Shown piece by piece: positions 1 through 64,000 of a DNA stretch of 64,000 bases. Source of the stretch: Candidatus Tumulicola sp. (GTDB taxonomy: Bacteria > Vulcanimicrobiota > Vulcanimicrobiia > Vulcanimicrobiales > Vulcanimicrobiaceae); assembly GCA_036490475.1 (NCBI GenBank), contig DASXDT010000006.1, positions 992,001 through 1,056,000 on the forward strand. Reading direction: 5' to 3'. A model generated the notes under the pieces. It did not search any database. It was given only the letters and a program-made list of their open reading frames with translations, and was not told where the DNA came from. The position numbers and the translations under genes were made by a program. Each line of letters starts with the position of its first letter. Positions within the stretch are counted from its first letter, which is position 1.

Positions 1-616
1 GCGCAGCGACGAAGCCATCCGAAAGGACAAGCTGCGCGACTATTCGGACGCCGGGTTAAGCGTGCTTTCAATCTCTCGGCATCACGGCGATGCGGAATCC
101 AACTGCGCCGTAATGGGCGTGGATACGAAAACCGAAAAGATTCTTGCGACCCTCACGACCTTCGATACGCTCAAATTTCGCCGGCGCTTAATTTGCGTTT
201 TACAGAAGGGCGGGGTCGATTGTGAGACTGCACTAACCTCCTACCTGGACTGGGCAGTCGACCACGATGTCGACGAGGTCTGCTTCAAGGAGCTTTACGT
301 CTCGACGACCCTCGAATCGACACATTATAGCGATGCTTCGAACGTCTGGGCGCGCGACCATCAGGTCACGCTCGAGCTCGTTTGTGATCTGCTGCAACGG
401 CGAGGCTTTTGCATCCGGACGCGCCTGCCGTGGGGCTCGCCGATTTTCGAGGGAATCTGGAGCGGTCGTTCTCTTCAAGTGGCGGCGTATACCGAGCCCA
501 CGTTATTTTGGGAACGGGCGAACGGTATCGCCCGAAGCTGGAACGTCATGGCGGATTCTACTTGCCTCGCGTCGCTCGAGGATCCCCAGTCGTTCGTTGT
601 GCCGGCGGCGCCGTGA
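1..616 (+). CDS. radical SAM protein, C-terminal part (5' end outside window)
   Basis: The reading frame is open from the first bases of the window, so this is the 3' part of a longer gene. The visible protein reads SVLSISRHHGDAESN, then a cysteine and a VMG, and later a segment CFKELYVSTTLES. Both stretches resemble the later part of radical SAM (S-adenosylmethionine radical) barrels. The CxxxCxxC iron-sulfur motif would lie upstream and cannot be seen, so the class is an inference. The stop (614-616) overlaps the GTG start of the next gene in a GTGA tetranucleotide, which suggests translational coupling to the aminotransferase-like gene. The substrate is unknown. A peptide- or small-molecule-modifying enzyme is plausible. 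Confidence 0.6.
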   Translation, partial: RSDEAIRKDKLRDYSDAGLSVLSISRHHGDAESNCAVMGVDTKTEKILATLTTFDTLKFRRRLICVLQKGGVDCETALTSYLDWAVDHDVDEVCFKELYVSTTLESTHYSDASNVWARDHQVTLELVCDLLQRRGFCIRTRLPWGSPIFEGIWSGRSLQVAAYTEPTLFWERANGIARSWNVMADSTCLASLEDPQSFVVPAAP

Positions 617-1611
617 CGTTTCGAGAATTCCAAGCGATAAAGGCAACCGTAATCGCCGAGAAACCAACGATACGAAATTTGGCCGAGCACGACATCGCCA
701 AGGCGTTCGCGGGCGAGCGACGCATCGAACCTGCGCTCGAAGCCGTTCATCGATGCGATCTTAGCCGGTTTTGGCTCGAAGCATATGCCTTGCCAATCGA
801 GTGGAGAAAGCGCGTTCTCATTTCCGGCGGCGTACGTCATTCGCTACGACTGCTCTTCGGCTTTTGGGCGAAGCGTGGGAAGCGCGCGTTGCTACCGCAG
901 GACGTCTATCCGGCGTACGGCCGCATCGCCTGCGAAGAGCGACTAGCGTATGATGTCTACGCGACCGCCGAACGCATCGTCCTGCACTCTTCCGATGCGG
1001 ACATTATGCTCGTCCCAAATCCGGTAGAGCCGCGCGGCGATTACCTTCGCCAGGAAGAGATCGAGCAACTCATCGCGTGGGCGGGCCATGACCCTAATCG
1101 GCGGATCGTGATCGACGGCGTCTACCACATGCAGACCACCCTCGATATGGCGTCGCTGCAGTTGCTCGGCACCGGACAAGCCATCTACGTGACTTCGCTC
1201 TCGAAGCTTTGGGCCTCGCCAGGGGTACTCGGCGTTACCGTCGTTCCGCCAGATGATCTCGACGCTCTTTTCGAAAGCTTTGCTGCCTCGGAGAATTCGC
1301 AAGAACATCTTCGCTTCGCGGCCAACCTGCTTCGCGACGGCGGCGGAACTGCGAGAACAGTTGCAACCGGATTTGCAGTTGCAAAGCAGGCGTTACGCGC
1401 ATCGCTCACGTCGGAGCGTATCGAGGTTTCGAATTCGGCGAGCGGCTACCACACATTGCTGAATCGCCCATGGCAGCAGTTGTTGCACGAACATAGCATG
1501 CTCGCCATACCGTTCGATGTGTTCGGCGGCCACCCGATGATGTCGGTTGCTACGCCCCTGTCGTTCGTTCCACGAAGAGAGGTACCGAGCGGGCGGATGC
1601 ATCTGCTCTAG
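613..1611 (+). CDS. PLP-dependent aminotransferase class I/II-like protein
   Basis: 332 residues from the GTG at 613, chosen because it overlaps the preceding stop and because residues further upstream are only the shadow of the radical SAM gene. Fold-type I aminotransferase landmarks are visible: VPNPVEPRG (compare the NPxNPTG loop), VIDGVYH (the Asp that pairs with the pyridine nitrogen and the Tyr after it), and TSLSKLWASPGVLG (the PLP-binding Lys in a SxSKxxxxPGxRxG context). The protein is shorter than the usual ~390-400 residues and lacks much of the N-terminal small domain. Tight coupling to a radical SAM gene suggests that both act on one substrate in a specialised pathway, which is an inference. 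It could also be a decarboxylase or lyase of the same fold. Confidence 0.7.
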   Translation: MTFREFQAIKATVIAEKPTIRNLAEHDIAKAFAGERRIEPALEAVHRCDLSRFWLEAYALPIEWRKRVLISGGVRHSLRLLFGFWAKRGKRALLPQDVYPAYGRIACEERLAYDVYATAERIVLHSSDADIMLVPNPVEPRGDYLRQEEIEQLIAWAGHDPNRRIVIDGVYHMQTTLDMASLQLLGTGQAIYVTSLSKLWASPGVLGVTVVPPDDLDALFESFAASENSQEHLRFAANLLRDGGGTARTVATGFAVAKQALRASLTSERIEVSNSASGYHTLLNRPWQQLLHEHSMLAIPFDVFGGHPMMSVATPLSFVPRREVPSGRMHLL

Positions 1612-1765
1612 TAACCGACGTAGCGGCGGGACGGTCGGACCATTCGCCGAAGGGAGCGGCCACCCACAACGCCGTGCTGTATAGCAGCGGGAATACACCC
1701 ATGACGAGAACCCTGCGGCCAATCGCCGTCATCGGCACGCAGTCCGAGCCAGTCGCAGGCAACTG

Positions 1766-2716
1766 ATGGGCGCGACGCAGGCGGGCCAATCTGCGACGCT
1801 GATCGTTTGCGCTCGCGTTCGTCCCGAAAGCGAATCGGCGTTCGCGCAATGGCACGCGAAATGGCAAGCGGAGGTGCTGGCCTCGCCCGGTGCCGAGAGT
1901 TTCGAATACGTCGCGCCGACGCCCGATCAGGAAGAAGCGGCGCTGGTGGCGCGATTCAGAACGGTCGACGCCTTGCGCGTATGGCGGCACGGCAGCGACA
2001 ATTCTGCATTGCTGGACGAAGGGCGGCCGATGGTCGAGGGCGGTGTTTTCGTGCAGTTGGCGGGTCAAGCGGCGCTCGAGTATTACGCGCAGCATAGCGC
2101 GACAGAAGTGATTATCACGCGCATCAAGGCCGGCAGCGAACTTGCGTATCGCGCGTTTGCCGATCGTATCCAAAAAGTGCAGGAGCGCTTTCCGGGATAC
2201 ATCGGTTCGTTCGTGCAGCCGCCGCACCAACGCGAAACCGGTTGGACGACGGTACTGCGTTTCGATTCGGTACCGCATCTCAACGCGTGGCTTAGCTCGC
2301 CCGAACGCGCGGCGCTGCTGCTAGAAAGCCACGATCTCATCGAGGGCTTCGAAGCGCAGCGGGTTGATACGTCGTTCCCAGGGTGGGTACCGGCCGATCC
2401 TGCGACCGGCCGCCCGCCGAATATGTGGAAAACTGCGTCGCTGGTATTGCTGACGCTTTTTCCGGTCGTTATGCTGGAGCTGCGCTTTCTCAACCCGCTG
2501 TTGCGCGCGGTTGCGACGCCGCCGTCGTTGGGAACGTTCGTCGGGAATGCCATTAGCGTTTTGCTCACGACGTGGCCGCTCATGCCGTTGGCGATCGCGC
2601 TCTTCACACCGTGGTTGTATCCCGAAGGACGGCCGCGAGCGTTGGTCAACGCGATGCCGTTCTTTCTCGTCGGCGCCTATGCGATCGAGATTCTCGTGCT
2701 CTGGAGATTATTGTGA
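1766..2716 (+). CDS. ABM-domain (antibiotic biosynthesis monooxygenase-like) membrane protein
   Basis: 316 residues. Two tandem ferredoxin-like ABM repeats are visible: residues about 8-100 beginning ATLIVCARVRPESE, and about 110-205 beginning EVIITRIKAG. Three hydrophobic segments follow at the C terminus (about 222-245, 257-280, 292-314). This matches the COG3224 type of uncharacterised ABM proteins with a membrane tail. ABM domains often act as cofactor-free oxygenases or stress-related dimers, but no activity can be assigned here. The start ATG overlaps the stop of a possible 21-codon ORF (TGATG). The stop overlaps the GTG of the FAD subunit gene, so it sits at the head of the molybdenum hydroxylase operon. 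Confidence 0.75.
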   Translation: MGATQAGQSATLIVCARVRPESESAFAQWHAKWQAEVLASPGAESFEYVAPTPDQEEAALVARFRTVDALRVWRHGSDNSALLDEGRPMVEGGVFVQLAGQAALEYYAQHSATEVIITRIKAGSELAYRAFADRIQKVQERFPGYIGSFVQPPHQRETGWTTVLRFDSVPHLNAWLSSPERAALLLESHDLIEGFEAQRVDTSFPGWVPADPATGRPPNMWKTASLVLLTLFPVVMLELRFLNPLLRAVATPPSLGTFVGNAISVLLTTWPLMPLAIALFTPWLYPEGRPRALVNAMPFFLVGAYAIEILVLWRLL

Positions 2717-3525
2717 ACCTTAACACGGTCACGACCGTCAAGCGTCCGCATTCGCTGCAAGAAATCGACGGCTGGCGCGCGGGCGACGCCTGGCTGGCGG
2801 GCGGAACGTGGCTGTTTTCCGAGCCGCAGCTTCACACCGACACGCTGATCGATTTGGAAACGTTACGCTGGCCCGCGCTGACCGAGCGTGAAGACGAATT
2901 GGAAATCGGCGCTACCTGTCGCATCGCCGAACTGTATGCATATCGAGCGCGCTCCGAGTGGATCGCCGCTTCGTTGGTCGGCGAGTGTTGCCGGTCGTTT
3001 CTTTCGTCGTTCAAAATTTGGAACGAGGCGACGGTCGGTGGAAATATCGTTATGTCGCTCCCGGCCGGACCGATGATCTCGCTCGCGGCCGCGCTCGAAG
3101 CCGTTTACGAACTCTGGCCGCTCGATGGCGATCCGCGTCGCGTACCCGCGGTCGATTTCGTTACCGGCAATCACGCGAACGTGCTCGCGCCGGGCGAATT
3201 GCTGCGAAGCATTCGTTTGCCGGCTACGGCGTTGCGTAAGCGGCACGCGTTCCGGCGGGCATCGTTAACGCATCTCGGGCGATCGTCGGTGTTATTAATC
3301 GGAACCCGCGCGACCGATGAAATATTGTTGACGATCACGGCTGCCACGCTACGTCCGGTGCAGCTTCGGCTGGAGCCGGCGCTTTCGGCACACGATGTGC
3401 GCCGTCGAATCGACGCGGCGATTCCCGACGAAATGTATCTTGCTGACGTTCACGGCTCGCCGTCGCATCGCAAGCATCTGACGCATCATTTCGGAGCACA
3501 GATCGTTGCGGAGCTCGGCATATGA
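2713..3525 (+). CDS. molybdenum hydroxylase FAD-binding subunit (CoxM/XdhB family)
   Basis: 270 residues from GTG 2713, in a GTGA overlap with the preceding gene. The FAD-binding PCMH-type domain shows AGGTWLF near the N terminus (compare AGGTDL) and TVGGNIVMSLPAGP (compare TIGGNLA), both flavin-contacting loops. A CO-dehydrogenase-flavoprotein C-terminal domain follows. In the family this subunit takes electrons from the 2Fe-2S clusters and passes them to NAD+ or another acceptor. The stop overlaps the start of the next gene, which carries the iron-sulfur and molybdopterin domains, so the two products should form one complex. The substrate cannot be read from this subunit. Confidence 0.85.
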   Translation: MNLNTVTTVKRPHSLQEIDGWRAGDAWLAGGTWLFSEPQLHTDTLIDLETLRWPALTEREDELEIGATCRIAELYAYRARSEWIAASLVGECCRSFLSSFKIWNEATVGGNIVMSLPAGPMISLAAALEAVYELWPLDGDPRRVPAVDFVTGNHANVLAPGELLRSIRLPATALRKRHAFRRASLTHLGRSSVLLIGTRATDEILLTITAATLRPVQLRLEPALSAHDVRRRIDAAIPDEMYLADVHGSPSHRKHLTHHFGAQIVAELGI

Positions 3526-6242
3526 AGCTGACGGTGAACGGCAAGACGTTTTCGGCTACACCGGCTCCCGGACAATGTCTTCGAACATTCGTGCGCGACC
3601 TGGGCTGGTATGGAACGAAGAAGGGCTGCGACGGCGGTGACTGCGGCGCATGTACGGTATGGGTCGACGACAAACCCGTGCACAGCTGTTTGTATCCGGC
3701 GTTTCGAACCGAGGGTAAAACCGTAACGACGATCGAGGGGCTGGCGCAACCCGACGGCGCGCTACATCCGATGCAGCAGGCATTTCTCAATGCGCAGAGC
3801 TTTCAGTGCGGATATTGCGCCGCCGGGATGATCATGACCGGCGCGGCGTTGACCGACGAACAGAAATGCGATCTGCCGCAATCAATGAAGGGCAACCTTT
3901 GCCGGTGCACCGGTTACGAATCGATTCGCGACGCGTTCGCAGGCAAGGTCAACGTCTCGAGCGACTTTGCGGGCACTTCGACCGGTCACAGCGTTCCCAA
4001 TCCGTTCGCTCGCGACATCGTAACCGGTCACGCCCGTTACACCAGCGATATTGCGCCGCTCGATGGCATGCTCCATCTTAAGGTGCTGCGCTCGCCGCAC
4101 GCGCATGCGCGTATCACGGCGATCGATCGGAGTAAAGCGCTAGCAACGCCCGGTGTTGTCGACGTTTTCACGTGGGAAGACGTGCCGCGAAAGCGCTATA
4201 CGACGGCGATCCATGAGGACAACCGGGTCGACCCCGACGATATGTATTTGCTGGACAACGTGGCCCGCTTCGTTGGCCAGCGAATTGCCGCCGTCGTGGC
4301 CGAAACCGAGGCCGCCGCCGAGGAAGGCTGCCGGAACCTCAACGTGACGTACGAGGTGCTTCCGGCGGTCTTCGATCCGGAGGAAGCGATGCTTCCGGGG
4401 GCACCGCAGCTGCACGATAAAGGCGAGTTCTCCCGGGCGATGCATCCCGAGCAGAATATCTTCGTCGAGATGCACGGCGAAACTGGCGACCTTGTCGCCG
4501 GATTCGCGCAAGCGGACGCGATCTACGAAGACACGTATTACGCCTCCCGCCAACAACACGTTCACCTCGAGACGATGCAGTCGATTTCGTGGCGCGGCGA
4601 AGACGGGCGCTATCACGTGCGAACGAGTTCGCAAGGTCCGTTTATCGTCAAGTCAAAGCTCTGTTTCTTGTTTGGCCTTAATCTGGCCGACGTGCACATA
4701 TTTTGCGAGCGAGTCGGCGGCGGTTTCGGCGGCAAACAAGACATGATGAGCGAGGATCTGCCCTTGCTCGCGACCCTCAAGACCGGCCGTCCGGTACAAT
4801 GGGAGTTTACGCGCGAAGAGCAGTTTACCGGCGCCACTACCAAACACCCGATGAACGTGCAACTGAAAATTGGGGCGACCAAGGACGGCGTGCTGACGGC
4901 CATGCAGTGGCGCGTCGTTTCGAATACCGGCGCGTACGGAAATCACGGTGGCGAAACGCTAGCCAACGCCATGTCGGGACCGTGGGGGCTGTACAAGTGT
5001 CCGAATAAAAAGGGCGATGGCTACGCGGTGTACACCAATCTGCAGTGCGGTGGCGGCTTTCGCGGCTACGGCACGAGTCAGACTACCTTCGCGATCGAAT
5101 CGGCGATCGACGAACTCGCGCGGATCCTCGACATCGATCCGATTACGATCCGCCGGACGAACATGGTCGGACCGTACGACGAGATCGCGGCCGCCTCTCC
5201 GGAGATCAGCGACTTAACGATCGGAAGTTACGGTCTCGATCAATGCCTCGACGCGGTCGAACGAGCGATGCAAGAGCGTAAAGGTCGCGCCAAACCCGAG
5301 GGCGACGATTGGCTAGAAGGCAGCGGAGTTGCGATCTCGATGCTGGATTGCGTGCCGCCGACCGAGCAACGCTCGGGGTCGGAAGTGACGCTGCTCGAGA
5401 ACGGACGGTATCGCTTCACGGTTGGCTCGACCGAAATTGGGAACGGCTTGATCACGGCACAACAGCAAGTCGTCGCTCAAGTCTTAGGCTGCTCGACCGA
5501 TCGTGTCGATTTTATCAACGCCGATACGGATCGCACGCCGTACGACAGCGGGACGTTCGCAAGCGTCGGCATGATGGTGCCGACGAAAGCGGTCGAGAAC
5601 GCCGCGGTCGCATTACGCGAGCGCATGGTCTCGTTCGCGGCGCGGTTTACAGGCGAACGCCCCGAGCGGCTCAGCCTCGATAGCGACGGTATTAGCAATG
5701 GAGACACATCGATCTCGCTGCAAGAATTGCACGCCCTGGGGGTCGGTAGCAACGTTGAGTTCAGCTCGTTTCGCAAGGCGTACGGGTCGCCGCGGACGGT
5801 GGCGTTCTTCGCCTACGGTGTGCGGCTGGCCGTACACCGGATCACCGGTGAAATCGTTATTCTGTATAATATCGAGGCGGTCGATGCGGGCGTCGTGATG
5901 AATCCGCACCAACTGCGCGGGCAGGTGGTCGGGGGAGCGGTCCTCGGCATCGGCTACGCGTTGCAGGAGAAGATGGTGTATGACGACGCCGGCACGGTCG
6001 TGAACCCAACGCTGCGCAACTACCGAATTCCCGCGATGGCCGACGCGCCCGACATGGACGTGTTCTATGCCGAAACGCACGATCGCATCGGGCCGATGGG
6101 CGCTAAATCGGTCGCGGAAAATACCAACAACCCGGTCGCGCCCGCGATCGGCAACGCGCTTCGCGATGCTACCGGCGTGCGTTTCACCAGTCTTCCGTTC
6201 ACGGAAGATCGCATCTTCGATCGACTGAGCGATGCCGGATAA
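3522..6242 (+). CDS. fused 2Fe-2S / molybdopterin-binding xanthine dehydrogenase-family subunit
   Basis: 906 residues combining what are usually two subunits. Residues 1-140 form the two-cluster iron-sulfur module: plant-type cysteines C36, C41, C44, C56 and helical-domain cysteines C96, C99, C127, C129. From about 160 the molybdopterin part follows, with VGGGFGGK at 398-405, GFRGYGT near 515, and a Glu at 866 in GAKSVAEN, where the family's catalytic Glu (GxGE) is expected. The fused small+large layout with a separate FAD protein resembles E. coli XdhD with YgfM. It probably hydroxylates a purine, aldehyde or N-heterocycle in the cytoplasm; the substrate is unresolved. No XdhC-type maturation gene is seen nearby. 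Confidence 0.88.
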   Translation: MKLTVNGKTFSATPAPGQCLRTFVRDLGWYGTKKGCDGGDCGACTVWVDDKPVHSCLYPAFRTEGKTVTTIEGLAQPDGALHPMQQAFLNAQSFQCGYCAAGMIMTGAALTDEQKCDLPQSMKGNLCRCTGYESIRDAFAGKVNVSSDFAGTSTGHSVPNPFARDIVTGHARYTSDIAPLDGMLHLKVLRSPHAHARITAIDRSKALATPGVVDVFTWEDVPRKRYTTAIHEDNRVDPDDMYLLDNVARFVGQRIAAVVAETEAAAEEGCRNLNVTYEVLPAVFDPEEAMLPGAPQLHDKGEFSRAMHPEQNIFVEMHGETGDLVAGFAQADAIYEDTYYASRQQHVHLETMQSISWRGEDGRYHVRTSSQGPFIVKSKLCFLFGLNLADVHIFCERVGGGFGGKQDMMSEDLPLLATLKTGRPVQWEFTREEQFTGATTKHPMNVQLKIGATKDGVLTAMQWRVVSNTGAYGNHGGETLANAMSGPWGLYKCPNKKGDGYAVYTNLQCGGGFRGYGTSQTTFAIESAIDELARILDIDPITIRRTNMVGPYDEIAAASPEISDLTIGSYGLDQCLDAVERAMQERKGRAKPEGDDWLEGSGVAISMLDCVPPTEQRSGSEVTLLENGRYRFTVGSTEIGNGLITAQQQVVAQVLGCSTDRVDFINADTDRTPYDSGTFASVGMMVPTKAVENAAVALRERMVSFAARFTGERPERLSLDSDGISNGDTSISLQELHALGVGSNVEFSSFRKAYGSPRTVAFFAYGVRLAVHRITGEIVILYNIEAVDAGVVMNPHQLRGQVVGGAVLGIGYALQEKMVYDDAGTVVNPTLRNYRIPAMADAPDMDVFYAETHDRIGPMGAKSVAENTNNPVAPAIGNALRDATGVRFTSLPFTEDRIFDRLSDAG

Positions 6243-6711
6243 GCCGAAAAACCGTAGCAAAGCCCAGCTCGACTACGCCTGGGAATGGTTTTCGTACCAC
6301 GCAACGCAGCGCACCAACATGCTCAACTATTTCTTGGTGGGTATCGGCATTCTCGCCAATGCCTACGTCGCCGCCGTCACCGCAAAGTTTACGCTTGTCG
6401 CCCTCTCGATCGCGATCCTCGGGGCAGTCGTGTCGTTCAGCTTTTTCATGCTCGAACTGCGGAACCGAGCGCTGGTGGGGTACGCGCAGGACGTATTGCG
6501 CCGATTGGAACGCGACTATCTTTTTGCTTCGGACGACGTGCACAAAGCATCCGATGAGGGTATTCTTTCGGCCGACGATGCGCGCGCGGGAAGCTTGCCC
6601 GCGTTGACTGCCGTTCTCAACGGTCATCATAAAGTGTATATCCCGCTGATCGAAATCGCGGCGACGGTCGCCTTCATCGGGGCCGCAGCTTGGACGTTGG
6701 CTACCCGCTAA
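6232..6711 (+). CDS. small integral membrane protein of unknown function
   Basis: 159 residues, overlapping the end of the molybdenum hydroxylase gene by 11 nt, so probably cotranscribed. Two adjacent hydrophobic segments (about 30-47 and 50-75) are joined by a short turn. A charged cytoplasmic-looking region with a possible amphipathic helix follows, and a third hydrophobic segment lies at the C terminus (about 137-156). The N terminus is basic. I do not recognise a named family. It is convergent with the next gene, with an 11-nt gap and no visible terminator. Confidence 0.6.
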   Translation: MPDKPKNRSKAQLDYAWEWFSYHATQRTNMLNYFLVGIGILANAYVAAVTAKFTLVALSIAILGAVVSFSFFMLELRNRALVGYAQDVLRRLERDYLFASDDVHKASDEGILSADDARAGSLPALTAVLNGHHKVYIPLIEIAATVAFIGAAAWTLATR

Positions 6712-6722
6712 AGGAACGGCGT

Positions 6723-7202
6723 CTAGAACGGTGGAGATTCGCCGCCGGTTCCTTCGAAGGCGTTAGTTTCCGGGTCGATCGTACTCTTGCGAACGTCGAA
6801 CTCGAAACACGCGTGGCCGGAAGGGTGCTTCCATCCTCGATCGGCCGGTCGAGCCGGACGGTACGAGAGTGCGAACGTTGCACAGAGCTGGTACACGTTT
6901 CGGTCGGTGCGTCGATATTCGTACGGCGCTCCGCTTTGTGGATCGCTCGCGAAGTTGCCGCGCGTCCCAACGGTGCCGAAGTCGCTTGGTTTCAGGTCGG
7001 ATGGAAGGCTGGCCGGCACTCCGTTGCTGGTACCGAAACGATCGTGCATCGCGAGCGCGATTTCGTACAGGTTCGAAGTGCGAATTCGATCCAATGCTGC
7101 CAGCCTGGCGTGCCCGGGGGTTCCGATCGTTACGAATGCCCAGATCGCGCCGCCCGCGACGACGGCGATCGCGAAGTACGGTAGAATCCGACGAATATTC
7201 AC
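6723..7202 (-). CDS. membrane-anchored hypothetical protein
   Basis: 159 residues from the GTG at 7202, chosen because it overlaps the stop of the upstream gene (GTGA) and places a clean N-terminal membrane anchor (ILPYFAIAVVAGGAIWAFV) at residues about 5-24. The rest is extracytoplasmic in style. The segment ALDRIRTSNLYEIALAMHDRF recalls helix regions of small pseudopilin-like or anchored proteins, but no family is assigned. It is the last of a four-gene minus-strand chain with DUF5671, the beta-propeller protein and the NTF2-like protein. Confidence 0.6.
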   Translation of the reverse strand: MNIRRILPYFAIAVVAGGAIWAFVTIGTPGHARLAALDRIRTSNLYEIALAMHDRFGTSNGVPASLPSDLKPSDFGTVGTRGNFASDPQSGAPYEYRRTDRNVYQLCATFALSYRPARPADRGWKHPSGHACFEFDVRKSTIDPETNAFEGTGGESPPF

Positions 7203-7858
7203 GCGCGGGTCGTCGGCGGCTCCATCGTCATGAGGTAGTAGAGGAACACGCCGCCGCCGAGGACCAGTAACACGAGCGAATCGAGAACGAACCGCACGCT
7301 CAACTGCCCTTGCAGAAAACTCGTAACGAACCAAACGGCATCGGCAACCAACACGATCGCGGCCAATACGAGCGCCACGTACGTCAACCAGCGTCGTACT
7401 GGCGAATAATAAAGATCCGGCCGCTTTCGCAACTGCCGTTGAATGAGCGAATGGACGACCAAGAAGACTGGAAACGTAACGATGACGGCGGCGAGCTGTC
7501 CGGCGAGTTCATCGCGTATCGATGACATCCAACCCGCATCGAGCGCGTCCGGAAATCGGCGTTCGATCAGCAGGTAAAAGATCTGGCCGAGCGCGATCGT
7601 CCAAAATGCCAGCGTGATGAAATTCAGCAAGTAGTAGAATGCGTCGCGCGCGTTTTCGACGTCGAGTCCGCGAGAGGGGACCGGCTCGCCCAAAACCTCT
7701 TCGTAGTACGCCGCCAGCCCGCGATAGATCGATCGCTCCGAAAATCCGCGATGCCGGAGCAACGAAACGAGCGACTCGTCCGAAACGCCGCGTTGTTTGG
7801 CGGATTGCAAAAACCCGCGCAGCTGATCTTGCGAAGACGGCGTAGCCGGCGCGGTCAT
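7199..7858 (-). CDS. DUF5671-type four-helix membrane protein
   Basis: 219 residues. An N-terminal soluble part (about 1-65) has helical repeats like SHOCT or short N-terminal helix bundles (DESLVSLLRHRGFSERSIYRGL). Four hydrophobic segments follow, beginning ARDAFYYLLNFITLAFWTI, a start typical of DUF5671 proteins, which have no assigned activity. It overlaps both neighbours by 4 nt (ATGA with the propeller gene, GTGA with the downstream anchored protein), so coupled translation is expected. Family assignment is by pattern memory and is moderate. Confidence 0.6.
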   Translation of the reverse strand: MTAPATPSSQDQLRGFLQSAKQRGVSDESLVSLLRHRGFSERSIYRGLAAYYEEVLGEPVPSRGLDVENARDAFYYLLNFITLAFWTIALGQIFYLLIERRFPDALDAGWMSSIRDELAGQLAAVIVTFPVFLVVHSLIQRQLRKRPDLYYSPVRRWLTYVALVLAAIVLVADAVWFVTSFLQGQLSVRFVLDSLVLLVLGGGVFLYYLMTMEPPTTRA

Positions 7859-10800
7859 GGCGTCACTTGCGGAATCGGCGGCAGCGGCTTCATGCTTGCG
7901 GCCTGCAATGCGGAGTTCGCTACCGGAATGGCATTCGATACGAAGGCATTATAGCGACCGGCGCCGTCGCGCAGCTCGCCGTTGACGCGGGCGATAAACT
8001 CGATTACCGGTTGCGTCGGAAGACCTTGCGCGCCATAGTACGCGCTCTGGACGTCTTCGCGCAACGCACCGGGCCGCTGGATACCATCTTCGTCGTTATG
8101 ATAGTCGGCCGTCAGAGAATCGAACAGCGTCTTGCGCGCGGCCAAGAAGTCGTTTAGTTTTGCGACGAGCGTCGTGTTCTGCGCTTTTTGTGCGGCTGCA
8201 AGATCGGTAGTAGCAGCTTTGGTTACGTCGTCGAGATGATTCAGCATCGTATCGACGAGCGAAAACGAGGCTTGCAGCTTCAGCCCGCTGGCAAAGATAT
8301 GCTGGTAGTCGGCTTGGGTGAGCTGCGAGCGGGGATCCGGCTTAATGACGAAGCGCCGTACGTAGGAATGCGTTCCGAGCGTTAGGCGAACGGAATACGA
8401 GCCGGGTGGCACGCCCGGACCCGAGTCCGGTCCTTGGTAACGCTCGCGCGCCGCACCCAGCCACTTCACCGGGCCGTCGACGCCGAAGCTCCACACATAT
8501 CGGTTGAGTCCGGCTTTATTTGTCACGTACGGCTCATCTTTACCGTGGATCTTGTGGGTTCCCGAAATCGTGCGGATCGTACGGCCCGTCGAGTTGAGGA
8601 ATTCGATTTTCGGCGGCGCCGTTTGTGGCTGTGTTTGATAGAACGTGACGACGACGCCGTAGGCCGGATTGTCGGCCGCGTAATTGGTGTAGGTGCCTTC
8701 GTCGTATTCGTGCAGCGACCACTCGTATGACGGGCGGGGCGCAAAGAGCCACGTGCCGTGCGCGACGGCTTGCTGCAGTTCTTGCACCGGGCTCATGTCG
8801 TCCATGATATACACCGCGCGTCCGTGTGTCGCGATCACGAGATCGTTCGCTTGCTTTTGCATGCGGATATCGTGGACTGAAACGGGTGGTAGATCGTTGC
8901 GAAACGCTTGCCAGTGTGCGCCGGCTTCGAACGAGATAAAGATCCCTTGTTCGGTTCCGAGATAGACGATGTTTCGATTGCGAATGTCCGGTCGAATCGA
9001 ACGGACCCACTCGCCGGCCGGCAATCCATCGACGATTTTGGTCCAATGCTTTCCGTAATCACGGGTGACGAACGCGTACGGCGCGGCGTCGCCCGTATAA
9101 TGACCGTCGGCGATCGCGTACACGGTTCCGTCGTCGAGCGTCGACGGAGCGACGGTCGCAAAACGGCCGTACGTTGGCGCGCCCGGCGGCGTCACGTTTT
9201 TCCAATGTTTGCCGTCGTCGAGCGTCATCTGCACGAGACCATCGTCGGTGCCGACCCAAATCTCGCCTCGGCGCACGGTCGATCCCTCGATATCGAGGAT
9301 CGTGTCGCTAAATTCGGCGCCCGAGACGTCGTGCGTGATCGGCCCGCCGGACGGCGCCTGATGCGCCTTTTCGTTCCGCGTGAGATCGGGACTGATGACG
9401 GTCCAGGAGCGGCCACGATCGCTCGTCTGAAAGAGCACGTTACCGCCATACCAAGCGATATGCGGATTCCACGGAGCAAAACCGATCGGTGATTCCCAGT
9501 TAAAGCGAAACTTGCTGGTACGCAGATCGAAGCCTTCTACCGAGTTTTGCAGATACGGGGCTGCCGACCATCCGTCTTGCGTTACGCGGTTGAACACCAC
9601 CAACGATCCGTTTTCGGAGTCCGACCAGATCCAGTTGGAATCGTCGGGCTCGGGAATACCCCATTCTCCGTCGCCCCCGACCGTTACGATCCACTCTTTA
9701 TTTTGAATGCCGCTCGAATCGAGAGAATTCGACGGACCGCACCAGCCGTTGTTGTCTTGCAACCCGGCGCAGACGGTGTACGGATTATCGTTTCCGAGGC
9801 CGACGCGATACACTTGTCCGATTGGAACGTTGGCCGAAAAGAACCAGTTGTCGCCGCCGTCGAGCGTGAGGGCGTACCCACCGTCTTCGCCGACGATAAT
9901 CCGTGACGGATCGTTTGGAGCGATCCAAATAGCGTGGTAGTCCACGTGAACGGTGTCGGCGATTTCTTTGAACGTCTTGCCACCGTCGGTACTTTCCGAA
10001 AGCGCTTCGGAAACACCGTACACGCGATCCGCATTTTTAGGATCGACTGCAATATGGCTGAAGTAAAACGGGCGTTGGTCGACGAGCGTGTCCTTGCTGA
10101 TCATCGTCCACGTCGCGCCCGCGTCGTCCGAACGCCACAGAATACCCTTGGCCGATTCGATTAACGCGTACACGCGATTGGGGTTGCTTGGAGCGACGGC
10201 TAACCCGATGCGTCCGACGGGGTTGGCGGGAAGGCCCGAGCCCGTCAGTTTCGTCCAACTGGCTCCGCCGTCAGTCGACTTGTACAAGCCGTCGTGGTCG
10301 CCGCCGCTTTGAAACGTCCAGGGCTGCCGGCGGAATTCCCATAGGCCCGCATACAGAATGCTGGGATTCTGTGGATCCATCGCGATATCGGAGATACCGC
10401 TCTTGGGACCTTCGTAGAGCGTTTGCTTCCATGTCTTGCCGCCGTCGTTGGTAACGTAGATGCCGCGTTGGTCGCTGTCGGCAAAAACATCGCCGAGCGC
10501 CCCGACGACTACGTGGTTGTGATCGCGCGGGTCGACGACGATTTTCGAAATATACTTCGTACCGCGAAGGCCCAGGTTAGTCCACGTGTCTCCGCCGTCG
10601 GTCGTCTTATATACGCCGTCGCCGTACGAGACGTCGTTGCGCGGATTCGTTTCGCCGGTTCCGACCCAAACGGTCTTGTCGTCCGTCGGATCGATCGTTA
10701 CGGCACCGATGGCCGCGACGGATTGCTTATCGAAAACGGGATCCCACGTCTGGCCGCTGTTTTCCGACTTCCAAACGCCGCCGCCGGCGCTGCCGATGTA

Positions 10801-11091
10801 ATACAGTTTTGAATTTGTTGCAGATCCCGCGACCGCGGACACCCGCCCGCCGCCCGCTGCCGGGCCGATTTCACGCCACTGCATGTTGCCGAAGGGTGGT
10901 CCGGGAGTTGGCGTAGCTGTCGGTACGGGCGTCGGAGCGGCGGGCTTGGGCGGTTTCGGTGCGACGAGCGCGGGCGAGGCCACCGGCGATGACTGGGGTG
11001 CCGGCGAGGCGGCCGATTGAGCCTCTGCGGGAAGGCGGAATGTCAACGCCGCTGCGAGGCCGATGACGAAAGCGAACGGGCGATAGGTCAT
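7855..11091 (-). CDS. exported Asp-box (BNR/sortilin-like) beta-propeller protein
   Basis: 1078 residues with an N-terminal signal peptide (cleavage near AEAQ, residue ~25) and a Pro/Ala/Thr linker (about 37-68). A long run of Asp-box motifs follows, for example SENSGQTW, TTDGGDTW, TNDGGKTW, STDGGASW, SDDAGATW, STDGGKTF, TLDGGDNW and TSDRGRSW, spread over residues ~100-760, as in VPS10/sortilin-like ten-bladed propellers. A C-terminal region (~790-1078) with beta and helical parts ends the protein. The family is often labelled glycosyl hydrolase, but no sialidase active-site arginine triad is evident, so a binding or scaffold role outside the inner membrane is as likely. ATGA overlaps link it to both neighbours. 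Confidence 0.8.
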   Translation of the reverse strand: MTYRPFAFVIGLAAALTFRLPAEAQSAASPAPQSSPVASPALVAPKPPKPAAPTPVPTATPTPGPPFGNMQWREIGPAAGGGRVSAVAGSATNSKLYYIGSAGGGVWKSENSGQTWDPVFDKQSVAAIGAVTIDPTDDKTVWVGTGETNPRNDVSYGDGVYKTTDGGDTWTNLGLRGTKYISKIVVDPRDHNHVVVGALGDVFADSDQRGIYVTNDGGKTWKQTLYEGPKSGISDIAMDPQNPSILYAGLWEFRRQPWTFQSGGDHDGLYKSTDGGASWTKLTGSGLPANPVGRIGLAVAPSNPNRVYALIESAKGILWRSDDAGATWTMISKDTLVDQRPFYFSHIAVDPKNADRVYGVSEALSESTDGGKTFKEIADTVHVDYHAIWIAPNDPSRIIVGEDGGYALTLDGGDNWFFSANVPIGQVYRVGLGNDNPYTVCAGLQDNNGWCGPSNSLDSSGIQNKEWIVTVGGDGEWGIPEPDDSNWIWSDSENGSLVVFNRVTQDGWSAAPYLQNSVEGFDLRTSKFRFNWESPIGFAPWNPHIAWYGGNVLFQTSDRGRSWTVISPDLTRNEKAHQAPSGGPITHDVSGAEFSDTILDIEGSTVRRGEIWVGTDDGLVQMTLDDGKHWKNVTPPGAPTYGRFATVAPSTLDDGTVYAIADGHYTGDAAPYAFVTRDYGKHWTKIVDGLPAGEWVRSIRPDIRNRNIVYLGTEQGIFISFEAGAHWQAFRNDLPPVSVHDIRMQKQANDLVIATHGRAVYIMDDMSPVQELQQAVAHGTWLFAPRPSYEWSLHEYDEGTYTNYAADNPAYGVVVTFYQTQPQTAPPKIEFLNSTGRTIRTISGTHKIHGKDEPYVTNKAGLNRYVWSFGVDGPVKWLGAARERYQGPDSGPGVPPGSYSVRLTLGTHSYVRRFVIKPDPRSQLTQADYQHIFASGLKLQASFSLVDTMLNHLDDVTKAATTDLAAAQKAQNTTLVAKLNDFLAARKTLFDSLTADYHNDEDGIQRPGALREDVQSAYYGAQGLPTQPVIEFIARVNGELRDGAGRYNAFVSNAIPVANSALQAASMKPLPPIPQVTP

Positions 11092-11537
11092 GGGTTGCCT
11101 ACGATCGGTGATTCTTGCGCCGACACGGCCTGCCAGATCGTGCCGCGACGAATGAAGACGTCGGTAAAACGGACGCGTTCGGTCGGATGATGCGAGTGCG
11201 TAATCGAATTGACGCCGTGAACGATCGCCACATTGGAGACAAAATCGACCGTTTGAGCGGTGGCTTTCATCGTGAACGCTTCTTTCTTCGTCGCCGCCAG
11301 CTCCTGAGCGCGGTAGAGTAGTTTGCCGTCTGCGGTAATATGCGTGAATTCGGGGTCGTGACTGAGGATCGCGTCGACCGTTCGACGGTCACCCGCGACG
11401 ATGGCCGTCAGCCAGCGGCCCTCTTGGGCCAGAACGGCTTGCGCATCGGGCGACGCATCGGCTCGCGCCGGCGCCGGAACAAGGGATGCGATGAAAACAA
11501 TGACGCTACACAGCGTCGCAATCGAAAATCGCTGCAT
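11088..11537 (-). CDS. secreted NTF2-like (DUF4440) protein
   Basis: 149 residues with a signal peptide (MQRFSIATLCSVIVFIASLV, cleavage near ARA-DA at ~26-27). The mature part has the DUF4440/SnoaL-like order: a first helix (AVLAQEGRWLTAIVAGDRRTVDAIL), DPEFTHITADGKL, and a late strand TIWQAVSAQES. NTF2-like domains are small cones that bind ligands or act as isomerases; the function here is unknown. It is the first gene of the minus-strand chain and overlaps the propeller gene by 4 nt. Confidence 0.75.
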   Translation of the reverse strand: MQRFSIATLCSVIVFIASLVPAPARADASPDAQAVLAQEGRWLTAIVAGDRRTVDAILSHDPEFTHITADGKLLYRAQELAATKKEAFTMKATAQTVDFVSNVAIVHGVNSITHSHHPTERVRFTDVFIRRGTIWQAVSAQESPIVGNP

Positions 11538-11615
11538 GCCGGGCCGTTCGGGGGGATGCCATAGGGGTACCTCCGCCGAGCAAGTTACCAGGGCGCCGGC
11601 GCCGTATTGAGCGTC

Positions 11616-12116
11616 ATGCAGACTTTTCGGAACGTTGCCGCTGTCGCTCTATCCGTCGTTGCGTTCGCGCTTCCCGGAGCGGCTCGCGCCGCCGGGCAGT
11701 TAACCGGACCAATGGCGTCGCTGAACGCGAAGGCCGGAACATGGACGTGCGCGACGACCGTTCCCGCGATGGGCGGGCGTCCAAGTCGCGTCGACACGGT
11801 AACGCTCGCACTCGAAGTGGCCCCGGCAAACACCTTGCACGACCACATTACCGGAGCGGACTATTCCGGTGACGATTATTTTGGATACAGTGACGATGCT
11901 AAGGTGTACTGGAGCGTTAGCGATGACAATAGCGGAACGCATGGCGCCGCAACGTCGACCGACGGGCGAACCTTTACCGGCACGAACACGATGGGTCCGA
12001 TCCAAATGAGCGGCAAAATAACGTATACGCTGACCGGCGACTCGCATCTTACCGTTCATGAAGTGCTATCCGTCCATGGCACGGACGTGCCGATCGATAG
12101 CGACTGCCACAAGTAG
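11616..12116 (+). CDS. secreted hypothetical protein
   Basis: 166 residues from ATG 11616; a TTG at 11607 is in frame but would lengthen the n-region needlessly. The signal peptide is MQTFRNVAAVALSVVAFALP with cleavage after ARA (~26). The mature protein is all-beta in style with repeated Thr/Gly strands and two cysteines, one near the mature N terminus (TWTCATT) and one at the C terminus (DSDCHK), which could form a disulfide. This resembles DUF1579-like periplasmic proteins, but I assign no family. It is followed 7 nt later by the GNAT gene. Confidence 0.65.
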   Translation: MQTFRNVAAVALSVVAFALPGAARAAGQLTGPMASLNAKAGTWTCATTVPAMGGRPSRVDTVTLALEVAPANTLHDHITGADYSGDDYFGYSDDAKVYWSVSDDNSGTHGAATSTDGRTFTGTNTMGPIQMSGKITYTLTGDSHLTVHEVLSVHGTDVPIDSDCHK

Positions 12117-12123
12117 GAGACCG

Positions 12124-12600
12124 GTGAATCTTCGCAGCTGTGGCGAAGACGATTGGGTGGCGTGGCGTGCGGTGCGGTTAGCCGCGCTCACCGAAGCGCC
12201 GTACGCATTTGGCTCCACGCTGGCGGATTGGCGCGATGCAACCGAAGAGCGTTGGCGCCAACGCTTGCGCAGCGTTCCCTGTAATATGGTCGTTGCAATT
12301 GACGGTGTCGACGTTGGAATGGCTAGCGGTTTCCCCGAGGAAGGCAACGTGCTGCTCATCTCGATGTGGGTTGCACCATCCGCGCGAGGGCACGGCGTCG
12401 GCGACCGGCTCATCGAGTCGGTCACCGAATGGGCGCGCGAACTCGGCGTTCCGGCCGTCGACTTGGACGTCGTCGAGAGTAACTTACCCGCTATCGCTTT
12501 GTATCGGCGCAACGGTTTTGTCGACGCGGGTCCCAGCACGCACGATCAGATCGAAGGCGTACCGCAGCGGCGGATGATCTTCTACTTCGGTCGCGACTAG
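12124..12600 (+). CDS. GNAT-family N-acetyltransferase
   Basis: 158 residues from GTG 12124, preceded by an AGGAG ribosome binding site at 12115-12119 that overlaps the previous stop. GNAT motif A is clear: LISMWVAPSARGHGVGDRLI, with the acetyl-CoA-binding R/Q-x-x-G-x-G/A pattern RGHGVG. Motif B follows (DLDVVESNLPAIALYRRNGF). The acceptor is unknown; RimI-like or small-molecule acetylation are both possible. The stop TAG shares the CTAG at 12597-12600 with the stop of the convergent channel gene. Confidence 0.85.
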   Translation: MNLRSCGEDDWVAWRAVRLAALTEAPYAFGSTLADWRDATEERWRQRLRSVPCNMVVAIDGVDVGMASGFPEEGNVLLISMWVAPSARGHGVGDRLIESVTEWARELGVPAVDLDVVESNLPAIALYRRNGFVDAGPSTHDQIEGVPQRRMIFYFGRD

Positions 12601-13277
12601 CGGTCGCGCGGTTTCGGTCCCGACTGCCCATCGTTTGCGTATCGGTTTGCTAGCGTATTACCGATGATGCCGATACAAAGAACGCCGCCGACGAAGAGGA
12701 GGCCACAAATAACGTTACCGGTGTACGTGCTCGGACGGCTGCTGCCAAGCGTTAATGCGTATCCGACGGTCATGGCCAACGCATCGAGGTAATTCTTCAC
12801 CGGAGAATTGCCGGCCTGCGCTTCTACCGCGAAGAGCATCGCTGCTGCCAATGGAACGATCAGCACGTAAATCCAGGCTAAATACATCGCATTGTTGCGT
12901 GCGTTGGCGAGCCGTTCGAGCAACAGTGCGGTTCTCCACGATGCGTACCCGAGGCGAAAGAGCCGTGCGAACGCAAATCCGGTAAGGTACGGAACAACGG
13001 TCAGCAGCGAGACGATGTCGAGAACGATCAGGGCGTAAAAACTGAAGCGTCGCTCGCGTACGAACAGCAGGCGGCTCGTTATCTCGAGCACCAAGATTGC
13101 CGCCATGCACGCCTCGACGACACCCGACGCTGGCGAAGCGACCAATCCAATATAGCCGTCGTTCCACGCGCCCGCGAACACGAAGAGATAGGAAACGACG
13201 ACGACCACAACTTCGTGTGCGATCCCCTGCGAGTTGATAAAATCGTCGAGCCGCCGTCGAAACGCATCCCATCGCAT
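12597..13277 (-). CDS. voltage-gated potassium channel-like protein with altered selectivity filter
   Basis: 226 residues. The order matches a six-helix cation channel: hydrophobic segments at about 22-38, 52-73 and 79-98, an S4-like arginine-bearing helix (RLFRLGYASWRTALLLERL, 105-123), S5 at 131-152, a pore loop and S6 at 185-210. The pore reads AMTVGYALTLG with TVGYA at 170-174, where classical K+ channels have TVGYGD. The filter backbone is thus mostly kept but the last Gly-Asp is lost. There is no cytoplasmic RCK or cNMP domain. Selectivity may be changed or the channel may be a modified voltage-sensor protein. Confidence 0.7.
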   Translation of the reverse strand: MRWDAFRRRLDDFINSQGIAHEVVVVVVSYLFVFAGAWNDGYIGLVASPASGVVEACMAAILVLEITSRLLFVRERRFSFYALIVLDIVSLLTVVPYLTGFAFARLFRLGYASWRTALLLERLANARNNAMYLAWIYVLIVPLAAAMLFAVEAQAGNSPVKNYLDALAMTVGYALTLGSSRPSTYTGNVICGLLFVGGVLCIGIIGNTLANRYANDGQSGPKPRDR

Positions 13278-13353
13278 GTCAGTGCCGGTGATACGCTGAC
13301 CGCTTGCGGCCGCCCTTGACGCAGAACGTCACCCTCCGGCCCGGCTGCGCGCT

Positions 13354-13857
13354 ATGAGAGCTATGACCTCGATCTCAGCCTATGCCCGGGCAGCGGTGCT
13401 AGCCGGTCTCGCCGGCAACGTGGCGATCAGCGTGTATCTGGCGATCGCGCTCCGGCTCCTTTTCCACACCAAGCCGATGCTGCTGTTCCAGTGGGATGCC
13501 TCCAACATCGTCGGGAGTTCGGCGTACGCGGGTGGAGTTTGGTCGGCGTTGCTCGGTTTTGTCTTCGATTGTATCGTCGCGATCTGTTGGGCGGCGATCT
13601 TTGCCGCGATCTACCAAACCGTTCCGGCGGTGCGGCGATCGCCGGCAGTCGCCGGCATGTTGTTCGGTGTTATCGTCATGCTCGTAATGATCGACATCGT
13701 CGTCCCACTCGGCCGCGCCCAGCACGCGGCACAACATGCGGCAACGCTCCTGAACACCGCCGTGGCGCACGTTGTCTTTTTCGGATTGCCGGTAGCGCTC
13801 ACCGTCGCTGCAGTGCTCGGCTCGGAGCGGTCGGGTCCGCCGGGCGAGCGTTTGTAG
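13354..13857 (+). CDS. four-helix membrane protein of unknown function
   Basis: 167 residues (start ATG 13354; ATG 13363 is an alternative). Four hydrophobic segments at about 13-36, 58-83, 97-117 and 135-156 make it an integral membrane protein. The loop between helices 3 and 4 carries several His (RAQHAAQHAATLL). No family is recognised. It is followed by the amidohydrolase gene after 31 nt and could be in the same unit. Confidence 0.6.
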   Translation: MRAMTSISAYARAAVLAGLAGNVAISVYLAIALRLLFHTKPMLLFQWDASNIVGSSAYAGGVWSALLGFVFDCIVAICWAAIFAAIYQTVPAVRRSPAVAGMLFGVIVMLVMIDIVVPLGRAQHAAQHAATLLNTAVAHVVFFGLPVALTVAAVLGSERSGPPGERL

Positions 13858-13888
13858 GTTCGGCCGGACGCGCGCGGAAGGTCGCTAT

Positions 13889-15172
13889 ATGGCCGAGCGA
13901 CACTCTGCGACGCTGTTCGAAAACGTGCGTGTATTCACCGGCGCCGACGAACTGTCGCCGCCGTCGAGCGTGCTGATTGCCGGCAATTGCATCGAGCGTA
14001 TCGGACACGATCTGATCGGCGATTCTTACGATGACGTCGACGTCATCGACGGCGCAGGCCGAACGCTAATTCCCGGCCTGATCGACGCACACTGGCATAG
14101 CATGTGGGCGACGGTTCCGATGCAAGTGCTGATGACGTCGGATACGGGCTATATCAATTTGCTCGCTGCGCATACCGCGGAAGAGACGCTGATGCGCGGT
14201 TTTACAACCGTGCGCGATGCCGGCGGCCCCGTCTTCGGTCTCAAACGCGCGATCGACGGCGGCGTCGTACCGGGTCCTCGCATCTACCCGTCGGGTGCGT
14301 TGATTTCGCAGACATCGGGGCACGGCGATTTTCGTATGCCGTGGGACGTTCCACGTGCCGCCGGCGGACAACCGACACACATGGAACGCGAGGGGCACAT
14401 CGCGATCGCGGACAGCCCCGACGAAGTGCGCTTGCGGGCGCGAGAACAATTGCGGTTGGGAGCCACGCAGATCAAACTCATGGCCGGCGGCGGCGTCATG
14501 TCGCCGCACGATCCGCTCGACTCGACGCAGTTCACACCGTCCGAAATGCGCGCAGCCGTCGAAGCCGCAGAAAATTGGAATACGTACGTGATGGTGCACG
14601 CGTACACACCGCGCGCCATTCGGCAGGCAGTCGACGCCGGCGTCCGCTGTATCGAACATGGCCAGATGATCGACGAATCGACCGCCGAACTGTTGGCGCG
14701 CCGCGAGATTTGGCTGAGCTTACAGCCGTTTCTCGCCGACGAAGATTCGGTAGCGACGCTGAGCCCGCAGGGACATGCCAAACAACGCGAGATGACGCAC
14801 GGAACGGCCACGGCATACGAGCTTGCAAAGCGATACGGAATCAAAACGGCCTTCGGTACCGATACGCTGTTCGAAGCGAAAACCGCCGCGCGACAGGGCG
14901 CGCAGTTGACGAAACTGTTGCAGTGGTATAAACCGGCTCAGATACTCACGATGGCGACGCGCGATAACGCAGAGCTTCTGGCCATGTGCGGCCCGCGCAA
15001 TCCGTACGCCGGCAAGCTCGGGGTTATCGAAGAGGGTGCGCTGGCCGACCTTCTATTGGTCGACGGGGACCCGCTCGCCAATCTGCGGCTGATCGAGGAC
15101 CCGTCGCGCAATTTCGTAACGATCGTCAAAGACGGAATCGTCCACAAAGATCTCAGCGGCCCGGAGCGATAA
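13889..15172 (+). CDS. metal-dependent amidohydrolase (imidazolonepropionase/prolidase-like)
   Basis: 427 residues. The amidohydrolase TIM-barrel signature is complete in outline: LIPGLIDAHWHSMW carries the first HxH metal pair, IKLMAGGGVMS lies at the metal-bridging strand, VMVHAYTPRA and CIEHGQM give the next two His ligands, and FGTDT gives the terminal Asp. The C terminus (LGVIEEGALADLLLVDGDPL) is the standard beta-sandwich return. Close relatives hydrolyse cyclic amides or Xaa-Pro dipeptides; the substrate is not deducible. No signal peptide, so cytoplasmic. DUF190 and crcB follow directly. Confidence 0.85.
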   Translation: MAERHSATLFENVRVFTGADELSPPSSVLIAGNCIERIGHDLIGDSYDDVDVIDGAGRTLIPGLIDAHWHSMWATVPMQVLMTSDTGYINLLAAHTAEETLMRGFTTVRDAGGPVFGLKRAIDGGVVPGPRIYPSGALISQTSGHGDFRMPWDVPRAAGGQPTHMEREGHIAIADSPDEVRLRAREQLRLGATQIKLMAGGGVMSPHDPLDSTQFTPSEMRAAVEAAENWNTYVMVHAYTPRAIRQAVDAGVRCIEHGQMIDESTAELLARREIWLSLQPFLADEDSVATLSPQGHAKQREMTHGTATAYELAKRYGIKTAFGTDTLFEAKTAARQGAQLTKLLQWYKPAQILTMATRDNAELLAMCGPRNPYAGKLGVIEEGALADLLLVDGDPLANLRLIEDPSRNFVTIVKDGIVHKDLSGPER

Positions 15173-15176
15173 TAAC

Positions 15177-15518
15177 GTGAAACGCGAGAGTACCGCAAAG
15201 CTCGTCCGGATATTTCTCGGTGAATCGGACCGTTGGAAGGGTCAACCGCTCTACATCGCGGTCGTCGAAGCCATGCGCGCAGCCGGATTGGCCGGCGCAA
15301 CCGTCTTCAAAGGCATCCTGGGTTTCGGCGCGCATTCGGTGATGCACGCAGCGCGCATCGTCGATCTCTCGTCGGATCTGCCGATCGTGATCGAACTGGT
15401 CGACACCGAAGAAAAGGTCGAAGCGTTTCTGCCGACGCTCGACGAGATGGTGTCGGAAGGGCTGGTAACGATCGAAAGCGTCCGCGTGATCGCATATAAG
15501 GCGGGCGAACCGAAATGA
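15177..15518 (+). CDS. DUF190 family protein
   Basis: 113 residues from GTG 15177, 5 nt after the amidohydrolase stop. It matches the DUF190 pattern: LVRIFLGESDRWKGQPLY, then GLAGATVFKGILGFG, then VIELVDTEEKVEAFLP, and a terminal VRVIAYK strand. DUF190 proteins resemble PII-like ferredoxin folds and often sit beside CrcB, as here (4-nt overlap with the next start), so a role in regulating fluoride export is inferred. No fluoride riboswitch is possible in the 4-nt gap upstream. Confidence 0.85.
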   Translation: MKRESTAKLVRIFLGESDRWKGQPLYIAVVEAMRAAGLAGATVFKGILGFGAHSVMHAARIVDLSSDLPIVIELVDTEEKVEAFLPTLDEMVSEGLVTIESVRVIAYKAGEPK

Positions 15519-15904
15519 AGCTGGGCGCATTTGCCGCGGTGGCCGCCGGCGGCGCGATCGGTTCGATGCTGCGCTACGCCATCGCAATCGTGATGGTCGA
15601 GCGACTCGGTCCCGGATTCCCGTGGCATACCGCGCTGATCAACGTTGCCGGATCGTTCTGCATCGGCGTTATCGCGGCGTACGCGCAATCCAGCACCGGT
15701 CTGTCGCCGTACGTCGGCGCGTTCCTTACCATCGGCGTTTTGGGCGGTTTTACGACCTTCTCGACGTTTAGCTTCGATACGGTGACGCTGCTTTCCGAAA
15801 GCCCGGCCCTCGCGGTCGCGTATTGTGCCGGAAGCGTCGTACTCGGAGTACTCGCGGCAATCGCCGGTTTAGCCGGCGGTCGCGCCGTGCTGCACGCCAC
15901 CTAA
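15515..15904 (+). CDS. crcB: fluoride exporter CrcB/Fluc
   Basis: 129 residues with four hydrophobic helices, the usual length for the dual-topology dimeric Fluc channel. Family motifs are present: GGAIGSMLRYA near the N terminus, LINVAGSFCIG in helix 2 (the Asn that lines the pore), and GVLGGFTTFSTFSFDT in helix 3 (the TTFSTF Phe-box and Na+-binding break). It exports fluoride through the inner membrane. It overlaps the DUF190 gene by 4 nt and is followed by a strong hairpin (15925-15953). Confidence 0.92.
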   Translation: MKLGAFAAVAAGGAIGSMLRYAIAIVMVERLGPGFPWHTALINVAGSFCIGVIAAYAQSSTGLSPYVGAFLTIGVLGGFTTFSTFSFDTVTLLSESPALAVAYCAGSVVLGVLAAIAGLAGGRAVLHAT

Positions 15905-15924
15905 GCAAGGTTTTCGCATTCAAC

Positions 15925-15953
15925 AAGACCGGAGGCGCAGCGCCCCCGGTCTT
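15925..15953. terminator. hairpin terminator between convergent crcB and phosphoesterase genes
   Basis: Two 14-nt arms, AAGACCGGAGGCGC and GCGCCCCCGGTCTT, pair with a single A-C mismatch and are separated by one base. In practice a very stable stem has a short loop at GCGCAGCGC. It lies 20 nt after crcB and 24 nt before the stop of the minus-strand phosphoesterase, so it could serve both directions. The left arm begins AA and the right arm ends TT, but there is no long T-run. Confidence 0.65.
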
Positions 15954-15977
15954 CAACGATCGTGGGGTTGACTGTGC

Positions 15978-17405
15978 TTATTTCTGAGTGAAGTCGAACG
16001 CGTTGGTAAACGGATTCGCGAGCTTGTCGCGTTTCGCCAACGGCTTCAGTCCGAAGCGCTGTTCGATCAGAGCGAGGATCGAAGCCGTTTCGTATTGGGT
16101 GCTGTCGATGAAGTGCTTCCTGGCAAAGGGCGAGACGATGATCGCTGGAACGCGGCTGCCCGGTCCCCACTTATCGATCTGTGGCGGCCCGATCGGATCC
16201 CAACGGCCGCCATTTTCGTCATAGGTCAGAATGACGACCGAGTCTTTCCAATACGGGCTCTGGCGAACCATGTCGACTAAGCCCATTGCAGCGAGTTGGC
16301 CGTGCAGAAGCGACGAGTAGCCTGGATGTTCGTTGTCCTGTCCGATCTGTTTGATGAAGACAACCTGCGGCAGTTTGCCGTCGGCGATATCGCGCTTGAA
16401 GTTCTTCAGGTCTTGTAGATGTTCGGCGCGTAGCTTGGTGCCGTCGCCATAATTTTGATAGTACGCGAAAGGTTGATGGTGGAACTGGAACAGCGGTGAC
16501 GGGTGGCCTGCGAGCGCGGCATCCCAACCGCCCGAGTACCACTTCCAGCTAACATTCGCGCCGTTCAAGCGGTCGCCGATCGTCGGAGCGGTTTGCGGAG
16601 GAACCAAATCGTCCGACGACATGCCGGCCGGATGCGGCTGGTAGATCGAATACGACGTGTTGACCACGTAGCCGTCCGGCGTGACGTGGTTATCGTTGAG
16701 CTTGGCCGGGTTCTTACTCGGCACCGAAATGTAATCGCTGGGAGCGTTCGGCCACGTGGGCGCGCAAGCGCAGATCAAGTATTGATGATTGAGGAACGAG
16801 CCACCGAACGCGCTGTGAAAGTAATGCGACGCGAGCGTATACTGCTTGGCGAGATCGCCTTCGGGAAGCGAACGCACGTCGTACTGGCTCAGCACCAAGC
16901 CGCCGTTGTCGCTGTACGTCACGAACTTATCCATCTTGCCGCCATCGATCTGGTACATTTCGTGATAATACCTGTGCACGATGTCGCCGGTCTTTTCGGC
17001 CGCGGGCACATACTGCGAAGCCAAGTACGTTTGCACCGGCAACGAGGACGGAAAACGGTTGTCGGGATTTCCGTTATAGTCGAGCGGCTGCGGTACGCTG
17101 GTCAACGGCTTTCCGCGCCAGTCGTTCTGCGTTACCGTCGTGCCCGGAGCGACGCCATCGGCACCGGCATATTGGCCGTACAACCCGGTCAGCGGCCAGT
17201 TTTCTTGATAAATCACGATGATGTGCCCGATCTTCTCAAATCCGGGCGGAGCGTGAACGATCGCGGCGTTGCGCATGGTCTGCGCTTGCGCCGGGGCCGC
17301 GCCGGATGGAACCGACGCCGAGTTGCAGGCCGATAGGCCGAGCGAGGCTACGAGCAATGGCGCGGCGACACGAAGCGCGCGCAAACGTAAAGAAGTAGCG
17401 GTCAT
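15978..17405 (-). CDS. phosphoesterase-family lipoprotein (phospholipase C/acid phosphatase-like)
   Basis: 475 residues with a lipoprotein signal peptide (lipobox LSAC, Cys ~26). The PF04185-type phosphoesterase core is visible: HIIVIYQENWPLTGLYGQY (compare HIVVxxxENRSFDxYFG), VILTYDENGGRWDPIGPP (compare the YDExGGxxDHVxPP metal region) and RVPAIIVSPFARKH. Two hallmark positions are changed: ENRSFD is ENWPLT, and the D-H of the second motif is D-P. Hydrolysis of phosphoesters in the periplasm is likely for the family, but the altered motifs leave the activity open. It follows the multicopper oxidase gene after 55 nt. Confidence 0.8.
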   Translation of the reverse strand: MTATSLRLRALRVAAPLLVASLGLSACNSASVPSGAAPAQAQTMRNAAIVHAPPGFEKIGHIIVIYQENWPLTGLYGQYAGADGVAPGTTVTQNDWRGKPLTSVPQPLDYNGNPDNRFPSSLPVQTYLASQYVPAAEKTGDIVHRYYHEMYQIDGGKMDKFVTYSDNGGLVLSQYDVRSLPEGDLAKQYTLASHYFHSAFGGSFLNHQYLICACAPTWPNAPSDYISVPSKNPAKLNDNHVTPDGYVVNTSYSIYQPHPAGMSSDDLVPPQTAPTIGDRLNGANVSWKWYSGGWDAALAGHPSPLFQFHHQPFAYYQNYGDGTKLRAEHLQDLKNFKRDIADGKLPQVVFIKQIGQDNEHPGYSSLLHGQLAAMGLVDMVRQSPYWKDSVVILTYDENGGRWDPIGPPQIDKWGPGSRVPAIIVSPFARKHFIDSTQYETASILALIEQRFGLKPLAKRDKLANPFTNAFDFTQK

Positions 17406-17460
17406 TCGCTAATTGAACCCGAGCGAGCATAACCGCGCATTACCGCGACCTTATGCGTTG

Positions 17461-19008
17461 TTAAAGAACTCGGATGGAAGCCATCATTCCGCCGTCCTCG
17501 TGATCCAGGATATGGCAATGATAGAGGAACGTTCCTTTGATGACTGGGTTGCGGAAGTCCATGAGCACGACGACGGTTCCCGGCGTCACCCCGCGATGCG
17601 GATAGAATGCGGGCGGGACGGTGACGGTGTCCGCCCAGTAGGGCGGGGACGCGGGTTTGCCGTCGATCGACTCGACTAAAAAGTGCACTTGATGGATGTG
17701 AAAGTCGTGCACTTCGGCAGTAAAGTTGCGGAGCGTCCAGCGCTCGATCGAGCCGGTATGAGCGGTCATCGAAGGCGGCTCTCCCATTACGTAGCGGTGG
17801 TTGTTGATATAGAAGCCGTCGGCGTTCTCGGTGAAGTCGACATGACGGTCGGCGACCGGCACGGGCAACGCGGACGTATCGGCTGCGAGCGGCCGAACGC
17901 CGGCGGACAACGGATCGACGTCGGAACCGGCCGGCGCGTGTCCGTCGGAGCGCAACGTGGCCAACGTAACGGCCGGATCGCGATCGCCGGCGTCGCCCGA
18001 GGTATAGCAGCTGGAGGCCAGCTTCGCCGGCTGCGATTGACCCGTCACCACGAACTCTGCGCGCGCGGCCGGCGCGAGAAGGTAGTGCGAAACGCTGCGA
18101 GCCGCCGGGGCGCCGGGGGCGGCATCGAGTGGGACTCCATCGATGGCGACCAACTGTAGCTCCTCGCCGTCGACGTGCAGGTCGTAGTAGCGTCCCGCCG
18201 TCGCGTTTACCACTCGAAACAGTTGACGCTCTCCGGGATCGATCCCGAGCGTTGCCTGCGCGCGGCCGTCGAGCGTCGTTTGCATTCCGGCGAGCGGCGC
18301 ACAGGGCAATCCGGCTGCGTCGTCATCGTCGATCGCCGTTCGGCGTCCGGCTCGACGGCGGCCCGCGATGACGTAGTCGCGCAGGGCTGCCGGTCGCGCG
18401 ACGATCGGAATGCCGTCGATATCCGGATCCGTTTGCACGTTGCGCAACACCAGGATGCGCTCTCGCATGCGCGCCAGCGCGGGCAAATGTGTCTGTAAGC
18501 CCTCGACGACGAGCGCGCCCGACATCCCACTGGTGATTTGCCAATACGTCGAGCCGTGCACGTGCGGGTGGTACCAATACAATCCGGGCGGCTGCGTTCG
18601 GGCGATGCGGACGTCATAGACGATCGACGCTCCGGGCGCCGCGTCGCGCATCGCGTCGTCCGATGGTGGATCCGGCGAGACGGTCAAACCGTGAAAGTGC
18701 AGGTTGATGAAATCCGGGGACGTTTGTCCGGCGGGCATTCGGTTGTGAACGACGATGTGAATCGCTTCGCCGGGTTGCACGCGGATGGTGGGCGTAACCC
18801 CGATCTGTCCGTCGTATTCAAAGGCCGGCGCCTTCGTCTTGGGATCGATGACCGCGTCGAGCGAAAACGAAACGACTCCGTTCCGCGATCGAACTTCGGG
18901 GACGGTGGACGTCGACGGAATCGTCGCAGAGCCAGCGGTAGACGCAGCATGCGACGAACAGCCGGCGAGAACGGCAACAACGAGCGGTACGAACGAACGG
19001 CGGTGCAT
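17461..19008 (-). CDS. multicopper oxidase lipoprotein
   Basis: 515 residues from ATG 19008 (an in-frame GTG at 19026 is the alternative). The signal peptide ends in a lipobox LAGC (Cys ~16). All four copper motifs are present: INLHFHGL, YWYHPHVHGSTYWQ, HDFHIHQVHF and FLYHCHILDHEDGGMM. The last gives the type 1 Cys and axial Met, so trinuclear and type 1 sites look intact. Laccase-like oxidation of metals or phenols in the periplasm is expected; CopA/CueO-type copper defence is one option. A CATAAT hexamer ends 6 nt before ATG 19008 and may make the mRNA leaderless. Confidence 0.9.
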   Translation of the reverse strand: MHRRSFVPLVVAVLAGCSSHAASTAGSATIPSTSTVPEVRSRNGVVSFSLDAVIDPKTKAPAFEYDGQIGVTPTIRVQPGEAIHIVVHNRMPAGQTSPDFINLHFHGLTVSPDPPSDDAMRDAAPGASIVYDVRIARTQPPGLYWYHPHVHGSTYWQITSGMSGALVVEGLQTHLPALARMRERILVLRNVQTDPDIDGIPIVARPAALRDYVIAGRRRAGRRTAIDDDDAAGLPCAPLAGMQTTLDGRAQATLGIDPGERQLFRVVNATAGRYYDLHVDGEELQLVAIDGVPLDAAPGAPAARSVSHYLLAPAARAEFVVTGQSQPAKLASSCYTSGDAGDRDPAVTLATLRSDGHAPAGSDVDPLSAGVRPLAADTSALPVPVADRHVDFTENADGFYINNHRYVMGEPPSMTAHTGSIERWTLRNFTAEVHDFHIHQVHFLVESIDGKPASPPYWADTVTVPPAFYPHRGVTPGTVVVLMDFRNPVIKGTFLYHCHILDHEDGGMMASIRVL

Positions 19009-19014
19009 CGCTCG

Positions 19015-19020
19015 ATTATG
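19015..19020 (-). promoter_or_regulatory. -10-like element of the multicopper oxidase gene
   Basis: CATAAT on the minus strand lies 6 nt before the ATG at 19008, so a transcript would begin at or next to the start codon. No good -35 box is visible 16-18 nt upstream. It supports 19008 over 19026 as the start. Confidence 0.35.
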
Positions 19021-19064
19021 GCGCACCTACATCCGCAATGGTTTAAGGCGAGATTATCGGGGGT

Positions 19065-20282
19065 TTAAGCCGTTCGCTGCGCCCGGTCTGCGAGCCGTCG
19101 TAGAATGGTACTGCTCAGAAGAGCGGGCACGATGCCTAACAGCACCAGCACCGCGAGTCCGCGCCAGGCGAAGCTGTACCCGAACGCTTGTGCGATGGCG
19201 CCGAACAGCGTTGGGGCGACGAAGGCCGAGAAGAAAATGAACGTCAGTGCGACGCCGAGGGCGCTGCCGGAATGTTCCTCGCCGCCGATTTCGGCGATTC
19301 CAATCACCGCGACCCCGAACCATCCCTCGACGCTGAATCCTAACAGCGCCGCCAGCGCGCACGCTTCCCACAATGCGGTGTGCGTCGAAAAAAGCGAGAC
19401 GCAAAACACGCACGCCGATCCCATGATGCAGACCACAGCCAGCGGAAGCGACCGGCTGCCGTGAAAAATGTTGTCGCTGATCCAGCCCCAGATGATGCGG
19501 CCGGCGACGGCCGCCGCTTGGGAAATGGTAAACACGAACACGGCAACGCCAATAGCGTATCCGGCTTCGTTGGTCAACGTCAGCGCCAGAAACGCGAACA
19601 TCGTCATTTGCGCGGCCACCAGGGTCATCGACGTCAACGTGAGCAAAATCAGCCGCGCGTCGCTCGAGATTCGCAACATGTCGGCCAGCATCGCGCGCAG
19701 CGAAATTCGTTCGCCGTGCAGCTGCTCGGGTTCTCGATACAGCATGGACGCAGCCGTACACGCCACGATGGTGACGATGCCGGCGACCGCGATCGACCAT
19801 TGGTAACCGAAGTGAATGGCGACTGCCGGTAACAGCAGCGAACCGATGACGCCGGCGAGCGGCACCCCGCATTGCCGGACGCCCATCGCGAATCCGCGCA
19901 TCTCTTTCTTGAAGAAGAAAACGATCGCATGGCTACCCGCGGGCGTGACGGCCGCATATCCGATGCCGTAGAGCGCCAGCCATCCGAGAATCCAATGAAA
20001 GTCGCGCACGAGGCTCGCGCAAATCAGCGAGATGCCCATGAACCAACCGCTCCACAGAACGACGCGTTTGTCCCCGAATCGATCGGTCAGGCCTCCGGCC
20101 ATCGCGGTTGCCAGCAGCGCGCCGACGAGTTCGACCGACAGGACCATGCCGAGTTGCGTCTGGCCTAAATTGAACGCGGTCTTTAAGAATGGAGTGATGG
20201 TGCCGGTAGCAACGGAAAAAATAGACGCCGCAACCATCGCGCCGGCAAACAGCGCGAGCACTTCGTAGGGCGATTCCGGCAT
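19065..20282 (-). CDS. major facilitator superfamily transporter
   Basis: 405 residues from ATG 20282. The annotated frame extends further upstream, but the extra 39 residues are polar, Arg-rich and not membrane-like. Twelve hydrophobic segments are expected. The MFS loop 2-3 motif is seen as GGLTDRFGDKRVVLWSGW (compare GxLaDrxGrkrxl), and a related loop GRIIWGWISDNIF lies in the second half. The substrate is unknown; the pattern is of the drug/organic-anion type. It sits upstream of the multicopper oxidase gene on the same strand. Confidence 0.85.
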   Translation of the reverse strand: MPESPYEVLALFAGAMVAASIFSVATGTITPFLKTAFNLGQTQLGMVLSVELVGALLATAMAGGLTDRFGDKRVVLWSGWFMGISLICASLVRDFHWILGWLALYGIGYAAVTPAGSHAIVFFFKKEMRGFAMGVRQCGVPLAGVIGSLLLPAVAIHFGYQWSIAVAGIVTIVACTAASMLYREPEQLHGERISLRAMLADMLRISSDARLILLTLTSMTLVAAQMTMFAFLALTLTNEAGYAIGVAVFVFTISQAAAVAGRIIWGWISDNIFHGSRSLPLAVVCIMGSACVFCVSLFSTHTALWEACALAALLGFSVEGWFGVAVIGIAEIGGEEHSGSALGVALTFIFFSAFVAPTLFGAIAQAFGYSFAWRGLAVLVLLGIVPALLSSTILRRLADRAQRTA

Positions 20283-20382
20283 TGGATTAGCCGGACGGTG
20301 GCGCAGCGCGATCGTTCGTATCTCCGTAGCGGTCGTCAGCTTTCCGGCCGCGTCGTGTGAATCCCGCCGAGGGTATCCGGCG

Positions 20383-20700
20383 ATGCGTGCAAAAGCCAAT
20401 CGCGATGACGGCGAGCCACTTGTAAACGTGCGGCGCGATAACCATGAATTGGTCCGCTACGTAACGATCTTCGCGCTATCGGCTCCGGCGGCGGTTGCCG
20501 TTTGGTTCGTCTTTCACGGCGTGTTCGAAACGTTGAGCGCGACGGAGCGCGCTACCGGCTACGTCGACTCGATCACGCAAATGGGGATCTACCTCGGATA
20601 CGCGGGGATGTTTGGTGGAACGCTCGTTTTCGCCGGCCTCGCGATATGGGCCGCCGCACGTGCGTTGGGCGTTTGGTTAGCCGATCGTCGAGAACCCTAG
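20383..20700 (+). CDS. small two-helix membrane protein
   Basis: 105 residues with two hydrophobic segments (about 25-47 and 71-95). It begins 100 nt from the divergent MFS gene and ends 3 nt before the lipid-kinase-like gene, so it probably heads that short operon. No family is recognised. The N terminus is charged and cytoplasmic in style. Confidence 0.5.
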   Translation: MRAKANRDDGEPLVNVRRDNHELVRYVTIFALSAPAAVAVWFVFHGVFETLSATERATGYVDSITQMGIYLGYAGMFGGTLVFAGLAIWAAARALGVWLADRREP

Positions 20701-20703
20701 CGC

Positions 20704-21546
20704 GTGCGAGTCGGCGTCATAATCAACGCTCGTTCGCGGCGCGGAACGGCGATCGGAAGCGACGCGTTGCGACAACTCGAGCGACTCGGCGTACAAGTTA
20801 CGTCGGTGCACGGCACTTCACATGGTATCGACCCATCGCAGGTCGACGCGATCGTGGTCGTCGGCGGTGACGGGACGCTAACGCACGCGATTCCGCGCGC
20901 TCTCAGCGCCGGCATTCCAATCGGCATCGTGCCGGCCGGTACGTTTAACGAGCTGGCACGAACCCTCGACGTTCCGTTGGATGTAGCGGGCGCTTGCGAT
21001 CTCATTGCGGCCGGCCACACGCGCGCCGTCGATGTCGGCTGCGTCAACGGCGTGCACTTCTTGGCCGAGGCGAGCATCGGCATTTCGAGCCGCGCCGCTC
21101 GCTGGCAGAACACCGAGATCAAACGCCGTTACGGCATGCTGGGCGTGCTGGCGACGGCGTTGCAAGCGATCGTGCATGCCCGGCCGATGCGGGTGGAGGT
21201 GCGCTACGACTCACACGTCATGCGCTTGCGCACGATGCAGCTAACGATCGCCAATAGCCATCGCTTCGGAGGCGTAATAGCGATCTCCGACGCGGCTATC
21301 GACGACGGATGGCTAGATCTCTATTCGGTGCAGATCGACAACCTGCGCGAAGCCGCCGCGTTGATGTGGGCGGTTATGCGCGGTCGCCGGGAAGCGGTGC
21401 CCGGACTGCGCGTCTTGCGCGCACGGCGGTTCGAGCTGCATCAACGGCATCATCATCATATTACCGCCGACGGCGAGCCGGCCGGTAAAACGCCGGCCAC
21501 CTTCGATCTGCTTCCGAAGGCCCTTCGCATCTTCTCGCCGGAGTAA
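20704..21546 (+). CDS. diacylglycerol kinase-family (LCB5/YegS) lipid kinase
   Basis: 280 residues from GTG 20704. The DAGK catalytic domain shows IVVVGGDGTLTHAIPRAL (the GGDGT nucleotide loop) and GIVPAGTFNELARTLDVP (compare GTxNDxAR, with Phe in place of the usual x). A later beta-domain carries ITADGEPAG (compare xxDGE). It is expected to phosphorylate a lipid such as diacylglycerol or undecaprenol-type acceptors with ATP at the inner membrane face. It is preceded by a small membrane protein and followed 5 nt later by the aldo/keto reductase. Confidence 0.85.
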   Translation: MRVGVIINARSRRGTAIGSDALRQLERLGVQVTSVHGTSHGIDPSQVDAIVVVGGDGTLTHAIPRALSAGIPIGIVPAGTFNELARTLDVPLDVAGACDLIAAGHTRAVDVGCVNGVHFLAEASIGISSRAARWQNTEIKRRYGMLGVLATALQAIVHARPMRVEVRYDSHVMRLRTMQLTIANSHRFGGVIAISDAAIDDGWLDLYSVQIDNLREAAALMWAVMRGRREAVPGLRVLRARRFELHQRHHHHITADGEPAGKTPATFDLLPKALRIFSPE

Positions 21547-21551
21547 CCGGC

Positions 21552-22526
21552 ATGCGATATCGGAAACTCGGGCACTCGGGACTGCACCTCTCGATTATCG
21601 GTTTAGGTTCGTGGTTGACGTTCGGTAATTCCGTCGATCGCGACACGACCCGGGCGTGCGTTCGGCGCGCGTGGGACGGCGGCGTCAACTTTTTTGATAC
21701 CGCCAACGTGTACGCGCGCGGTGCGGCCGAAGAAACGTTGGGGCCGATCCTCAAAGAACTCGAACGCGGCGCGTTGGTGCTCGCTACCAAAGCATATTTC
21801 CCGATGGGCGATTCGGTGACCGAGCGCGGCCTCTCGCGAAAGCATTTGCGCGATCAGTTGGATCGTTCGCTCGGGCGCCTGCAAGTCGAGTACATCGATC
21901 TCTATCAGTGCCACCGCTTCGACGAAACGACGCCGCTCGAAGAAACGTGTCGCGCGATGGACGATTTCGTGCGCCAAGGAAAAATTCTCTACTGGGGCGT
22001 TTCGGAATGGAGCGCCGATCAGATCTCGGCAGCCGCAGCGCTATGCTCGGCTCGCGGGTGGGCGATGCCGGTGAGCAATCAGCCGCAGTACAGTGCGTTA
22101 TGGCGTCGGGTCGAATCGCGCGTGTTTCCGGCGTGTCGCGAGTACGGGATTGGCAACGTCGTGTGGTCTCCGCTGGCCATGGGCATTCTCACCGGCAAGT
22201 ATCCGAGCGTCGATCGCGTTCCGGCCGGAACGCGTGCGGCCGGACCGTTCAAAGAGATGATGGAAGACTATTTCACGGCCGGCGTGCTGGCCGCGGTACA
22301 ACAAGTCGTGCCCTTAGCGCAGCAGGCAGGCTGTTCGATGGCTCAGCTCGCGCTGGCGTGGTGCCTGCGCCTGCCGGTCGTAACCAGCGCCATCGTGGGC
22401 GCGACCAAGCTCCAGCATTTGGAGGATAACTTGGCAGCCGGCGATCTCGACGTCGACCCGGCCATCTTTGAAGCGATGGATCGAATTCTCGTTCCGGTGG
22501 CCCCGTCGGAGCCCTACCTCGCATAA
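21552..22526 (+). CDS. aldo/keto reductase
   Basis: 324 residues, a full-length TIM-barrel AKR. The catalytic tetrad can be placed: Asp and Tyr in FFDTANVYARGAAEE, Lys in LATKAYF, and His in LYQCHRFD. The N terminus YRKLGHSGLHLSIIGLGSWLTFG and the NADPH-binding end (AIVGATKLQHLEDNL) fit the YghZ/voltage-channel beta-subunit branch. It probably reduces carbonyl compounds with NADPH in the cytoplasm. It starts 5 nt after the lipid-kinase gene. Confidence 0.9.
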   Translation: MRYRKLGHSGLHLSIIGLGSWLTFGNSVDRDTTRACVRRAWDGGVNFFDTANVYARGAAEETLGPILKELERGALVLATKAYFPMGDSVTERGLSRKHLRDQLDRSLGRLQVEYIDLYQCHRFDETTPLEETCRAMDDFVRQGKILYWGVSEWSADQISAAAALCSARGWAMPVSNQPQYSALWRRVESRVFPACREYGIGNVVWSPLAMGILTGKYPSVDRVPAGTRAAGPFKEMMEDYFTAGVLAAVQQVVPLAQQAGCSMAQLALAWCLRLPVVTSAIVGATKLQHLEDNLAAGDLDVDPAIFEAMDRILVPVAPSEPYLA

Positions 22527-22595
22527 TTCTCGCCGGCGGCGAAAACTTTTGGTCACGCGGGGCGTATAGCGAACGTAGAATCTCCGGAGGGTGTC

Positions 22596-24059
22596 ATGAG
22601 CGTGTACGAATTCGGACCGTTCCATTTGGATGCCGAGCGGCTCTTGTTGGTCGAGAACGGCAAACCGATGCAGCTGGGTCCTAAGGTGGTCGAAACGCTG
22701 CTGGCCATGGTGGAGCGCGACGGCGAGATCGTGTCCAAGCAGGCGTTGCTCGATCGAATTTGGCCCGAGGGCTATGTCGACGAAGCGAACCTGGCGCAAA
22801 ACGTGTACGTGCTGCGCAAGGCACTGCGCGCAGCTTGGGATAGTCCGGCAATCGAGACTATTCCGCGGCGCGGCTATCGATTTGTCGCCGACGTCCAGCC
22901 GTGCGAACGCGTTCCGGCCGTCGAGCCGGCGGTTCATGCCGACCTCGCATTCGACGGGGGGCGTCTGGTAGCGCCGGATCCGGGGCTCCATCCGGCTTCG
23001 GCAATCCGCTGGCGCTGGCCGGTCGTGGCGGCGCTCACGGCTTTTCTTCTCAGCGCCGGGGCCGCGTTCGGCATCTTGGCGCCGCACGGCGGAACTTCTA
23101 TCGCGGCGAACAGTGAAGCCTCGCGACTGTACGCCATCGGACGTTTCTACTGGAATCAGCGTACACCGGAGGGGGCCGCCAAGAGCTTGAGCTACTTCGG
23201 GCGGCTCGTGCGGGAAAATCCGTCCGACGCGCGAGGGTATGCCGCGTTAGCCCTCGCTAACGAAGTGATGGGCGACTATATGTACGGGCCGCTTCCGGCT
23301 GCGACATACTTTCGAAAAGCGCGCGAGTACGCGCATAAAGCATTGGGTCTCGATCCGCACACCGGCGACGCGTACGCCGTGCTCGGCATCGTCGACATGG
23401 ATGCGGGCCACATGACCCCGTCCGAAGTCGATTCCGCGCTGACGGAACTGCGCCGTGCGATTGCAATCGATCCCCAAAGCGCTGCGGCGCACGAGTGGTA
23501 CGGAATCGCTTTAGTAGAAACCGGACAGTTCTCCAAAGCCTTTACCGAACTTCGCCGGGCCGACGAACTGGATCCGTTGTCGGTTGCGACCACGTCGTGG
23601 CTGGCCAGCACGGCATATCTCGAAGGCCGCTACGGCGATGCAATCGCATACGCGCGCGAAACGCTCGATCTTTCACCCGGGCGTGCCGAAGCGTTGCAGA
23701 CGCTCGGCTTGGCCTACGAAGCGCTCGGCGACAGCCGCCGCGCCATTGCGTCGTTCCAACGTATGGCATCGGTGTGCGCGTCCTGCCGTCCCGAAGCCGC
23801 CGCGTTGCTCGCGGTCGTGTATGCGCCGATCGACGCTACGACGGCTCGTGCCGAACTGGCGACCGCGCGTGCGCGCTCGGCGGATGTTGGCGCCGGCGAT
23901 TTGGCTGCCGCGTATGCCGCGGTCGGACAACGCCGCGGTGCGTTGACCTGGCTGCGCCGTGACGGTGCCGCCGCGTATATTCGGGCTGAGGTGGCGGCCG
24001 ATCCCCGGTTTGCCTCGCTGCGCCGCGACGTCGCCGGCCCGCCGGATAAACGGGCCTAA
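22596..24059 (+). CDS. CadC-like membrane regulator: winged helix + TM + TPR
   Basis: 487 residues, with a strong GGAGGG site upstream of ATG 22596. Residues ~5-95 form an OmpR-type winged helix (LGPKVVETLLAMVERDGEIVS, then VDEANLAQNVYVLRKAL and IPRRGYRFVADV). A single transmembrane helix (~143-166) follows, and residues ~175-470 carry TPR repeats (ARGYAALALANEVMGDY, RAEALQTLGLAYEALGDSRR). The layout is that of ToxR/CadC-like one-component regulators with an extracytoplasmic TPR sensor. Target genes are unknown; the CMD-family gene that follows without a gap is the obvious candidate. Confidence 0.85.
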   Translation: MSVYEFGPFHLDAERLLLVENGKPMQLGPKVVETLLAMVERDGEIVSKQALLDRIWPEGYVDEANLAQNVYVLRKALRAAWDSPAIETIPRRGYRFVADVQPCERVPAVEPAVHADLAFDGGRLVAPDPGLHPASAIRWRWPVVAALTAFLLSAGAAFGILAPHGGTSIAANSEASRLYAIGRFYWNQRTPEGAAKSLSYFGRLVRENPSDARGYAALALANEVMGDYMYGPLPAATYFRKAREYAHKALGLDPHTGDAYAVLGIVDMDAGHMTPSEVDSALTELRRAIAIDPQSAAAHEWYGIALVETGQFSKAFTELRRADELDPLSVATTSWLASTAYLEGRYGDAIAYARETLDLSPGRAEALQTLGLAYEALGDSRRAIASFQRMASVCASCRPEAAALLAVVYAPIDATTARAELATARARSADVGAGDLAAAYAAVGQRRGALTWLRRDGAAAYIRAEVAADPRFASLRRDVAGPPDKRA

Positions 24060-24494
24060 TTGGCGCATCTATGGGACGCGCTTCGCCTGCGTCCCGAGAT
24101 CGCTCGCACGTTGGCCGCGCACGACCGCGCCGTCGATCGAGGCAGCGTCGATCCACGGACGAAGGCACTCTGCGCGGTCATGGTTGCGTGGCTCAACGCG
24201 TGCGAGCGCTGCGTCGAAAACAATCTCGATGCGGCGCGCGAGCTGGGCGTAACCCAGGCGGCGTTGGACGCCCTCGAACGCTACACCGAAAGCGACGAGT
24301 TTTCTCCGGATCAACGCGTTGCGCTCGAAGCTGCGGTTGCGATCACGCGCGAACCTCGCGGTGTCTCGCCGGTGTTGTGCGAACGCTTACGCGTACATTT
24401 CGACCAGGGTCAAATCGTCGAACTCGTCGCGGCCATCGGTTTACAGAACTATCTATCGCGCGCCAGCAACGCGTTTCGGACGGCCATCCCTTAG
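24060..24494 (+). CDS. carboxymuconolactone decarboxylase/AhpD-family protein
   Basis: 144 residues from TTG 24060, directly after the previous stop. The CMD-domain helix pair is present with a redox-type CERC (C48, C51) in the segment WLNACERCVENN and the family-typical LDPRTKAL-like region just before it (VDPRTKALCAVMVAW). With CxxC and a following His absent in the usual place, AhpD-like peroxidase activity is possible but unproved. The stop shares TTAG (24491-24494) with the convergent M48-like gene. Confidence 0.75.
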   Translation: MAHLWDALRLRPEIARTLAAHDRAVDRGSVDPRTKALCAVMVAWLNACERCVENNLDAARELGVTQAALDALERYTESDEFSPDQRVALEAAVAITREPRGVSPVLCERLRVHFDQGQIVELVAAIGLQNYLSRASNAFRTAIP

Positions 24495-25969
24495 TTCGAC
24501 CCGGTGGCGCGAGCGACGACGCGCTCGACTTTCACGAGACGCGTCTTCGTCCATCGATCGTGCAAAAACGTATGCCGCCAGAAGAAACTCAGGAGCCCGA
24601 TAAGCGGCCACAAGAAGAACACGATCGTGTAGCGGAAGATCGTCTGTGCCAGTTTGGGCTTGCGAAAATCGACCGTAACCACGCGGAGCCCCGCGATCAT
24701 CATTCCGAACGTCTGGCCGGCGAGCGTCACTAGCAGCGCCATGTACACGACAAACCAAAACAGCTTACCCGACCGATTGTTGGGATCCAACGCACGCGGC
24801 GAAATCAGAAACGGCCCGAGCTTGAACTCAACATTGTTCGAGGGTACGAAACTGATCGGCCCGATATTCACCGTTTGCGGCTCCGGCGTTGCGGTCGGCT
24901 CCGGCTTCACCTTATCGACAGTTTCTTTATCCGCAGTTTCCTTATTTGTAGTTTTGTGACGTGCGGTCGCCGCAGGTTTCGAATCGTCGTCGTTGATGTT
25001 GACGGCCACCGGCACGCCGTTGCCTCCACCGAACGAGTTGATGATCGATAGCACCAGCGCGATGTCGATGCCGAAGGCGGCGAAGCGCCGCCACCAGCCG
25101 GCGCAATCTTTTTTGGCTACCGTCGTGATGCCCGGCGCCGCAAGCTTCGGCGGCTCTTCGTCCCGCTCGCGAACGAACCAGGCACGTGCCAGTTCGTACA
25201 TCGGCGTCGACATGAACTCGCGCAAAGAAGCGATACGCGTCGTCGCATACGGTTCGGCTCCCAGCCACACGCCCCAACGCGAAACCGAATCGGCTTGCAG
25301 CTCCGCATATTGCTCGGCAAACGCGTGATAGTCGACCTTGCGTCCGAACTCGTGGAATTCGGCCACGCCGACGGCGCGGATGGCAGCGTTCAAGTCGCCG
25401 CAACAGAGCAATCCGAACTTGTCGCAGGTCGCGGCGCAACGTCGCAGCCAGGCGCCGAAAATGAGCGCGATGATCGGGTTCTCTTTGCCGTTCACACTGA
25501 GCAGCGAGAGAAAACGCGTGTGTCCGGCGGCGATGTGTCCGAGTTCCCGACCGATCATGAAGGCCAGCTCGTCGTCGTCGAACACCTCGATCCAGTGGCT
25601 GGAGAGCACCAGCGAATACGGCTCTCCGAATCCGAGCGCCGCGACCGGCACGTAGTTGTCCTCGCGGACGAACACCAGCGGCATCGGAATATCCAACGCG
25701 GCGCAAGCCGACTTCACGATCGAAAAAACGCGCGGGTACTGTAGCTCGTGAACGCGCACGCTGGTTCCGAGTAATCGGCCGCGTGCCAGCGTCACATAGA
25801 CCATCGCAATGACGATGAACAACGCGACCTGCGAGGCGCCGATCGACTCGTGTAAGATGTAGCCGATGAAGAGCGCCGCCGGAAGCGCCAACAGGGCCGT
25901 GGCCCAGAAAGCGATGCGCTCGCGGGGGTCGCGTAGCGAGTGCGGGCCGGCAAAGACCGTAGCGTCCAC
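24491..25969 (-). CDS. M48-like membrane protein with degenerate metal motif, fused to RDD domain
   Basis: About 492 residues from GTG 25969. A longer GTG start at 26035 is possible but runs through AT-rich promoter sequence. Two N-terminal hydrophobic helices are followed by an M48-type peptidase region in which the HExxH motif reads RELGH (Arg codon 25547-25549, His codon 25535-25537), with GHTRFLSLL after it. The first zinc ligand is therefore lost. A later segment EQYAELQADSVSRWG corresponds to the third-ligand helix. The C-terminal part (from GWWRRFAAFGIDIALV) is an RDD-type membrane domain interrupted by a polar Lys/Thr/Glu linker. Probably a non-catalytic membrane protein, unless Glu and the remaining His suffice. 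Confidence 0.7.
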   Translation of the reverse strand: MDATVFAGPHSLRDPRERIAFWATALLALPAALFIGYILHESIGASQVALFIVIAMVYVTLARGRLLGTSVRVHELQYPRVFSIVKSACAALDIPMPLVFVREDNYVPVAALGFGEPYSLVLSSHWIEVFDDDELAFMIGRELGHIAAGHTRFLSLLSVNGKENPIIALIFGAWLRRCAATCDKFGLLCCGDLNAAIRAVGVAEFHEFGRKVDYHAFAEQYAELQADSVSRWGVWLGAEPYATTRIASLREFMSTPMYELARAWFVRERDEEPPKLAAPGITTVAKKDCAGWWRRFAAFGIDIALVLSIINSFGGGNGVPVAVNINDDDSKPAATARHKTTNKETADKETVDKVKPEPTATPEPQTVNIGPISFVPSNNVEFKLGPFLISPRALDPNNRSGKLFWFVVYMALLVTLAGQTFGMMIAGLRVVTVDFRKPKLAQTIFRYTIVFFLWPLIGLLSFFWRHTFLHDRWTKTRLVKVERVVARATGSN

Positions 25970-26028
25970 CGCGCCTTCTCGGCTTCGACGGTCCGGCTTT
26001 CCTACAAAAAAATATTTCGCTAGGGTTC

Positions 26029-26057
26029 TTGACACCTAAACCATGTTGTACTAGTGT
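26029..26057 (+). promoter_or_regulatory. sigma-70-like promoter of the peptide/GntR/ABC operon
   Basis: A perfect TTGACA -35 box (26029-26034) is followed after 17 nt by TAGTGT (26052-26057). A better-matching TGTAAT lies 3 nt further on at 26055-26060. The -10 region lies inside the palindrome 26044-26069, so a bound repressor would block RNA polymerase. The start codon of the 39-aa peptide is about 35 nt downstream. Confidence 0.65.
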
Positions 26058-26069
26058 AATAGTACAACA
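26044..26069. promoter_or_regulatory. perfect palindromic operator, probably bound by the GntR/YtrA-type repressor
   Basis: TGTTGTACTA and TAGTACAACA are exact reverse complements, 10 bp each, separated by the 6-nt spacer GTGTAA. GntR-family dimers bind such inverted repeats, and the regulator gene is the second gene of this operon, so autoregulation is the simple reading. The minus strand also shows TACAAC at 26050-26045 with TTACTG 17 nt before it, so the same site could control the divergent M48-like gene. Confidence 0.75.
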
Positions 26070-26092
26070 GTAAGCTAATACGGAGCCGAGAC

Positions 26093-26212
26093 ATGACCAA
26101 GAACCTGACCAACGCCCAAGACTCGAACCCGCTCAACGACCAGCGGACCACCGTGCGCTTCCCCAACCCGACGGGCAGCTCGTTCTTCCAGGGCTGGGGC
26201 CCGAAAGCCTAA
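26093..26212 (+). CDS. 39-residue peptide, first gene of the GntR/ABC operon
   Basis: ATG at 26093 with a GGAG site at 26082-26085 and the stop TAA at 26210-26212. The product begins MTKNLTNAQDSNPLND and ends FPNPTGSSFFQGWGPKA. It is hydrophilic, Asn-rich, without Cys, His or an N-terminal hydrophobic stretch, and has a slight positive charge. The codons are strikingly uniform (AAC, ACC, CTG, CAG, TTC, GGC), as in highly expressed genes and unlike the mixed usage of its neighbours. It follows a strong promoter-operator directly and precedes the regulator by 10 nt. I do not recognise it. It could be a signalling or antimicrobial peptide, or the substrate of the ABC transporter. Confidence 0.7.
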   Translation: MTKNLTNAQDSNPLNDQRTTVRFPNPTGSSFFQGWGPKA

Positions 26213-26222
26213 ACAGGCCGTC

Positions 26223-26621
26223 ATGCCGGCCGTCCTTACGGTCGACCCTGGAAGCGGGGTGCCGATCTATCTACAAATCATCGAGCAAGTCAAGCGCTCC
26301 GTCGCGTTGGGCGTGCTGCAATCCGGTGAGCAACTGCCAACCGTCAAGCAGCTGGCCCTCGACCTGACGATCAACCCAAATACGGTCGCCCGTGCGTATC
26401 GAGATCTCGAGCGCGATCAGATTATCGAAACGGCTCCCGGCCGCGGCTCGTTCGTGCGCCAAAACGGCGCCGAGGCGAACGTCCGGGCGGCTGCCACCGA
26501 CGTAGCCCGCGCGGCCGTGGACGGGGCGCTGCGAGAAGCCAAATCGCTCGGCCTTACGCGCTCCGACGTTCGCGCTACGGTCGACCTCGCACTCGACCGT
26601 TGGTTTCCGGAGGAACGATGA
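26223..26621 (+). CDS. GntR-family transcriptional regulator, YtrA subfamily
   Basis: 132 residues. The N-terminal winged helix is typical of GntR: PIYLQIIEQVKRSVALG, then GEQLPTVKQLALDLTINPNTVARAYRDLERD and GRGSFV. Only a short C-terminal helical tail (~75-130) follows, too small for a FadR, HutC or MocR effector domain, which marks the YtrA group. YtrA-type repressors usually control adjacent ABC transporter genes and respond to cell-envelope stress or small molecules. The stop overlaps the ATPase start (ATGA), and a palindrome upstream of the operon is its likely operator. Confidence 0.9.
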   Translation: MPAVLTVDPGSGVPIYLQIIEQVKRSVALGVLQSGEQLPTVKQLALDLTINPNTVARAYRDLERDQIIETAPGRGSFVRQNGAEANVRAAATDVARAAVDGALREAKSLGLTRSDVRATVDLALDRWFPEER

Positions 26622-27532
26622 ACGCCATTGCAATTTCGCACCTGAGTAAGCGCTACGGTTCGTCCGTGGCCGTCGACGATCTGTCGTTACAGATTCCGTC
26701 CGGCACGGTGTTCGGATTGCTCGGGCCTAACGGCGCGGGTAAGACGACGACCTTCAAGTGCATGCTCGGATTGATGCGTCCGAACGCAGGCAGCGTCGAA
26801 TATGCGGGTCAACCGCTCGCGCCGTCCACGTTCGAAGATATCGCCTACGTTCCCGAGCGCAGCGTCCTCTACGATTGGATGACGGTCGCGCAACACGTCG
26901 AGATGAACCGTCGCGCATTTGCGCGATTCGATCCGAGCGGCGCGGCGCAGTTGCTGGCGCGCTTCAGTATCGATCCGCGAAAACGCGTGCGCGCACTGTC
27001 GAAAGGCATGCGCACCGCAGTCATGGTGTCGCTGGCATTCGCCCGGAACGCAAAAGTACTGATCCTCGACGAACCGACCAGCGGTCTCGACCCGGTGAAT
27101 CAACGCCACGTCTTAGGCTTGATCGTCAACGAGGCGGCGCGCGGTAATACCGTTCTGTTTTCATCGCATCAAATCGGGCAGGTGGAACGTGCGGCCGATC
27201 GCATCGCAGTGCTCGACCACGGACGGTCGATCCTGACCGGCCTGGTGGACGATTTAAAAGCCGATCGCAAGATCGTCGAGGGTGTGTTCCTCGATGGAGC
27301 GACCGACATAAGCGCCGTGAGCCGCGACCCGCGCGTTGCGCGCGTCGACCGCGTCGATCGTATCGTGCGCATGCTGGTCACCAGCGGCGCTGACGACGTC
27401 GCGCAACGGATGACGGCTGCCGGCGCGACGGGCGTTCGCCTACTCGATCTCAACCTCGAAGACATTTTCTTCTATGCAGTATCGCCCGCCGACGCATCGT
27501 CGGACGCGGCGACGAGGAGTATCGCACAGTGA
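26618..27532 (+). CDS. ABC transporter ATP-binding protein
   Basis: 304 residues from ATG 26618, with GGAGGAA at 26609-26615 and an ATGA overlap with the regulator. All nucleotide-binding motifs are intact: Walker A LLGPNGAGKTTTF, signature LSKGMR, Walker B VLILDEPTSGLDP and the switch His in FSSHQIGQV. The C-terminal ~80 residues are the regulatory tail seen in ABC-2-type exporters (CcmA/NatA-like). It pairs with the next gene, a permease, through a GTGA overlap. Export of the operon's peptide or of an envelope-active compound is plausible. Confidence 0.92.
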   Translation: MNAIAISHLSKRYGSSVAVDDLSLQIPSGTVFGLLGPNGAGKTTTFKCMLGLMRPNAGSVEYAGQPLAPSTFEDIAYVPERSVLYDWMTVAQHVEMNRRAFARFDPSGAAQLLARFSIDPRKRVRALSKGMRTAVMVSLAFARNAKVLILDEPTSGLDPVNQRHVLGLIVNEAARGNTVLFSSHQIGQVERAADRIAVLDHGRSILTGLVDDLKADRKIVEGVFLDGATDISAVSRDPRVARVDRVDRIVRMLVTSGADDVAQRMTAAGATGVRLLDLNLEDIFFYAVSPADASSDAATRSIAQ

Positions 27533-28560
27533 CCTACGTAGAATGGCTACGTGTCGCCGTCGCGCTCAAGCGAACGGCAATTTTTCTGGGCATCCTGATC
27601 GTCATCGCCATAGCAGCCCGGATATGGGTGGCATATTACGGGCCGGTCAATGCGATGTCGTACGTCAACTCCATCCAGCACGATCCGGCGTCGCATGTGG
27701 TCGTTTCGACCTTGGCGGATGGATCGCAACGAACCGTTATCGACAATCCGGTAAAACAAGTACACCTCGAAGTGACGGATCGCGGTCACGGCGATGAAAT
27801 CGTGCGCATCGTCCGCTCGGGCGTCGCCCACACGCCGCTAGTCTTTGGTGACGCCGACATACACAGTTCGATGCACAGTTCGATGCACGGCGACCAAAGC
27901 GATATAACCATCGAGACGCACAAAGACCAGCTCGATGGTTCGGCGGCAGAATTCGGTACCGCCGGCGTCATCGCGCTCATCATCGGCATGATGTTGGCCG
28001 GATGTTTCGCGCGAGAGAATGACGGCCATTTGGAGATAGCGCTCACCAAGCCGGTGTCGCGCACCCAACTATCGATCCGTATCATGCTGGTCGACATGGC
28101 CGGCATCGTGGGCGCCTGGGCTTTGAGCGTCGTCGCTGCGTACATCATCATCGCGCTCTTTGTGGGATTTCACTTCGGCGTGACCGCAAACGACTGCCAG
28201 TTGGCCGTCGCAGTGATACTCGGTGCGATCGCGTGGTATGCGTTACTGTGCTGCGCTACGGCATCGCTCAAGCGCAACTACGGTATCATTTTGGGCACGG
28301 CGTGGATCGCCGGGCAGTTGATTCCAGTGTTGACACGCATTCCCAGCGATGCGCCGCCGTTGCTCGGTTTTCTTCGGATCGTAGCGACGCCGCTATCGTG
28401 GATCGATCCGTTCACCTACGCCCGGGTCTCGGTGGCTCTTCCGTCGGCGGCGGAAATGTTGCGCGTCTATCCCTACGCCCTCGAGATTCCCGTACTCGTT
28501 GCTCTTACTATCGCATACGCGTTCTTTGCCATACTGCAGTGGCGCCGAGTGGAGGCATAA
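27529..28560 (+). CDS. ABC-2-type permease with a His/Met repeat in its first external loop
   Basis: 343 residues from GTG 27529. A first helix (~15-35) is followed by a long extracytoplasmic loop (~36-140), then about five helices (beginning GTAGVIALIIGMMLAGCF, VDMAGIVGAWALSVVAAYIII, LAVAVILGAIAWYALL, and the last near the C terminus). This is the usual plan of ABC-2 permeases with a large first loop. The loop contains two perfect HSSM repeats followed by HGDQ (residues 112-122). It should form the membrane part of the exporter with the preceding ATPase. Confidence 0.85.
   Translation: MTYVEWLRVAVALKRTAIFLGILIVIAIAARIWVAYYGPVNAMSYVNSIQHDPASHVVVSTLADGSQRTVIDNPVKQVHLEVTDRGHGDEIVRIVRSGVAHTPLVFGDADIHSSMHSSMHGDQSDITIETHKDQLDGSAAEFGTAGVIALIIGMMLAGCFARENDGHLEIALTKPVSRTQLSIRIMLVDMAGIVGAWALSVVAAYIIIALFVGFHFGVTANDCQLAVAVILGAIAWYALLCCATASLKRNYGIILGTAWIAGQLIPVLTRIPSDAPPLLGFLRIVATPLSWIDPFTYARVSVALPSAAEMLRVYPYALEIPVLVALTIAYAFFAILQWRRVEA
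27862..27885 (+). repeat. two tandem 12-bp repeats coding HSSM-HSSM
   Basis: CACAGTTCGATG occurs twice in a row, in frame with the permease, followed by CAC. It gives His and Met at alternate ends of four-residue units, a pattern that can bind soft metals such as copper or silver. Slipped-strand duplication is the likely origin. Confidence 0.85.
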
Positions 28561-28562
28561 CC

Positions 28563-28706
28563 GTGGAGATCTTCGGAACCAAATTCACCGTCGCGATGGG
28601 TGGCTGGCGTTTGCGCTTCGTGCTGGCGCTCGAAGACGCCGACGCGTTACCCGCATCGCGGTACTCGGCGCTAGAGAACGAACCCGTTACGAATAGCCGG
28701 GCGTGA
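28563..28706 (+). CDS. 47-residue protein at the end of the GntR/ABC operon
   Basis: Starts at GTG 28563, 2 nt after the permease stop, with a perfect GGAGG at 28551-28555 and a 7-nt spacing. That is one of the clearest ribosome binding sites in the window. The product begins MEIFGTKFTVAMGGWRL and ends in a polar ENEPVTNSRA. It has one moderately hydrophobic stretch (RLRFVLAL) but no real membrane span. I do not recognise it. It overlaps the end of the convergent binding-protein gene by 36 nt. The gene could be spurious despite the site, so confidence is moderate. Confidence 0.5.
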   Translation: MEIFGTKFTVAMGGWRLRFVLALEDADALPASRYSALENEPVTNSRA

Positions 28707-29867
28707 AAACGCGAAGCCTTTCTTGCCAACCTGATAGATATAGATGTTCGGTATTAACGGATCGCCGTTGACGCTGAACCCGTATTGGCCAACCAGCGTC
28801 GTGAACGAGGGATTTCGCTGCATCGTTGTCAGCAGTGAGAACCGGGTTCCGGCGCCGGTGCGTCCGGCGGCAGAAATGATCACCTGCGCGGCGGCGTAAC
28901 CGTATGCAGAGAGCGCGGTAATCGCACCGACCTCGTTTTCGAAGTCGGTCAGCAGCCCGATGGCGCTCGGCACGCGATCGAGCGGGGGAAGATTTGAAGC
29001 AACGAACGCGCCGTCGAACGTCGTCGCGTAATTCGCGATCGTATCCGAGTTATAGAAACCGTCGGACGCACCGAACTCGCCGGTGAAGCGCGCCAGACGT
29101 ACGGCCTCGGCTAACGAGCCGAGTTCGACGGTCTTTCCCGCGAAAAATACGTACTGCGGACTGCGATCCAGAACGCTGCGCGCTGCAGCCGCCGGATCGA
29201 AACCGCTTTGCGGAAACAACAAAACGTCGGCGCTGACGCGATTGCCTCTGGCGCCTTGGATGAATCCACGGGCTACGTCGGAACCGTAGTCGCCGTCGAG
29301 CGCGACGGCTAACGCGGTGATCCCGCGCTTCTTTTCGAGCACCGTGGATCCAAAAAGCTGGCCGGCATTGGTGTCGTTGGCCGGCAGGCGATAGATGTTG
29401 TGATACCCGCGAGCGGTGATCGCGTTAGCGGTAACCGTGGGCACGACCACGGCAAAGTTGACGTTCGCATAGCGCGGAAGCGCCGCCAGCGTCATTTGTT
29501 TGGTGAGATTGCCGACGAGGCCGATCACCGTTGAATCGGCGGCCGCGACGCTCGCATTCGAAGCTGCTTGTGCTGTGTCGTTGCGATCGTCGTAGGTGCG
29601 CATGCCCCACACGTGACCGATCGGGGTCGTGAAGCGGTTGGCTTCGTCGACCGCAGCTTGAACGCCGCGCACCACTTCGGTGCCGTACTTGGCCAAAGGA
29701 CCCGACAGCGTTACGCATACGCCGATGGTGTACTGCGTCAAAAACGTGTTCGGAAACGGGGCGGGCTGCTGAATCGGCACCGGCACCCGAACTTGCGCGT
29801 TCGCGCGTAGAGCGGCGCCGCTGGCGCCCGCCGCACCGATCGCGGTGAGGAACGCGCGACGCTTCAT
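28671..29867 (-). CDS. branched-chain amino acid-type ABC substrate-binding protein
   Basis: 398 residues from ATG 29867, which lies in an ATGA overlap with the ubiA-like stop. Upstream residues in the same frame are shadow sequence. The N terminus MKRRAFLTAIGAAGASGAA has a Tat-like RR-AFL start. The body matches periplasmic binding fold type I (LivJ-like): TIGVCVTLSGPLAKYG, GVQAAVDEANRF, VIGLVGNLTKQMTLAALPRYA, and YGSDVARGF. No LivHMGF genes are nearby, so it may be an orphan receptor or sensory binding protein. Placement behind ubiD/ubiA is unusual and its meaning is unknown. Confidence 0.82.
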   Translation of the reverse strand: MKRRAFLTAIGAAGASGAALRANAQVRVPVPIQQPAPFPNTFLTQYTIGVCVTLSGPLAKYGTEVVRGVQAAVDEANRFTTPIGHVWGMRTYDDRNDTAQAASNASVAAADSTVIGLVGNLTKQMTLAALPRYANVNFAVVVPTVTANAITARGYHNIYRLPANDTNAGQLFGSTVLEKKRGITALAVALDGDYGSDVARGFIQGARGNRVSADVLLFPQSGFDPAAAARSVLDRSPQYVFFAGKTVELGSLAEAVRLARFTGEFGASDGFYNSDTIANYATTFDGAFVASNLPPLDRVPSAIGLLTDFENEVGAITALSAYGYAAAQVIISAAGRTGAGTRFSLLTTMQRNPSFTTLVGQYGFSVNGDPLIPNIYIYQVGKKGFAFSRPAIRNGFVL

Positions 29868-30724
29868 GCGGGACGGCCGACGGCAAAGCCGATCGCGGCG
29901 GACGCCAAAAAGACGAGTGAAAATGCCATATTTGCTATGAAGACACGCTCGTTGAGCACGAAGACGTTTTCGCTGGCGTCCAACAGACGCTTCTCGTACA
30001 CGATTAAAATCGCATTGGCAGCGACTCCGGCGTAATACGGCCAGGCGCCGTTCGCAATCCATCCGGCCGCTGCCAACGCCGCCAGCATCGCGCCGTGCAA
30101 GGCCAGCGGTAAAACGTAGCCGCTTCGTTCCCCGAAGCGAGCCGGAACCGAAGCGATCCCTTGCTCGCGATCGACGCCGAGATCCATCAATGCATAGATG
30201 ATGTCGAACCCGGCGACCCACAGCGTGACGGCGACGAACAACAACACGCCGGGGATTCCGATTCCACCCGCGACGGCCACGTAGGCCCCGAGCGGTGCGA
30301 GCCCGTCGACCGCGCCGAGCACGAAATGCGTCGTCCACGTGAACCGCTTGCACAGCGGATACGCCAGCAGCAGCACGGCCGCGATCGGCAATAGCTTAAC
30401 GCACAGCGGATTGAGCATCCAGGCCGACCAGACGAGCAGCGCGAGCCCGGCAGCGGTCGCCCACAGCATCGATGCAGCCGATAGCTTGCCGCTAGCGAGG
30501 GCGCGCCGAGCGGTGCGCGGATTACGGGCATCGATATCGCGATCGAGATATCGATTGGCCGCCATCGCGGCCGTGCGCGCTCCGAGAACGGCCAGCGTGA
30601 TCCACAGCAGCGCCGGCCATGACGGAATTCCGCGCGCGGCGACGATCGCACCCGTATACGCGAACGGGAGTGCGAAGAGCGTGTGTTCGATTCGGATTTC
30701 TTTGAGGAAGACGCCGATCTTCAA
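29864..30724 (-). CDS. ubiA: UbiA-family prenyltransferase (4-hydroxybenzoate polyprenyltransferase-like)
   Basis: 286 residues from TTG 30724, which overlaps the ubiD-like stop in a TTGA. The first Asp-rich motif is NRYLDRDIDARNPRT (compare NDxxDxxxD) and the second is DLGVDREQGIASVPARFG, both Mg-diphosphate binding. About eight to nine hydrophobic helices are seen. It attaches a polyprenyl chain to an aromatic acid in the inner membrane. Paired with UbiD it may belong to ubiquinone synthesis or to the futalosine menaquinone route (MqnP-like); the sequence alone does not decide. Confidence 0.85.
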   Translation of the reverse strand: MKIGVFLKEIRIEHTLFALPFAYTGAIVAARGIPSWPALLWITLAVLGARTAAMAANRYLDRDIDARNPRTARRALASGKLSAASMLWATAAGLALLVWSAWMLNPLCVKLLPIAAVLLLAYPLCKRFTWTTHFVLGAVDGLAPLGAYVAVAGGIGIPGVLLFVAVTLWVAGFDIIYALMDLGVDREQGIASVPARFGERSGYVLPLALHGAMLAALAAAGWIANGAWPYYAGVAANAILIVYEKRLLDASENVFVLNERVFIANMAFSLVFLASAAIGFAVGRPA

Positions 30725-32250
30725 CGGGGCGCGCTTTCGTCGCCGAGTAAACGGCGTAACGCCGCGGCGCCTTGTCCCGACCACGTGTCGGACGTCGCGT
30801 TACCGTCGAGCGAAGCCAATCCGTATTCGCGCCAACGTTTGCTGACGCGCTGCCGCACGTCGTCGTTCATCACCATATCGGGCGGCCACTCGCGAGCGTA
30901 TCCTTCGGACGCATCTTTGCGGGTTGCATCGATACCGATCTTCGTGCCGTACGCAACGTTGTACGATCCGTGATCGAGGTCGTCGACGGGACCGGGCATC
31001 ATGACGATATCGCGATCTGGTGCTAAGTTGTTCAAAACGAACCATGCCGTGGCACGCGTATCTTGCACGTCGACGTCGGCGTCGACGATCACCAGTGCGC
31101 GCGTCAGCATCATCATGTGGCCGAGCCCCCACAGCGCGTTCATCACCTTTTTTGCGTGTCCGGGGTAGGCTTTTCGAATCGACACGATTGCAAGATTGTG
31201 AAAACCGCCTTCGACCGGCAGATTCATGTCGACGACTTCGGGCAGCACCATCTGCAACAGCGGCAAAAAGAGGCGTTCGGTGGCTTTACCCAACCACGCG
31301 TCTTCCATTGGCGGTTTGCCGACGACGGTGGCGGGATAGATCGCGCGCCGCCGGCGCGTCAGGCAAGTAAGGTGAAACGTCGGATAGGTATCGGCCAAAC
31401 TGTACACGCCGGTATGATCGCCGAAGGGGCCTTCGGTACGAAGATCGTCGTTGTCGACGTATCCTTCCAGCACGAATTCCGCGCCGGCCGGAACCAGCAG
31501 ATCGACGGTTTTGGCGCGAACGAGTTCGACCGATCGTCCGCGTAGCAATCCGGCGAACGCGAACTCGTCGACGATCGGCGGTAGCGGCGCGGTAGCGGCG
31601 TACGTCAGCACCGGATCGGTGCCGATCGCAACCGCAACGGGAATTTTCCGGCCCGAAGCTGCGGCGTGCGCGCGTCCTTGCTTGTGGCGCTGCCAGTGCA
31701 TGCCGGTTTCGCGTGGGCCGTAGACCTGCATGCGATACATGCCGACGTTCGGACGCCCGGTTTTCGGATCGTTGGTGATAACCAGCGGTAACGTAACGAA
31801 CGGACCTGCGTCGAGCGGCCATGTGGTAAGCACCGGAAGTTCGCGCAAATCGGGGCGGCGATCGACGACCTCGTGTACGGGTGCGCTCGAAACGATTTTC
31901 GGTAGCGCATTGCGTAACGGAGCCAACGACGCGAGCGCGCCGATGCGCTCTCGCAGCGACCGGACGGGCGCGGGCACTTGCAACAGCGCGCGAAGACGGT
32001 CTGACGCATCGTCGAGCGATGCGGCATCCAGTGCCATCGCCATCCGCCGGCGGGTGCCGAATTGATTCGTCAGCACGGGGAAGCGCGAGTTTGCGGGCCG
32101 CGAGAACAAGAGCGCCGGGCCGCCTGCTTTCACCACCCGGTCGGTGATTTCGGCGATCTCTAAATAGGGATCTACCGGAGCGGAAATTTCGTGCAGTTCG
32201 CCCGACGCGCGCAAGGCATCGACGAAGGCGTGAAGGGATGCAAAGGGCAC
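30721..32250 (-). CDS. ubiD: UbiD-family decarboxylase
   Basis: 509 residues from GTG 32250, the normal length for UbiD. Family features include PVLTNQFGTRRRMAMAL near the N terminus, the central PLVITNDPKTGRPNVGMYRMQ, and EGPFGDHTGVYSL, which carries the Glu of the E-x-P region and the prFMN-binding site. It would decarboxylate a 3-polyprenyl-4-hydroxybenzoate-type substrate using prenylated FMN. The flavin prenyltransferase UbiX is not in the window. The stop overlaps the ubiA-like start, supporting one pathway. Confidence 0.9.
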   Translation of the reverse strand: MPFASLHAFVDALRASGELHEISAPVDPYLEIAEITDRVVKAGGPALLFSRPANSRFPVLTNQFGTRRRMAMALDAASLDDASDRLRALLQVPAPVRSLRERIGALASLAPLRNALPKIVSSAPVHEVVDRRPDLRELPVLTTWPLDAGPFVTLPLVITNDPKTGRPNVGMYRMQVYGPRETGMHWQRHKQGRAHAAASGRKIPVAVAIGTDPVLTYAATAPLPPIVDEFAFAGLLRGRSVELVRAKTVDLLVPAGAEFVLEGYVDNDDLRTEGPFGDHTGVYSLADTYPTFHLTCLTRRRRAIYPATVVGKPPMEDAWLGKATERLFLPLLQMVLPEVVDMNLPVEGGFHNLAIVSIRKAYPGHAKKVMNALWGLGHMMMLTRALVIVDADVDVQDTRATAWFVLNNLAPDRDIVMMPGPVDDLDHGSYNVAYGTKIGIDATRKDASEGYAREWPPDMVMNDDVRQRVSKRWREYGLASLDGNATSDTWSGQGAAALRRLLGDESAPR

Positions 32251-32291
32251 CGACCCGTGTTACGAGTGCGGCGCGGCCGCCCCTGTGCGGT

Positions 32292-33242
32292 TTATGCCAT
32301 CGTATAGGCCGGTAAGCTTGCGACGAAACGCGCGCCGCCGCCGTCGGAGGTTCCAACGGTCACCTCGCCTCGATGGGCTTGCGCGATCCAGCGCACGATC
32401 GCGAGTCCGAGGCCGGTGCCTCGGCCGTCCTCGCTGCGACGATAGAAGCGTTCGAACACGCGCTCCCGATCGGCTTGGGGAATGCCTTCGCCGTCGTCTT
32501 CGACCACGATCTCGCACGTACGACCGTCGTCGCGGGACGTCACGCGCACGTTTTCGCGTGCGTGACGGATCGCGTTTTCCAACAAATTGCGCGTGAGTTC
32601 GCGCAAACGCCGCTCGTCGCCGTCGACGATTGCTACGGCCGGAATGCTGTCGATGCGAATGCCGCGCTGCGCGGCCAGTGGTGCGGCATCGCGCGCGCAT
32701 CGCCCGACGATCGACGCGAGGTCGACCGGCTCGCAATGCAACGCTTCTAGCCCGGGACTGCGCGCGAGGGTGAGAAGATCGCCGACGATATCGGATGCTT
32801 CAAACGCTTGTGCCGCGATGGTTGCAAAGGCTTCGCGGCGTACCGGATCCGCGTCGGCGGCGTTAGCTTGCGCGACGCTCGTGATCGTGGTGAGCGGCGA
32901 ACGAAGTTCGTGCGCCACGCCGGCTGCGAAGATGCGCTCGCGTTCCCGAGCGGCAGCGATCGGAGCGATCGATGCGCGTGCCAGAACGTACGACGCAATG
33001 GCGACGATGGCTACCAGCGGTACGTCGATCGCAACGATGACGAGTGCGACGGGGCGCATCGAGGCCCACAAGCCGGCCGATGCTTCGGGCGTGCCGAGCG
33101 CCGGCTGCAATAACGATGTGTATTGGCGTAAAACGAAGGCATAGGCGCCGGCGTCGAGGGCAACGAGAATTGCGACGAACACGGCGAGGTACAGCGCGGC
33201 GGTGCGCGCGATTAACGAAGCAAGCGGTATCCTACGCCCCAT
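32292..33242 (-). CDS. sensor histidine kinase
   Basis: 316 residues from ATG 33242 (MGRRIPLASLIAR), overlapping the end of the response regulator gene by 31 nt. Two transmembrane helices (about 10-32 and 62-85) flank a very short external loop. HisKA has the phospho-acceptor in VAHELRSPLTTI. The HATPase domain shows LLENAIRHA (N box), EDDGEGIP (G1), FERFYR (F box) and GTGLGLAIVRWIA (G2). It probably senses a membrane or periplasmic cue. It is placed after the response regulator and the blue copper gene, which hints at copper or redox control, an inference. Confidence 0.9.
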   Translation of the reverse strand: MGRRIPLASLIARTAALYLAVFVAILVALDAGAYAFVLRQYTSLLQPALGTPEASAGLWASMRPVALVIVAIDVPLVAIVAIASYVLARASIAPIAAARERERIFAAGVAHELRSPLTTITSVAQANAADADPVRREAFATIAAQAFEASDIVGDLLTLARSPGLEALHCEPVDLASIVGRCARDAAPLAAQRGIRIDSIPAVAIVDGDERRLRELTRNLLENAIRHARENVRVTSRDDGRTCEIVVEDDGEGIPQADRERVFERFYRRSEDGRGTGLGLAIVRWIAQAHRGEVTVGTSDGGGARFVASLPAYTMA

Positions 33243-33880
33243 ACGGTGTCGATCACCCGTTCGCCGCCGGCCTTCTTGAGCTTTCTGCGTAACTGGCTCA
33301 CGTAGACGTCGACGATGTTGCTCGAGCCGTCGAAGTCGTCGGCCCAGATTTTTTCGAGGATTTGAATGCGGGTCAACGCGATACCCGCATTCCGAATGAG
33401 GTATTCGAGAACGCGAAACTCGGTCCCACCGAGTTCGACCGGTACGCCGTTGTACGAAACGGCGCGGGCACCGAGATTCATGGCCAAGCGCCCGGCTTGC
33501 AGTACCGTGACTTGCGGACGGTCGCCGCGCCGGACGATCGACTGCAGTCGCGCGATCAATTCGCTTTCGACGAACGGCTTGACGAGATAATCGTCGGCGC
33601 CGCAATCGAGGCCCGCGACGCGGTCTTCCACCGCATCGCGAGCCGTCAGCATGAGAATCGGCGTCCAGACTCCCGCGGCGCGTGCCGATCGCGCGATCGA
33701 AAAGCCGTCCAACCCGGGCAATCCGACATCGACGATCGCGGCGTCGTAGCCCTCGCCGAGAAGATGTTCGAGGCCTTGGTGGCCGTCGCCGACGACGAGC
33801 GCGGCGTATTTCCGCGCCTCGAGCATCGCGCGCACGGCGCCGGCTATGGCCTCGTTATCTTCAACGACGAGGATCCGCAC
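33212..33880 (-). CDS. OmpR/PhoB-family response regulator
   Basis: 222 residues. The receiver domain has the acidic pair in LVVEDNEAI, the phospho-acceptor Asp in AAIVDVGLPGLDG, the Thr in LMLTARD and the Lys in YLVKPF. The C-terminal winged helix ends VWGVGYRLLR as in QseB/CpxR-like regulators. It is encoded directly upstream of and overlapping its kinase. The blue copper gene ends only 9 nt before it, so it probably shares that transcript. Confidence 0.93.
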   Translation of the reverse strand: MRILVVEDNEAIAGAVRAMLEARKYAALVVGDGHQGLEHLLGEGYDAAIVDVGLPGLDGFSIARSARAAGVWTPILMLTARDAVEDRVAGLDCGADDYLVKPFVESELIARLQSIVRRGDRPQVTVLQAGRLAMNLGARAVSYNGVPVELGGTEFRVLEYLIRNAGIALTRIQILEKIWADDFDGSSNIVDVYVSQLRRKLKKAGGERVIDTVWGVGYRLLR

Positions 33881-33889
33881 GATGCGCTA

Positions 33890-34465
33890 TTAACCTTGCG
33901 GTCCGGGCTTTGCCTTGGCCTTGACGATGATTACATCTTGCATGCCTTCGCTGTAGTGAAAAGCGCACCCGATCAGGTACGTCCCCTTGTTCGAAAGCGT
34001 AATCGTCACTGTTTTACCGGGCGCGACGACGCCGCTCGCGTATCCGACTCCCAATACGCCGTTGCCCGCCGGTTGTGTGGAGAGCGACGGGTTGGGCGGG
34101 AAGTTTGCCGGCGGCTTACCGGCCTTCATCACGACGTTCAACGTGTGCGGAGTCGTTGACGAAAGATTCATGAACGTAATTTTCGTGCCCGGGGGAAACG
34201 CGAGAACTTGTGCCTTTTTCGTTTGCGTGTATCCACCGACGGTGCCCCACGTCGGATCGTTTTCGGTACCGACGCCTTCACTCGGCAGCTCTGCGCCGAC
34301 CGTGTCCTTTGGGAGCTTCGCTTGCATGACCATATCCGGTCCCATCGGCATGGTCATCATGTTGTTGTTGCCGCTCTGCGCGGTGCTAGAGCCATTGCTG
34401 CCGCCGCATGCGGCAAGCGCTAAAATCGCGGCTAAAGCCGCAAGGGAGCCAAAACGCTGCGTCAC
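33890..34465 (-). CDS. blue copper (cupredoxin) lipoprotein
   Basis: 191 residues from GTG 34465, preceded by GAGAGGAA. The lipobox is LAAC with Cys20. A short Met-rich stretch (36-47) follows the anchor. The cupredoxin domain keeps all type 1 copper ligands: His107 in TTPHTLNVV, then Cys167, His170 and Met175 in GCAFHYSEGM. This is a sulfocyanin/plastocyanin-type electron carrier tethered outside the membrane, possibly passing electrons to the terminal oxidase or the cytochrome b complex. It is encoded with a two-component system, perhaps its regulator. Confidence 0.88.
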   Translation of the reverse strand: MTQRFGSLAALAAILALAACGGSNGSSTAQSGNNNMMTMPMGPDMVMQAKLPKDTVGAELPSEGVGTENDPTWGTVGGYTQTKKAQVLAFPPGTKITFMNLSSTTPHTLNVVMKAGKPPANFPPNPSLSTQPAGNGVLGVGYASGVVAPGKTVTITLSNKGTYLIGCAFHYSEGMQDVIIVKAKAKPGPQG

Positions 34466-34553
34466 GATACTAGTTCCTCTCTTCGCGAGTCGTGATTCGT
34501 GGGTGTGGCAAAACCGTAACGGCGCCGAATGAAGAAAGTATGAAACGAGCGCG

Positions 34554-35363
34554 TTAGCGCGTCGAGTCGCGCATCGATGCGGCGAGATTCGAGAGGGCGG
34601 GATCGCCGGCGGCCATGCGGCATGCGCGATCGAACGCTTCCCGCGCTTGCGCGCGGCGATGTTGCGAAAGCAATACAACCCCCAGCGCGAATTCGGCTCG
34701 CGCGTAGTTGGGTGCGAGCGTCAGAGCCGTCCGCAGCTCGCGTTCGGCAGCATCGTAGCGTTGCAAACGTTCTTCGGCGATTGCGAGACCGTAGTGTGCC
34801 ACGGCGTAGGCCGGGTCGAGCGAGAGGAGTTTGCCGAAATCGGCGCGCGCGCCGGCTGCGTCACCGGCTTGTAACGCGACGATGCCGCGAGAGTACACCG
34901 CTCGCGCAGAATCAGGTGCTAGCGCGACATACCGATCGGCAACAGAATGAGCTTCGCGCAGATTGCCGGTCGCAAGATCGACTGCGATCAGGTTGGCCAT
35001 TGCAGCCAAAAATTCGCGGTCGAGTGCGAGGGCCGAACGGAATGCCGAAGCCGCGTCGCCATTACGGTGTAGATTGGCGTATGCGATGCCCAAATCGTAT
35101 TGTGCCGACGAGCCCTTCGGTTCGGGCGGATGGAGCGCGACCACGCGCGAGAACTCGGCGGCCGAGTCGCTCCATCGTCCGGCGGTTTGATCGTCGATTC
35201 CCATCCGGAATCGTTCTTCCACCTCGCGCGCGGTCGCCAGTGCCTGTAGCGCCGGCAGAGACGTGGTGCGCGGCGCCGGGGTGGCGGGCGCGTACACCTG
35301 CGCGAAGGCGGGCGCCGTTAGGGCGCATAGCGCGAGCGCGACGGCGGCCATAACTGGTCGCAC
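34554..35363 (-). CDS. exported TPR-repeat protein
   Basis: 269 residues from GTG 35363 (ATG 35351 is an alternative with the same signal sequence). The signal peptide ends ALTAPAFAQ. From about residue 50, several TPR units follow, for example SSAQYDLGIAYANLHRNGDAA, RAVYSRGIVALQAGDAAGA and YARAEFALGVVLLSQHRRAQA. A periplasmic protein-interaction role is likely. It starts 4 nt after the small secreted protein gene, and the blue copper gene lies 88 nt downstream. Confidence 0.75.
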   Translation of the reverse strand: MRPVMAAVALALCALTAPAFAQVYAPATPAPRTTSLPALQALATAREVEERFRMGIDDQTAGRWSDSAAEFSRVVALHPPEPKGSSAQYDLGIAYANLHRNGDAASAFRSALALDREFLAAMANLIAVDLATGNLREAHSVADRYVALAPDSARAVYSRGIVALQAGDAAGARADFGKLLSLDPAYAVAHYGLAIAEERLQRYDAAERELRTALTLAPNYARAEFALGVVLLSQHRRAQAREAFDRACRMAAGDPALSNLAASMRDSTR

Positions 35364-35367
35364 GGGG

Positions 35368-35631
35368 TTAGGGTGCCGGCGAAGGATCGGCGGGCGGAAG
35401 CTCGGCCTGGTGCGACCCGGTCGCAGACGCGGCGCGTTCGGGTTTACATTCCCAGCCTTTGCGGCCGGCCGACGTAATTGGTCCAAGCAAGGCGGGAGCC
35501 TGCGGGTTGAGCGTTCCCTGCGCGAGCGCGTCGGCCACGGAGGCAGCCTGCGTCGCGCCGTACGCCCCGAAGGACGCGGCCACAACAAACCCCAGCGCTA
35601 GCAGCGCACGCCTAAACAATTCTCTGGACAC
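35368..35631 (-). CDS. small secreted hypothetical protein
   Basis: 87 residues from GTG 35631. The signal peptide covers LFRRALLALGFVVAASFGAYG with cleavage near TQA-AS (~30). The mature part has a single Cys (GWECKPE) and a Pro/Asp-rich tail. No family is recognised. A perfect TATAAT (minus strand, 35645-35640) ends 8 nt before the start, so the transcript would be almost leaderless. It is the first gene of the long minus-strand run to the UbiA region. Confidence 0.55.
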   Translation of the reverse strand: MSRELFRRALLALGFVVAASFGAYGATQAASVADALAQGTLNPQAPALLGPITSAGRKGWECKPERAASATGSHQAELPPADPSPAP

Positions 35632-35639
35632 TGCTTTCG

Positions 35640-35645
35640 ATTATA
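35640..35645 (-). promoter_or_regulatory. consensus -10 box (TATAAT) before the 87-aa gene
   Basis: Perfect TATAAT on the minus strand, 8 nt upstream of the GTG start at 35631. No matching TTGACA is visible at 16-18 nt. It implies transcription starting at or just before the start codon. Confidence 0.45.
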
Positions 35646-35763
35646 GCCGAAGGTGTTAGGAATCCGTGAAGCAAGCCGCCCGACCCCTCATTTTTCCTTC
35701 GAATCGCCAGGGGTTAGTGGAAGGCGAGGAAGCATATTCGATGGGTCTGTGAGGGAACCATCG

Positions 35764-37713
35764 GTGCCGCGCGTGGCGGATTTGCGCAAAAAACCCGTAG
35801 CGAGCGTAGCTTCGAGCTGCGCGGGGCGCCGGTTTCAGCTCGGGCTCACCATCGCTTTCGTGGCGACACTGTGGCTCGCGTCTCCCGCCGTCCCGGCCTT
35901 CGCCCAGACCGCTCTGACCGTCGGATCGGTGCGCGATCAGACCGGAGCCGCCATCCCGGACGCGGAGGTCGAGGGCTACGACGCGCGCGGCGCTCAAACC
36001 CAGTCGGTTCGAACCGACGGCGCCGGGACGTTCGCGATGCCGGGCGAGGGTGTGGTGCGAGTGGCCGTTCGCTGCCGCTTCTGCCGGACCACGAGCGCGG
36101 GCCTGGTACCGGGCCAAGTCGCCGTCGTGATCGTGCGCCGCTTCCAAGCGTTGCTGACCGACGCACCATCGCCGTCGGATCTGCAAAACGTGCCATACTC
36201 GCGCGTCGAATCAGCCATCGCCTTGCGACCGTTCGCGCTGTTGCGGCAGTCGACGACGGTCACTAGCGGCTCGCAACTGAGCGCGCTCGGCTTTCAGCCA
36301 GCGCAAGCGTTGTTGGTCGATTCGGGTGTGCCGAATTACGACGTGATCGGCGGGACGAGTCCATACGATGCCATCCCAGCCAACGACGTGCGCGTTGCGA
36401 ATATCGCCGCGCCGGCCGAAGCGTTTTTATACGGCGATCGCGCCGGGTCGGGCACGATTTCGGTGGAGCCGTTCGGCGACGCTAACGACTCGGTTGGATT
36501 GATTGGCGGCGCCACCTCGATACGCGTGCAAGGCGGATCGCCCCAAGCCGGCGCGGTGTTGACGGCGTCGAACGATGCGGCCGATTGGCGTCAGCGGTTC
36601 GACGCGCGGTTCCAAACACAACTAGCGGCGTCGCAAACGTTGGGAGTCGACGTCGCGACATCGCAGTATCGCGAAACGGGCGTGTCGAGCGATGCTCTAG
36701 ACGGGAGCTATAGTTTCGCACATGCCGCCTATAACGACGCACAGCCGGGCTACGACGTCGGCGTCGACCTAACCACCGATCGCGGCGTGTATTCCGCCTC
36801 GGGATTGCGACCGGTATCGGACTTTGAAGCAGCATACGATGGCGTTTGGTCGGATACGGGCTTTGCTGCCGGAATCCGAACGCACGGCTCCGTCTTCTTT
36901 TTTGCGGATACCGGCGTGCGTTTATCGAGTGGTGGGTACGACACACAGGGCTTTGCATACGATGCGAGCGGGAACATCGTGCAGCGCCGGCTCGATGTGG
37001 GCTTCGAGGCCGACGAACCCGACTATACGCTGAGGGCCGGCGTCGGCCAATTCGGAATCGACTACCAGGGCGGCGGTTGGGGTTCGTCCGGCGGCCAACG
37101 CACCGCGCTAGCGACTCCGTCGTTGCAACTGCAACTGTTTCCGAATGCACGTTGGGGCGCGTCGTTCTCGGCCTCCGGATCGTTTTCGTTGCCGACGATC
37201 GTCGAACAGTACGACGGGTATCCGTACAGCTCGCTCGATTTCGATCGCGCCTCTTCGTACACCGGTACGCTCTCGTACACCGATTTGCAACGCGTGCGCA
37301 TCGACGTCGAGGCTGCGTCGCAACACGTCGCCGGTTCGGTGAACGGTCTCGTGACGAGCGCCGGACTTTCGGTGACGTGGCAGTTCGCACCGGCATTGTC
37401 GTTGCGAGCTTGGACCATGCGCGTCGACGATGCTACGACCCCTGCATTGCCGGCGTCGTACACGCCGTATCCGTATCCGTATCCATCGACCTTCGGGGAC
37501 GCGACGGTTAACGCGTTTTGGCTCACCTATGAAAATCCCGGCGCGATTCGCTTCGATGCGATCTATCGCCGGGATTTGCTGAACGGACAACCGTTCGAAC
37601 ACGTCGACGGTGACGTGTCGGGACCGATCAAGGACGGTCTGCGATGGTATGCCGGCGTTCAGGACGTCGCACGAACGACGTACCTATCCGCCGGCCTTCG
37701 CTTTAACCCCTAG
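35764..37713 (+). CDS. TonB-dependent-receptor-like outer membrane protein with N-terminal carboxypeptidase-regulatory domain
   Basis: 649 residues from GTG 35764, chosen for GAGGGA at 35751-35756; earlier in-frame starts lack this. A basic n-region and hydrophobic segment end at VPAFAQ (signal peptide). A beta-sandwich carboxypeptidase-regulatory-like domain follows (TVGSVRDQTGAAIPDAEVEGYD). A plug-like stretch (PYSRVESAIALRP, VDSGVPNYDVIGG) and a long series of alternating beta strands rich in Tyr/Gly end in LSAGLRFNP, a good outer-membrane C terminus (final Phe two residues in). It is shorter than classical receptors and no TonB box is obvious. Substrate unknown. Confidence 0.7.
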   Translation: MPRVADLRKKPVASVASSCAGRRFQLGLTIAFVATLWLASPAVPAFAQTALTVGSVRDQTGAAIPDAEVEGYDARGAQTQSVRTDGAGTFAMPGEGVVRVAVRCRFCRTTSAGLVPGQVAVVIVRRFQALLTDAPSPSDLQNVPYSRVESAIALRPFALLRQSTTVTSGSQLSALGFQPAQALLVDSGVPNYDVIGGTSPYDAIPANDVRVANIAAPAEAFLYGDRAGSGTISVEPFGDANDSVGLIGGATSIRVQGGSPQAGAVLTASNDAADWRQRFDARFQTQLAASQTLGVDVATSQYRETGVSSDALDGSYSFAHAAYNDAQPGYDVGVDLTTDRGVYSASGLRPVSDFEAAYDGVWSDTGFAAGIRTHGSVFFFADTGVRLSSGGYDTQGFAYDASGNIVQRRLDVGFEADEPDYTLRAGVGQFGIDYQGGGWGSSGGQRTALATPSLQLQLFPNARWGASFSASGSFSLPTIVEQYDGYPYSSLDFDRASSYTGTLSYTDLQRVRIDVEAASQHVAGSVNGLVTSAGLSVTWQFAPALSLRAWTMRVDDATTPALPASYTPYPYPYPSTFGDATVNAFWLTYENPGAIRFDAIYRRDLLNGQPFEHVDGDVSGPIKDGLRWYAGVQDVARTTYLSAGLRFNP

Positions 37714-40076
37714 TCTTCGCGGCGGCCTTGCGGACGACGACGGCGACGCATCGGCGGAGCTCCGGGCGCGTCGGCGGACGGAGATTCTTCCGAGTCGTCG
37801 GAGTCTGAGGCGTTCGAGCCGTTGCCGGCGTCGCTCGTGCTCGTGCTCGGGCTCGGGCTGCTGATGTTGCCACCGCTGGGACGCGGGGCATTGCTGTTGC
37901 GATCCTCATCGTAATCGCGCGCGGGACGCTTGGGGCGTTCTTGCGGCGGTGCGCCGTTCGAGGATCCAAGTACCGCCTTGTGCGATAGATTCACGCGTCC
38001 TTGTGAGTCGATTTCCATCACTTTGACCATCATCTTGTCGCCAAGCGAGACGACGTCTTCAACCTTTTCGACGCGTTGCGGCGCCAGTTGGCTGATGTGC
38101 ACGAGGCCGTCTTTGCCCGGCAGAATCTGCACGAATGCGCCGATCGGAATGATCCGCACGACGGTGCCTTCGTACGTTTCGCCGACCTTGATCTCTTTGG
38201 TGAGATTTTCGACGATCGTGCGCGCCTTGTCGCCCGACTCGCCGTCGGCCGAGGTGATGTACACCGAACCGTCGTCCTCGATATCGATCTTGGTGACGCC
38301 CGTGTCGGCGATGATCTTGTTGATCACCTTACCGCCGGGACCGATCACATCTTTGATCTTGGCCGGATCGATCTTGACGATGATCATGCGCGGTGCGAAG
38401 TTGGAGAGTTCGCGACGCGGCTCGGCGATCGTTTCGATGAGTTTGTCGATGATGAAGAAGCGCGATTTCTTGGCGCTCGTCATCGCTTCACGCATGATGT
38501 CGATCGTGATGCCTTGGACCTTGATGTCCATCTGAATCGCCGTGATGCCTTTTTTGGTACCCGCGACTTTGAAGTCCATCTCGCCCAGTGCGTCTTCGAG
38601 GCCCTGGATATCGGTAAGGATCGCGTACTTATCGCCCTTGAGAATCAGACCCATCGCGACGCCTGCGACGTGTGCGGTGATCGGCACGCCGGCATCCATC
38701 AATGCGAGGGTCGATCCACAGACCGATGCCATCGACGACGAGCCGTTCGATTCGAGCACTTCGCTCATCACGCGCATCGTGTACGGGAACTCAGACTTGG
38801 GCGGAAGGACCGGCAGCATCGCGCGTTCGGCTAACGCGCCGTGTCCGATTTCGCGACGTCCGGGTCCGCGCATCGGGCGCGTCTCGCCGACCGAAAACGG
38901 CGGGAAGTTGTAGAAGTGCATGTAGCGCTTATCTTCCAGCGCGACGATGCCGTCGAGACGTTGGGCGTCGCTGCTCGAACCGAGCGTAGCGGCGCTAAAC
39001 ACCTGCGTTTGACCGCGCGTAAAAACGCCCGACCCGTGAACGCGCGGCACGTAATGCACCTTCGACCAGATCGGACGAATTTCGTCGGGCTTGCGGCCGT
39101 CGGGACGAATTTTCTCGTCCACGACCATCGTGCGCAGCTCGTCCTCTTCCATCGCCTTGATGATTTTATGGAACTCTTTGCGCGTGACCGAATCTTCGAG
39201 CAGCGCGCGAACGTTCGCATCTTTTTTGCCGCAACGCGCGATCGCTTCGTCGGCATTGAGCTCGGAGAACGCCTCTTCGCGCTTACCTTTTTCGACGATG
39301 CGCATCGCCTTGGCGACGTCTTTGGCGAACGACTTGCGTACGAATTTTTCGAGGTCGCCATCGCTCTTTGCAACGACGAACTCGCGCTTTTTCTTGCCGC
39401 ATTTTTTGACAAGTTTGTCGATGGCGGCGACGATTTTGCGAATCTCATCGTGCGCGAACGCGACCGCGCCGAGGAAGTCTTCCTCGTCGATTTCGTGGGC
39501 GCTGCCTTCGACCATCATCACCGCGTCGGCCGTTCCGGCAACGACGATTTCGAGTCCGCCGGTTTCGTATTGCGGAAGCGTGGGATTGGCGATGTAGCCG
39601 CCGTTTTCGTCGCGACCCACGCGGATCGCAGCAACGGTTTTATCGAACGGAATGTCGCTCAGTGCGAGGGCGGCGCCGGCCGCGCAAACGCCGAGCACGT
39701 CGGCGTCGAGTTCGGGATCGACCGAAAGAACGGTCGCTACGACTTGTACGTCGTTGCGAAAACCTTCGGGAAACAGCGGACGGATCGGTCGATCGATTTG
39801 CCGCGAGCTAAGCACGGCGTGTTCGCTGGGGCGGCCTTCACGCTTGATGAAACCACCGGGGATTTTTCCGGCCGCGTACATCTTTTCTTCGAAGTCGCAG
39901 GTGAGCGGAAACCAGTCGATGCCTTCTCGAGGCGAGTTGGAGGCCGTAGCGGCGCAGAGCACGACGTTTTGATCGCCATAACGAACGAGAGCGGAGCCAT
40001 TTGCTTGCTTCGCGAGTTCGCCGGTCTCGATGACCATCGTGCGCCCGCCGACCTCTAAGGTCACGGATTCGGGCAC
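37710..40076 (-). CDS. pnp: polyribonucleotide nucleotidyltransferase (PNPase)
   Basis: 788 residues from GTG 40076 with AGGAG at the expected distance. The two RNase PH cores are present (N-terminal GREGRPSEHAVLSSRQIDRP; second core KIRPDGRKPDEIRPI and GRREIGHGALAERAML), separated by the helical domain. A KH domain (PGGKVINKIIADTG) and an S1 domain (GETYEGTVVRIIPIGAFVQI) follow. The C-terminal tail is Ser/Asp-rich and ends in an Arg cluster, which may bind RNA or partners. It degrades RNA 3' to 5' by phosphorolysis. Its stop shares a CTAG with the convergent outer-membrane gene. Confidence 0.97.
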   Translation of the reverse strand: MPESVTLEVGGRTMVIETGELAKQANGSALVRYGDQNVVLCAATASNSPREGIDWFPLTCDFEEKMYAAGKIPGGFIKREGRPSEHAVLSSRQIDRPIRPLFPEGFRNDVQVVATVLSVDPELDADVLGVCAAGAALALSDIPFDKTVAAIRVGRDENGGYIANPTLPQYETGGLEIVVAGTADAVMMVEGSAHEIDEEDFLGAVAFAHDEIRKIVAAIDKLVKKCGKKKREFVVAKSDGDLEKFVRKSFAKDVAKAMRIVEKGKREEAFSELNADEAIARCGKKDANVRALLEDSVTRKEFHKIIKAMEEDELRTMVVDEKIRPDGRKPDEIRPIWSKVHYVPRVHGSGVFTRGQTQVFSAATLGSSSDAQRLDGIVALEDKRYMHFYNFPPFSVGETRPMRGPGRREIGHGALAERAMLPVLPPKSEFPYTMRVMSEVLESNGSSSMASVCGSTLALMDAGVPITAHVAGVAMGLILKGDKYAILTDIQGLEDALGEMDFKVAGTKKGITAIQMDIKVQGITIDIMREAMTSAKKSRFFIIDKLIETIAEPRRELSNFAPRMIIVKIDPAKIKDVIGPGGKVINKIIADTGVTKIDIEDDGSVYITSADGESGDKARTIVENLTKEIKVGETYEGTVVRIIPIGAFVQILPGKDGLVHISQLAPQRVEKVEDVVSLGDKMMVKVMEIDSQGRVNLSHKAVLGSSNGAPPQERPKRPARDYDEDRNSNAPRPSGGNISSPSPSTSTSDAGNGSNASDSDDSEESPSADAPGAPPMRRRRRPQGRRED

Positions 40077-40222
40077 GTTAACTCCTAAAATGAAATCGTT
40101 TTTGTCTTTTGTGTAACCATTTTCGGTTCGGTCCGCGGAGGGGTCCGCCCTTCCGGAACTCGCCTCCCGCGAGGTCGCGCGGCGGTAGGTTCGTGAGGAA
40201 GCGTCGGGGTATATCGGGCCCC

Positions 40223-41080
40223 ATGCCGACCCTAACCCCCGACAAACTACGCGATCTGGAGCTCAAAGCCAACGACATCCGCCAAGGCATCATCCGCTCG
40301 CTGCATGCGGCCGGATCGGGCCATTCGGCCGGTCCGTTGGACATGTCCGACGTGTTCGCGGCCCTCTACGGAACGCTGATGCGGCACGACCCGCAACGGC
40401 CGGACTGGCCCGAGCGAGACCGCCTGTTGCTATCGTGCGGCCATATCGCTCCGGTGCGCTACTCGGCGATGGCCAACTTCGGCTACTTCCCGGTCGAGGA
40501 GTTGTTGACGCTGCGCAAGTTTGGTTCGCGCCTGCAAGGACACCCCGAACGGGTGACGCTTCCGTCGCTCGAGTCCACGTCCGGGCCGTTGGGCGAAGGT
40601 CTAGCGCAGGGCACCGGCATGGCGTTGGGCGCGAAGATGGACGACAAGGATTTTCACGTGTGGGTCGTCACCTCGGATGCCGAGCACCAGTGTGGACTGC
40701 ATTGGGAAGCCGTGATGACCGCGGCCAAATTTAAACTCGACAACCTCACCTGCATCATCGACCGCAATTTCATTCAAATCGACGGCAGCACCGAAGACGT
40801 GATGCCGCTCGAGCCGTTGGGCGATAAATATCGTTCGTTCAATTGGGAAGTGTTAGAGTGCGACGGTAACGATATGCAAGCGTTCGTCGAAACCGCCGAG
40901 CGCGCGCGTACCGTCAAAGGCAAGCCGCAAGTCATCGTCGCCAACACCGTTCCCGGCAAGGGCGTATCGTACATGGAAGGCGACTACACGTGGCACGGTA
41001 AGCCACCCAACACCGAACAAACGGAGATCGCACTGAAAGAACTCGCGCAAGCCCGCGAACGGATCGTGGCCCGTGGCTAA
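40223..41080 (+). CDS. transketolase, N-terminal (thiamine diphosphate-binding) subunit
   Basis: 285 residues from ATG 40223. The split transketolase N-half has HAAGSGHSAGPLDMSDVFAAL, GPLGEGLAQGTGMALG and the ThDP/Mg motif VVTSDAEHQCGLHWEAVM through LDNLTCIIDRNFIQIDG. It joins the C-half encoded next with an 8-nt overlap. The pair transfers two-carbon units in the pentose phosphate cycle. A TATATC hexamer ends 7 nt before the start, consistent with a leaderless mRNA. Confidence 0.92.
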   Translation: MPTLTPDKLRDLELKANDIRQGIIRSLHAAGSGHSAGPLDMSDVFAALYGTLMRHDPQRPDWPERDRLLLSCGHIAPVRYSAMANFGYFPVEELLTLRKFGSRLQGHPERVTLPSLESTSGPLGEGLAQGTGMALGAKMDDKDFHVWVVTSDAEHQCGLHWEAVMTAAKFKLDNLTCIIDRNFIQIDGSTEDVMPLEPLGDKYRSFNWEVLECDGNDMQAFVETAERARTVKGKPQVIVANTVPGKGVSYMEGDYTWHGKPPNTEQTEIALKELAQARERIVARG

Positions 41081-42044
41081 TCTGGTCGATTACCGCAAAG
41101 GCGTCGCGCAAGTTCCGACGCGCAACGGATTCGGCGAAGGATTGGTCGAGTCTGGAACCCGCAACCCCAACGTGATCGGCATCTGCGCCGATCTTTCAGA
41201 ATCGACTCGATTCGAAGCGTTCAAGAAAGCGCATCCCGCGCAGTACGTCGAGATCGGCGTGGCCGAACAGATGCTGGTGGCGATGGCCGGCGGCCTGGCG
41301 TCGGTCGGTAAGATTCCGTGGATCGCCAGCTACGCGATGTTTAATCCCGGCCGGTCGTGGGAGCAAGTGCGCACGATCATGGCGCTCAACGATACCAACG
41401 TAAAAATTGCGGGCGCACACGCGGGCGTTTCGGTCGGACCGGACGGCGCGACGCATCAAGCCATCGAAGATATCGCGATCATGCGCGTGATCCCGCACAT
41501 GACGGTCGTCGTGCCGTGCGATTCGGTGCAAACGAAAAAAGCGACGCTCGCGCTTTCGGAGCGTTGGGGTCCGTCGTATTTGCGATTAGGTCGCGAGAAA
41601 TCGCCCGTGATCACGACCGAAGAGACGCCGTTCACCGTCGGAGAGGCGCAAATCTTCCGCGAAGGCGGCGACGTCGCAATCGTCGCTTGTGGCATCCTGG
41701 TCTATAACGCGCTGATGGCGGCCGACAAACTATCGCGCGAAGACGGTATCGAGTGCCGCGTCGTCAATAACCACACGATCAAACCGATGGATGACGCTGC
41801 GATCGTCGCTGCGGCACGCGATTGCGGCGCGATCGTCACCGTCGAAGAACATCAAAAACACGCCGGCATGGGCTCGCGCGTCGCGGAAATCGTCGCGCAG
41901 AGTCATCCGGTTCCGATCGAGTTCATCGGGGTCGACGACCGGTTCGGCCAATCCGGCGATCCGCTGGAGCTGATCGAGTATTACGGAATGGGCATCGACG
42001 CAATCGTCGACGCCGTTCGGAAAGTCGCTAAGCGAAAGGCGTAG
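41073..42044 (+). CDS. transketolase, C-terminal (pyrimidine-binding) subunit
   Basis: 323 residues from GTG 41073. It carries the catalytic-site Glu in the family's YVEIGVAEQMLVAMAGGLAS segment, GPDGATHQAIEDIAIMRVIP, and a transketolase C-terminal domain (VEEHQKHAGMGSRVAEIV). It completes the enzyme with the N-half just upstream. The 3' end overlaps the convergent DUF805 gene by 17 nt. Confidence 0.93.
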   Translation: MANLVDYRKGVAQVPTRNGFGEGLVESGTRNPNVIGICADLSESTRFEAFKKAHPAQYVEIGVAEQMLVAMAGGLASVGKIPWIASYAMFNPGRSWEQVRTIMALNDTNVKIAGAHAGVSVGPDGATHQAIEDIAIMRVIPHMTVVVPCDSVQTKKATLALSERWGPSYLRLGREKSPVITTEETPFTVGEAQIFREGGDVAIVACGILVYNALMAADKLSREDGIECRVVNNHTIKPMDDAAIVAAARDCGAIVTVEEHQKHAGMGSRVAEIVAQSHPVPIEFIGVDDRFGQSGDPLELIEYYGMGIDAIVDAVRKVAKRKA

Positions 42045-42417
42045 CGAAGGGCGTTTTCGGATTTGGGCCATAGCGGTTTTCGCCGGGCTGACCGTCCTCG
42101 ACGAGGAAGACGAGCACCACGATCGTTCCGACGAGCGGCACTAACTGAAGTAAGCACCACCAGCCGCTGCGTCCGGTGTCGTGCAGTCGCCGAACAGCGA
42201 CGGCGATTGCCGGCAGCAACGTGAACAACGCGAAGAGCTGGACAAGAATTCGGATAGTTAGGTGATTTGCGCCGCCTAACGTACCGAAAAAGGCGGCGAA
42301 AACCCCCCAACCAAATCCAAAGATCGCATTGAAGAGAACGAAATACCAGTACTCGCTGCGCCGCGCTCGGCCGGAAAAGACGGCGTATTTTTCGAGTGCG
42401 GCGAGCCAGTAATTCAC
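42028..42417 (-). CDS. DUF805 family membrane protein
   Basis: 129 residues beginning MNYWLAALEKYAVFSGRARRSEYWYFVLFN, a typical DUF805 start, with RRLHDTGRSGWWCLLQLVPLVG in the middle (the family's RLHDxxxSGWW motif) and a Pro/Asn-rich C terminus (ENRYGPNPKT). Four hydrophobic segments. Function is not known. It lies downstream of rpsO, separated by two inverted repeats. Confidence 0.9.
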   Translation of the reverse strand: MNYWLAALEKYAVFSGRARRSEYWYFVLFNAIFGFGWGVFAAFFGTLGGANHLTIRILVQLFALFTLLPAIAVAVRRLHDTGRSGWWCLLQLVPLVGTIVVLVFLVEDGQPGENRYGPNPKTPFATPFA

Positions 42418-42428
42418 GGCGGTTTCCG

Positions 42429-42462
42429 CGGCGTCGCTACGAGCTTACGGCGAGCGACGCCG
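42429..42462 (-). terminator. inverted repeat downstream of rpsO
   Basis: CGGCGTCGCT and AGCGACGCCG pair perfectly (10 bp) around a 14-nt loop. A second perfect palindrome CGCTAAGCTTAGCG (42466-42479) covers the rpsO stop codon. No T-run follows on the minus strand, so this could be a terminator or an RNA-processing structure. Confidence 0.4.
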
Positions 42463-42473
42463 ACACGCTAAGC

Positions 42474-42743
42474 TTAGCGGCGTAAGCCGAGGTCGGAAAT
42501 CAGCGTGCGATAACGCTCGACATCTTTATTCGAAAGATAGTTCAACAAACGGCGGCGCTGGCCGACCTGTAATAACAGGCCGCGGCGGCTGTGGTGATCT
42601 TTCTTATGGATCTTCAGATGCTCTGTGAGATGATTGATCGACGCGGTCAGAACCGCAACTTGCACTTCGGCCGAGCCGGTGTCGTTGGGGCCGCGTCCGT
42701 ATTTGGTGGCCAGTTCGGCCTTGATCTCTTTGGAAAGTGGCAC
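42474..42743 (-). CDS. rpsO: 30S ribosomal protein S15
   Basis: 89 residues, exactly the standard length, from GTG 42743 with GAGGAG in the leader. Contains the conserved [48 protein letters not shown] and the terminal [12 protein letters not shown]. It binds the 16S rRNA three-way junction. S15 usually represses its own mRNA; the ~65-nt leader here could host such a site but I cannot show it. In many bacteria rpsO is next to pnp; here the transketolase pair and DUF805 lie between. Confidence 0.97.
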
Positions 42744-42811
42744 GGGTCATACTCCTCGGTCAGGATGGTCTCGCTCGGGTACAGGCTCGCGTCCATCCCG
42801 GCGACCGGCCT

Positions 42812-42840
42812 ACCATAGCAAAGGACGCCGCCCCGTGCAA
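42812..42840 (-). promoter_or_regulatory. candidate rpsO promoter
   Basis: On the minus strand TTGCAC (42840-42835) is followed after 17 nt by TATGGT (42817-42812). The transcript would have a leader of about 60 nt before the GTG at 42743. Confidence 0.5.
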
Positions 42841-42860
42841 GCGCAATCGCACGCTTCACC

Positions 42861-43445
42861 ATGGACAACCGTCCGCTCGTCCCCGTCATCTACGGCTCGG
42901 TCCGCACCGAGCGGCAAGGCATTAAATTTGCCCGGTTCGTGTGCAAGCAACTGGCCGATCGGAACATCGACGCCGTGCTGATCGATCCGCTCGAACGGCC
43001 CTTTCCGCTCCTGGACCGGATGTTCAAGGAGTTTCCGGCCGGCGAAGCGCCCCCGGTCATGACCGAGCTGGCGTCCCTGTTGCGACGAGCGGACGGATTC
43101 GTGGTGGTCTCCGGCGAGTACAACAACGGTATCCCGCCGGCATTAAAAAATATGATGGATCACTTCCTGGAAGAGTATTTTTGGCGGCCGGCCGGCATCG
43201 CGTGCTACTCCGGCGGACACTGGGGCGGGATACGCGCGGCCATGCAGTTGCGGATGACCCTTTCGGAAATGGGCATGGCCACGATTCCGTCGCTGCTGCC
43301 GGTCGCGCGCGTAGGCGAGTCGTTTTCCGACGACGGCACGCCGACCGACCCGGCCACCGTGGGGTTTTCCAAAGAATTCTTCGACGAGCTGGAGTGGTAC
43401 ATGAACGCGATGGGCACGCAGCGTCGCCAGGGAGTACCGTATTGA
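42861..43445 (+). CDS. NADPH-dependent FMN reductase-family flavoprotein
   Basis: 194 residues. Flavodoxin-like fold with VIYGSVRTERQGIKFARF (phosphate-binding loop after strand 1) and the family motif VVSGEYNNGIPPALKNMMDHF (compare xPEYNxxxPgxLKNaiDw). It would reduce flavins or quinones with NAD(P)H in the cytoplasm. Its stop overlaps the TTG start of a Rieske protein gene, making an electron-transfer pair. Confidence 0.9.
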   Translation: MDNRPLVPVIYGSVRTERQGIKFARFVCKQLADRNIDAVLIDPLERPFPLLDRMFKEFPAGEAPPVMTELASLLRRADGFVVVSGEYNNGIPPALKNMMDHFLEEYFWRPAGIACYSGGHWGGIRAAMQLRMTLSEMGMATIPSLLPVARVGESFSDDGTPTDPATVGFSKEFFDELEWYMNAMGTQRRQGVPY

Positions 43446-43789
43446 GCGACCGCGTCGAGGCCGCCGAAGTGGCGTTCATCCCGGTCGGGCCGTTGGCGGG
43501 CGTCACGCCGGATCGACCCGCGATCGTGCTCGTTGGCTCGTACGAGGTAGCGATTTTCATCGTTGAAGGCGAGGTCCGCGCCTACGAAAATGCGTGCCCG
43601 CATCAGGGCGGCCCGATTGCCGAAGGCGAGATCGAAGGCACGAACGTGACGTGCCCGTGGCATGCCTGGACGTTCGATCTGCGTACCGGCGGAATGGCGA
43701 TCGGGGCCGATTTCGCACGCCTGCGCCGCTTCGATGCACGCGTGCGGAACGACATGGTCGAGGTCGCGTTGGAACCGGAGGCAATTTGA
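43442..43789 (+). CDS. Rieske-type [2Fe-2S] ferredoxin (small, NirD/BphF-like)
   Basis: 115 residues from TTG 43442 (TTGA overlap). Complete Rieske ligand set: C52 and H54 in ACPHQGGPI, C71 and H74 in CPWHAWTFDL. No membrane segment, so a soluble ferredoxin such as those feeding dioxygenases. Next to an FMN reductase it may accept electrons from a flavin; the terminal acceptor is unknown. The stop overlaps the next ATG (TGATG). Confidence 0.9.
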   Translation: MSDRVEAAEVAFIPVGPLAGVTPDRPAIVLVGSYEVAIFIVEGEVRAYENACPHQGGPIAEGEIEGTNVTCPWHAWTFDLRTGGMAIGADFARLRRFDARVRNDMVEVALEPEAI

Positions 43790-44289
43790 TGGCCGAATCC
43801 ACCTGGGATGGGCGCAACGGTACCGCCGGAGGTCCCGCATTCGGAACGGCGTTGGCGGTCTGTCTGGAGGGCAGCGATGTCGATCGGGATGCGCTAGCGG
43901 AGTCGATCGGCCTGGCGCCGGCTGAGTTCGACGAGGTACTTGCGGGAGTGCGGCGCGTCGGGGTGAGCGCGCTGGCACGACTGGCAGTGGCGCTACGCCT
44001 GCGGCCGATCGAGTTTATGCAACGGACCGGGTTCTTGTCGCTGGAGGTCTACGCTTTCGGTCTCGACCCGCTCTATTTTCTGCCTGAAGGGCAGCTGCGC
44101 TACGACGCCCGCATCTACATGCGGGAGATCAATCCGCGCCACCGCGTGCCCGAAGGGGACATGACCCGGCGCAACCCTACGTTGCAGGCACTGGCCGACG
44201 ATCCGATTTTGGATGCTGTCGGAAAAGCGGAAGTGGAGCTGACGTACCTCTTGCGCGCGGCGGTCGAGCAGACCGGTGGGACCCTCTAG
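43789..44289 (+). CDS. hypothetical protein with HTH-like helical region
   Basis: 166 residues from ATG 43789. Residues ~28-80 (DALAESIGLAPAEFDEVLAGV, then ALARLAVALRLRPIEFMQ) have the helix spacing of a lambda-repressor/XRE fold, suggesting a regulator. The second half (YDARIYMREINPRHRVPEGDM) is unfamiliar. It is the third gene of the FMN reductase/Rieske operon by overlap, so it may regulate or assist that system. I assign no family. Confidence 0.55.
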   Translation: MAESTWDGRNGTAGGPAFGTALAVCLEGSDVDRDALAESIGLAPAEFDEVLAGVRRVGVSALARLAVALRLRPIEFMQRTGFLSLEVYAFGLDPLYFLPEGQLRYDARIYMREINPRHRVPEGDMTRRNPTLQALADDPILDAVGKAEVELTYLLRAAVEQTGGTL

Positions 44290-44313
44290 CCGGTCCCGCG
44301 AACGGAGGCGGCG

Positions 44314-44877
44314 ATGCAAGGCGTAGACGGAAAACGGATCGCGGCCCTAATCGCGGATGGTTTTGAAGAGATCGATTTGTTGGAGCCGCGCCGCGCGCTC
44401 GAGGATGCCGGGGCCGTCGTGACCATCGTCGGACTGGACGAACGCGCTCGTCAACGGATCCGCGGAAAACGCGGTCTGGACGAGGGTCAGAATTCACGTG
44501 CGGAAGAGTTGATCCCGGATTGCACCGCCGAAGATTTCGACGCGTTGCTCATTCCGGGAGGCACTTCGCCCGATTTGGTTCGCACCGATCGCGACGTGCA
44601 GCGGTTATGCCGCGAGTTCGACGCCGCTAAAAAGCCGGTGTTTTCGGTCGGCCACGGCGCGCAAGTATTGATCTCGGCGCAAATCGTTCGCGGACGCCAG
44701 TTGACTGGTGCTCGCGCGATTGCCGACGACATTCGGAACGCGGGCGGACTCTATCGCGACCAACCGACGGTGAGCGATTCGAATTGGGTCTCGACGCGGG
44801 GCGGCGAAGATATGCCGCAATTTAACCGAGCGATGCTCGAGAAACTCGCGACCGCCGCACCGCCGCAACCCGTTTAA
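44314..44877 (+). CDS. DJ-1/PfpI-family protein lacking the nucleophilic cysteine
   Basis: 187 residues. Fold landmarks: IAALIADGFEEIDLLEPRRAL (with the conserved Glu of the family), DALLIPGGTSPDLVR, and the elbow PVFSVGHGAQVLISA. At the elbow the family reads C-H-G; here it is G113-H-G (Gly codon 44650-44652). The usual protease, glyoxalase or deglycase chemistry needs that Cys, so this is probably a catalytically altered or binding-only member. A Cys at 99 lies elsewhere. Confidence 0.85.
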   Translation: MQGVDGKRIAALIADGFEEIDLLEPRRALEDAGAVVTIVGLDERARQRIRGKRGLDEGQNSRAEELIPDCTAEDFDALLIPGGTSPDLVRTDRDVQRLCREFDAAKKPVFSVGHGAQVLISAQIVRGRQLTGARAIADDIRNAGGLYRDQPTVSDSNWVSTRGGEDMPQFNRAMLEKLATAAPPQPV

Positions 44878-44886
44878 CAAACGCTG

Positions 44887-44904
44887 CCGGTCGTTTCAGA
44901 CCGG
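44887..44904. terminator. hairpin between convergent genes
   Basis: CCGGTC and GACCGG pair perfectly around GTTTCA. It lies 10 nt past the DJ-1-like stop and includes the stop codon of the minus-strand membrane protein gene. No T-run, so the terminator role is tentative. Confidence 0.4.
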
Positions 44905-45471
44905 ATCGTAGCGCGCCAGCGCTTCGCCGTACTGCCGCAACGCTAAGAACGTAGCGACCGCCGCAAACCCGGCGGCGATCCACGGTTGTCGTGCCCATAC
45001 GATCGTGACGACGACGATCGCGCTCGCGGCGGCGGCCATAACAAGATAGAGCCGGCGAGGCGCGCCCGCACGCAGTGTGGCGCACAACGCTGTGAGCGTC
45101 GTCGGGATTGCTGCCGCAAGCGTTCCGGCGAACACGAACGGAATTTCCCGCCAACCCGCCAGCGACGCCGTCGCGCAATAGGCCGCCGCCGCAATGACGG
45201 CGATGGCGCACGAAACCAGCGCTTTCGCGCGGGCGAGCTCGCGTCCGAAGAGCGGCGCGCACTGTTCGCACAGATCTAAATCCGGAAAACGTCCCGGCCC
45301 TTGCTGCAGTGCCGCGACGATGCCGGCCAGCGAGCAGAAAAATGCGGGAGCGGCCAAGCCTCGCGGTTGCACCGCACCCACCAGACCGGCGGCGACCAAT
45401 CCGTACACCAGCGTGTGACGCTGCGAGAACATGCGGGCTTCGACGACCGCGGCGAAGGCTCGGCGCGTCAT
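44896..45471 (-). CDS. integral membrane partner of the degenerate ABC protein
   Basis: 191 residues from ATG 45471, overlapping the preceding gene by 4 nt (ATGA). Residues upstream in the same frame are shadow and rejected. Six hydrophobic stretches are visible (about 20-36, 38-53, 79-100, 105-127, 133-149, 151-170). A cytoplasmic-type segment DLDLCEQCAPLFGRELARAKA contains a CxxC. The order (ATPase-like gene, then membrane gene) is that of ABC-2-type transporters. I do not recognise a specific family. Confidence 0.65.
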   Translation of the reverse strand: MTRRAFAAVVEARMFSQRHTLVYGLVAAGLVGAVQPRGLAAPAFFCSLAGIVAALQQGPGRFPDLDLCEQCAPLFGRELARAKALVSCAIAVIAAAAYCATASLAGWREIPFVFAGTLAAAIPTTLTALCATLRAGAPRRLYLVMAAAASAIVVVTIVWARQPWIAAGFAAVATFLALRQYGEALARYDPV

Positions 45472-46031
45472 GCGCGCAACGCCTCCGCGGCGGTAAACGC
45501 TTCGGCGGATGCGGGATCGAGATGCGTCGTAAACGTGGCGCGCGATCCGACGGCGGCAACGATCTGTCCGGCGTACGCCGGCTGCGGCCGCTCCAACACC
45601 ACCAGCGTCGCCGGCGTAATGAGCGCGCCCGCGAGCGGGAATGCGAAGGCTTCGTGCACGCCTTCTAGGCGTTCGAGCACGAGCTTTGCGTGCGCGGTGG
45701 CGCGAATGCGGTCGACGTTCCATAACGCGGCTCGGTAAGCGATGTAGCGTTCGAAATCCATCTCCGGCAACGGCATCGCGGCGTGCGGAACGAAGACGGC
45801 GATTCGCTTGCAGTGCGCCGGCTGTACGCGCGGGTCGAACTCGCCGATGGAAACGTTTCCAGCGGCCGCCTTCACGATGCCCGCGGCAATCCGCGCCGTC
45901 ACGGCGGCCGCGTGCGGCGAGGTGCAAACCACGGTCACGTGCTCTCCGGCCCGTACGTCGACGTCGAGCGGGCCGACCAGGTCGTCGCCGGCGCCGAACG
46001 ACGCGCCGCGCATTCGCAGTACGAAGCTCAA
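45468..46031 (-). CDS. degenerate ABC ATPase-like protein without Walker A
   Basis: 187 residues, about 20-30 fewer than a normal ABC domain. The fold order is recognisable: LVGPLDVDVRAGEHVTVVC (strand before Walker A), where the P-loop GxxGxGKST is replaced by TSPHAAAVTAR (37-47); MPLPEMDFERYIAYRAALW (the Q-loop to helical-domain region); LVVLERP at 143-149 in the Walker B place; and FTTHLDP at 167-173 in the H-loop place. The signature LSGGQ is absent. It cannot bind ATP in the usual way. It probably forms a complex with the membrane protein downstream. Confidence 0.6.
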   Translation of the reverse strand: MSFVLRMRGASFGAGDDLVGPLDVDVRAGEHVTVVCTSPHAAAVTARIAAGIVKAAAGNVSIGEFDPRVQPAHCKRIAVFVPHAAMPLPEMDFERYIAYRAALWNVDRIRATAHAKLVLERLEGVHEAFAFPLAGALITPATLVVLERPQPAYAGQIVAAVGSRATFTTHLDPASAEAFTAAEALRA

Positions 46032-46051
46032 GGCAGTACGATTCGCGTCGC

Positions 46052-47803
46052 ATGGCCAAACTCAGTTGCGTGCTATCGAATGCCGAAGTCGCTGCCAAGC
46101 TGTTAGAGACCCGCACGCTGATGGAAATGGCGGGCGAGTCATTCTACAAATATACGGCCTACGAAAAGGCGGCGACGTCGGTAGAGAACGCTCCGCCGCT
46201 TGCCGACTTGGTCGCCGCCGGCGAGCACTTGAAACTCCCCGGGATCGGTAAGTCGATCGGCGTTGCGGTCGAACAGCTGGTACGTTCCGGCACGTCGGAA
46301 CATCTCGACGAACTGCACAAGCGATTTCCTCCCTCGATCCTCGAAGTGCTATCGGTCAGCGGCATCGGGGTGAAGACTGCGGCCATGCTGTACGAAGAGT
46401 ACGGGATCGCGTCGCTGGCGACGTTGGAAGCGGCGATCGCCGCCAACGTGTTGGCCGACGTACCGCGCTTAGGTTCTAAGACGATCGACAACTGGAAGCG
46501 CGGCATCCTTGCGGTGCAGGGCCGCCGAAATCGCACGCCGTTAGCAACCGCCCTGACGATTGCCTACGAAGCGATCGCCTATCTGCGCGAAGGTCCGCCG
46601 CTCGATCGGCTAACGTACGCGGGCAGTTTGCGCCGTCAAGAAGTAACGGTGGGCGACATCGACATCGTTTGCACCACCGCACAAGCCGCCGAAACGATCG
46701 CGCACTTCACCGCCTGGAACCGCGCGGAAGCCGTGCTCGGCGAAGGCCCGACCAAGGCCAGCATTTGGCTGCCGGGCGGACTGCAAATCGACCTGCGCGT
46801 GCTGCCGAATCATTTGTACGGTAATTTGCTACAGCATTTTACCGGGTCGCGCGACCACAACGTAAAGCTGCGAGAATATGCCGTGAGGCGCGGCCTGCGC
46901 GTCAGCGAAAACGGCATTCTTAATCTTGAAACCGGCGATGCGATCGTTTGTTCGGAGGAAGCCGAAGTATACGCCGCGCTCGGCATGCAATACGTGCCGC
47001 CCGAGCTTCGAACCGGCGGCGACGAGGTCGAGCTAGCGCGTAAATATGCATTACCAGCTCTGGTCGAAACGAGCGACGTCCGCGGCGACTTCCACATGCA
47101 CAGCACGTGGAGTGACGGCGACGATTCGCTCGAGGAAATGATCGAAGCGGCGGCGGCGCGCGGCTACGAGTATCACTCGATTAGCGATCATTCGCACGGC
47201 CAAGGCGGGCGTAAGCGCGGTCTTTCGATCGACGATGTCCGGCGCCAACGCGTCGAAGTAGAGATGTTCGGCGCACGCCATAAGATTCGCACCCTGTGTT
47301 CCAGTGAAGTCGATATCTTACCCGACGGTTCGATGGACTACTCCGATGAGGTATTAGCGCAGCTCGACATCGTCGTCGGCTCGGTGCATTCTGCGGTGCG
47401 ACAGTCGCGCGACGAGATGACGGCACGTTTGATTCGCGCCTGCGAGAACCCGTACGTCAATATCATCGGCCATCCCACCGGGCGCCGGCTGGACGGCTAT
47501 CACGGCTACGAGTTCGACTACGACGCGGTGTTTGCGGCCGCCGCGCGAACCGGAACGGCGATGGAAATCGATGGACAAGCCATGCGCCTCGATCTGCCGT
47601 CGCCGTTAGCGCGTCTTGCGAAGTCGTTTGGCGTAACGTTCACGACCGACAGTGACGCTCATCGCACGCGGGACCTCGTCAATATCGAACTGGCGGTGGG
47701 ACAAGCGCGTCGGGCCGGCATCGAAAAAAAAGACGTGCTCAATACCGCGCCGTTGGAAGCGGTGCTCGAATTCGTACGCAGCAAACGGGAGCGTGGAACG
47801 TGA
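46052..47803 (+). CDS. polX: DNA polymerase X family protein with PHP domain
   Basis: 583 residues from ATG 46052, the typical length of bacterial PolX. The N-terminal helix-hairpin-helix region (LPGIGKSIGVAVEQL, VSGIGVKTAAMLYEEYG) is followed by the polymerase core with the catalytic pair in TVGDIDIVCTT. The C-terminal PHP nuclease domain carries GDFHMHSTWSDG, ISDHSHGQ and FTTDSDAHRT. It fills short gaps and has Mn-dependent 3'-5' exonuclease activity in base excision repair. It is divergent from the degenerate ABC pair. Confidence 0.93.
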   Translation: MAKLSCVLSNAEVAAKLLETRTLMEMAGESFYKYTAYEKAATSVENAPPLADLVAAGEHLKLPGIGKSIGVAVEQLVRSGTSEHLDELHKRFPPSILEVLSVSGIGVKTAAMLYEEYGIASLATLEAAIAANVLADVPRLGSKTIDNWKRGILAVQGRRNRTPLATALTIAYEAIAYLREGPPLDRLTYAGSLRRQEVTVGDIDIVCTTAQAAETIAHFTAWNRAEAVLGEGPTKASIWLPGGLQIDLRVLPNHLYGNLLQHFTGSRDHNVKLREYAVRRGLRVSENGILNLETGDAIVCSEEAEVYAALGMQYVPPELRTGGDEVELARKYALPALVETSDVRGDFHMHSTWSDGDDSLEEMIEAAAARGYEYHSISDHSHGQGGRKRGLSIDDVRRQRVEVEMFGARHKIRTLCSSEVDILPDGSMDYSDEVLAQLDIVVGSVHSAVRQSRDEMTARLIRACENPYVNIIGHPTGRRLDGYHGYEFDYDAVFAAAARTGTAMEIDGQAMRLDLPSPLARLAKSFGVTFTTDSDAHRTRDLVNIELAVGQARRAGIEKKDVLNTAPLEAVLEFVRSKRERGT

Positions 47804-48588
47804 TCGTCACAAGAACCGTAACGCAATCCGACGGTGCCGTCGCCGGAGCGCGCCTGGCCGGCGAGCGCGGGCCTGCGTTGATCTTCGTGCACGGCGTCGG
47901 CTCAACCGGCGCGATCTGGGATTATCAGCTCGACGCGTTCGGCGGCGACTACCGTTGTGCGTCGATGGAGTTGCGCGGTAACGGCGCGCTCGAGAATCCG
48001 CCTCCCGAGCTCATCACCCGAGAGGGATTCGCTTCCGACGTGCTGGCCGTTGCGGATGCAAACGGCTTCGAAACGTTCCATTTGATCGGATGCAGCCTCG
48101 GCGGCGTCGTCGCATTCGAACTGTGGCAACGCGCGCCGCAACGATTCCGATCTATGGTGATCGTCGGATCGTTTGCAAAGTATCCCGATGGGCAGACGTA
48201 TGCTGACAATATCAAGGCTGCGGTTCGCGCCGCCGGCGATATGCGCACGTTTGCCGAAGCGCGTGCCGCGCAACTCGGCCTTCCGCCACAACGATTGCGC
48301 GAGACGATCGACCAGATGGGGTCGAAATCGGTGCCGTCGTATCTGGCTTCGACGCAGGCGACGTGGACCGGCGATTATCGCTCGATGCTAGGATCGATCG
48401 AGGTGCCCGTGCTGGTGACGCGGGGAGAACGCGACGGAATCGCGCCGCAACCGTTATCGGACGAAATTGCCGACGGCATTCCGGGCTCGCGGCGCGACGT
48501 CGTTTCCGATGCGGGTCACGTTGCCAATGCAGATAATCCCGAGCGCTTCAACGCGATGCTCGGGGAGTTTATGTCGGCGACGGCATAA
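47800..48588 (+). CDS. alpha/beta hydrolase
   Basis: 262 residues from GTG 47800 (GTGA overlap with polX). The catalytic triad is in place: Ser in the nucleophile elbow IGCSLGG, Asp in TRGERDGIAP and His in DAGHVANADNPERF. The oxyanion-side HGVGSTG is also present. Resembles 3-oxoadipate enol-lactonase/PcaD-like hydrolases in layout, but the substrate is unknown. Cytoplasmic. Confidence 0.9.
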   Translation: MIVTRTVTQSDGAVAGARLAGERGPALIFVHGVGSTGAIWDYQLDAFGGDYRCASMELRGNGALENPPPELITREGFASDVLAVADANGFETFHLIGCSLGGVVAFELWQRAPQRFRSMVIVGSFAKYPDGQTYADNIKAAVRAAGDMRTFAEARAAQLGLPPQRLRETIDQMGSKSVPSYLASTQATWTGDYRSMLGSIEVPVLVTRGERDGIAPQPLSDEIADGIPGSRRDVVSDAGHVANADNPERFNAMLGEFMSATA

Positions 48589-48626
48589 GGCGCTCGGCGG
48601 CACGCCGGGCTCGAGCGTCAGGACTT

Positions 48627-48646
48627 GGGCCGGAACGGTTCGGCCC
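48627..48646. other. hairpin in the gap before the class IV transaminase gene
   Basis: GGGCCG and CGGCCC pair with extension by G-U and A-T pairs to about 8 bp with a 4-nt loop. No T-run follows. The 137-nt gap (48589-48725) may hold a leader of the downstream gene or a terminator of the hydrolase gene. Confidence 0.35.
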
Positions 48647-48725
48647 CCGGGCGCTCCCGCCCGCGAAGGAAGCGTGGCACTCCGAACCCAACAGCGCTTT
48701 CCCGGTTCGCAGAAAGGAACACCGC

Positions 48726-49691
48726 ATGGATCTCTCCTCGACCATCGTGTACGCCGGCGGCACGTTCAAACGGTACGACGAAGCCAAGGTTGGCCTCATG
48801 ACGCACGGTCTGCAGTACGGCACCGGTTGCTTCGAGGGCATTCGCGGCTATTGGCTCGACGATGAAGACGACATGCTGCTGATCCTCTTGCGCGATCACT
48901 TCGATCGCCTCGCGACATCGGCTAAAATTTTGACGATGGTGCTGCCCAAGTCGACCGACGAGTTGATCGACATCACGCTCGAGTTGTGTGAGCGCAATAA
49001 TTTCAAAACCAACGTGTACTTGCGACCCTTCGTGTACAAAGCAGCCGAAGATGTCGGCGTGCGATTACACGGTGTCGAGGACGCCTTCGCGATCGTTCCG
49101 CTACCGTTTACGAGCTACATCGATACCGAGCACGGCTTGAGCGCGTGCGTGAGTTCGTGGCGCCGAGCCGACGATACGATGGCACCGCCGCGCGCGAAAA
49201 TCACGGGTTTGTACGTAAACTCCGCGCTGGCCAAGAGCGAGGCCATCGGTAACGGCTACGACGAAGCAATCCTGCTATCGCACGACGGCCACGTTTCCGA
49301 AGGCTCGGCCGAAAATATTTTTCTCGTGCGGCACGGCAAACTGTACACGCCGGATCCGTCGCAGAACGTGTTGGAGGGCTGCACTCGCCGCGCGATTATG
49401 ACCATCGCGCACGATGTGTTCGGACTCGACGTGATCGAGCGATCGATCGATCGCGGCGAACTGTACAGCGCCGACGAGGCGTTTTTCACCGGCACGGCTG
49501 CGGGAATCGCGCATATTGCGTCGATCGACCGCCGCCTCGTCGGCGACGGCTCGCGCGGTACGATTACCGAGAAACTACGGGCGTTCTATCAGCGCGTCGT
49601 CACGGGCCGCGAAGCACGCTACGAGGCTTGGTTAACGCGTCTCTATGCCGGGCGCCGTCAACGAGTGGGAGCGGTTTCGGCTCCCCAGTAG
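48726..49691 (+). CDS. ilvE: branched-chain amino acid aminotransferase-like (PLP class IV)
   Basis: 321 residues with AAAGGAA upstream. Fold-type IV features: THGLQYGTGCFEGIRGYW (start of the large loop), RPFVYKAAEDVGV, ITGLYVNSALAKSEAIGNGYDEAILL (the region after the PLP Lys, with the Lys in the preceding TGLY/AKS segment as in IlvE), GHVSEGSAENIFLV and EAFFTGTAAGIAHIA. It would interconvert branched-chain amino acids and keto acids with 2-oxoglutarate; D-amino-acid or 4-amino-4-deoxychorismate chemistry is less likely. Its 3' end overlaps the convergent beta-lactamase-like gene by 34 nt. Confidence 0.88.
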   Translation: MDLSSTIVYAGGTFKRYDEAKVGLMTHGLQYGTGCFEGIRGYWLDDEDDMLLILLRDHFDRLATSAKILTMVLPKSTDELIDITLELCERNNFKTNVYLRPFVYKAAEDVGVRLHGVEDAFAIVPLPFTSYIDTEHGLSACVSSWRRADDTMAPPRAKITGLYVNSALAKSEAIGNGYDEAILLSHDGHVSEGSAENIFLVRHGKLYTPDPSQNVLEGCTRRAIMTIAHDVFGLDVIERSIDRGELYSADEAFFTGTAAGIAHIASIDRRLVGDGSRGTITEKLRAFYQRVVTGREARYEAWLTRLYAGRRQRVGAVSAPQ

Positions 49692-50644
49692 TTCAAGTCG
49701 GGCGACGCATCATCGGCCGGTGCCGACGCGTCGAACGGCTCGAACGTGAGCCCGCTACTGCGGCGCCACGTCGCGAGCCGGCGTTCGTCGGCATAGGCGA
49801 GTCGTGAGATCGTGTGTATGAACCGGCGTCCGGCATCTTGCGAACGTAACGACGTCGTCATGACGGCGATGACGTAGGGCGCGTCGCCTGCGTACACAAT
49901 GCCTGCATCGTTGAGCGTATCGAAGAACGAGCCGGTCTTGTGTGCGATCTGAACGTCGTCCGGAAGCGGTTCGGGGATCAGCGTGTTAAACTGATCTTGT
50001 TCGAGAATCGAAATCATTTCGTTCGACGACCATTGGTCGACGAGTTGGCGGCGCGCCATCAGCTCGAGCAGCCGAACCAAATCGGCCGGCGACGTGCGCA
50101 AGGTTTGGCGGATTCCCCAATCCGTTGTACGGATGTCTTGGGTGAGCCGGGTGCGATGCAGACCAAGATCGACCATACCGCTGTTGATCGACCGGCGCCC
50201 CACGAGGCGGATCAGCATGTTCGTCGCGGTGTTATCGCTGACGTCGATCATTTTGTCGACGAGCACCGAGATCGGATACGTCGTGCCGACCGGTGCGTCG
50301 CACAAATCGCCGGAACCATAGTCTTTATCGGAGGCGGTCAACTTGACGCGACGCTGCAAATCGAATTTACCGGCTTGCAGTTGCGAAAAAACTTCGACCA
50401 TCACGGGGATTTTGATCGTCGAAGCGGCCGGCATGCTGGCGCTCGAATTCAATCCCATATGATAACCCGTACTGAGATCGAAGACTTCGATCGCGGTTGG
50501 AGCCGCGAGACCGGCTGCGAGCTTACGCACGTCGTGCGTCAATTGTGCGAGCGGCGCCGGTAAGGATGCATCGGCGCGAGCGAAGCCGACGAGAAAGGCG
50601 ACACCGGCGAGCGCAAGCACGCTCGAGATACGACGAAACATCAT
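49658..50644 (-). CDS. class A beta-lactamase-like serine hydrolase
   Basis: 328 residues from ATG 50644 (a second ATG at 50641). Signal peptide to about residue 24 (VGFARA). The SxxK pair is S75-K78 in ASTIKIP, SDN is 136-138 in DVSDNTA, and KTG is 236-238 in AHKTGSF. The omega-loop motif ExxLN, which supplies Glu166 for deacylation in class A enzymes, is not visible; the matching region reads DIRTTDWG. It may be a slow penicillin-binding-like hydrolase and not a true resistance enzyme. Confidence 0.8.
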   Translation of the reverse strand: MMFRRISSVLALAGVAFLVGFARADASLPAPLAQLTHDVRKLAAGLAAPTAIEVFDLSTGYHMGLNSSASMPAASTIKIPVMVEVFSQLQAGKFDLQRRVKLTASDKDYGSGDLCDAPVGTTYPISVLVDKMIDVSDNTATNMLIRLVGRRSINSGMVDLGLHRTRLTQDIRTTDWGIRQTLRTSPADLVRLLELMARRQLVDQWSSNEMISILEQDQFNTLIPEPLPDDVQIAHKTGSFFDTLNDAGIVYAGDAPYVIAVMTTSLRSQDAGRRFIHTISRLAYADERRLATWRRSSGLTFEPFDASAPADDASPDLNYWGAETAPTR

Positions 50645-50730
50645 TCGAGCATTCAGAGAACGGCGCGCTGCAATCCTGCCGCACGCCAATACAACCGGGG
50701 CCTTGCCGTCCGGCTCGCGAAGTCGGAACG

Positions 50731-51177
50731 ATGAACGCTCCCGACTTGCGTCTCGAACCTCCGCGGCGGTGGAATGTCGAAATCGATGGAGTGCGCTGGC
50801 TCGCGCGCTTGGCCGACAAAGCGCGCGCCGCACACGACGGAACGCTGGGTACGTATTTATACGGACACAGCCCGATGGACAAGTCGTTTCTCGGCGTGCT
50901 GCGCTTGACGCACGATGATTTCGCGCGATTGGCAGTGCAAAACGACGACGTGGAACTCGCTGCGTCGCTCGAGGCCTACGATCCGGGCCTGCAACGAGCG
51001 CGAGCGTGGAGCGACGTGCTGCCGAAGCGATACGGCTGGTTTCTGGCCGTGCTGGATGTCGACGACGGTTACCGCGCTTCTCCGTTGTACGGAGCGGTAT
51101 CGGCCGGCGCCGACGCGATCTCGGGACTTGTCAAACGCATCCTGCCGTCGAAATACCGGGGTAAACGCGGCACGTAA
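50731..51177 (+). CDS. DUF5069-like protein
   Basis: 148 residues from ATG 50731 with GTCGGAACG before it; the longer frame upstream is antisense shadow of the beta-lactamase-like gene. The segments GVRWLARLADKARAAHDGTLGTYLYG and FLGVLRLTHDDFARLAVQN match the DUF5069 pattern (WLARLIDKARA...), a family of unknown role. The stop overlaps the next start by one base (TAATG). Confidence 0.75.
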   Translation: MNAPDLRLEPPRRWNVEIDGVRWLARLADKARAAHDGTLGTYLYGHSPMDKSFLGVLRLTHDDFARLAVQNDDVELAASLEAYDPGLQRARAWSDVLPKRYGWFLAVLDVDDGYRASPLYGAVSAGADAISGLVKRILPSKYRGKRGT

Positions 51178-52271
51178 TGCAGCGCGACCCGTGGACCCGG
51201 TACACCGAAAAGCGCGTCACGTACGCGCTCAAGGTGTTGATGACGATCGTCCTGGCGATCTATCTCTGTCAAACCGCCTTCGGATTGATCGAGCGTATCC
51301 GCGGCGTGATGTATGTCTTAATCGGAACCATGTTCTTTTCGTACTTGATCTATCCGGCGGTGCACTGGCTACGGCGCCGGATGCCGACCGCGTTAGCCAT
51401 CGTGATCGTGTACGCGGCGATCCTGATGGGGCTGACCGGCGTGGGTTGGTTCATCGTTCCGCACATCACCGGCGACGTTATGACGTTCATGCGTCAATAT
51501 CCGCAACTGGCCGATCGTGTGACCCGCTTGGTGTACGACCCCAACGATCCGGTGACGTCACGCCTTCCGGATTGGATGCGCGCCGAAATTTCGCGCGTCC
51601 CGACCGAGCTCGCAGCCTGGGTGCAAGTGCGCGGATTCGAGAGCGCCAGCCGCGTGGTGGTGGTCGTCGCCGGCGGGTTCGCGGCGGTCACGACGTTCGT
51701 CATTATTCCGCTCGTCACCGCGTATCTGTTGATGGATCTCGAGCATCTGCAACGCGGGCTGCAATCGATCGTTCCGCCGCGCCGCTGGCGCGGACTGGTC
51801 GACCTGTTACGCGAGATCGACGGCGTGGTCGGCGGATTTATTCGCGGCCAACTGCTCGTCGCGCTGTCGGTCGGCGTGTTGATCACGATCGCGCTCTGGT
51901 TGTTGCGCGTACCGTACCCGTTTTTCTTTGGGTTGATCGCCGCGCTCGGCGACTTGGTTCCCTACGTCGGCGCGCTATTGGCGTTCTTGCCGGCATTCGG
52001 CACCGCCTGGCTGAGCAACGGCATCGTGAACGCGCTGTTCGTGTTGGGAGCTTTCGTCGTAATCTTCGAGGCCGAGGGGCATTTCTTAGCGCCCAACATC
52101 GTCAGCCGTACGGTTAGCTTGAGCCCGTTCGTCGTCTTGCTGGCCTTGTTGGTCGGCGGCGAACTCGGCGGGATCATCGGCCTGCTGCTGGCAATTCCAG
52201 TGGCCGGCATCCTACGCGCGCTTGCACTGCGGGTGCTCCGGCCGCACGACTCGAAGGCGGCCGGACCGTGA
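51177..52271 (+). CDS. AI-2E family (PerM/TqsA-like) membrane transporter
   Basis: 364 residues with about eight hydrophobic helices. The family's central IDGVVGGFIRGQLLVALSVG and FFFGLIAALGDLVPYVGALLAFLPA motifs are clear, and the C-terminal FEAEGHFLAPNIVSRTVSLSPFVVLLALLVGGELGG is nearly canonical. Members export small molecules, among them autoinducer-2, or act as Na+/H+ antiporters; the substrate is unknown. The stop overlaps the arginase GTG. Confidence 0.92.
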   Translation: MQRDPWTRYTEKRVTYALKVLMTIVLAIYLCQTAFGLIERIRGVMYVLIGTMFFSYLIYPAVHWLRRRMPTALAIVIVYAAILMGLTGVGWFIVPHITGDVMTFMRQYPQLADRVTRLVYDPNDPVTSRLPDWMRAEISRVPTELAAWVQVRGFESASRVVVVVAGGFAAVTTFVIIPLVTAYLLMDLEHLQRGLQSIVPPRRWRGLVDLLREIDGVVGGFIRGQLLVALSVGVLITIALWLLRVPYPFFFGLIAALGDLVPYVGALLAFLPAFGTAWLSNGIVNALFVLGAFVVIFEAEGHFLAPNIVSRTVSLSPFVVLLALLVGGELGGIIGLLLAIPVAGILRALALRVLRPHDSKAAGP

Positions 52272-53155
52272 CCGAGACAGCAACCGTTCCCGCCCGCGTC
52301 GACATCGTCGGCGTTCCGATGGACCTCGGCGCCAGCCGGCGCGGCGTCGATATGGGTCCCTCGGCGATCCGTTATGCCAAGCTGCACGAAAAACTCACCC
52401 GGCTCGGAATCGAAACGATCGTCGACCATGGCAACCTGATGGTCCCGATTCGCGAATCGGCCGACGCTGAAGAAGCCAGCTCGAAATATTTGAGCGTCAT
52501 CCGGCGTGTGTGTTCCGATTTAGCCGACGTCGTCGAAGGCGCGGTGCGGGAAGGCGGTATGCCGATCGTACTAGGCGGCGACCATTCGATCGCGATGGGA
52601 ACGCTCGACGGTCTCGCTCGGGCACGCGAAAAGGCGGCCGGCGTTGTATGGATCGACGCGCACGCGGACATCAACAGTCCGCAGAGTTCGCACAGCGGCA
52701 ACGTTCACGGGATGCCGTTGTGGTTTGCGTTGAAAAACGGTTTGGCCGAAGCGTCGCGTTGCGTGCAAATCGGATTGCGCGACGTCGATCCCGGCGAAAA
52801 GCAGTTACTGCGCGAGTTTGGCGTGCGTGCGTTTTCGATGAGCGACGTCGACCGGATGGGCATGGTGCGCATCATGGAAGAAGCGATATCCATTACCGGC
52901 GACGGGCCGGACTCGATTCACGTTTCTTTCGATATGGACGGAATCGATCCGAGCGAAGCGCCCGGTACGGGCACGCCGGTGAAGGGTGGTTTAAGTTTCC
53001 GTGAAGCGCATCTCATCATGGAGATGCTGCACGAGAGCGGTTCGCTCGGTTCGATCGAGATGGTCGAGATCAATCCGATTCTAGATCAGCGCAATCAAAC
53101 GGCCGTCTTAGCCGTCGATTTGATTTGCTCCGGACTCGGAAAATCGATTCTGTAA
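52268..53155 (+). CDS. rocF: arginase
   Basis: 295 residues from GTG 52268. Binuclear Mn motifs intact: [15 protein letters not shown], and [30 protein letters not shown] is the arginase substrate loop (compare SGNxHGMP), which separates it from agmatinase and formimidoylglutamase. It hydrolyses arginine to ornithine and urea. No urease or ornithine genes are in view. Confidence 0.93.
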
Positions 53156-53165
53156 GCAGCCCGGG

Positions 53166-53861
53166 CTAGAGCCGGATCGTCGCGGTGCCTTCGCACGCGA
53201 TGCCACCGCCGCAGACCGCCGGATCCCAGTTCGCGTCCGCCAGTAGCGACTGAATCCGCGATTTCATCGCGTCGTCGACCTGCGGATTGAAGCCGACGTT
53301 CTTGACCTTTCCGTCCTCATCGACGGTGACGGTCAGCGTAAGATGCACGCCCAGCGCCGCCAGCTGCTTGCGAATGACGGGGTCCAGAACCGGCTCGGGT
53401 TGGTCCGCTCCAAACGGCATTAGGCCACCGGTATCGCGACCGACGGTGCCGGACACTGCCCGAGGAACCGGCGACGCGGTTGCTTGCGGGGCCGCGGCGA
53501 CCTGCGAGTGCCCGGTGCCGAGGCGCGTAAACGCAGCGACACGCGGCGCGGAGGCCGGCTGGCCGTGCGTGAAGTTGACATGAACGGTGTGGCGCGATGT
53601 GGCCCGAGACGGCGCGGTCTCGGCAGCGAGCGAAACGTTCGGCTTGACCTGCAGATGCGGCGCTTGTGCCAGCGGTATCGGGTGCGGGGTCGGTTGAATT
53701 TGGATCCGGGCGATGCGCGCGAACGTGATCGTCGGCACGGCGTCTCCCGCGGCCGTCGTCCATATCAGGGCCGGAATGAGCAATGCGACCAGGACGTGGA
53801 GTGCCACCGACCCGGCGAAGGCTCCGCGCATCCGGAGGTTCGAAGCAAGCGCCCCTATCAT
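53166..53861 (-). CDS. TonB-like energy transducer protein
   Basis: 231 residues from ATG 53861 with GAGGTG just upstream (ATG 53873 is an alternative). A single N-terminal helix (GSVALHVLVALLIPALIW) anchors it in the inner membrane. A Pro/Ala/Thr-rich periplasmic stretch (~50-150) follows, and a C-terminal TonB/TolA-like domain ends with LTLTVTVDEDGKVKNVGF and two Cys (VCGGGIACEGTATIRL). It could energise the outer-membrane protein at 35.8-37.7 kb, an inference only. It is convergent with arginase, 10 nt apart. Confidence 0.75.
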   Translation of the reverse strand: MIGALASNLRMRGAFAGSVALHVLVALLIPALIWTTAAGDAVPTITFARIARIQIQPTPHPIPLAQAPHLQVKPNVSLAAETAPSRATSRHTVHVNFTHGQPASAPRVAAFTRLGTGHSQVAAAPQATASPVPRAVSGTVGRDTGGLMPFGADQPEPVLDPVIRKQLAALGVHLTLTVTVDEDGKVKNVGFNPQVDDAMKSRIQSLLADANWDPAVCGGGIACEGTATIRL

Positions 53862-53923
53862 CGCACACCTCATCTTCGAGGAGGGCTGCAACCTACCCCG
53901 TCGCGGGTCTGATTGCAACGGCC

Positions 53924-54178
53924 ATGACCGATACCAACATCGTCCTGTACCAAGCCGAGTGGTGCCCGTATTGTGGGCACGTCCGGCGCGAGCTGACCGA
54001 CCTATTGCTCGACTATAAAGTGGTCAACGTGCCCGAAGATCACGCCGCCCGTACGAACCTCAAAGCGCTATTCGGAACGACCGGCATTCCGTCGATGACC
54101 GACGGCGACGTGAAGATCGCCGACGACGACGACGCGATCATCGAGTATCTGCGAAAGACGTACGGCAAAAAGAAGTAG
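53924..54178 (+). CDS. glutaredoxin-like protein
   Basis: 84 residues from ATG 53924. The redox motif CPYC lies at the N terminus of the first helix (YQAEWCPYCGHVRREL), followed by cis-Pro in TGIPSM and a terminal helix. The C-terminal GxxD-like loop (ADDDDAIIEYL) is acidic. A small cytoplasmic thiol-disulfide protein. It faces the convergent MT-A70 methyltransferase gene. Confidence 0.88.
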   Translation: MTDTNIVLYQAEWCPYCGHVRRELTDLLLDYKVVNVPEDHAARTNLKALFGTTGIPSMTDGDVKIADDDDAIIEYLRKTYGKKK

Positions 54179-54190
54179 CGGGCAGTCGAT

Positions 54191-54832
54191 CTACGGGTCC
54201 GGCAGTTCGGCGCCCCACGCATCCCAATTGGGCGTGCGGGCGCGTGCGAACAATTCGATACGCGGTCGACCGCCGCACAGGCGTTCGATCGCTTCGCGGA
54301 ACACGGCCGGTTTTTCGCTATGCGCGCCACGGGGTGCCAGCACGACTTGCGCTTGCGCCAAATCGAGTAGCGGAAACGGACGCCCGGTCGGCATCGTGGT
54401 TGCGGCGAGTAACAGTTCGGTGGTCGGCTTGGTGAAGGTCGGCGGCACGCCTTGTCCGTTGATGATGCGTCCGCTCTTCCCCACCTTCACCCACACGTAC
54501 GCGACGCCGCGATAATGCAGTTTCCACTCACGCAATAAATCGATCGCATAATTCAAGCGCGGACAGGTGGCCCATAAAAACAGCGCCGCGCGTTTGTTGA
54601 GTAAACGGCGTACGTCGATCTGGGCTAGCTCGTCGAGCGTCATCAACGGGTAATGTTTTGCGGCGGCCGCATCTTTTATCGGACTGCCGTAGTAGTGCCA
54701 GGGCGGGTCGACGTAGGCGATGTCATAGCGATTGGCCGGTAGCGGCGGCAGTGTTACATGCGGGCGCGCCGTACTTCGCTGCGCCAAGCGTTTGCGATGT
54801 GCGACGTTCTTCGGCGAAAGCTCGCGTTCCAC
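54191..54832 (-). CDS. MT-A70-family adenine methyltransferase
   Basis: 213 residues from GTG 54832, one base after the DUF92 stop; an ATG at 54868 is possible but would overlap that gene. The catalytic motif DPPW stands in IAYVDPPWHYYGS, and the SAM-binding region near the C terminus reads HSEKPAVFREAIERLCG (compare HSxKPxxxxxxIE). It should methylate adenine N6, in DNA (orphan M.MunI-like) or RNA. No restriction partner is nearby, so regulation or phage defence are both open. Confidence 0.85.
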   Translation of the reverse strand: MERELSPKNVAHRKRLAQRSTARPHVTLPPLPANRYDIAYVDPPWHYYGSPIKDAAAAKHYPLMTLDELAQIDVRRLLNKRAALFLWATCPRLNYAIDLLREWKLHYRGVAYVWVKVGKSGRIINGQGVPPTFTKPTTELLLAATTMPTGRPFPLLDLAQAQVVLAPRGAHSEKPAVFREAIERLCGGRPRIELFARARTPNWDAWGAELPDP

Positions 54833-54833
54833 G

Positions 54834-55610
54834 TTAGCGAGTCGCCCACGCGACGAACAACGCGGCAACCACCGCGCCCGTCAACGTCGCGGCGAGATTG
54901 ACCGCGTCGTTATCCATCCACTCCAAACCGCGACGCAGTTGGGTGGGCGTTCCGCACGCGTGCGGATTGGTTTCGCAGGCTCGCTCGCAACGCGGGCACC
55001 AGCGCAGCGCTTGCAGCGCCGCCCCAATCGCCGAATCGGCTAACGACCCGGCGACGCCCGCGACGACGACCGGCGCGAACGCCGCGACGCCCGTAAGCGC
55101 GGCGGTAGAAGCTACCGCGACGGCGCCCGCGATCGAGGCGAGCGTACCGGCGACGGTGACGCCGCCGGAAAGTCCGGCCACGACCGGTCGAAAGGTCAGA
55201 ATCGAACGCGGCCGCTCGGGCGACAGCACGCCGATCTCGGTCGCCCACGTGTCGGCCGCCGCCGCCGCGAACGCCCCTGCGAAGGCCGCTGCGAACGCGC
55301 CGTTGCCGCGGGTCGCGGCCAATGCACAGACGGCCGCCACGCCGCCATTCGCGAGCACCTGTCGCGCATCGCGCGGTCCGTGCTTGCCGGTGTCGGTCAT
55401 CGCGCGTTTGCGAGCCTTGCCGGTACGCGACAGAAGCGCCGACGGAATGAAGAACGCGAACAGCACGGCGGCTGCCGGCCACCCGCCTGCGCCGAACGTC
55501 GCGGCTCCTACAAAACCAGCGGCGATCGCTCCACCAGTGGTCAACGCTCGTGCGCGCCACGCAATAGCCGCAACCATCGCGGCCAGCGCCACGCCCCACA
55601 ACGCACTCAC
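54834..55610 (-). CDS. DUF92-family membrane protein
   Basis: 258 residues from GTG 55610 (GTGA overlap with hemD). About six to seven hydrophobic helices rich in Ala/Gly. The DUF92 pattern is visible: LTTGGAIAAGFVGAATFGAGGWPAA, then ADTWATEIGVLS and PRSILTFRPV, and DSAIGAALQ near the Cys pair WCPRCERACE. Some relatives are described as phytyl-phosphate kinases (VTE6-like), which would fit isoprenoid recycling, but this is not settled. Confidence 0.8.
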   Translation of the reverse strand: MSALWGVALAAMVAAIAWRARALTTGGAIAAGFVGAATFGAGGWPAAAVLFAFFIPSALLSRTGKARKRAMTDTGKHGPRDARQVLANGGVAAVCALAATRGNGAFAAAFAGAFAAAAADTWATEIGVLSPERPRSILTFRPVVAGLSGGVTVAGTLASIAGAVAVASTAALTGVAAFAPVVVAGVAGSLADSAIGAALQALRWCPRCERACETNPHACGTPTQLRRGLEWMDNDAVNLAATLTGAVVAALFVAWATR

Positions 55611-56350
55611 CTTTCGGTTGCAAAATGCGAGGCGAGCGCTTCGATCAATCCGAGACCGGTATAGGGTGCCGCGACGACGTCGACGGTCAGACCGGCCGCG
55701 CGGGCGGCTTCTGCGACGATCGGACCGATACACGCGATCACTTTGCCCGACGCGAGGGCGAGCGCGGATTCCTCACCGCCGGCCGCCGCGACGAATCCGC
55801 GCACGGCGCTGCCGCTGGCAAACGTAATTGCGTCGGCGCTTTGCGCGTCGCCGCTAAAGTTCGGAGTTTCCGTTAGCGAGGTGCGATACGCAGCGACGTC
55901 CAGCGGGTCGAAACCGTTCGCACGTAGCGCGTCGGGCAGAACGTCGCGTGCTTCTTGCGCGCGAACGATCAATATGCGCGCTCCGGGCTTGGCTCGTGCG
56001 GCGATCGACGCGGCTAAGGCTTCGTTGACGTGTTCGCCGGGGACGATGACGTCGGGCACGCCGTAGCGTTCGAGATGTTGTGCGGTCTGCGTTCCGATGG
56101 CGGCGACGCGAAGACCTTGAAGAGCGCGCGCGACGTGCCGTGGCGCATCGAAGGTCGTCGAGAATGCATCGACGCCGTTGACCGATGTGAAAACGCACCA
56201 ATCGAAGTCGCGCAAATGCGCGAGCGCATTGCGGAACGGCGCGGGATCATCGGGCGGCTCGATGCTAACGACCGGCGCGATCAATACGATCGCACCGCGC
56301 GCCTTCAACTCGGCGACGAATTCGGGTGAGCGGTCTCGCGGCCGCGTCAC
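55607..56350 (-). CDS. hemD: uroporphyrinogen-III synthase
   Basis: 247 residues from GTG 56350. Two-domain HemD layout: DWCVFTSVNGVDAF, RVAAIGTQTAQHLERYG, RILIVRAQEARDVLP and ITFASGSAVRGFV. It closes hydroxymethylbilane to uroporphyrinogen III. Oddity: the codons just upstream (56371-56351) read LAGKRVL, the normal first strand of HemD, but no ATG, GTG, TTG or CTG lies between them and the in-frame TAG at 56404-56402. The true start may be non-canonical or depend on hemA readthrough or frameshift. Confidence 0.85.
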   Translation of the reverse strand: MTRPRDRSPEFVAELKARGAIVLIAPVVSIEPPDDPAPFRNALAHLRDFDWCVFTSVNGVDAFSTTFDAPRHVARALQGLRVAAIGTQTAQHLERYGVPDVIVPGEHVNEALAASIAARAKPGARILIVRAQEARDVLPDALRANGFDPLDVAAYRTSLTETPNFSGDAQSADAITFASGSAVRGFVAAAGGEESALALASGKVIACIGPIVAEAARAAGLTVDVVAAPYTGLGLIEALASHFATER

Positions 56351-56375
56351 TAGGACGCGCTTGCCTGCGAGCGAG

Positions 56376-57698
56376 CTAGGAGTCGGCGTTGGGGCGCGCC
56401 ACTAATGTCGCGATGTGTTGGGCGAGGTCGAGTTCGAATAGATCGTCGAGCACGCGAGCGTACGACAATGCCTGCGCCCCATCTGACGTGGCGCGCTCGC
56501 GCACCTTGAGAATCACCGAATGCAACAATTTCGAGACGAGCGTCATCGTCAGGCCGGTCACCAGAAGCTTCTCGCGCTCGGACAGTTCCGGACAACGCGC
56601 GAACAATCGCTCGAGTTCCGCAATGCGAATCGTCTCGGCCTTACGCGTGAGCTCGGCGATGATGGGTAACGCGTCGCGCGAGCGATACCAGCGTTCGAAA
56701 CGTTCGGAAACCTCATCGATAATTTCTTCGACGTCGGGGATCGCGTCCCGGCGCACGACGAGTTTCTCGTCGACCACCGATTTCAAACCGTCGACGTCGA
56801 CCAATGCGACGTTCGGAATCTCCGCAACCGCCGGATCGACATCGCGCGGCACCGCAACGTCGATGACGAACATCGCTCGGTCGGGCCGGCGTTGCATCGC
56901 CGCCATAACGTCGTTGCATTCCAGCACGAACTCCGGCGAGCCCGTAGCCGTGACGACCAAATCGCATTCGGCCAATGCGTCGACCATTTCGGACATGTCG
57001 ATCGGCCGTGTGCCGCCCAACTCGTCGGCCACGTCCTGCGCCCGCGACATCGTGCGGCTGGCGATCGCGACGCGGCGCGCACCCTCCTGACGCAGACGGC
57101 GAACGGCGGCGCGCGCCATGCGACCGGTTCCCAGCACCACGACCGACGCGCCGTTCAACGTTCCCAAGCGCGACTTAGCGAGTTCGACGGCTGCCGTCGC
57201 GATCGAGCTGGACTGATCGCCGATACGCGTTTGCGCTCGCGCGGTCTTACCGGCGTTCAGCGCGTCGCGGAACAGACGATGCAGCGATTTGCCCAGCGAT
57301 TGCGCGCGTTGCGCCTGCACGTACGCGTCTTTGACCTGGCCAAGAATTTCGGCTTCGCCGATCAACATCGAATCGAGGCCCGTGGCGACGCGGAACAGAT
57401 GGTCGACCGCGTGATGTCCCAACTTGGTGTACAGAAACGACTCGATGTCGTATCCGATGTCGACGTGCCGGAAGCGCGAAAGAAACGACGTGATCTGGCT
57501 GACGCCGGCTTCGAAGTCGTCGACCTCGGCGTAAATCTCTAACCGGCCGCACGTCTGCAGCATCGCGGCTTCGCGAACCGCCTCGTAATCGCGCAGGGCG
57601 ACCAGCGCTTCGCTCATACGGGACGCGGGGAAGGCATGGCTCTCGCGCACTTCGACCGGAGCGGTATGATGCGAGAGTCCAACGCAGACGATCGGCAT
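56376..57698 (-). CDS. hemA: glutamyl-tRNA reductase
   Basis: 440 residues. The catalytic Cys lies in AAMLQTCGRLEIYAE (compare TCNRxE, here with Gly for Asn). The NADPH domain has VVVLGTGRMARAAVRRL, and the region after it LVVTATGSPEFVL. A dimerisation helix domain follows (WYRSRDALPIIAEL, then a long C-terminal helix). It makes glutamate-1-semialdehyde from Glu-tRNA, the first C5-pathway step. It lies 22 nt after hemL and runs to the hemD region. Confidence 0.95.
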   Translation of the reverse strand: MPIVCVGLSHHTAPVEVRESHAFPASRMSEALVALRDYEAVREAAMLQTCGRLEIYAEVDDFEAGVSQITSFLSRFRHVDIGYDIESFLYTKLGHHAVDHLFRVATGLDSMLIGEAEILGQVKDAYVQAQRAQSLGKSLHRLFRDALNAGKTARAQTRIGDQSSSIATAAVELAKSRLGTLNGASVVVLGTGRMARAAVRRLRQEGARRVAIASRTMSRAQDVADELGGTRPIDMSEMVDALAECDLVVTATGSPEFVLECNDVMAAMQRRPDRAMFVIDVAVPRDVDPAVAEIPNVALVDVDGLKSVVDEKLVVRRDAIPDVEEIIDEVSERFERWYRSRDALPIIAELTRKAETIRIAELERLFARCPELSEREKLLVTGLTMTLVSKLLHSVILKVRERATSDGAQALSYARVLDDLFELDLAQHIATLVARPNADS

Positions 57699-57720
57699 TA
57701 CGGGCGACGTTTCTCGAGGG

Positions 57721-59019
57721 TCATCGTAGAGCTAGAACCCGGGAAAAGGCCGAATCGGCTGCAGCCAAGGTCTGTTCGACGTGGCGGGTCGTGTGGGCGG
57801 TCGACAAAAACCCGGCCTCGAACTGTGACGGGGCGATGTAGACGCCTCCGTCCAGCATCTCGGCAAAGTAGCGGGAGAAGGCCTCGGTGTCGGAGCGCAT
57901 CGCGCTTTCCAGATCGGTGACCGGTCCGTCGGTGAAGAACGCGCAGAACATCGATCCGGCAGCGACGCAGTAATGCGGCACTCCGTATTTGTTCATGATC
58001 TCGTGTAAGCCATCGACCAGCAAGTGCGTCAGCACCTCGAGCCGCTCGAACAAGGTCGCATCGTCGCGTACGATCTTCAGCGTTGCGATGCCGGCCGCCA
58101 TCGCCATCGGATTACCCGACAACGTTCCGGCTTGATATACGGGGCCCGACGGCGAGAGATACGCCATGATGCGCTCGGGGCCACCGAACGCGCCGACCGG
58201 CAATCCTCCACCGATCACTTTGCCGAGCGTCGTCAAGTCGGGGATCACACCTTCGCGTCCCTGGACGCCGCCGCGGCCGACGCGGAAACCAGTCATGACT
58301 TCATCGAAAATCAACAGGGCACCGTTGGCCGTGCACAACTCGCGAAGGCGTTGCAGAAATCCTGGAGCGGCGAGCACGAGCCCCATGTTGCCGGCGTATG
58401 GCTCGACGATGACCGCCGCAATCGCTTGCGGATTCGCATCGAACGCGGCTTCGACGGCATCCGCGTCGTTGAACGGGACGACGATCGTATCGGCTGCGGT
58501 GCCTTCCGTGATGCCGGGCGACGTCGGCGTTCCGTGTGTGAGCGCGCCGGAACCGGCGGAAATCAAAAACGAATCGCCGTGGCCGTGATAACAGCCGGCA
58601 AACTTGACGATCTTCGGGCGTCGCGTGTAGCCGCGCGCCAAACGCACCGCACTCATCGTCGCTTCGGTGCCGCTCGACACGAAGCGGATGCGTTCGATCG
58701 ACGGCATCATCGAAACGATCAACTGTCCGAGTTCGGTTTCGGCCTCGGTCGGCGCGCCGAACGACGTCCCTCGCGCCGCCGTCGTCGAAATGGCTTTGAC
58801 GACCGCCGGATGCGCGTGCCCGAGCAATAACGGTCCCCACGACAAAACGTAGTCGATGTACTCATGTTCGTCGAGATCGTGTAGCGTCGCTCCGGCACCG
58901 CTCTTCATGAAGATCGGTGAACCGCCGACGGCCTTGAACGCGCGCACGGGCGAGTTGACGCCGCCGGCGATCACCCGTTTGGCAGCGGCAAATGCGGCAA
59001 TCGATCGTTCGAACTTCAT
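57721..59019 (-). CDS. hemL: glutamate-1-semialdehyde 2,1-aminomutase
   Basis: 432 residues from ATG 59019 with GGGGAG upstream; the longer frame is shadow. Motifs: VIAGGVNSPVRAFKAVGGSP (N terminus), FVSSGTEATMSAVRLARGYT (phosphate site), LIFDEVMTGFRVGRGG and LGKVIGGGLPVGAFGG with the PLP-binding Lys. It converts glutamate-1-semialdehyde to 5-aminolevulinate. It lies 71 nt after hemB. Confidence 0.96.
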   Translation of the reverse strand: MKFERSIAAFAAAKRVIAGGVNSPVRAFKAVGGSPIFMKSGAGATLHDLDEHEYIDYVLSWGPLLLGHAHPAVVKAISTTAARGTSFGAPTEAETELGQLIVSMMPSIERIRFVSSGTEATMSAVRLARGYTRRPKIVKFAGCYHGHGDSFLISAGSGALTHGTPTSPGITEGTAADTIVVPFNDADAVEAAFDANPQAIAAVIVEPYAGNMGLVLAAPGFLQRLRELCTANGALLIFDEVMTGFRVGRGGVQGREGVIPDLTTLGKVIGGGLPVGAFGGPERIMAYLSPSGPVYQAGTLSGNPMAMAAGIATLKIVRDDATLFERLEVLTHLLVDGLHEIMNKYGVPHYCVAAGSMFCAFFTDGPVTDLESAMRSDTEAFSRYFAEMLDGGVYIAPSQFEAGFLSTAHTTRHVEQTLAAADSAFSRVLALR

Positions 59020-59090
59020 GCTTTCTCCCCATACTGTTGCGGCATCGGGACGGACCGCACCCCTAAGCCGGTCATTTGTTGCCGCACCGC

Positions 59091-60095
59091 TCACCCGAGC
59101 GCTCGCTGTCGCCGCGCATACTCTTTGGCGAAGTACGTGATGATGACGTCGGCTCCGGCTCGAACGAACGACGACAATACTTCGTCGACGACCCGCGGAC
59201 CGTCGACGCAACCGTTGGCGATGGCGGCTTGGATCATCGAATATTCGCCGCTCACGTTGTAGACGGCAATCGGTACGTCGAACGTGTCGCGCGCGCGTCG
59301 CACGATGTCGAGATACGCCAGCGCCGGCTTGACCATCACGATATCGGCGCCTTCGTCGATATCGAGTGCGATCTCGCGCATCGCCTCGCGCGCGTTCGGC
59401 GGATCCATTTGATAACCGCGGCGGTCGGCGAACTGTGGCGCCGAACCGGCCGCTTCACGAAACGGTCCGTAGAACGCCGAAGCGTATTTCGCACTGTATG
59501 CCATGATCGCCGTGCCGGTCGCACCGCGATCGTCGAGCGCGCGGCGAATCGCACCGACGCGTCCGTCCATCATGTCGGACGGTGCGATCACGTCGACGCC
59601 GGCATCGGCATACGTTAGCGCGGTACGCACCAGCAACTCGACCGTCGCGTCGTTGTCGACGCTGCCGTCGGGCGCGACGATCCCGCAATGCCCGTGATCG
59701 GTGTATTCGCAGTTGCACAAGTCGGCGCAAACCAGCACATCGTCGAATGCGGACTTGATGGCGCGCGTCGCCTGCTGCACCACGCCTTGCGGATTGTAGT
59801 TGCTCGACGCAATCGCATCTTTATGAGACGGAATTCCGAACAATAAAACCGTGTGAATGCCGAGCTCGCGCAATTCCGCCACTTCGGCCACCGCGCCATC
59901 GATCGTTAGGCGCGATACGCCCGGCATCGCGGCGACCGGACCGGCATCCTCGGCTCGCTCAACAACGAACAGCGGCGCGATCAACTGGTCGACGTGTACG
60001 CGATGTTCGCGCACCAGCGCGCGAACGGTTTCATCGCGGCGCAACCTGCGCAAACGTACGGTTGGGGCTCGTTCGGACGTGGTGGGACGTGTCAT
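59091..60095 (-). CDS. hemB: delta-aminolevulinic acid dehydratase
   Basis: 334 residues. The Zn-binding cysteines are CADLCNCEYTDHGHCG, the first Schiff-base Lys lies in IMAYSAKYASAFYGPFR, and the second in DIVMVKPALAYLD. It condenses two aminolevulinate molecules to porphobilinogen. ATG 60095 overlaps the hemC stop (ATGA). Confidence 0.96.
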   Translation of the reverse strand: MTRPTTSERAPTVRLRRLRRDETVRALVREHRVHVDQLIAPLFVVERAEDAGPVAAMPGVSRLTIDGAVAEVAELRELGIHTVLLFGIPSHKDAIASSNYNPQGVVQQATRAIKSAFDDVLVCADLCNCEYTDHGHCGIVAPDGSVDNDATVELLVRTALTYADAGVDVIAPSDMMDGRVGAIRRALDDRGATGTAIMAYSAKYASAFYGPFREAAGSAPQFADRRGYQMDPPNAREAMREIALDIDEGADIVMVKPALAYLDIVRRARDTFDVPIAVYNVSGEYSMIQAAIANGCVDGPRVVDEVLSSFVRAGADVIITYFAKEYARRQRALG

Positions 60096-60982
60096 GGGCT
60101 AGATAAGCCTTCGGCACGCGGCCTCGATTCGTCTCGTCGCTCGTCCGCTCGTAGCGCTGCCGCGAGCGCCTCGCCGAGCGCTTCAGCCTCCACCGCGTTG
60201 GCTACGGGCGCGGAGCGATCCGCACGGGCCGGCGGCGCGCCCTCTGCGATGCCGCGCACGTTGCAGCGAGCGTTCGCCCGCTCGGCATAGATCCCGAGCG
60301 CAGCGCTACAGCCGGCCATCATCGCGCGTAACGCAGCCCGCTCGGTAAGAATGCTCAGCTCCGTCTCGGTGTCGTTGACGGCTTCACGAACTTGGGCGGC
60401 GATCCAATCCTCGCCGGCCCGGGTTTCGACGGCGAGCGCGCCTTGCCCGACGGCCGGCACGACGTCCTCGACCGAAAATGGAACGACGTACCGAGCGCCG
60501 GTACGGAGACGCCGCAGTCCGGCGGCGGCGAGAACGATCGCATCGTATTCGTCCGCGACGAGCTTTCGTAAGCGCGTGTCGACGTTGCCGCGGATGCTGC
60601 GATACTCGAGATCGGGACGCATGAGACGCAATTGAAAGGTGCGCCGCGGACTCGACGTGCCGACGATCGCGCCGGCCGGCAGGTCTGCAAATGTGGAATA
60701 GCGCTCGCTGCAATACGCGTCGCGCGCATCCTCGCGTGCGGAGATCGCCGCAATTTGCATATCGACTGCGAGCGTGCCCGGCAAGTCCTTGCAAGAGTGA
60801 ACGGCATAGTCGGCGCGCCGGTCGCGCAACGCGGCTTCGAGCTCGCCGACGAACACGTTAACGCTGCCGATTTGTTCGATCGGGCGATCGCGCTCGCGGT
60901 CTCCGGTTGTGGTTATTGGCAGAATCGTCGTGACGATGCCGTGCTCGGCCAACCGCGCGGCAACCAGCCTCGTCTGCACCAT
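60092..60982 (-). CDS. hemC: hydroxymethylbilane synthase (porphobilinogen deaminase)
   Basis: 296 residues from the first ordinary start, ATG 60982. Key features: VHSCKDLPG (catalytic Asp), GTSSPRRTFQL, RGNVDTRLRKL, and MAGCSAALGIYAE with the Cys that holds the dipyrromethane cofactor. Oddity: codons upstream of the ATG read ARLVCASRSSALA, matching the family's RLRIGTRGSxLA start, yet no ATG, GTG, TTG or CTG lies between them and the in-frame TGA at 61057-61055. ATA at 61048 is the closest candidate. The real protein probably begins there, upstream of the listed start. Confidence 0.88.
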   Translation of the reverse strand: MVQTRLVAARLAEHGIVTTILPITTTGDRERDRPIEQIGSVNVFVGELEAALRDRRADYAVHSCKDLPGTLAVDMQIAAISAREDARDAYCSERYSTFADLPAGAIVGTSSPRRTFQLRLMRPDLEYRSIRGNVDTRLRKLVADEYDAIVLAAAGLRRLRTGARYVVPFSVEDVVPAVGQGALAVETRAGEDWIAAQVREAVNDTETELSILTERAALRAMMAGCSAALGIYAERANARCNVRGIAEGAPPARADRSAPVANAVEAEALGEALAAALRADERRDESRPRAEGLSSP

Positions 60983-61037
60983 CGCAAGCGCGCTCGATCG
61001 TGACGCGCAGACGAGCCGTGCGGTGGCGGATACTTCC

Positions 61038-62576
61038 CTAGGGTTTATATCCGCTCACTTGCGCTTCCGACACCGCCGACGCTTTGTTATTGCCGAGCGA
61101 CGTCCGGATGAACGTGATCACGTCGGCGATGTCTTTGTTGGAGAGCGTGCCCTTCCACGCGGGCATCTGTCCGTTGTAGGTCGTTCCGTTCACCGAGATC
61201 GAACCGTGTAAACCGCCCAGTAGGATGCCGACCACCTTACCGGGGTCGCCGGTAACGACCGGGTTGTTTGCGAGCGGCGGGAACGAGCCGGGGACGCCTT
61301 GGCCTTGTGCGCCGTGGCACGAAGAGCAGTTTGTCGAAAAGACTTTCGCACCGCTGGCAGCTTGCGCAGTCGACGCCGATCCGCCGGTTGGGGCGCTGCC
61401 GTTCGAGGAACCGGACTCGGTGCTCACGGGAGCGCCTCCGGCGCTGGTGGTATCCGACGTCATCGACAAGATTTGTGCTTGGCTCATCGACGGTGGAGCT
61501 GCGGCCTGTTTCGCCATGGTCTGAAGTTGCGCGAAAATGGATAGTCCGACGATCGCGATGATCATAATCGTCGTTCCCCACAAGATGCCCGCGCGCGAGG
61601 AGAAGCTGCGCACGGTGCTTCGGTCGATCCACGGAATGGCCAGGACGACGATTAAGAAGATCGTCGGTACGATGACCGTCGCGATGAGTTCCATCGGCAA
61701 CGGAAACGGTCCGATGCTTAAGGACGCCGGCACGATTCCGAGTAAGCCGAACAACGACAAGAAATACCAAGCCGGATAGGGCACGAACTGCGAGTTGGTC
61801 GGATCGGCTTTTTGATCGAGGAACGGCGGCACCAGTAACGCCAGCGCTACGATGATCAAAAACACGATGAACGAAGCGAACGCGTCCATGAACATCTGAT
61901 CGGGCCAGAAGCGGCCGGGCTTCATTCCGCGACGATCGTCGGCGACCGGGCCGGCCGAACCGTTGTGACGGAAGATTGCCAGATGCGCGCCGACGAGTCC
62001 GAGAAGTGCGGCGGGCATGAGCCACACGTGCAAGCCGAAGAATCGGTTGATAGTGGCGGTGCCGATGGTTCCCCCGCCCTGCGCGATGTTCTGCAGAATC
62101 GGACCGGCGACCGGCGGCAGGCCGGCGATATTCAACGAGACTTGCGACGCGAAGTACGCGTCCATATCCCACGGCAGCAAATATCCGGTCAGACCCAAGA
62201 CGAGCGTGACGAGTAGCAATAGTACGCCGACGATCCACTGCAGTTCGCGCGGCGACTTATATGCGCCCCAAATCAACACTTGCAGCAAGTGCAAAAACAC
62301 GAGCGCGATCATTGCCGACGCACCCCAATAGTGCACCGAGATGATGAAGTGCGTGAACGGATTTAAATAAATTGCGCGCGTGGATTCCCACGCCGTCTCG
62401 GCCGACGGAGCATAGAAGAACGTCAAGAAAATACCCGTGACGATCTGCACGATCATCGCGAACAGCGTCGCGCTGCCGAAAACGTACCAATAACTCGCGC
62501 CGCCCGGAACGTCCTCGGTGAGGAATTCCTGCGTCATCGAGATAAAGCCGGTGCGTTTTTCGATCCAATTGAGCAT
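61038..62576 (-). CDS. cytochrome b6/subunit IV fused to a C-terminal cytochrome c
   Basis: 512 residues. Residues 1-210 are cytochrome b6-like with heme ligands H82/H96 and H183/H198; the second pair has 14 intervening residues as in b6 and not 13 as in bc1. Residues ~210-345 are the subunit IV part (PYPAWYFLSLFGLLG). A Ser/Gly/Thr-rich linker leads to a c-type heme domain with C417-S-S-C420-H421 and a Met ligand candidate in GQMPAWKG. It should oxidise menaquinol and pass electrons via the Rieske protein to its own heme c. AGGAG precedes ATG 62576. Confidence 0.9.
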   Translation of the reverse strand: MLNWIEKRTGFISMTQEFLTEDVPGGASYWYVFGSATLFAMIVQIVTGIFLTFFYAPSAETAWESTRAIYLNPFTHFIISVHYWGASAMIALVFLHLLQVLIWGAYKSPRELQWIVGVLLLLVTLVLGLTGYLLPWDMDAYFASQVSLNIAGLPPVAGPILQNIAQGGGTIGTATINRFFGLHVWLMPAALLGLVGAHLAIFRHNGSAGPVADDRRGMKPGRFWPDQMFMDAFASFIVFLIIVALALLVPPFLDQKADPTNSQFVPYPAWYFLSLFGLLGIVPASLSIGPFPLPMELIATVIVPTIFLIVVLAIPWIDRSTVRSFSSRAGILWGTTIMIIAIVGLSIFAQLQTMAKQAAAPPSMSQAQILSMTSDTTSAGGAPVSTESGSSNGSAPTGGSASTAQAASGAKVFSTNCSSCHGAQGQGVPGSFPPLANNPVVTGDPGKVVGILLGGLHGSISVNGTTYNGQMPAWKGTLSNKDIADVITFIRTSLGNNKASAVSEAQVSGYKP

Positions 62577-62595
62577 CGGTATTAACTCCTGGCCG

Positions 62596-63270
62596 TTACG
62601 CTTGGTACGAGATGATGACGCGATCGGGTACGTTCGGCTTGAACTGAATCCAGGTCACTTGGGCCGCCCCGCTCTGCTCGCGGAACGGCAGGGGGTCGAG
62701 TCCGCGCGGTGCCGGTCCGGCTTCGTGCGTTCCATCGAAGTTGTACTGCGAACCGTGGCACGGGCACAGGAAGCGATTCGCTTCCGCGCTCCAGTTGAAG
62801 CGGCATCCGAGGTGCGGGCAAATCGGGCTAAAGATAACGAAGCCGAGATTGACGGCCGGATAGTCGACGTTGCCGCCCTTCACTTGATAGATGTCCGGTC
62901 GTGCCGCTTGAAACTTGGCGGCGTCGATCTTGATGCCCCACACGTATTCGTCGGCGGCCTGCTCCGGCAGATATCCGTCTTTGTATTTCAGGGTGAAGGT
63001 CATCTTGACGGGTTTCGATGTCGCGTCCGAGAGCTGGTCGATTTCCGACTTGGTCAGCCCCGACCAACTGCCTTTGTCGCCGCTTCCCACTGGGATCAGC
63101 GAACCGATCAGCGGTACGGCCAGCACCACGCCGATGATTCCGCTGATCGTCATGGTGGCGTTGGCCATGAACGTCCGCCGGGATATCTCGTCGCCGGTTT
63201 CTGGTTCTTCGTACGCGCGATGCATGGACAAATCGAGTTCTCCTAATAGGCGTGACCGCTTCTGGGCCAT
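62596..63270 (-). CDS. Rieske iron-sulfur protein of the b-type cytochrome complex
   Basis: 224 residues. N-terminal twin-arginine anchor SRRTFMANATMTISGIIGVV (Tat-like). Rieske ligands: C151 and H153 in CPHLGC with the structural C156; C169, C171 and H172 in CPCHGS. The loop between carries an insert (RFNWSAEANRF). A partner of the adjacent cytochrome b-c protein in quinol oxidation. Promoter TTGCTT-17-TACAAT ends 9 nt before the ATG. Confidence 0.93.
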   Translation of the reverse strand: MAQKRSRLLGELDLSMHRAYEEPETGDEISRRTFMANATMTISGIIGVVLAVPLIGSLIPVGSGDKGSWSGLTKSEIDQLSDATSKPVKMTFTLKYKDGYLPEQAADEYVWGIKIDAAKFQAARPDIYQVKGGNVDYPAVNLGFVIFSPICPHLGCRFNWSAEANRFLCPCHGSQYNFDGTHEAGPAPRGLDPLPFREQSGAAQVTWIQFKPNVPDRVIISYQA

Positions 63271-63279
63271 CTTCCCGGC

Positions 63280-63308
63280 ATTGTAAGCCCGCCCTCTAGA
63301 AGAAGCAA
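63280..63308 (-). promoter_or_regulatory. promoter of the Rieske/cytochrome b/hem cluster
   Basis: On the minus strand TTGCTT (63308-63303) and TACAAT (63285-63280) are 17 nt apart. The -10 ends 9 nt before ATG 63270, so the mRNA leader would be two to three nt or none. Confidence 0.55.
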
Positions 63309-63339
63309 AGGACGAAACTCGGGAGCGAGGTGCGCCGGG

Positions 63340-64000
63340 CTAGACTTTGTAGCTATGCAGGCCCGAAATCCAGATGTTAACGCCTAAGTAGCAGAAGACG
63401 ATCGAGACAAAACCGAGCACGCTCACCCAGTTGGTGCGAACGCCGCGCCAGGCATGGCGCGTATGCAAATGCATGTACGCCAAATAGATGATCCACGAAA
63501 ACAGCGCGGCCGTTTCCTTCGGATCCCATTGCCAGTACGCGCCCCACGCCTCTTTGGCCCACATCGCGCCGGTGATGATGCCGATCGAAATGAGCGGCAA
63601 TCCGATCGCAACGGCGCGATAGACGACGACGTCGAGCTGCGGGAGCGTCGGAAGCGACATAAACCAGGTAGCGACCGTGCTGCCGTTGGCGGCGGCGGCT
63701 TCGAGCGCGGGCGTGTCGCGGCGCATCGATAGCGCGGGCGACGCACCGGCTGGAAAGGTCGTGCCGGTTGAGGTGGCCAGCGCCGGCGAAGGCCCGCGTT
63801 CGAACGCACGCTCGGCGTAAAACTTCACCAGGTAGATGCCGGAAAAGACGAATGCGACTAAAAACGCAGCATAGGATGACACGACGATCGGCACGTGGAT
63901 TTTTGCCCAATACGATTGCAGCGATGGTACCGCCGGCATCGTTCCCTCGTTCCACGTGACGCCGTAGGCCAGAAAAATTGCCGCCAGCGCAAGCACAAAT
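63340..64000 (-). CDS. ccsA: cytochrome c biogenesis protein CcsA/ResC (5' end outside window)
   Basis: About 220 residues of the C-terminal part; the frame is still open at the right edge. The heme-binding WWD domain reads WAKEAWGAYWQWDPKETAALFSW, and His residues lie in helix regions before (KIHVPIVVSSY) and after (LHTRHAWRGVRTNW). It delivers heme to apocytochromes c, here perhaps to the c domain of the adjacent b-c fusion. HemX-type homologues often precede hem genes, which fits this order. Confidence 0.92.
   Translation of the reverse strand, partial: FVLALAAIFLAYGVTWNEGTMPAVPSLQSYWAKIHVPIVVSSYAAFLVAFVFSGIYLVKFYAERAFERGPSPALATSTGTTFPAGASPALSMRRDTPALEAAAANGSTVATWFMSLPTLPQLDVVVYRAVAIGLPLISIGIITGAMWAKEAWGAYWQWDPKETAALFSWIIYLAYMHLHTRHAWRGVRTNWVSVLGFVSIVFCYLGVNIWISGLHSYKV

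Follow-up and report, generated by a model that had tools for sequence, protein, structure and literature searches.

The open reading frame at positions 26093–26212 (+) of the window, the 64,000-nt stretch of DNA analysed here, is, as judged from homology, a member of an undescribed family of ~40-residue peptides confined to the bacterial phylum Eremiobacterota, and the C-terminal tail of these peptides is under very strong purifying selection. The window gene consists of 39 codons plus TAA and encodes MTKNLTNAQDSNPLNDQRTTVRFPNPTGSSFFQGWGPKA; family peptides of 32–52 aa are spread across the class and end in F-x-G-W-G-[PVI]-[K/R]-[L/F/I/V]-stop. These small proteins are highly constrained and unannotated, and their phylum had no cultured member until recently. 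We consider it roughly an even bet (probability about 0.5) that the peptide works as a free, trans-acting product whose C-terminal tail docks on one shared cellular partner.

The extent of the family was determined by successive searches. A single-sequence search (E ≤ 1) was positive in 38 of 60 related genomes, and profiles built from the relatives so found were positive in 113 of the 149 genomes of the phylum at E ≤ 0.5; a tail profile added to these extended detection to almost every member of families f1 and f3 of the class. A strict DNA pattern, F-x-GWG-x-x-hydrophobic-stop, yielded ~170 matches in the 149 genomes compared to ~11 for the reversed pattern, and carrier genomes typically held 1–4 copies by this pattern. 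Order-level relatives in family f2 (G037–G040) gave borderline tail-profile matches (E 0.002–0.015) without a strict-pattern match, and these are possibly diverged copies. A related DNA tail pattern, which covers only P-type tails with G/C-rich codons and TAA or TGA stops, was found at 16 places in 84,980 species, every one of them in Ca. Eremiobacterota, the record titles reading Candidatus Eremiobacterota, Eremiobacteria, Eremiobacter or Vulcanimicrobiota. One carrier, G009, is putatively the cultured species Vulcanimicrobium alpinus WC8-2, in which a peptide gene (locus L252, 1915–2061, MTTAAAPAPAAVSGARAHVRTVRPEPARPCVGRTRPDFASFRGWGVSI) precedes gntR, ABC and permease genes. Scanning 56 family members against Pfam and NCBIfam gave nothing credible, no PDB chain matched a GWG-tail peptide, and our literature search found no paper on such peptides. 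AlphaFold2 modelling of the window peptide with 56 relatives predicted one 4-residue helix and no confident fold (pLDDT 64).

Conservation is concentrated at the C-terminus, as the earlier note had proposed to check. F-x-G-W-G was present in 120 of 120 collected peptides, although this strict invariance is partly due to the selection of copies, most of which were collected by requiring GWG, and the survey of gntR genes given below is the less biased check. The motif is followed by P/V/I, mostly K/R, then L/F/I/V and the stop; in the window copy, the tail FQGWGPKA (26186–26209 (+)) carries an A at the last position. The pN/pS values, calculated from 13 hand-picked close pairs, were 0.25 overall, 0.04 in the tail and 0.29 in the remainder, and the presence of same-frame homologues at a pN/pS of 0.25 identifies 26093–26212 as a coding gene. 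The peptide ended exactly three residues past GWG in 113 of the 120 copies. Stop codons were TAA in 75, TAG in 36 and TGA in 10 peptides (neighbouring genes, 27/32/41%), an avoidance of UGA that resembles the ribosomal genes of the window genome and fits a need for either an exact C-terminus or high expression. Together with the fixed distance of the tail from the C-terminus, avoidance of the leaky UGA fits recognition of the exact C-terminus. Two observations count against docking through the tail end: residues beyond the usual end were found in 7 of 120 copies, and in G104 a 162-aa protein (L251, 1141–1626 (−); start codon putative), the only fusion seen, carries the motif SRTRLFSGWGPRL internally, with a signal/TM segment and a TonB_C domain immediately after it. 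A free carboxylate is therefore not always needed.

In the window, the peptide gene is the first of a four-gene operon. It is followed, with the next start 11 nt past the peptide stop, by a GntR-family (YtrA-like, 132 aa) regulator (26223–26621 (+)) matching the gntR profile and PF00392 (E=3.9e-14), by an ABC transporter ATPase (26618–27532 (+); PF00005, E=1.7e-26), and by a predicted membrane protein (27529–28560 (+)) without a Pfam match, probably the ABC permease, the position of which is conserved in relatives. The PF00392 domain, the length, the adjacent ATPase and a palindrome place the regulator in the YtrA subfamily, with predicted DNA binding. A protein with M48 peptidase and RDD membrane domains (24491–26035 (−); PF01435, PF06271; start uncertain, 25969 also possible) is divergent from the operon; M48 peptidases were rejected as a fixed partner since they lie near the peptide in only 13 of 64 loci. 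The perfect palindrome TGTTGTACTA-N6-TAGTACAACA at 26044–26069 is probably the operator to which the GntR/YtrA-type repressor would bind, and GTACTA-N6-TAGTAC was found exactly in 48 and in looser form in 71 of 93 gntR-linked copies. A Shine-Dalgarno sequence, GGAG (26082–26085 (+)), lies 7 nt 5′ of the ATG. The promoter of gntR-linked relatives is of the type TTGAC[AG]-N17-TATTGT; in the window (26029–26069), the −35 element stands about 8 nt nearer the operator than in relatives, so that the usual −10 (TATTGT) is lost. A strong promoter, as ascribed earlier to this copy, is not supported. The −35 hexamer, TTGACA (26029–26034 (+)), is perfect, but TAGTGT, which occupies the −10 position at normal spacing, is a poor match, and strict promoter scans detected no promoter at the window copy and no acceptable −10 at 16–18 nt from TTGACA.

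The codon usage that had first drawn attention to this gene was evaluated with 24 ribosomal/EF genes from the window genome as reference. The window copy had a CAI of 0.852 and a GC3 of 0.946, compared to CAI values of 0.608±0.059 for other genes (n=196), 0.688±0.041 for ribosomal genes, and 0.614, 0.623 and 0.566 for the neighbouring gntR, ABC and permease genes, respectively; a CAI of at least 0.852 was rare both among 38-codon windows taken from other genes (0.6%) and among draws encoding the same peptide with the codon usage of the genome (0.2%). The earlier note's observation of a 39-residue peptide with strongly biased codons, in contrast to the genes around it, is thereby upheld, the CAI lying above the genome mean rather than, as would have spoken against it, no higher. 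The second copy in the same genome had a CAI of 0.559, and across 64 peptides GC3 differed from that of local genes by 0.006 (Wilcoxon p=0.64), which rules out codon bias as a family trait. Because the bias is not kept in relatives, codons by themselves say little about abundance. Across the family, stronger hints of high output come from ribosome sites, promoters and stop usage: a Shine-Dalgarno core preceded 96% of peptide starts compared to 41% of other genes, and good sigma-70 promoters were found in 80 of 93 gntR-linked, 6 of 6 BlaI-linked and 6 of 6 CGNR-linked copies (shuffle expectation, 2.0, 0.1 and 0.2, respectively), with no such promoter at the 14 other copies. The suggested abundance of the product is partly supported by these signals, not by conserved codons.

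The genomic contexts were compared in fetched loci, with genes called by a simple ORF caller. A gntR profile that took no account of the peptide located 108 gntR homologues, and a GWG-tail peptide lay just upstream in 95 of them (38 known beforehand and 57 of 70 newly checked); the gntR frame match crosses one in-frame stop in G102:C32, G114:C290, G078:C86 and G079:C158. The gntR start lay a median of 11 nt past the peptide stop (≤20 nt in 79 of 94; range up to 122 nt), and the ribosome site is mostly weak at gntR and strong at the peptide. This spacing, the weak gntR sites and the first-gene position in most loci suit a cis-acting leader and count against docking. The main rival explanation, which we regard as rather unlikely, is arrest of the nascent chain or of termination, in which the tail FxGWG[PV][KR]-hydrophobic-stop would hold the ribosome at its own stop, either as TnaC does or by trapping release factor as apidaecin and drosocin do, and thereby control re-initiation downstream. 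Arrest would account for the fixed position of the tail relative to the stop, the avoidance of UGA, the closeness of a gntR start mostly lacking a good Shine-Dalgarno sequence, and the resemblance of the last three residues, P-K/R-hydrophobic, to the P-R-L-COOH warhead of type II proline-rich antimicrobial peptides (PrAMPs); the likeness to apidaecin, however, comprises these three residues only, the spacing to gntR extends to 122 nt, and gntR operons persist without the peptide in genus g24. An attenuator RNA was rejected, and arrest likewise disfavoured, by the lack of covarying structure in 11 aligned leaders and of any Rfam match in the window. Moreover, whereas in gntR operons the peptide does precede a gene it could control, the next gene was on the opposite strand in 11 of 64 loci (L064, L065, L069, L076b, L079b, L081, L085, L093, L100b, L102 and L108). 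With no gene following on their own strand, peptides at these loci have nothing downstream to act on. The peptide is therefore more than a cis leader, and such stand-alone copies, like the selection acting on the tail, speak for a product that works in trans. That the peptide is a product in its own right and not merely a leader had been argued earlier from its codons; the claim is supported, but by the stand-alone copies, the fixed tail end and selection at the protein level.

The same tail recurs beside unrelated regulators. Some copies lead BlaI-BlaR1(M56) operons (L082, L086, L087, L090 and L098), in which the upstream inverted repeat is of another, BlaI-like type; in L087 (5021–7102), the BlaR1-type M56 peptidase is fused to many pentapeptide repeats. 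Other copies diverge from a CGNR/ABATE regulator and have GGTTAC-type repeats (L079, L081, L085, L093, L100 and L104), or are divergent from a cluster of ECF sigma, anti-sigma and response-regulator genes, just upstream of a DUF4097 protein. The second copy of the window genome, MATIPNTLLSDPARPTVGGTERNSAQALRPTFTGWGPRI, belongs to the last context (L254, 6701–6820 (+); G000:C6, about 1586700–1586819) and lies upstream of pyrimidine-type genes. Single copies precede ECF sigma, VOC-like and S9 peptidase genes. The partner of the tail is not the repressor, since the tail is constant while the neighbouring regulators are unrelated and the operator-like repeats upstream differ; a role of the tail as ligand of GntR only was rejected on the same grounds. 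These contexts also bear on the proposal, which we hold to be quite improbable, that the peptide is exported or processed (a signal, bacteriocin or RiPP), that the neighbouring ABC transporter handles it and that it induces this exporter via the GntR repressor. Such a role would match the operon order peptide-GntR-ABC-permease, the divergent M48 peptidase of some loci, and the finding that phenol-soluble modulins (PSMs) bind the GntR-type repressor PmtR and induce their own exporter (PMC5080381). It is made less likely by the BlaI-, CGNR- and ECF-linked copies, which carry the same tail without an adjoining ABC transporter; the peptide sequence also has no hydrophobic leader or signal peptide, and the transporter operon survives without the peptide in g24. 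A RiPP precursor was rejected, as no maturation enzyme was recognised in the neighbourhood clusters and PqqD-type recognition elements, the class surveyed genome-wide, did not co-occur, being absent from many carriers.

Genus g24 (loci L248, L249, L250 and L255–L262) appears to have lost the peptide altogether. Thirteen of the 108 gntR homologues had no peptide upstream, and eight of these belonged to g24, where the operator, gntR, ABC and permease genes are kept and the peptide is gone. Likewise, the ECF-sigma/response-regulator operon with the divergent DUF6249 gene is kept in 8 of the g24 genomes without the peptide and without DUF4097, and neither the tail profile nor the strict pattern found a copy anywhere in the 10 g24 genomes. 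That every copy disappeared from operons which were otherwise retained suggests that the copies depended on a common, dispensable partner, lost as well; separate losses of genes no longer needed may be an alternative, the set of metagenome-assembled genomes being incomplete. Two features would suit an ordinary translational-coupling leader, one that supplies the regulator with a ribosome site and whose own product is functionless: the site is strong at the peptide and weak at gntR, and in g24 a strong Shine-Dalgarno sequence stands immediately before the gntR start, as if the site of the peptide had been taken over. The invariant residues, the tail pN/pS of 0.04 and the stand-alone copies make this reading very unlikely.

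Under docking on a shared partner, the reading we prefer, short, apparently unstructured and cytosolic peptides would act as free products. The peptide gene stands first behind a regulated promoter, under a GntR/YtrA repressor here and under BlaI, CGNR/ABATE or next to an ECF sigma factor elsewhere, and switching on the regulon would lead to its synthesis in quantity. The N-terminal part varies, and the tail F-x-G-W-G-[PVI]-[K/R]-[hydrophobic]-COOH would be the docking motif that brings several regulons to bear on one target. In the operons with gntR, which often has no ribosome site of its own, translation of this regulator is probably also coupled to that of the peptide. The partner was not found in our searches; many genomes with the peptide lack PqqD-type recognition domains. 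A stronger version, which we put forward tentatively as possible though less than probable, is a phylum-specific intracellular peptide code, in which unrelated stress-type regulons (GntR/YtrA, BlaI-BlaR1, CGNR and ECF sigma) would release peptides of the same tail to a single dedicated receptor, one genus having lost the receptor and all its peptides. The invariant tail behind unrelated regulators and its joint loss in one genus make the shared target a directly testable question.

Four known systems invite comparison. The YtrA-regulated ABC operon of B. subtilis likewise has a YtrA-type repressor before ABC genes and a palindromic operator near the promoter, whereas here the first gene encodes a GWG-tail peptide. 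The PSMs of S. aureus with PmtR/PmtABCD also link a small peptide to a YtrA-type GntR repressor and an ABC transporter, but PSMs are amphipathic membrane-active helices, whereas the GWG tail recurs with unrelated regulators and its BlaI, CGNR and ECF loci contain no ABC genes. With TnaC, SecM and RAPP-type arrest or leader peptides the family shares a short first ORF, conserved residues near the stop and tight spacing to the next gene; unlike them, it includes stand-alone copies and its host operons survive loss of the peptide, and we know of no motif common to both groups. Type II PrAMPs such as apidaecin and drosocin vary at the N-terminus and conserve about 8 residues at the C-terminus, which finish in P-R-L-COOH; the Arg and Leu of this end contact the release factor and the P-site tRNA (PMC11347161, PMC11549390). 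GWG peptides likewise have a variable N-terminal part and ~8 conserved residues at the other end, and most finish in P/V/I-K/R-L/F/I/V (P-K-A in the window copy), a possible counterpart of P-R-L-COOH. Their upstream residues differ, and they are bacterial, about 40 aa long, not proline-arginine rich, marked by an invariant F-x-GWG and encoded in regulated operons. Should the tail act on terminating ribosomes, the GWG peptides would be an endogenous bacterial counterpart of these insect antimicrobial peptides.
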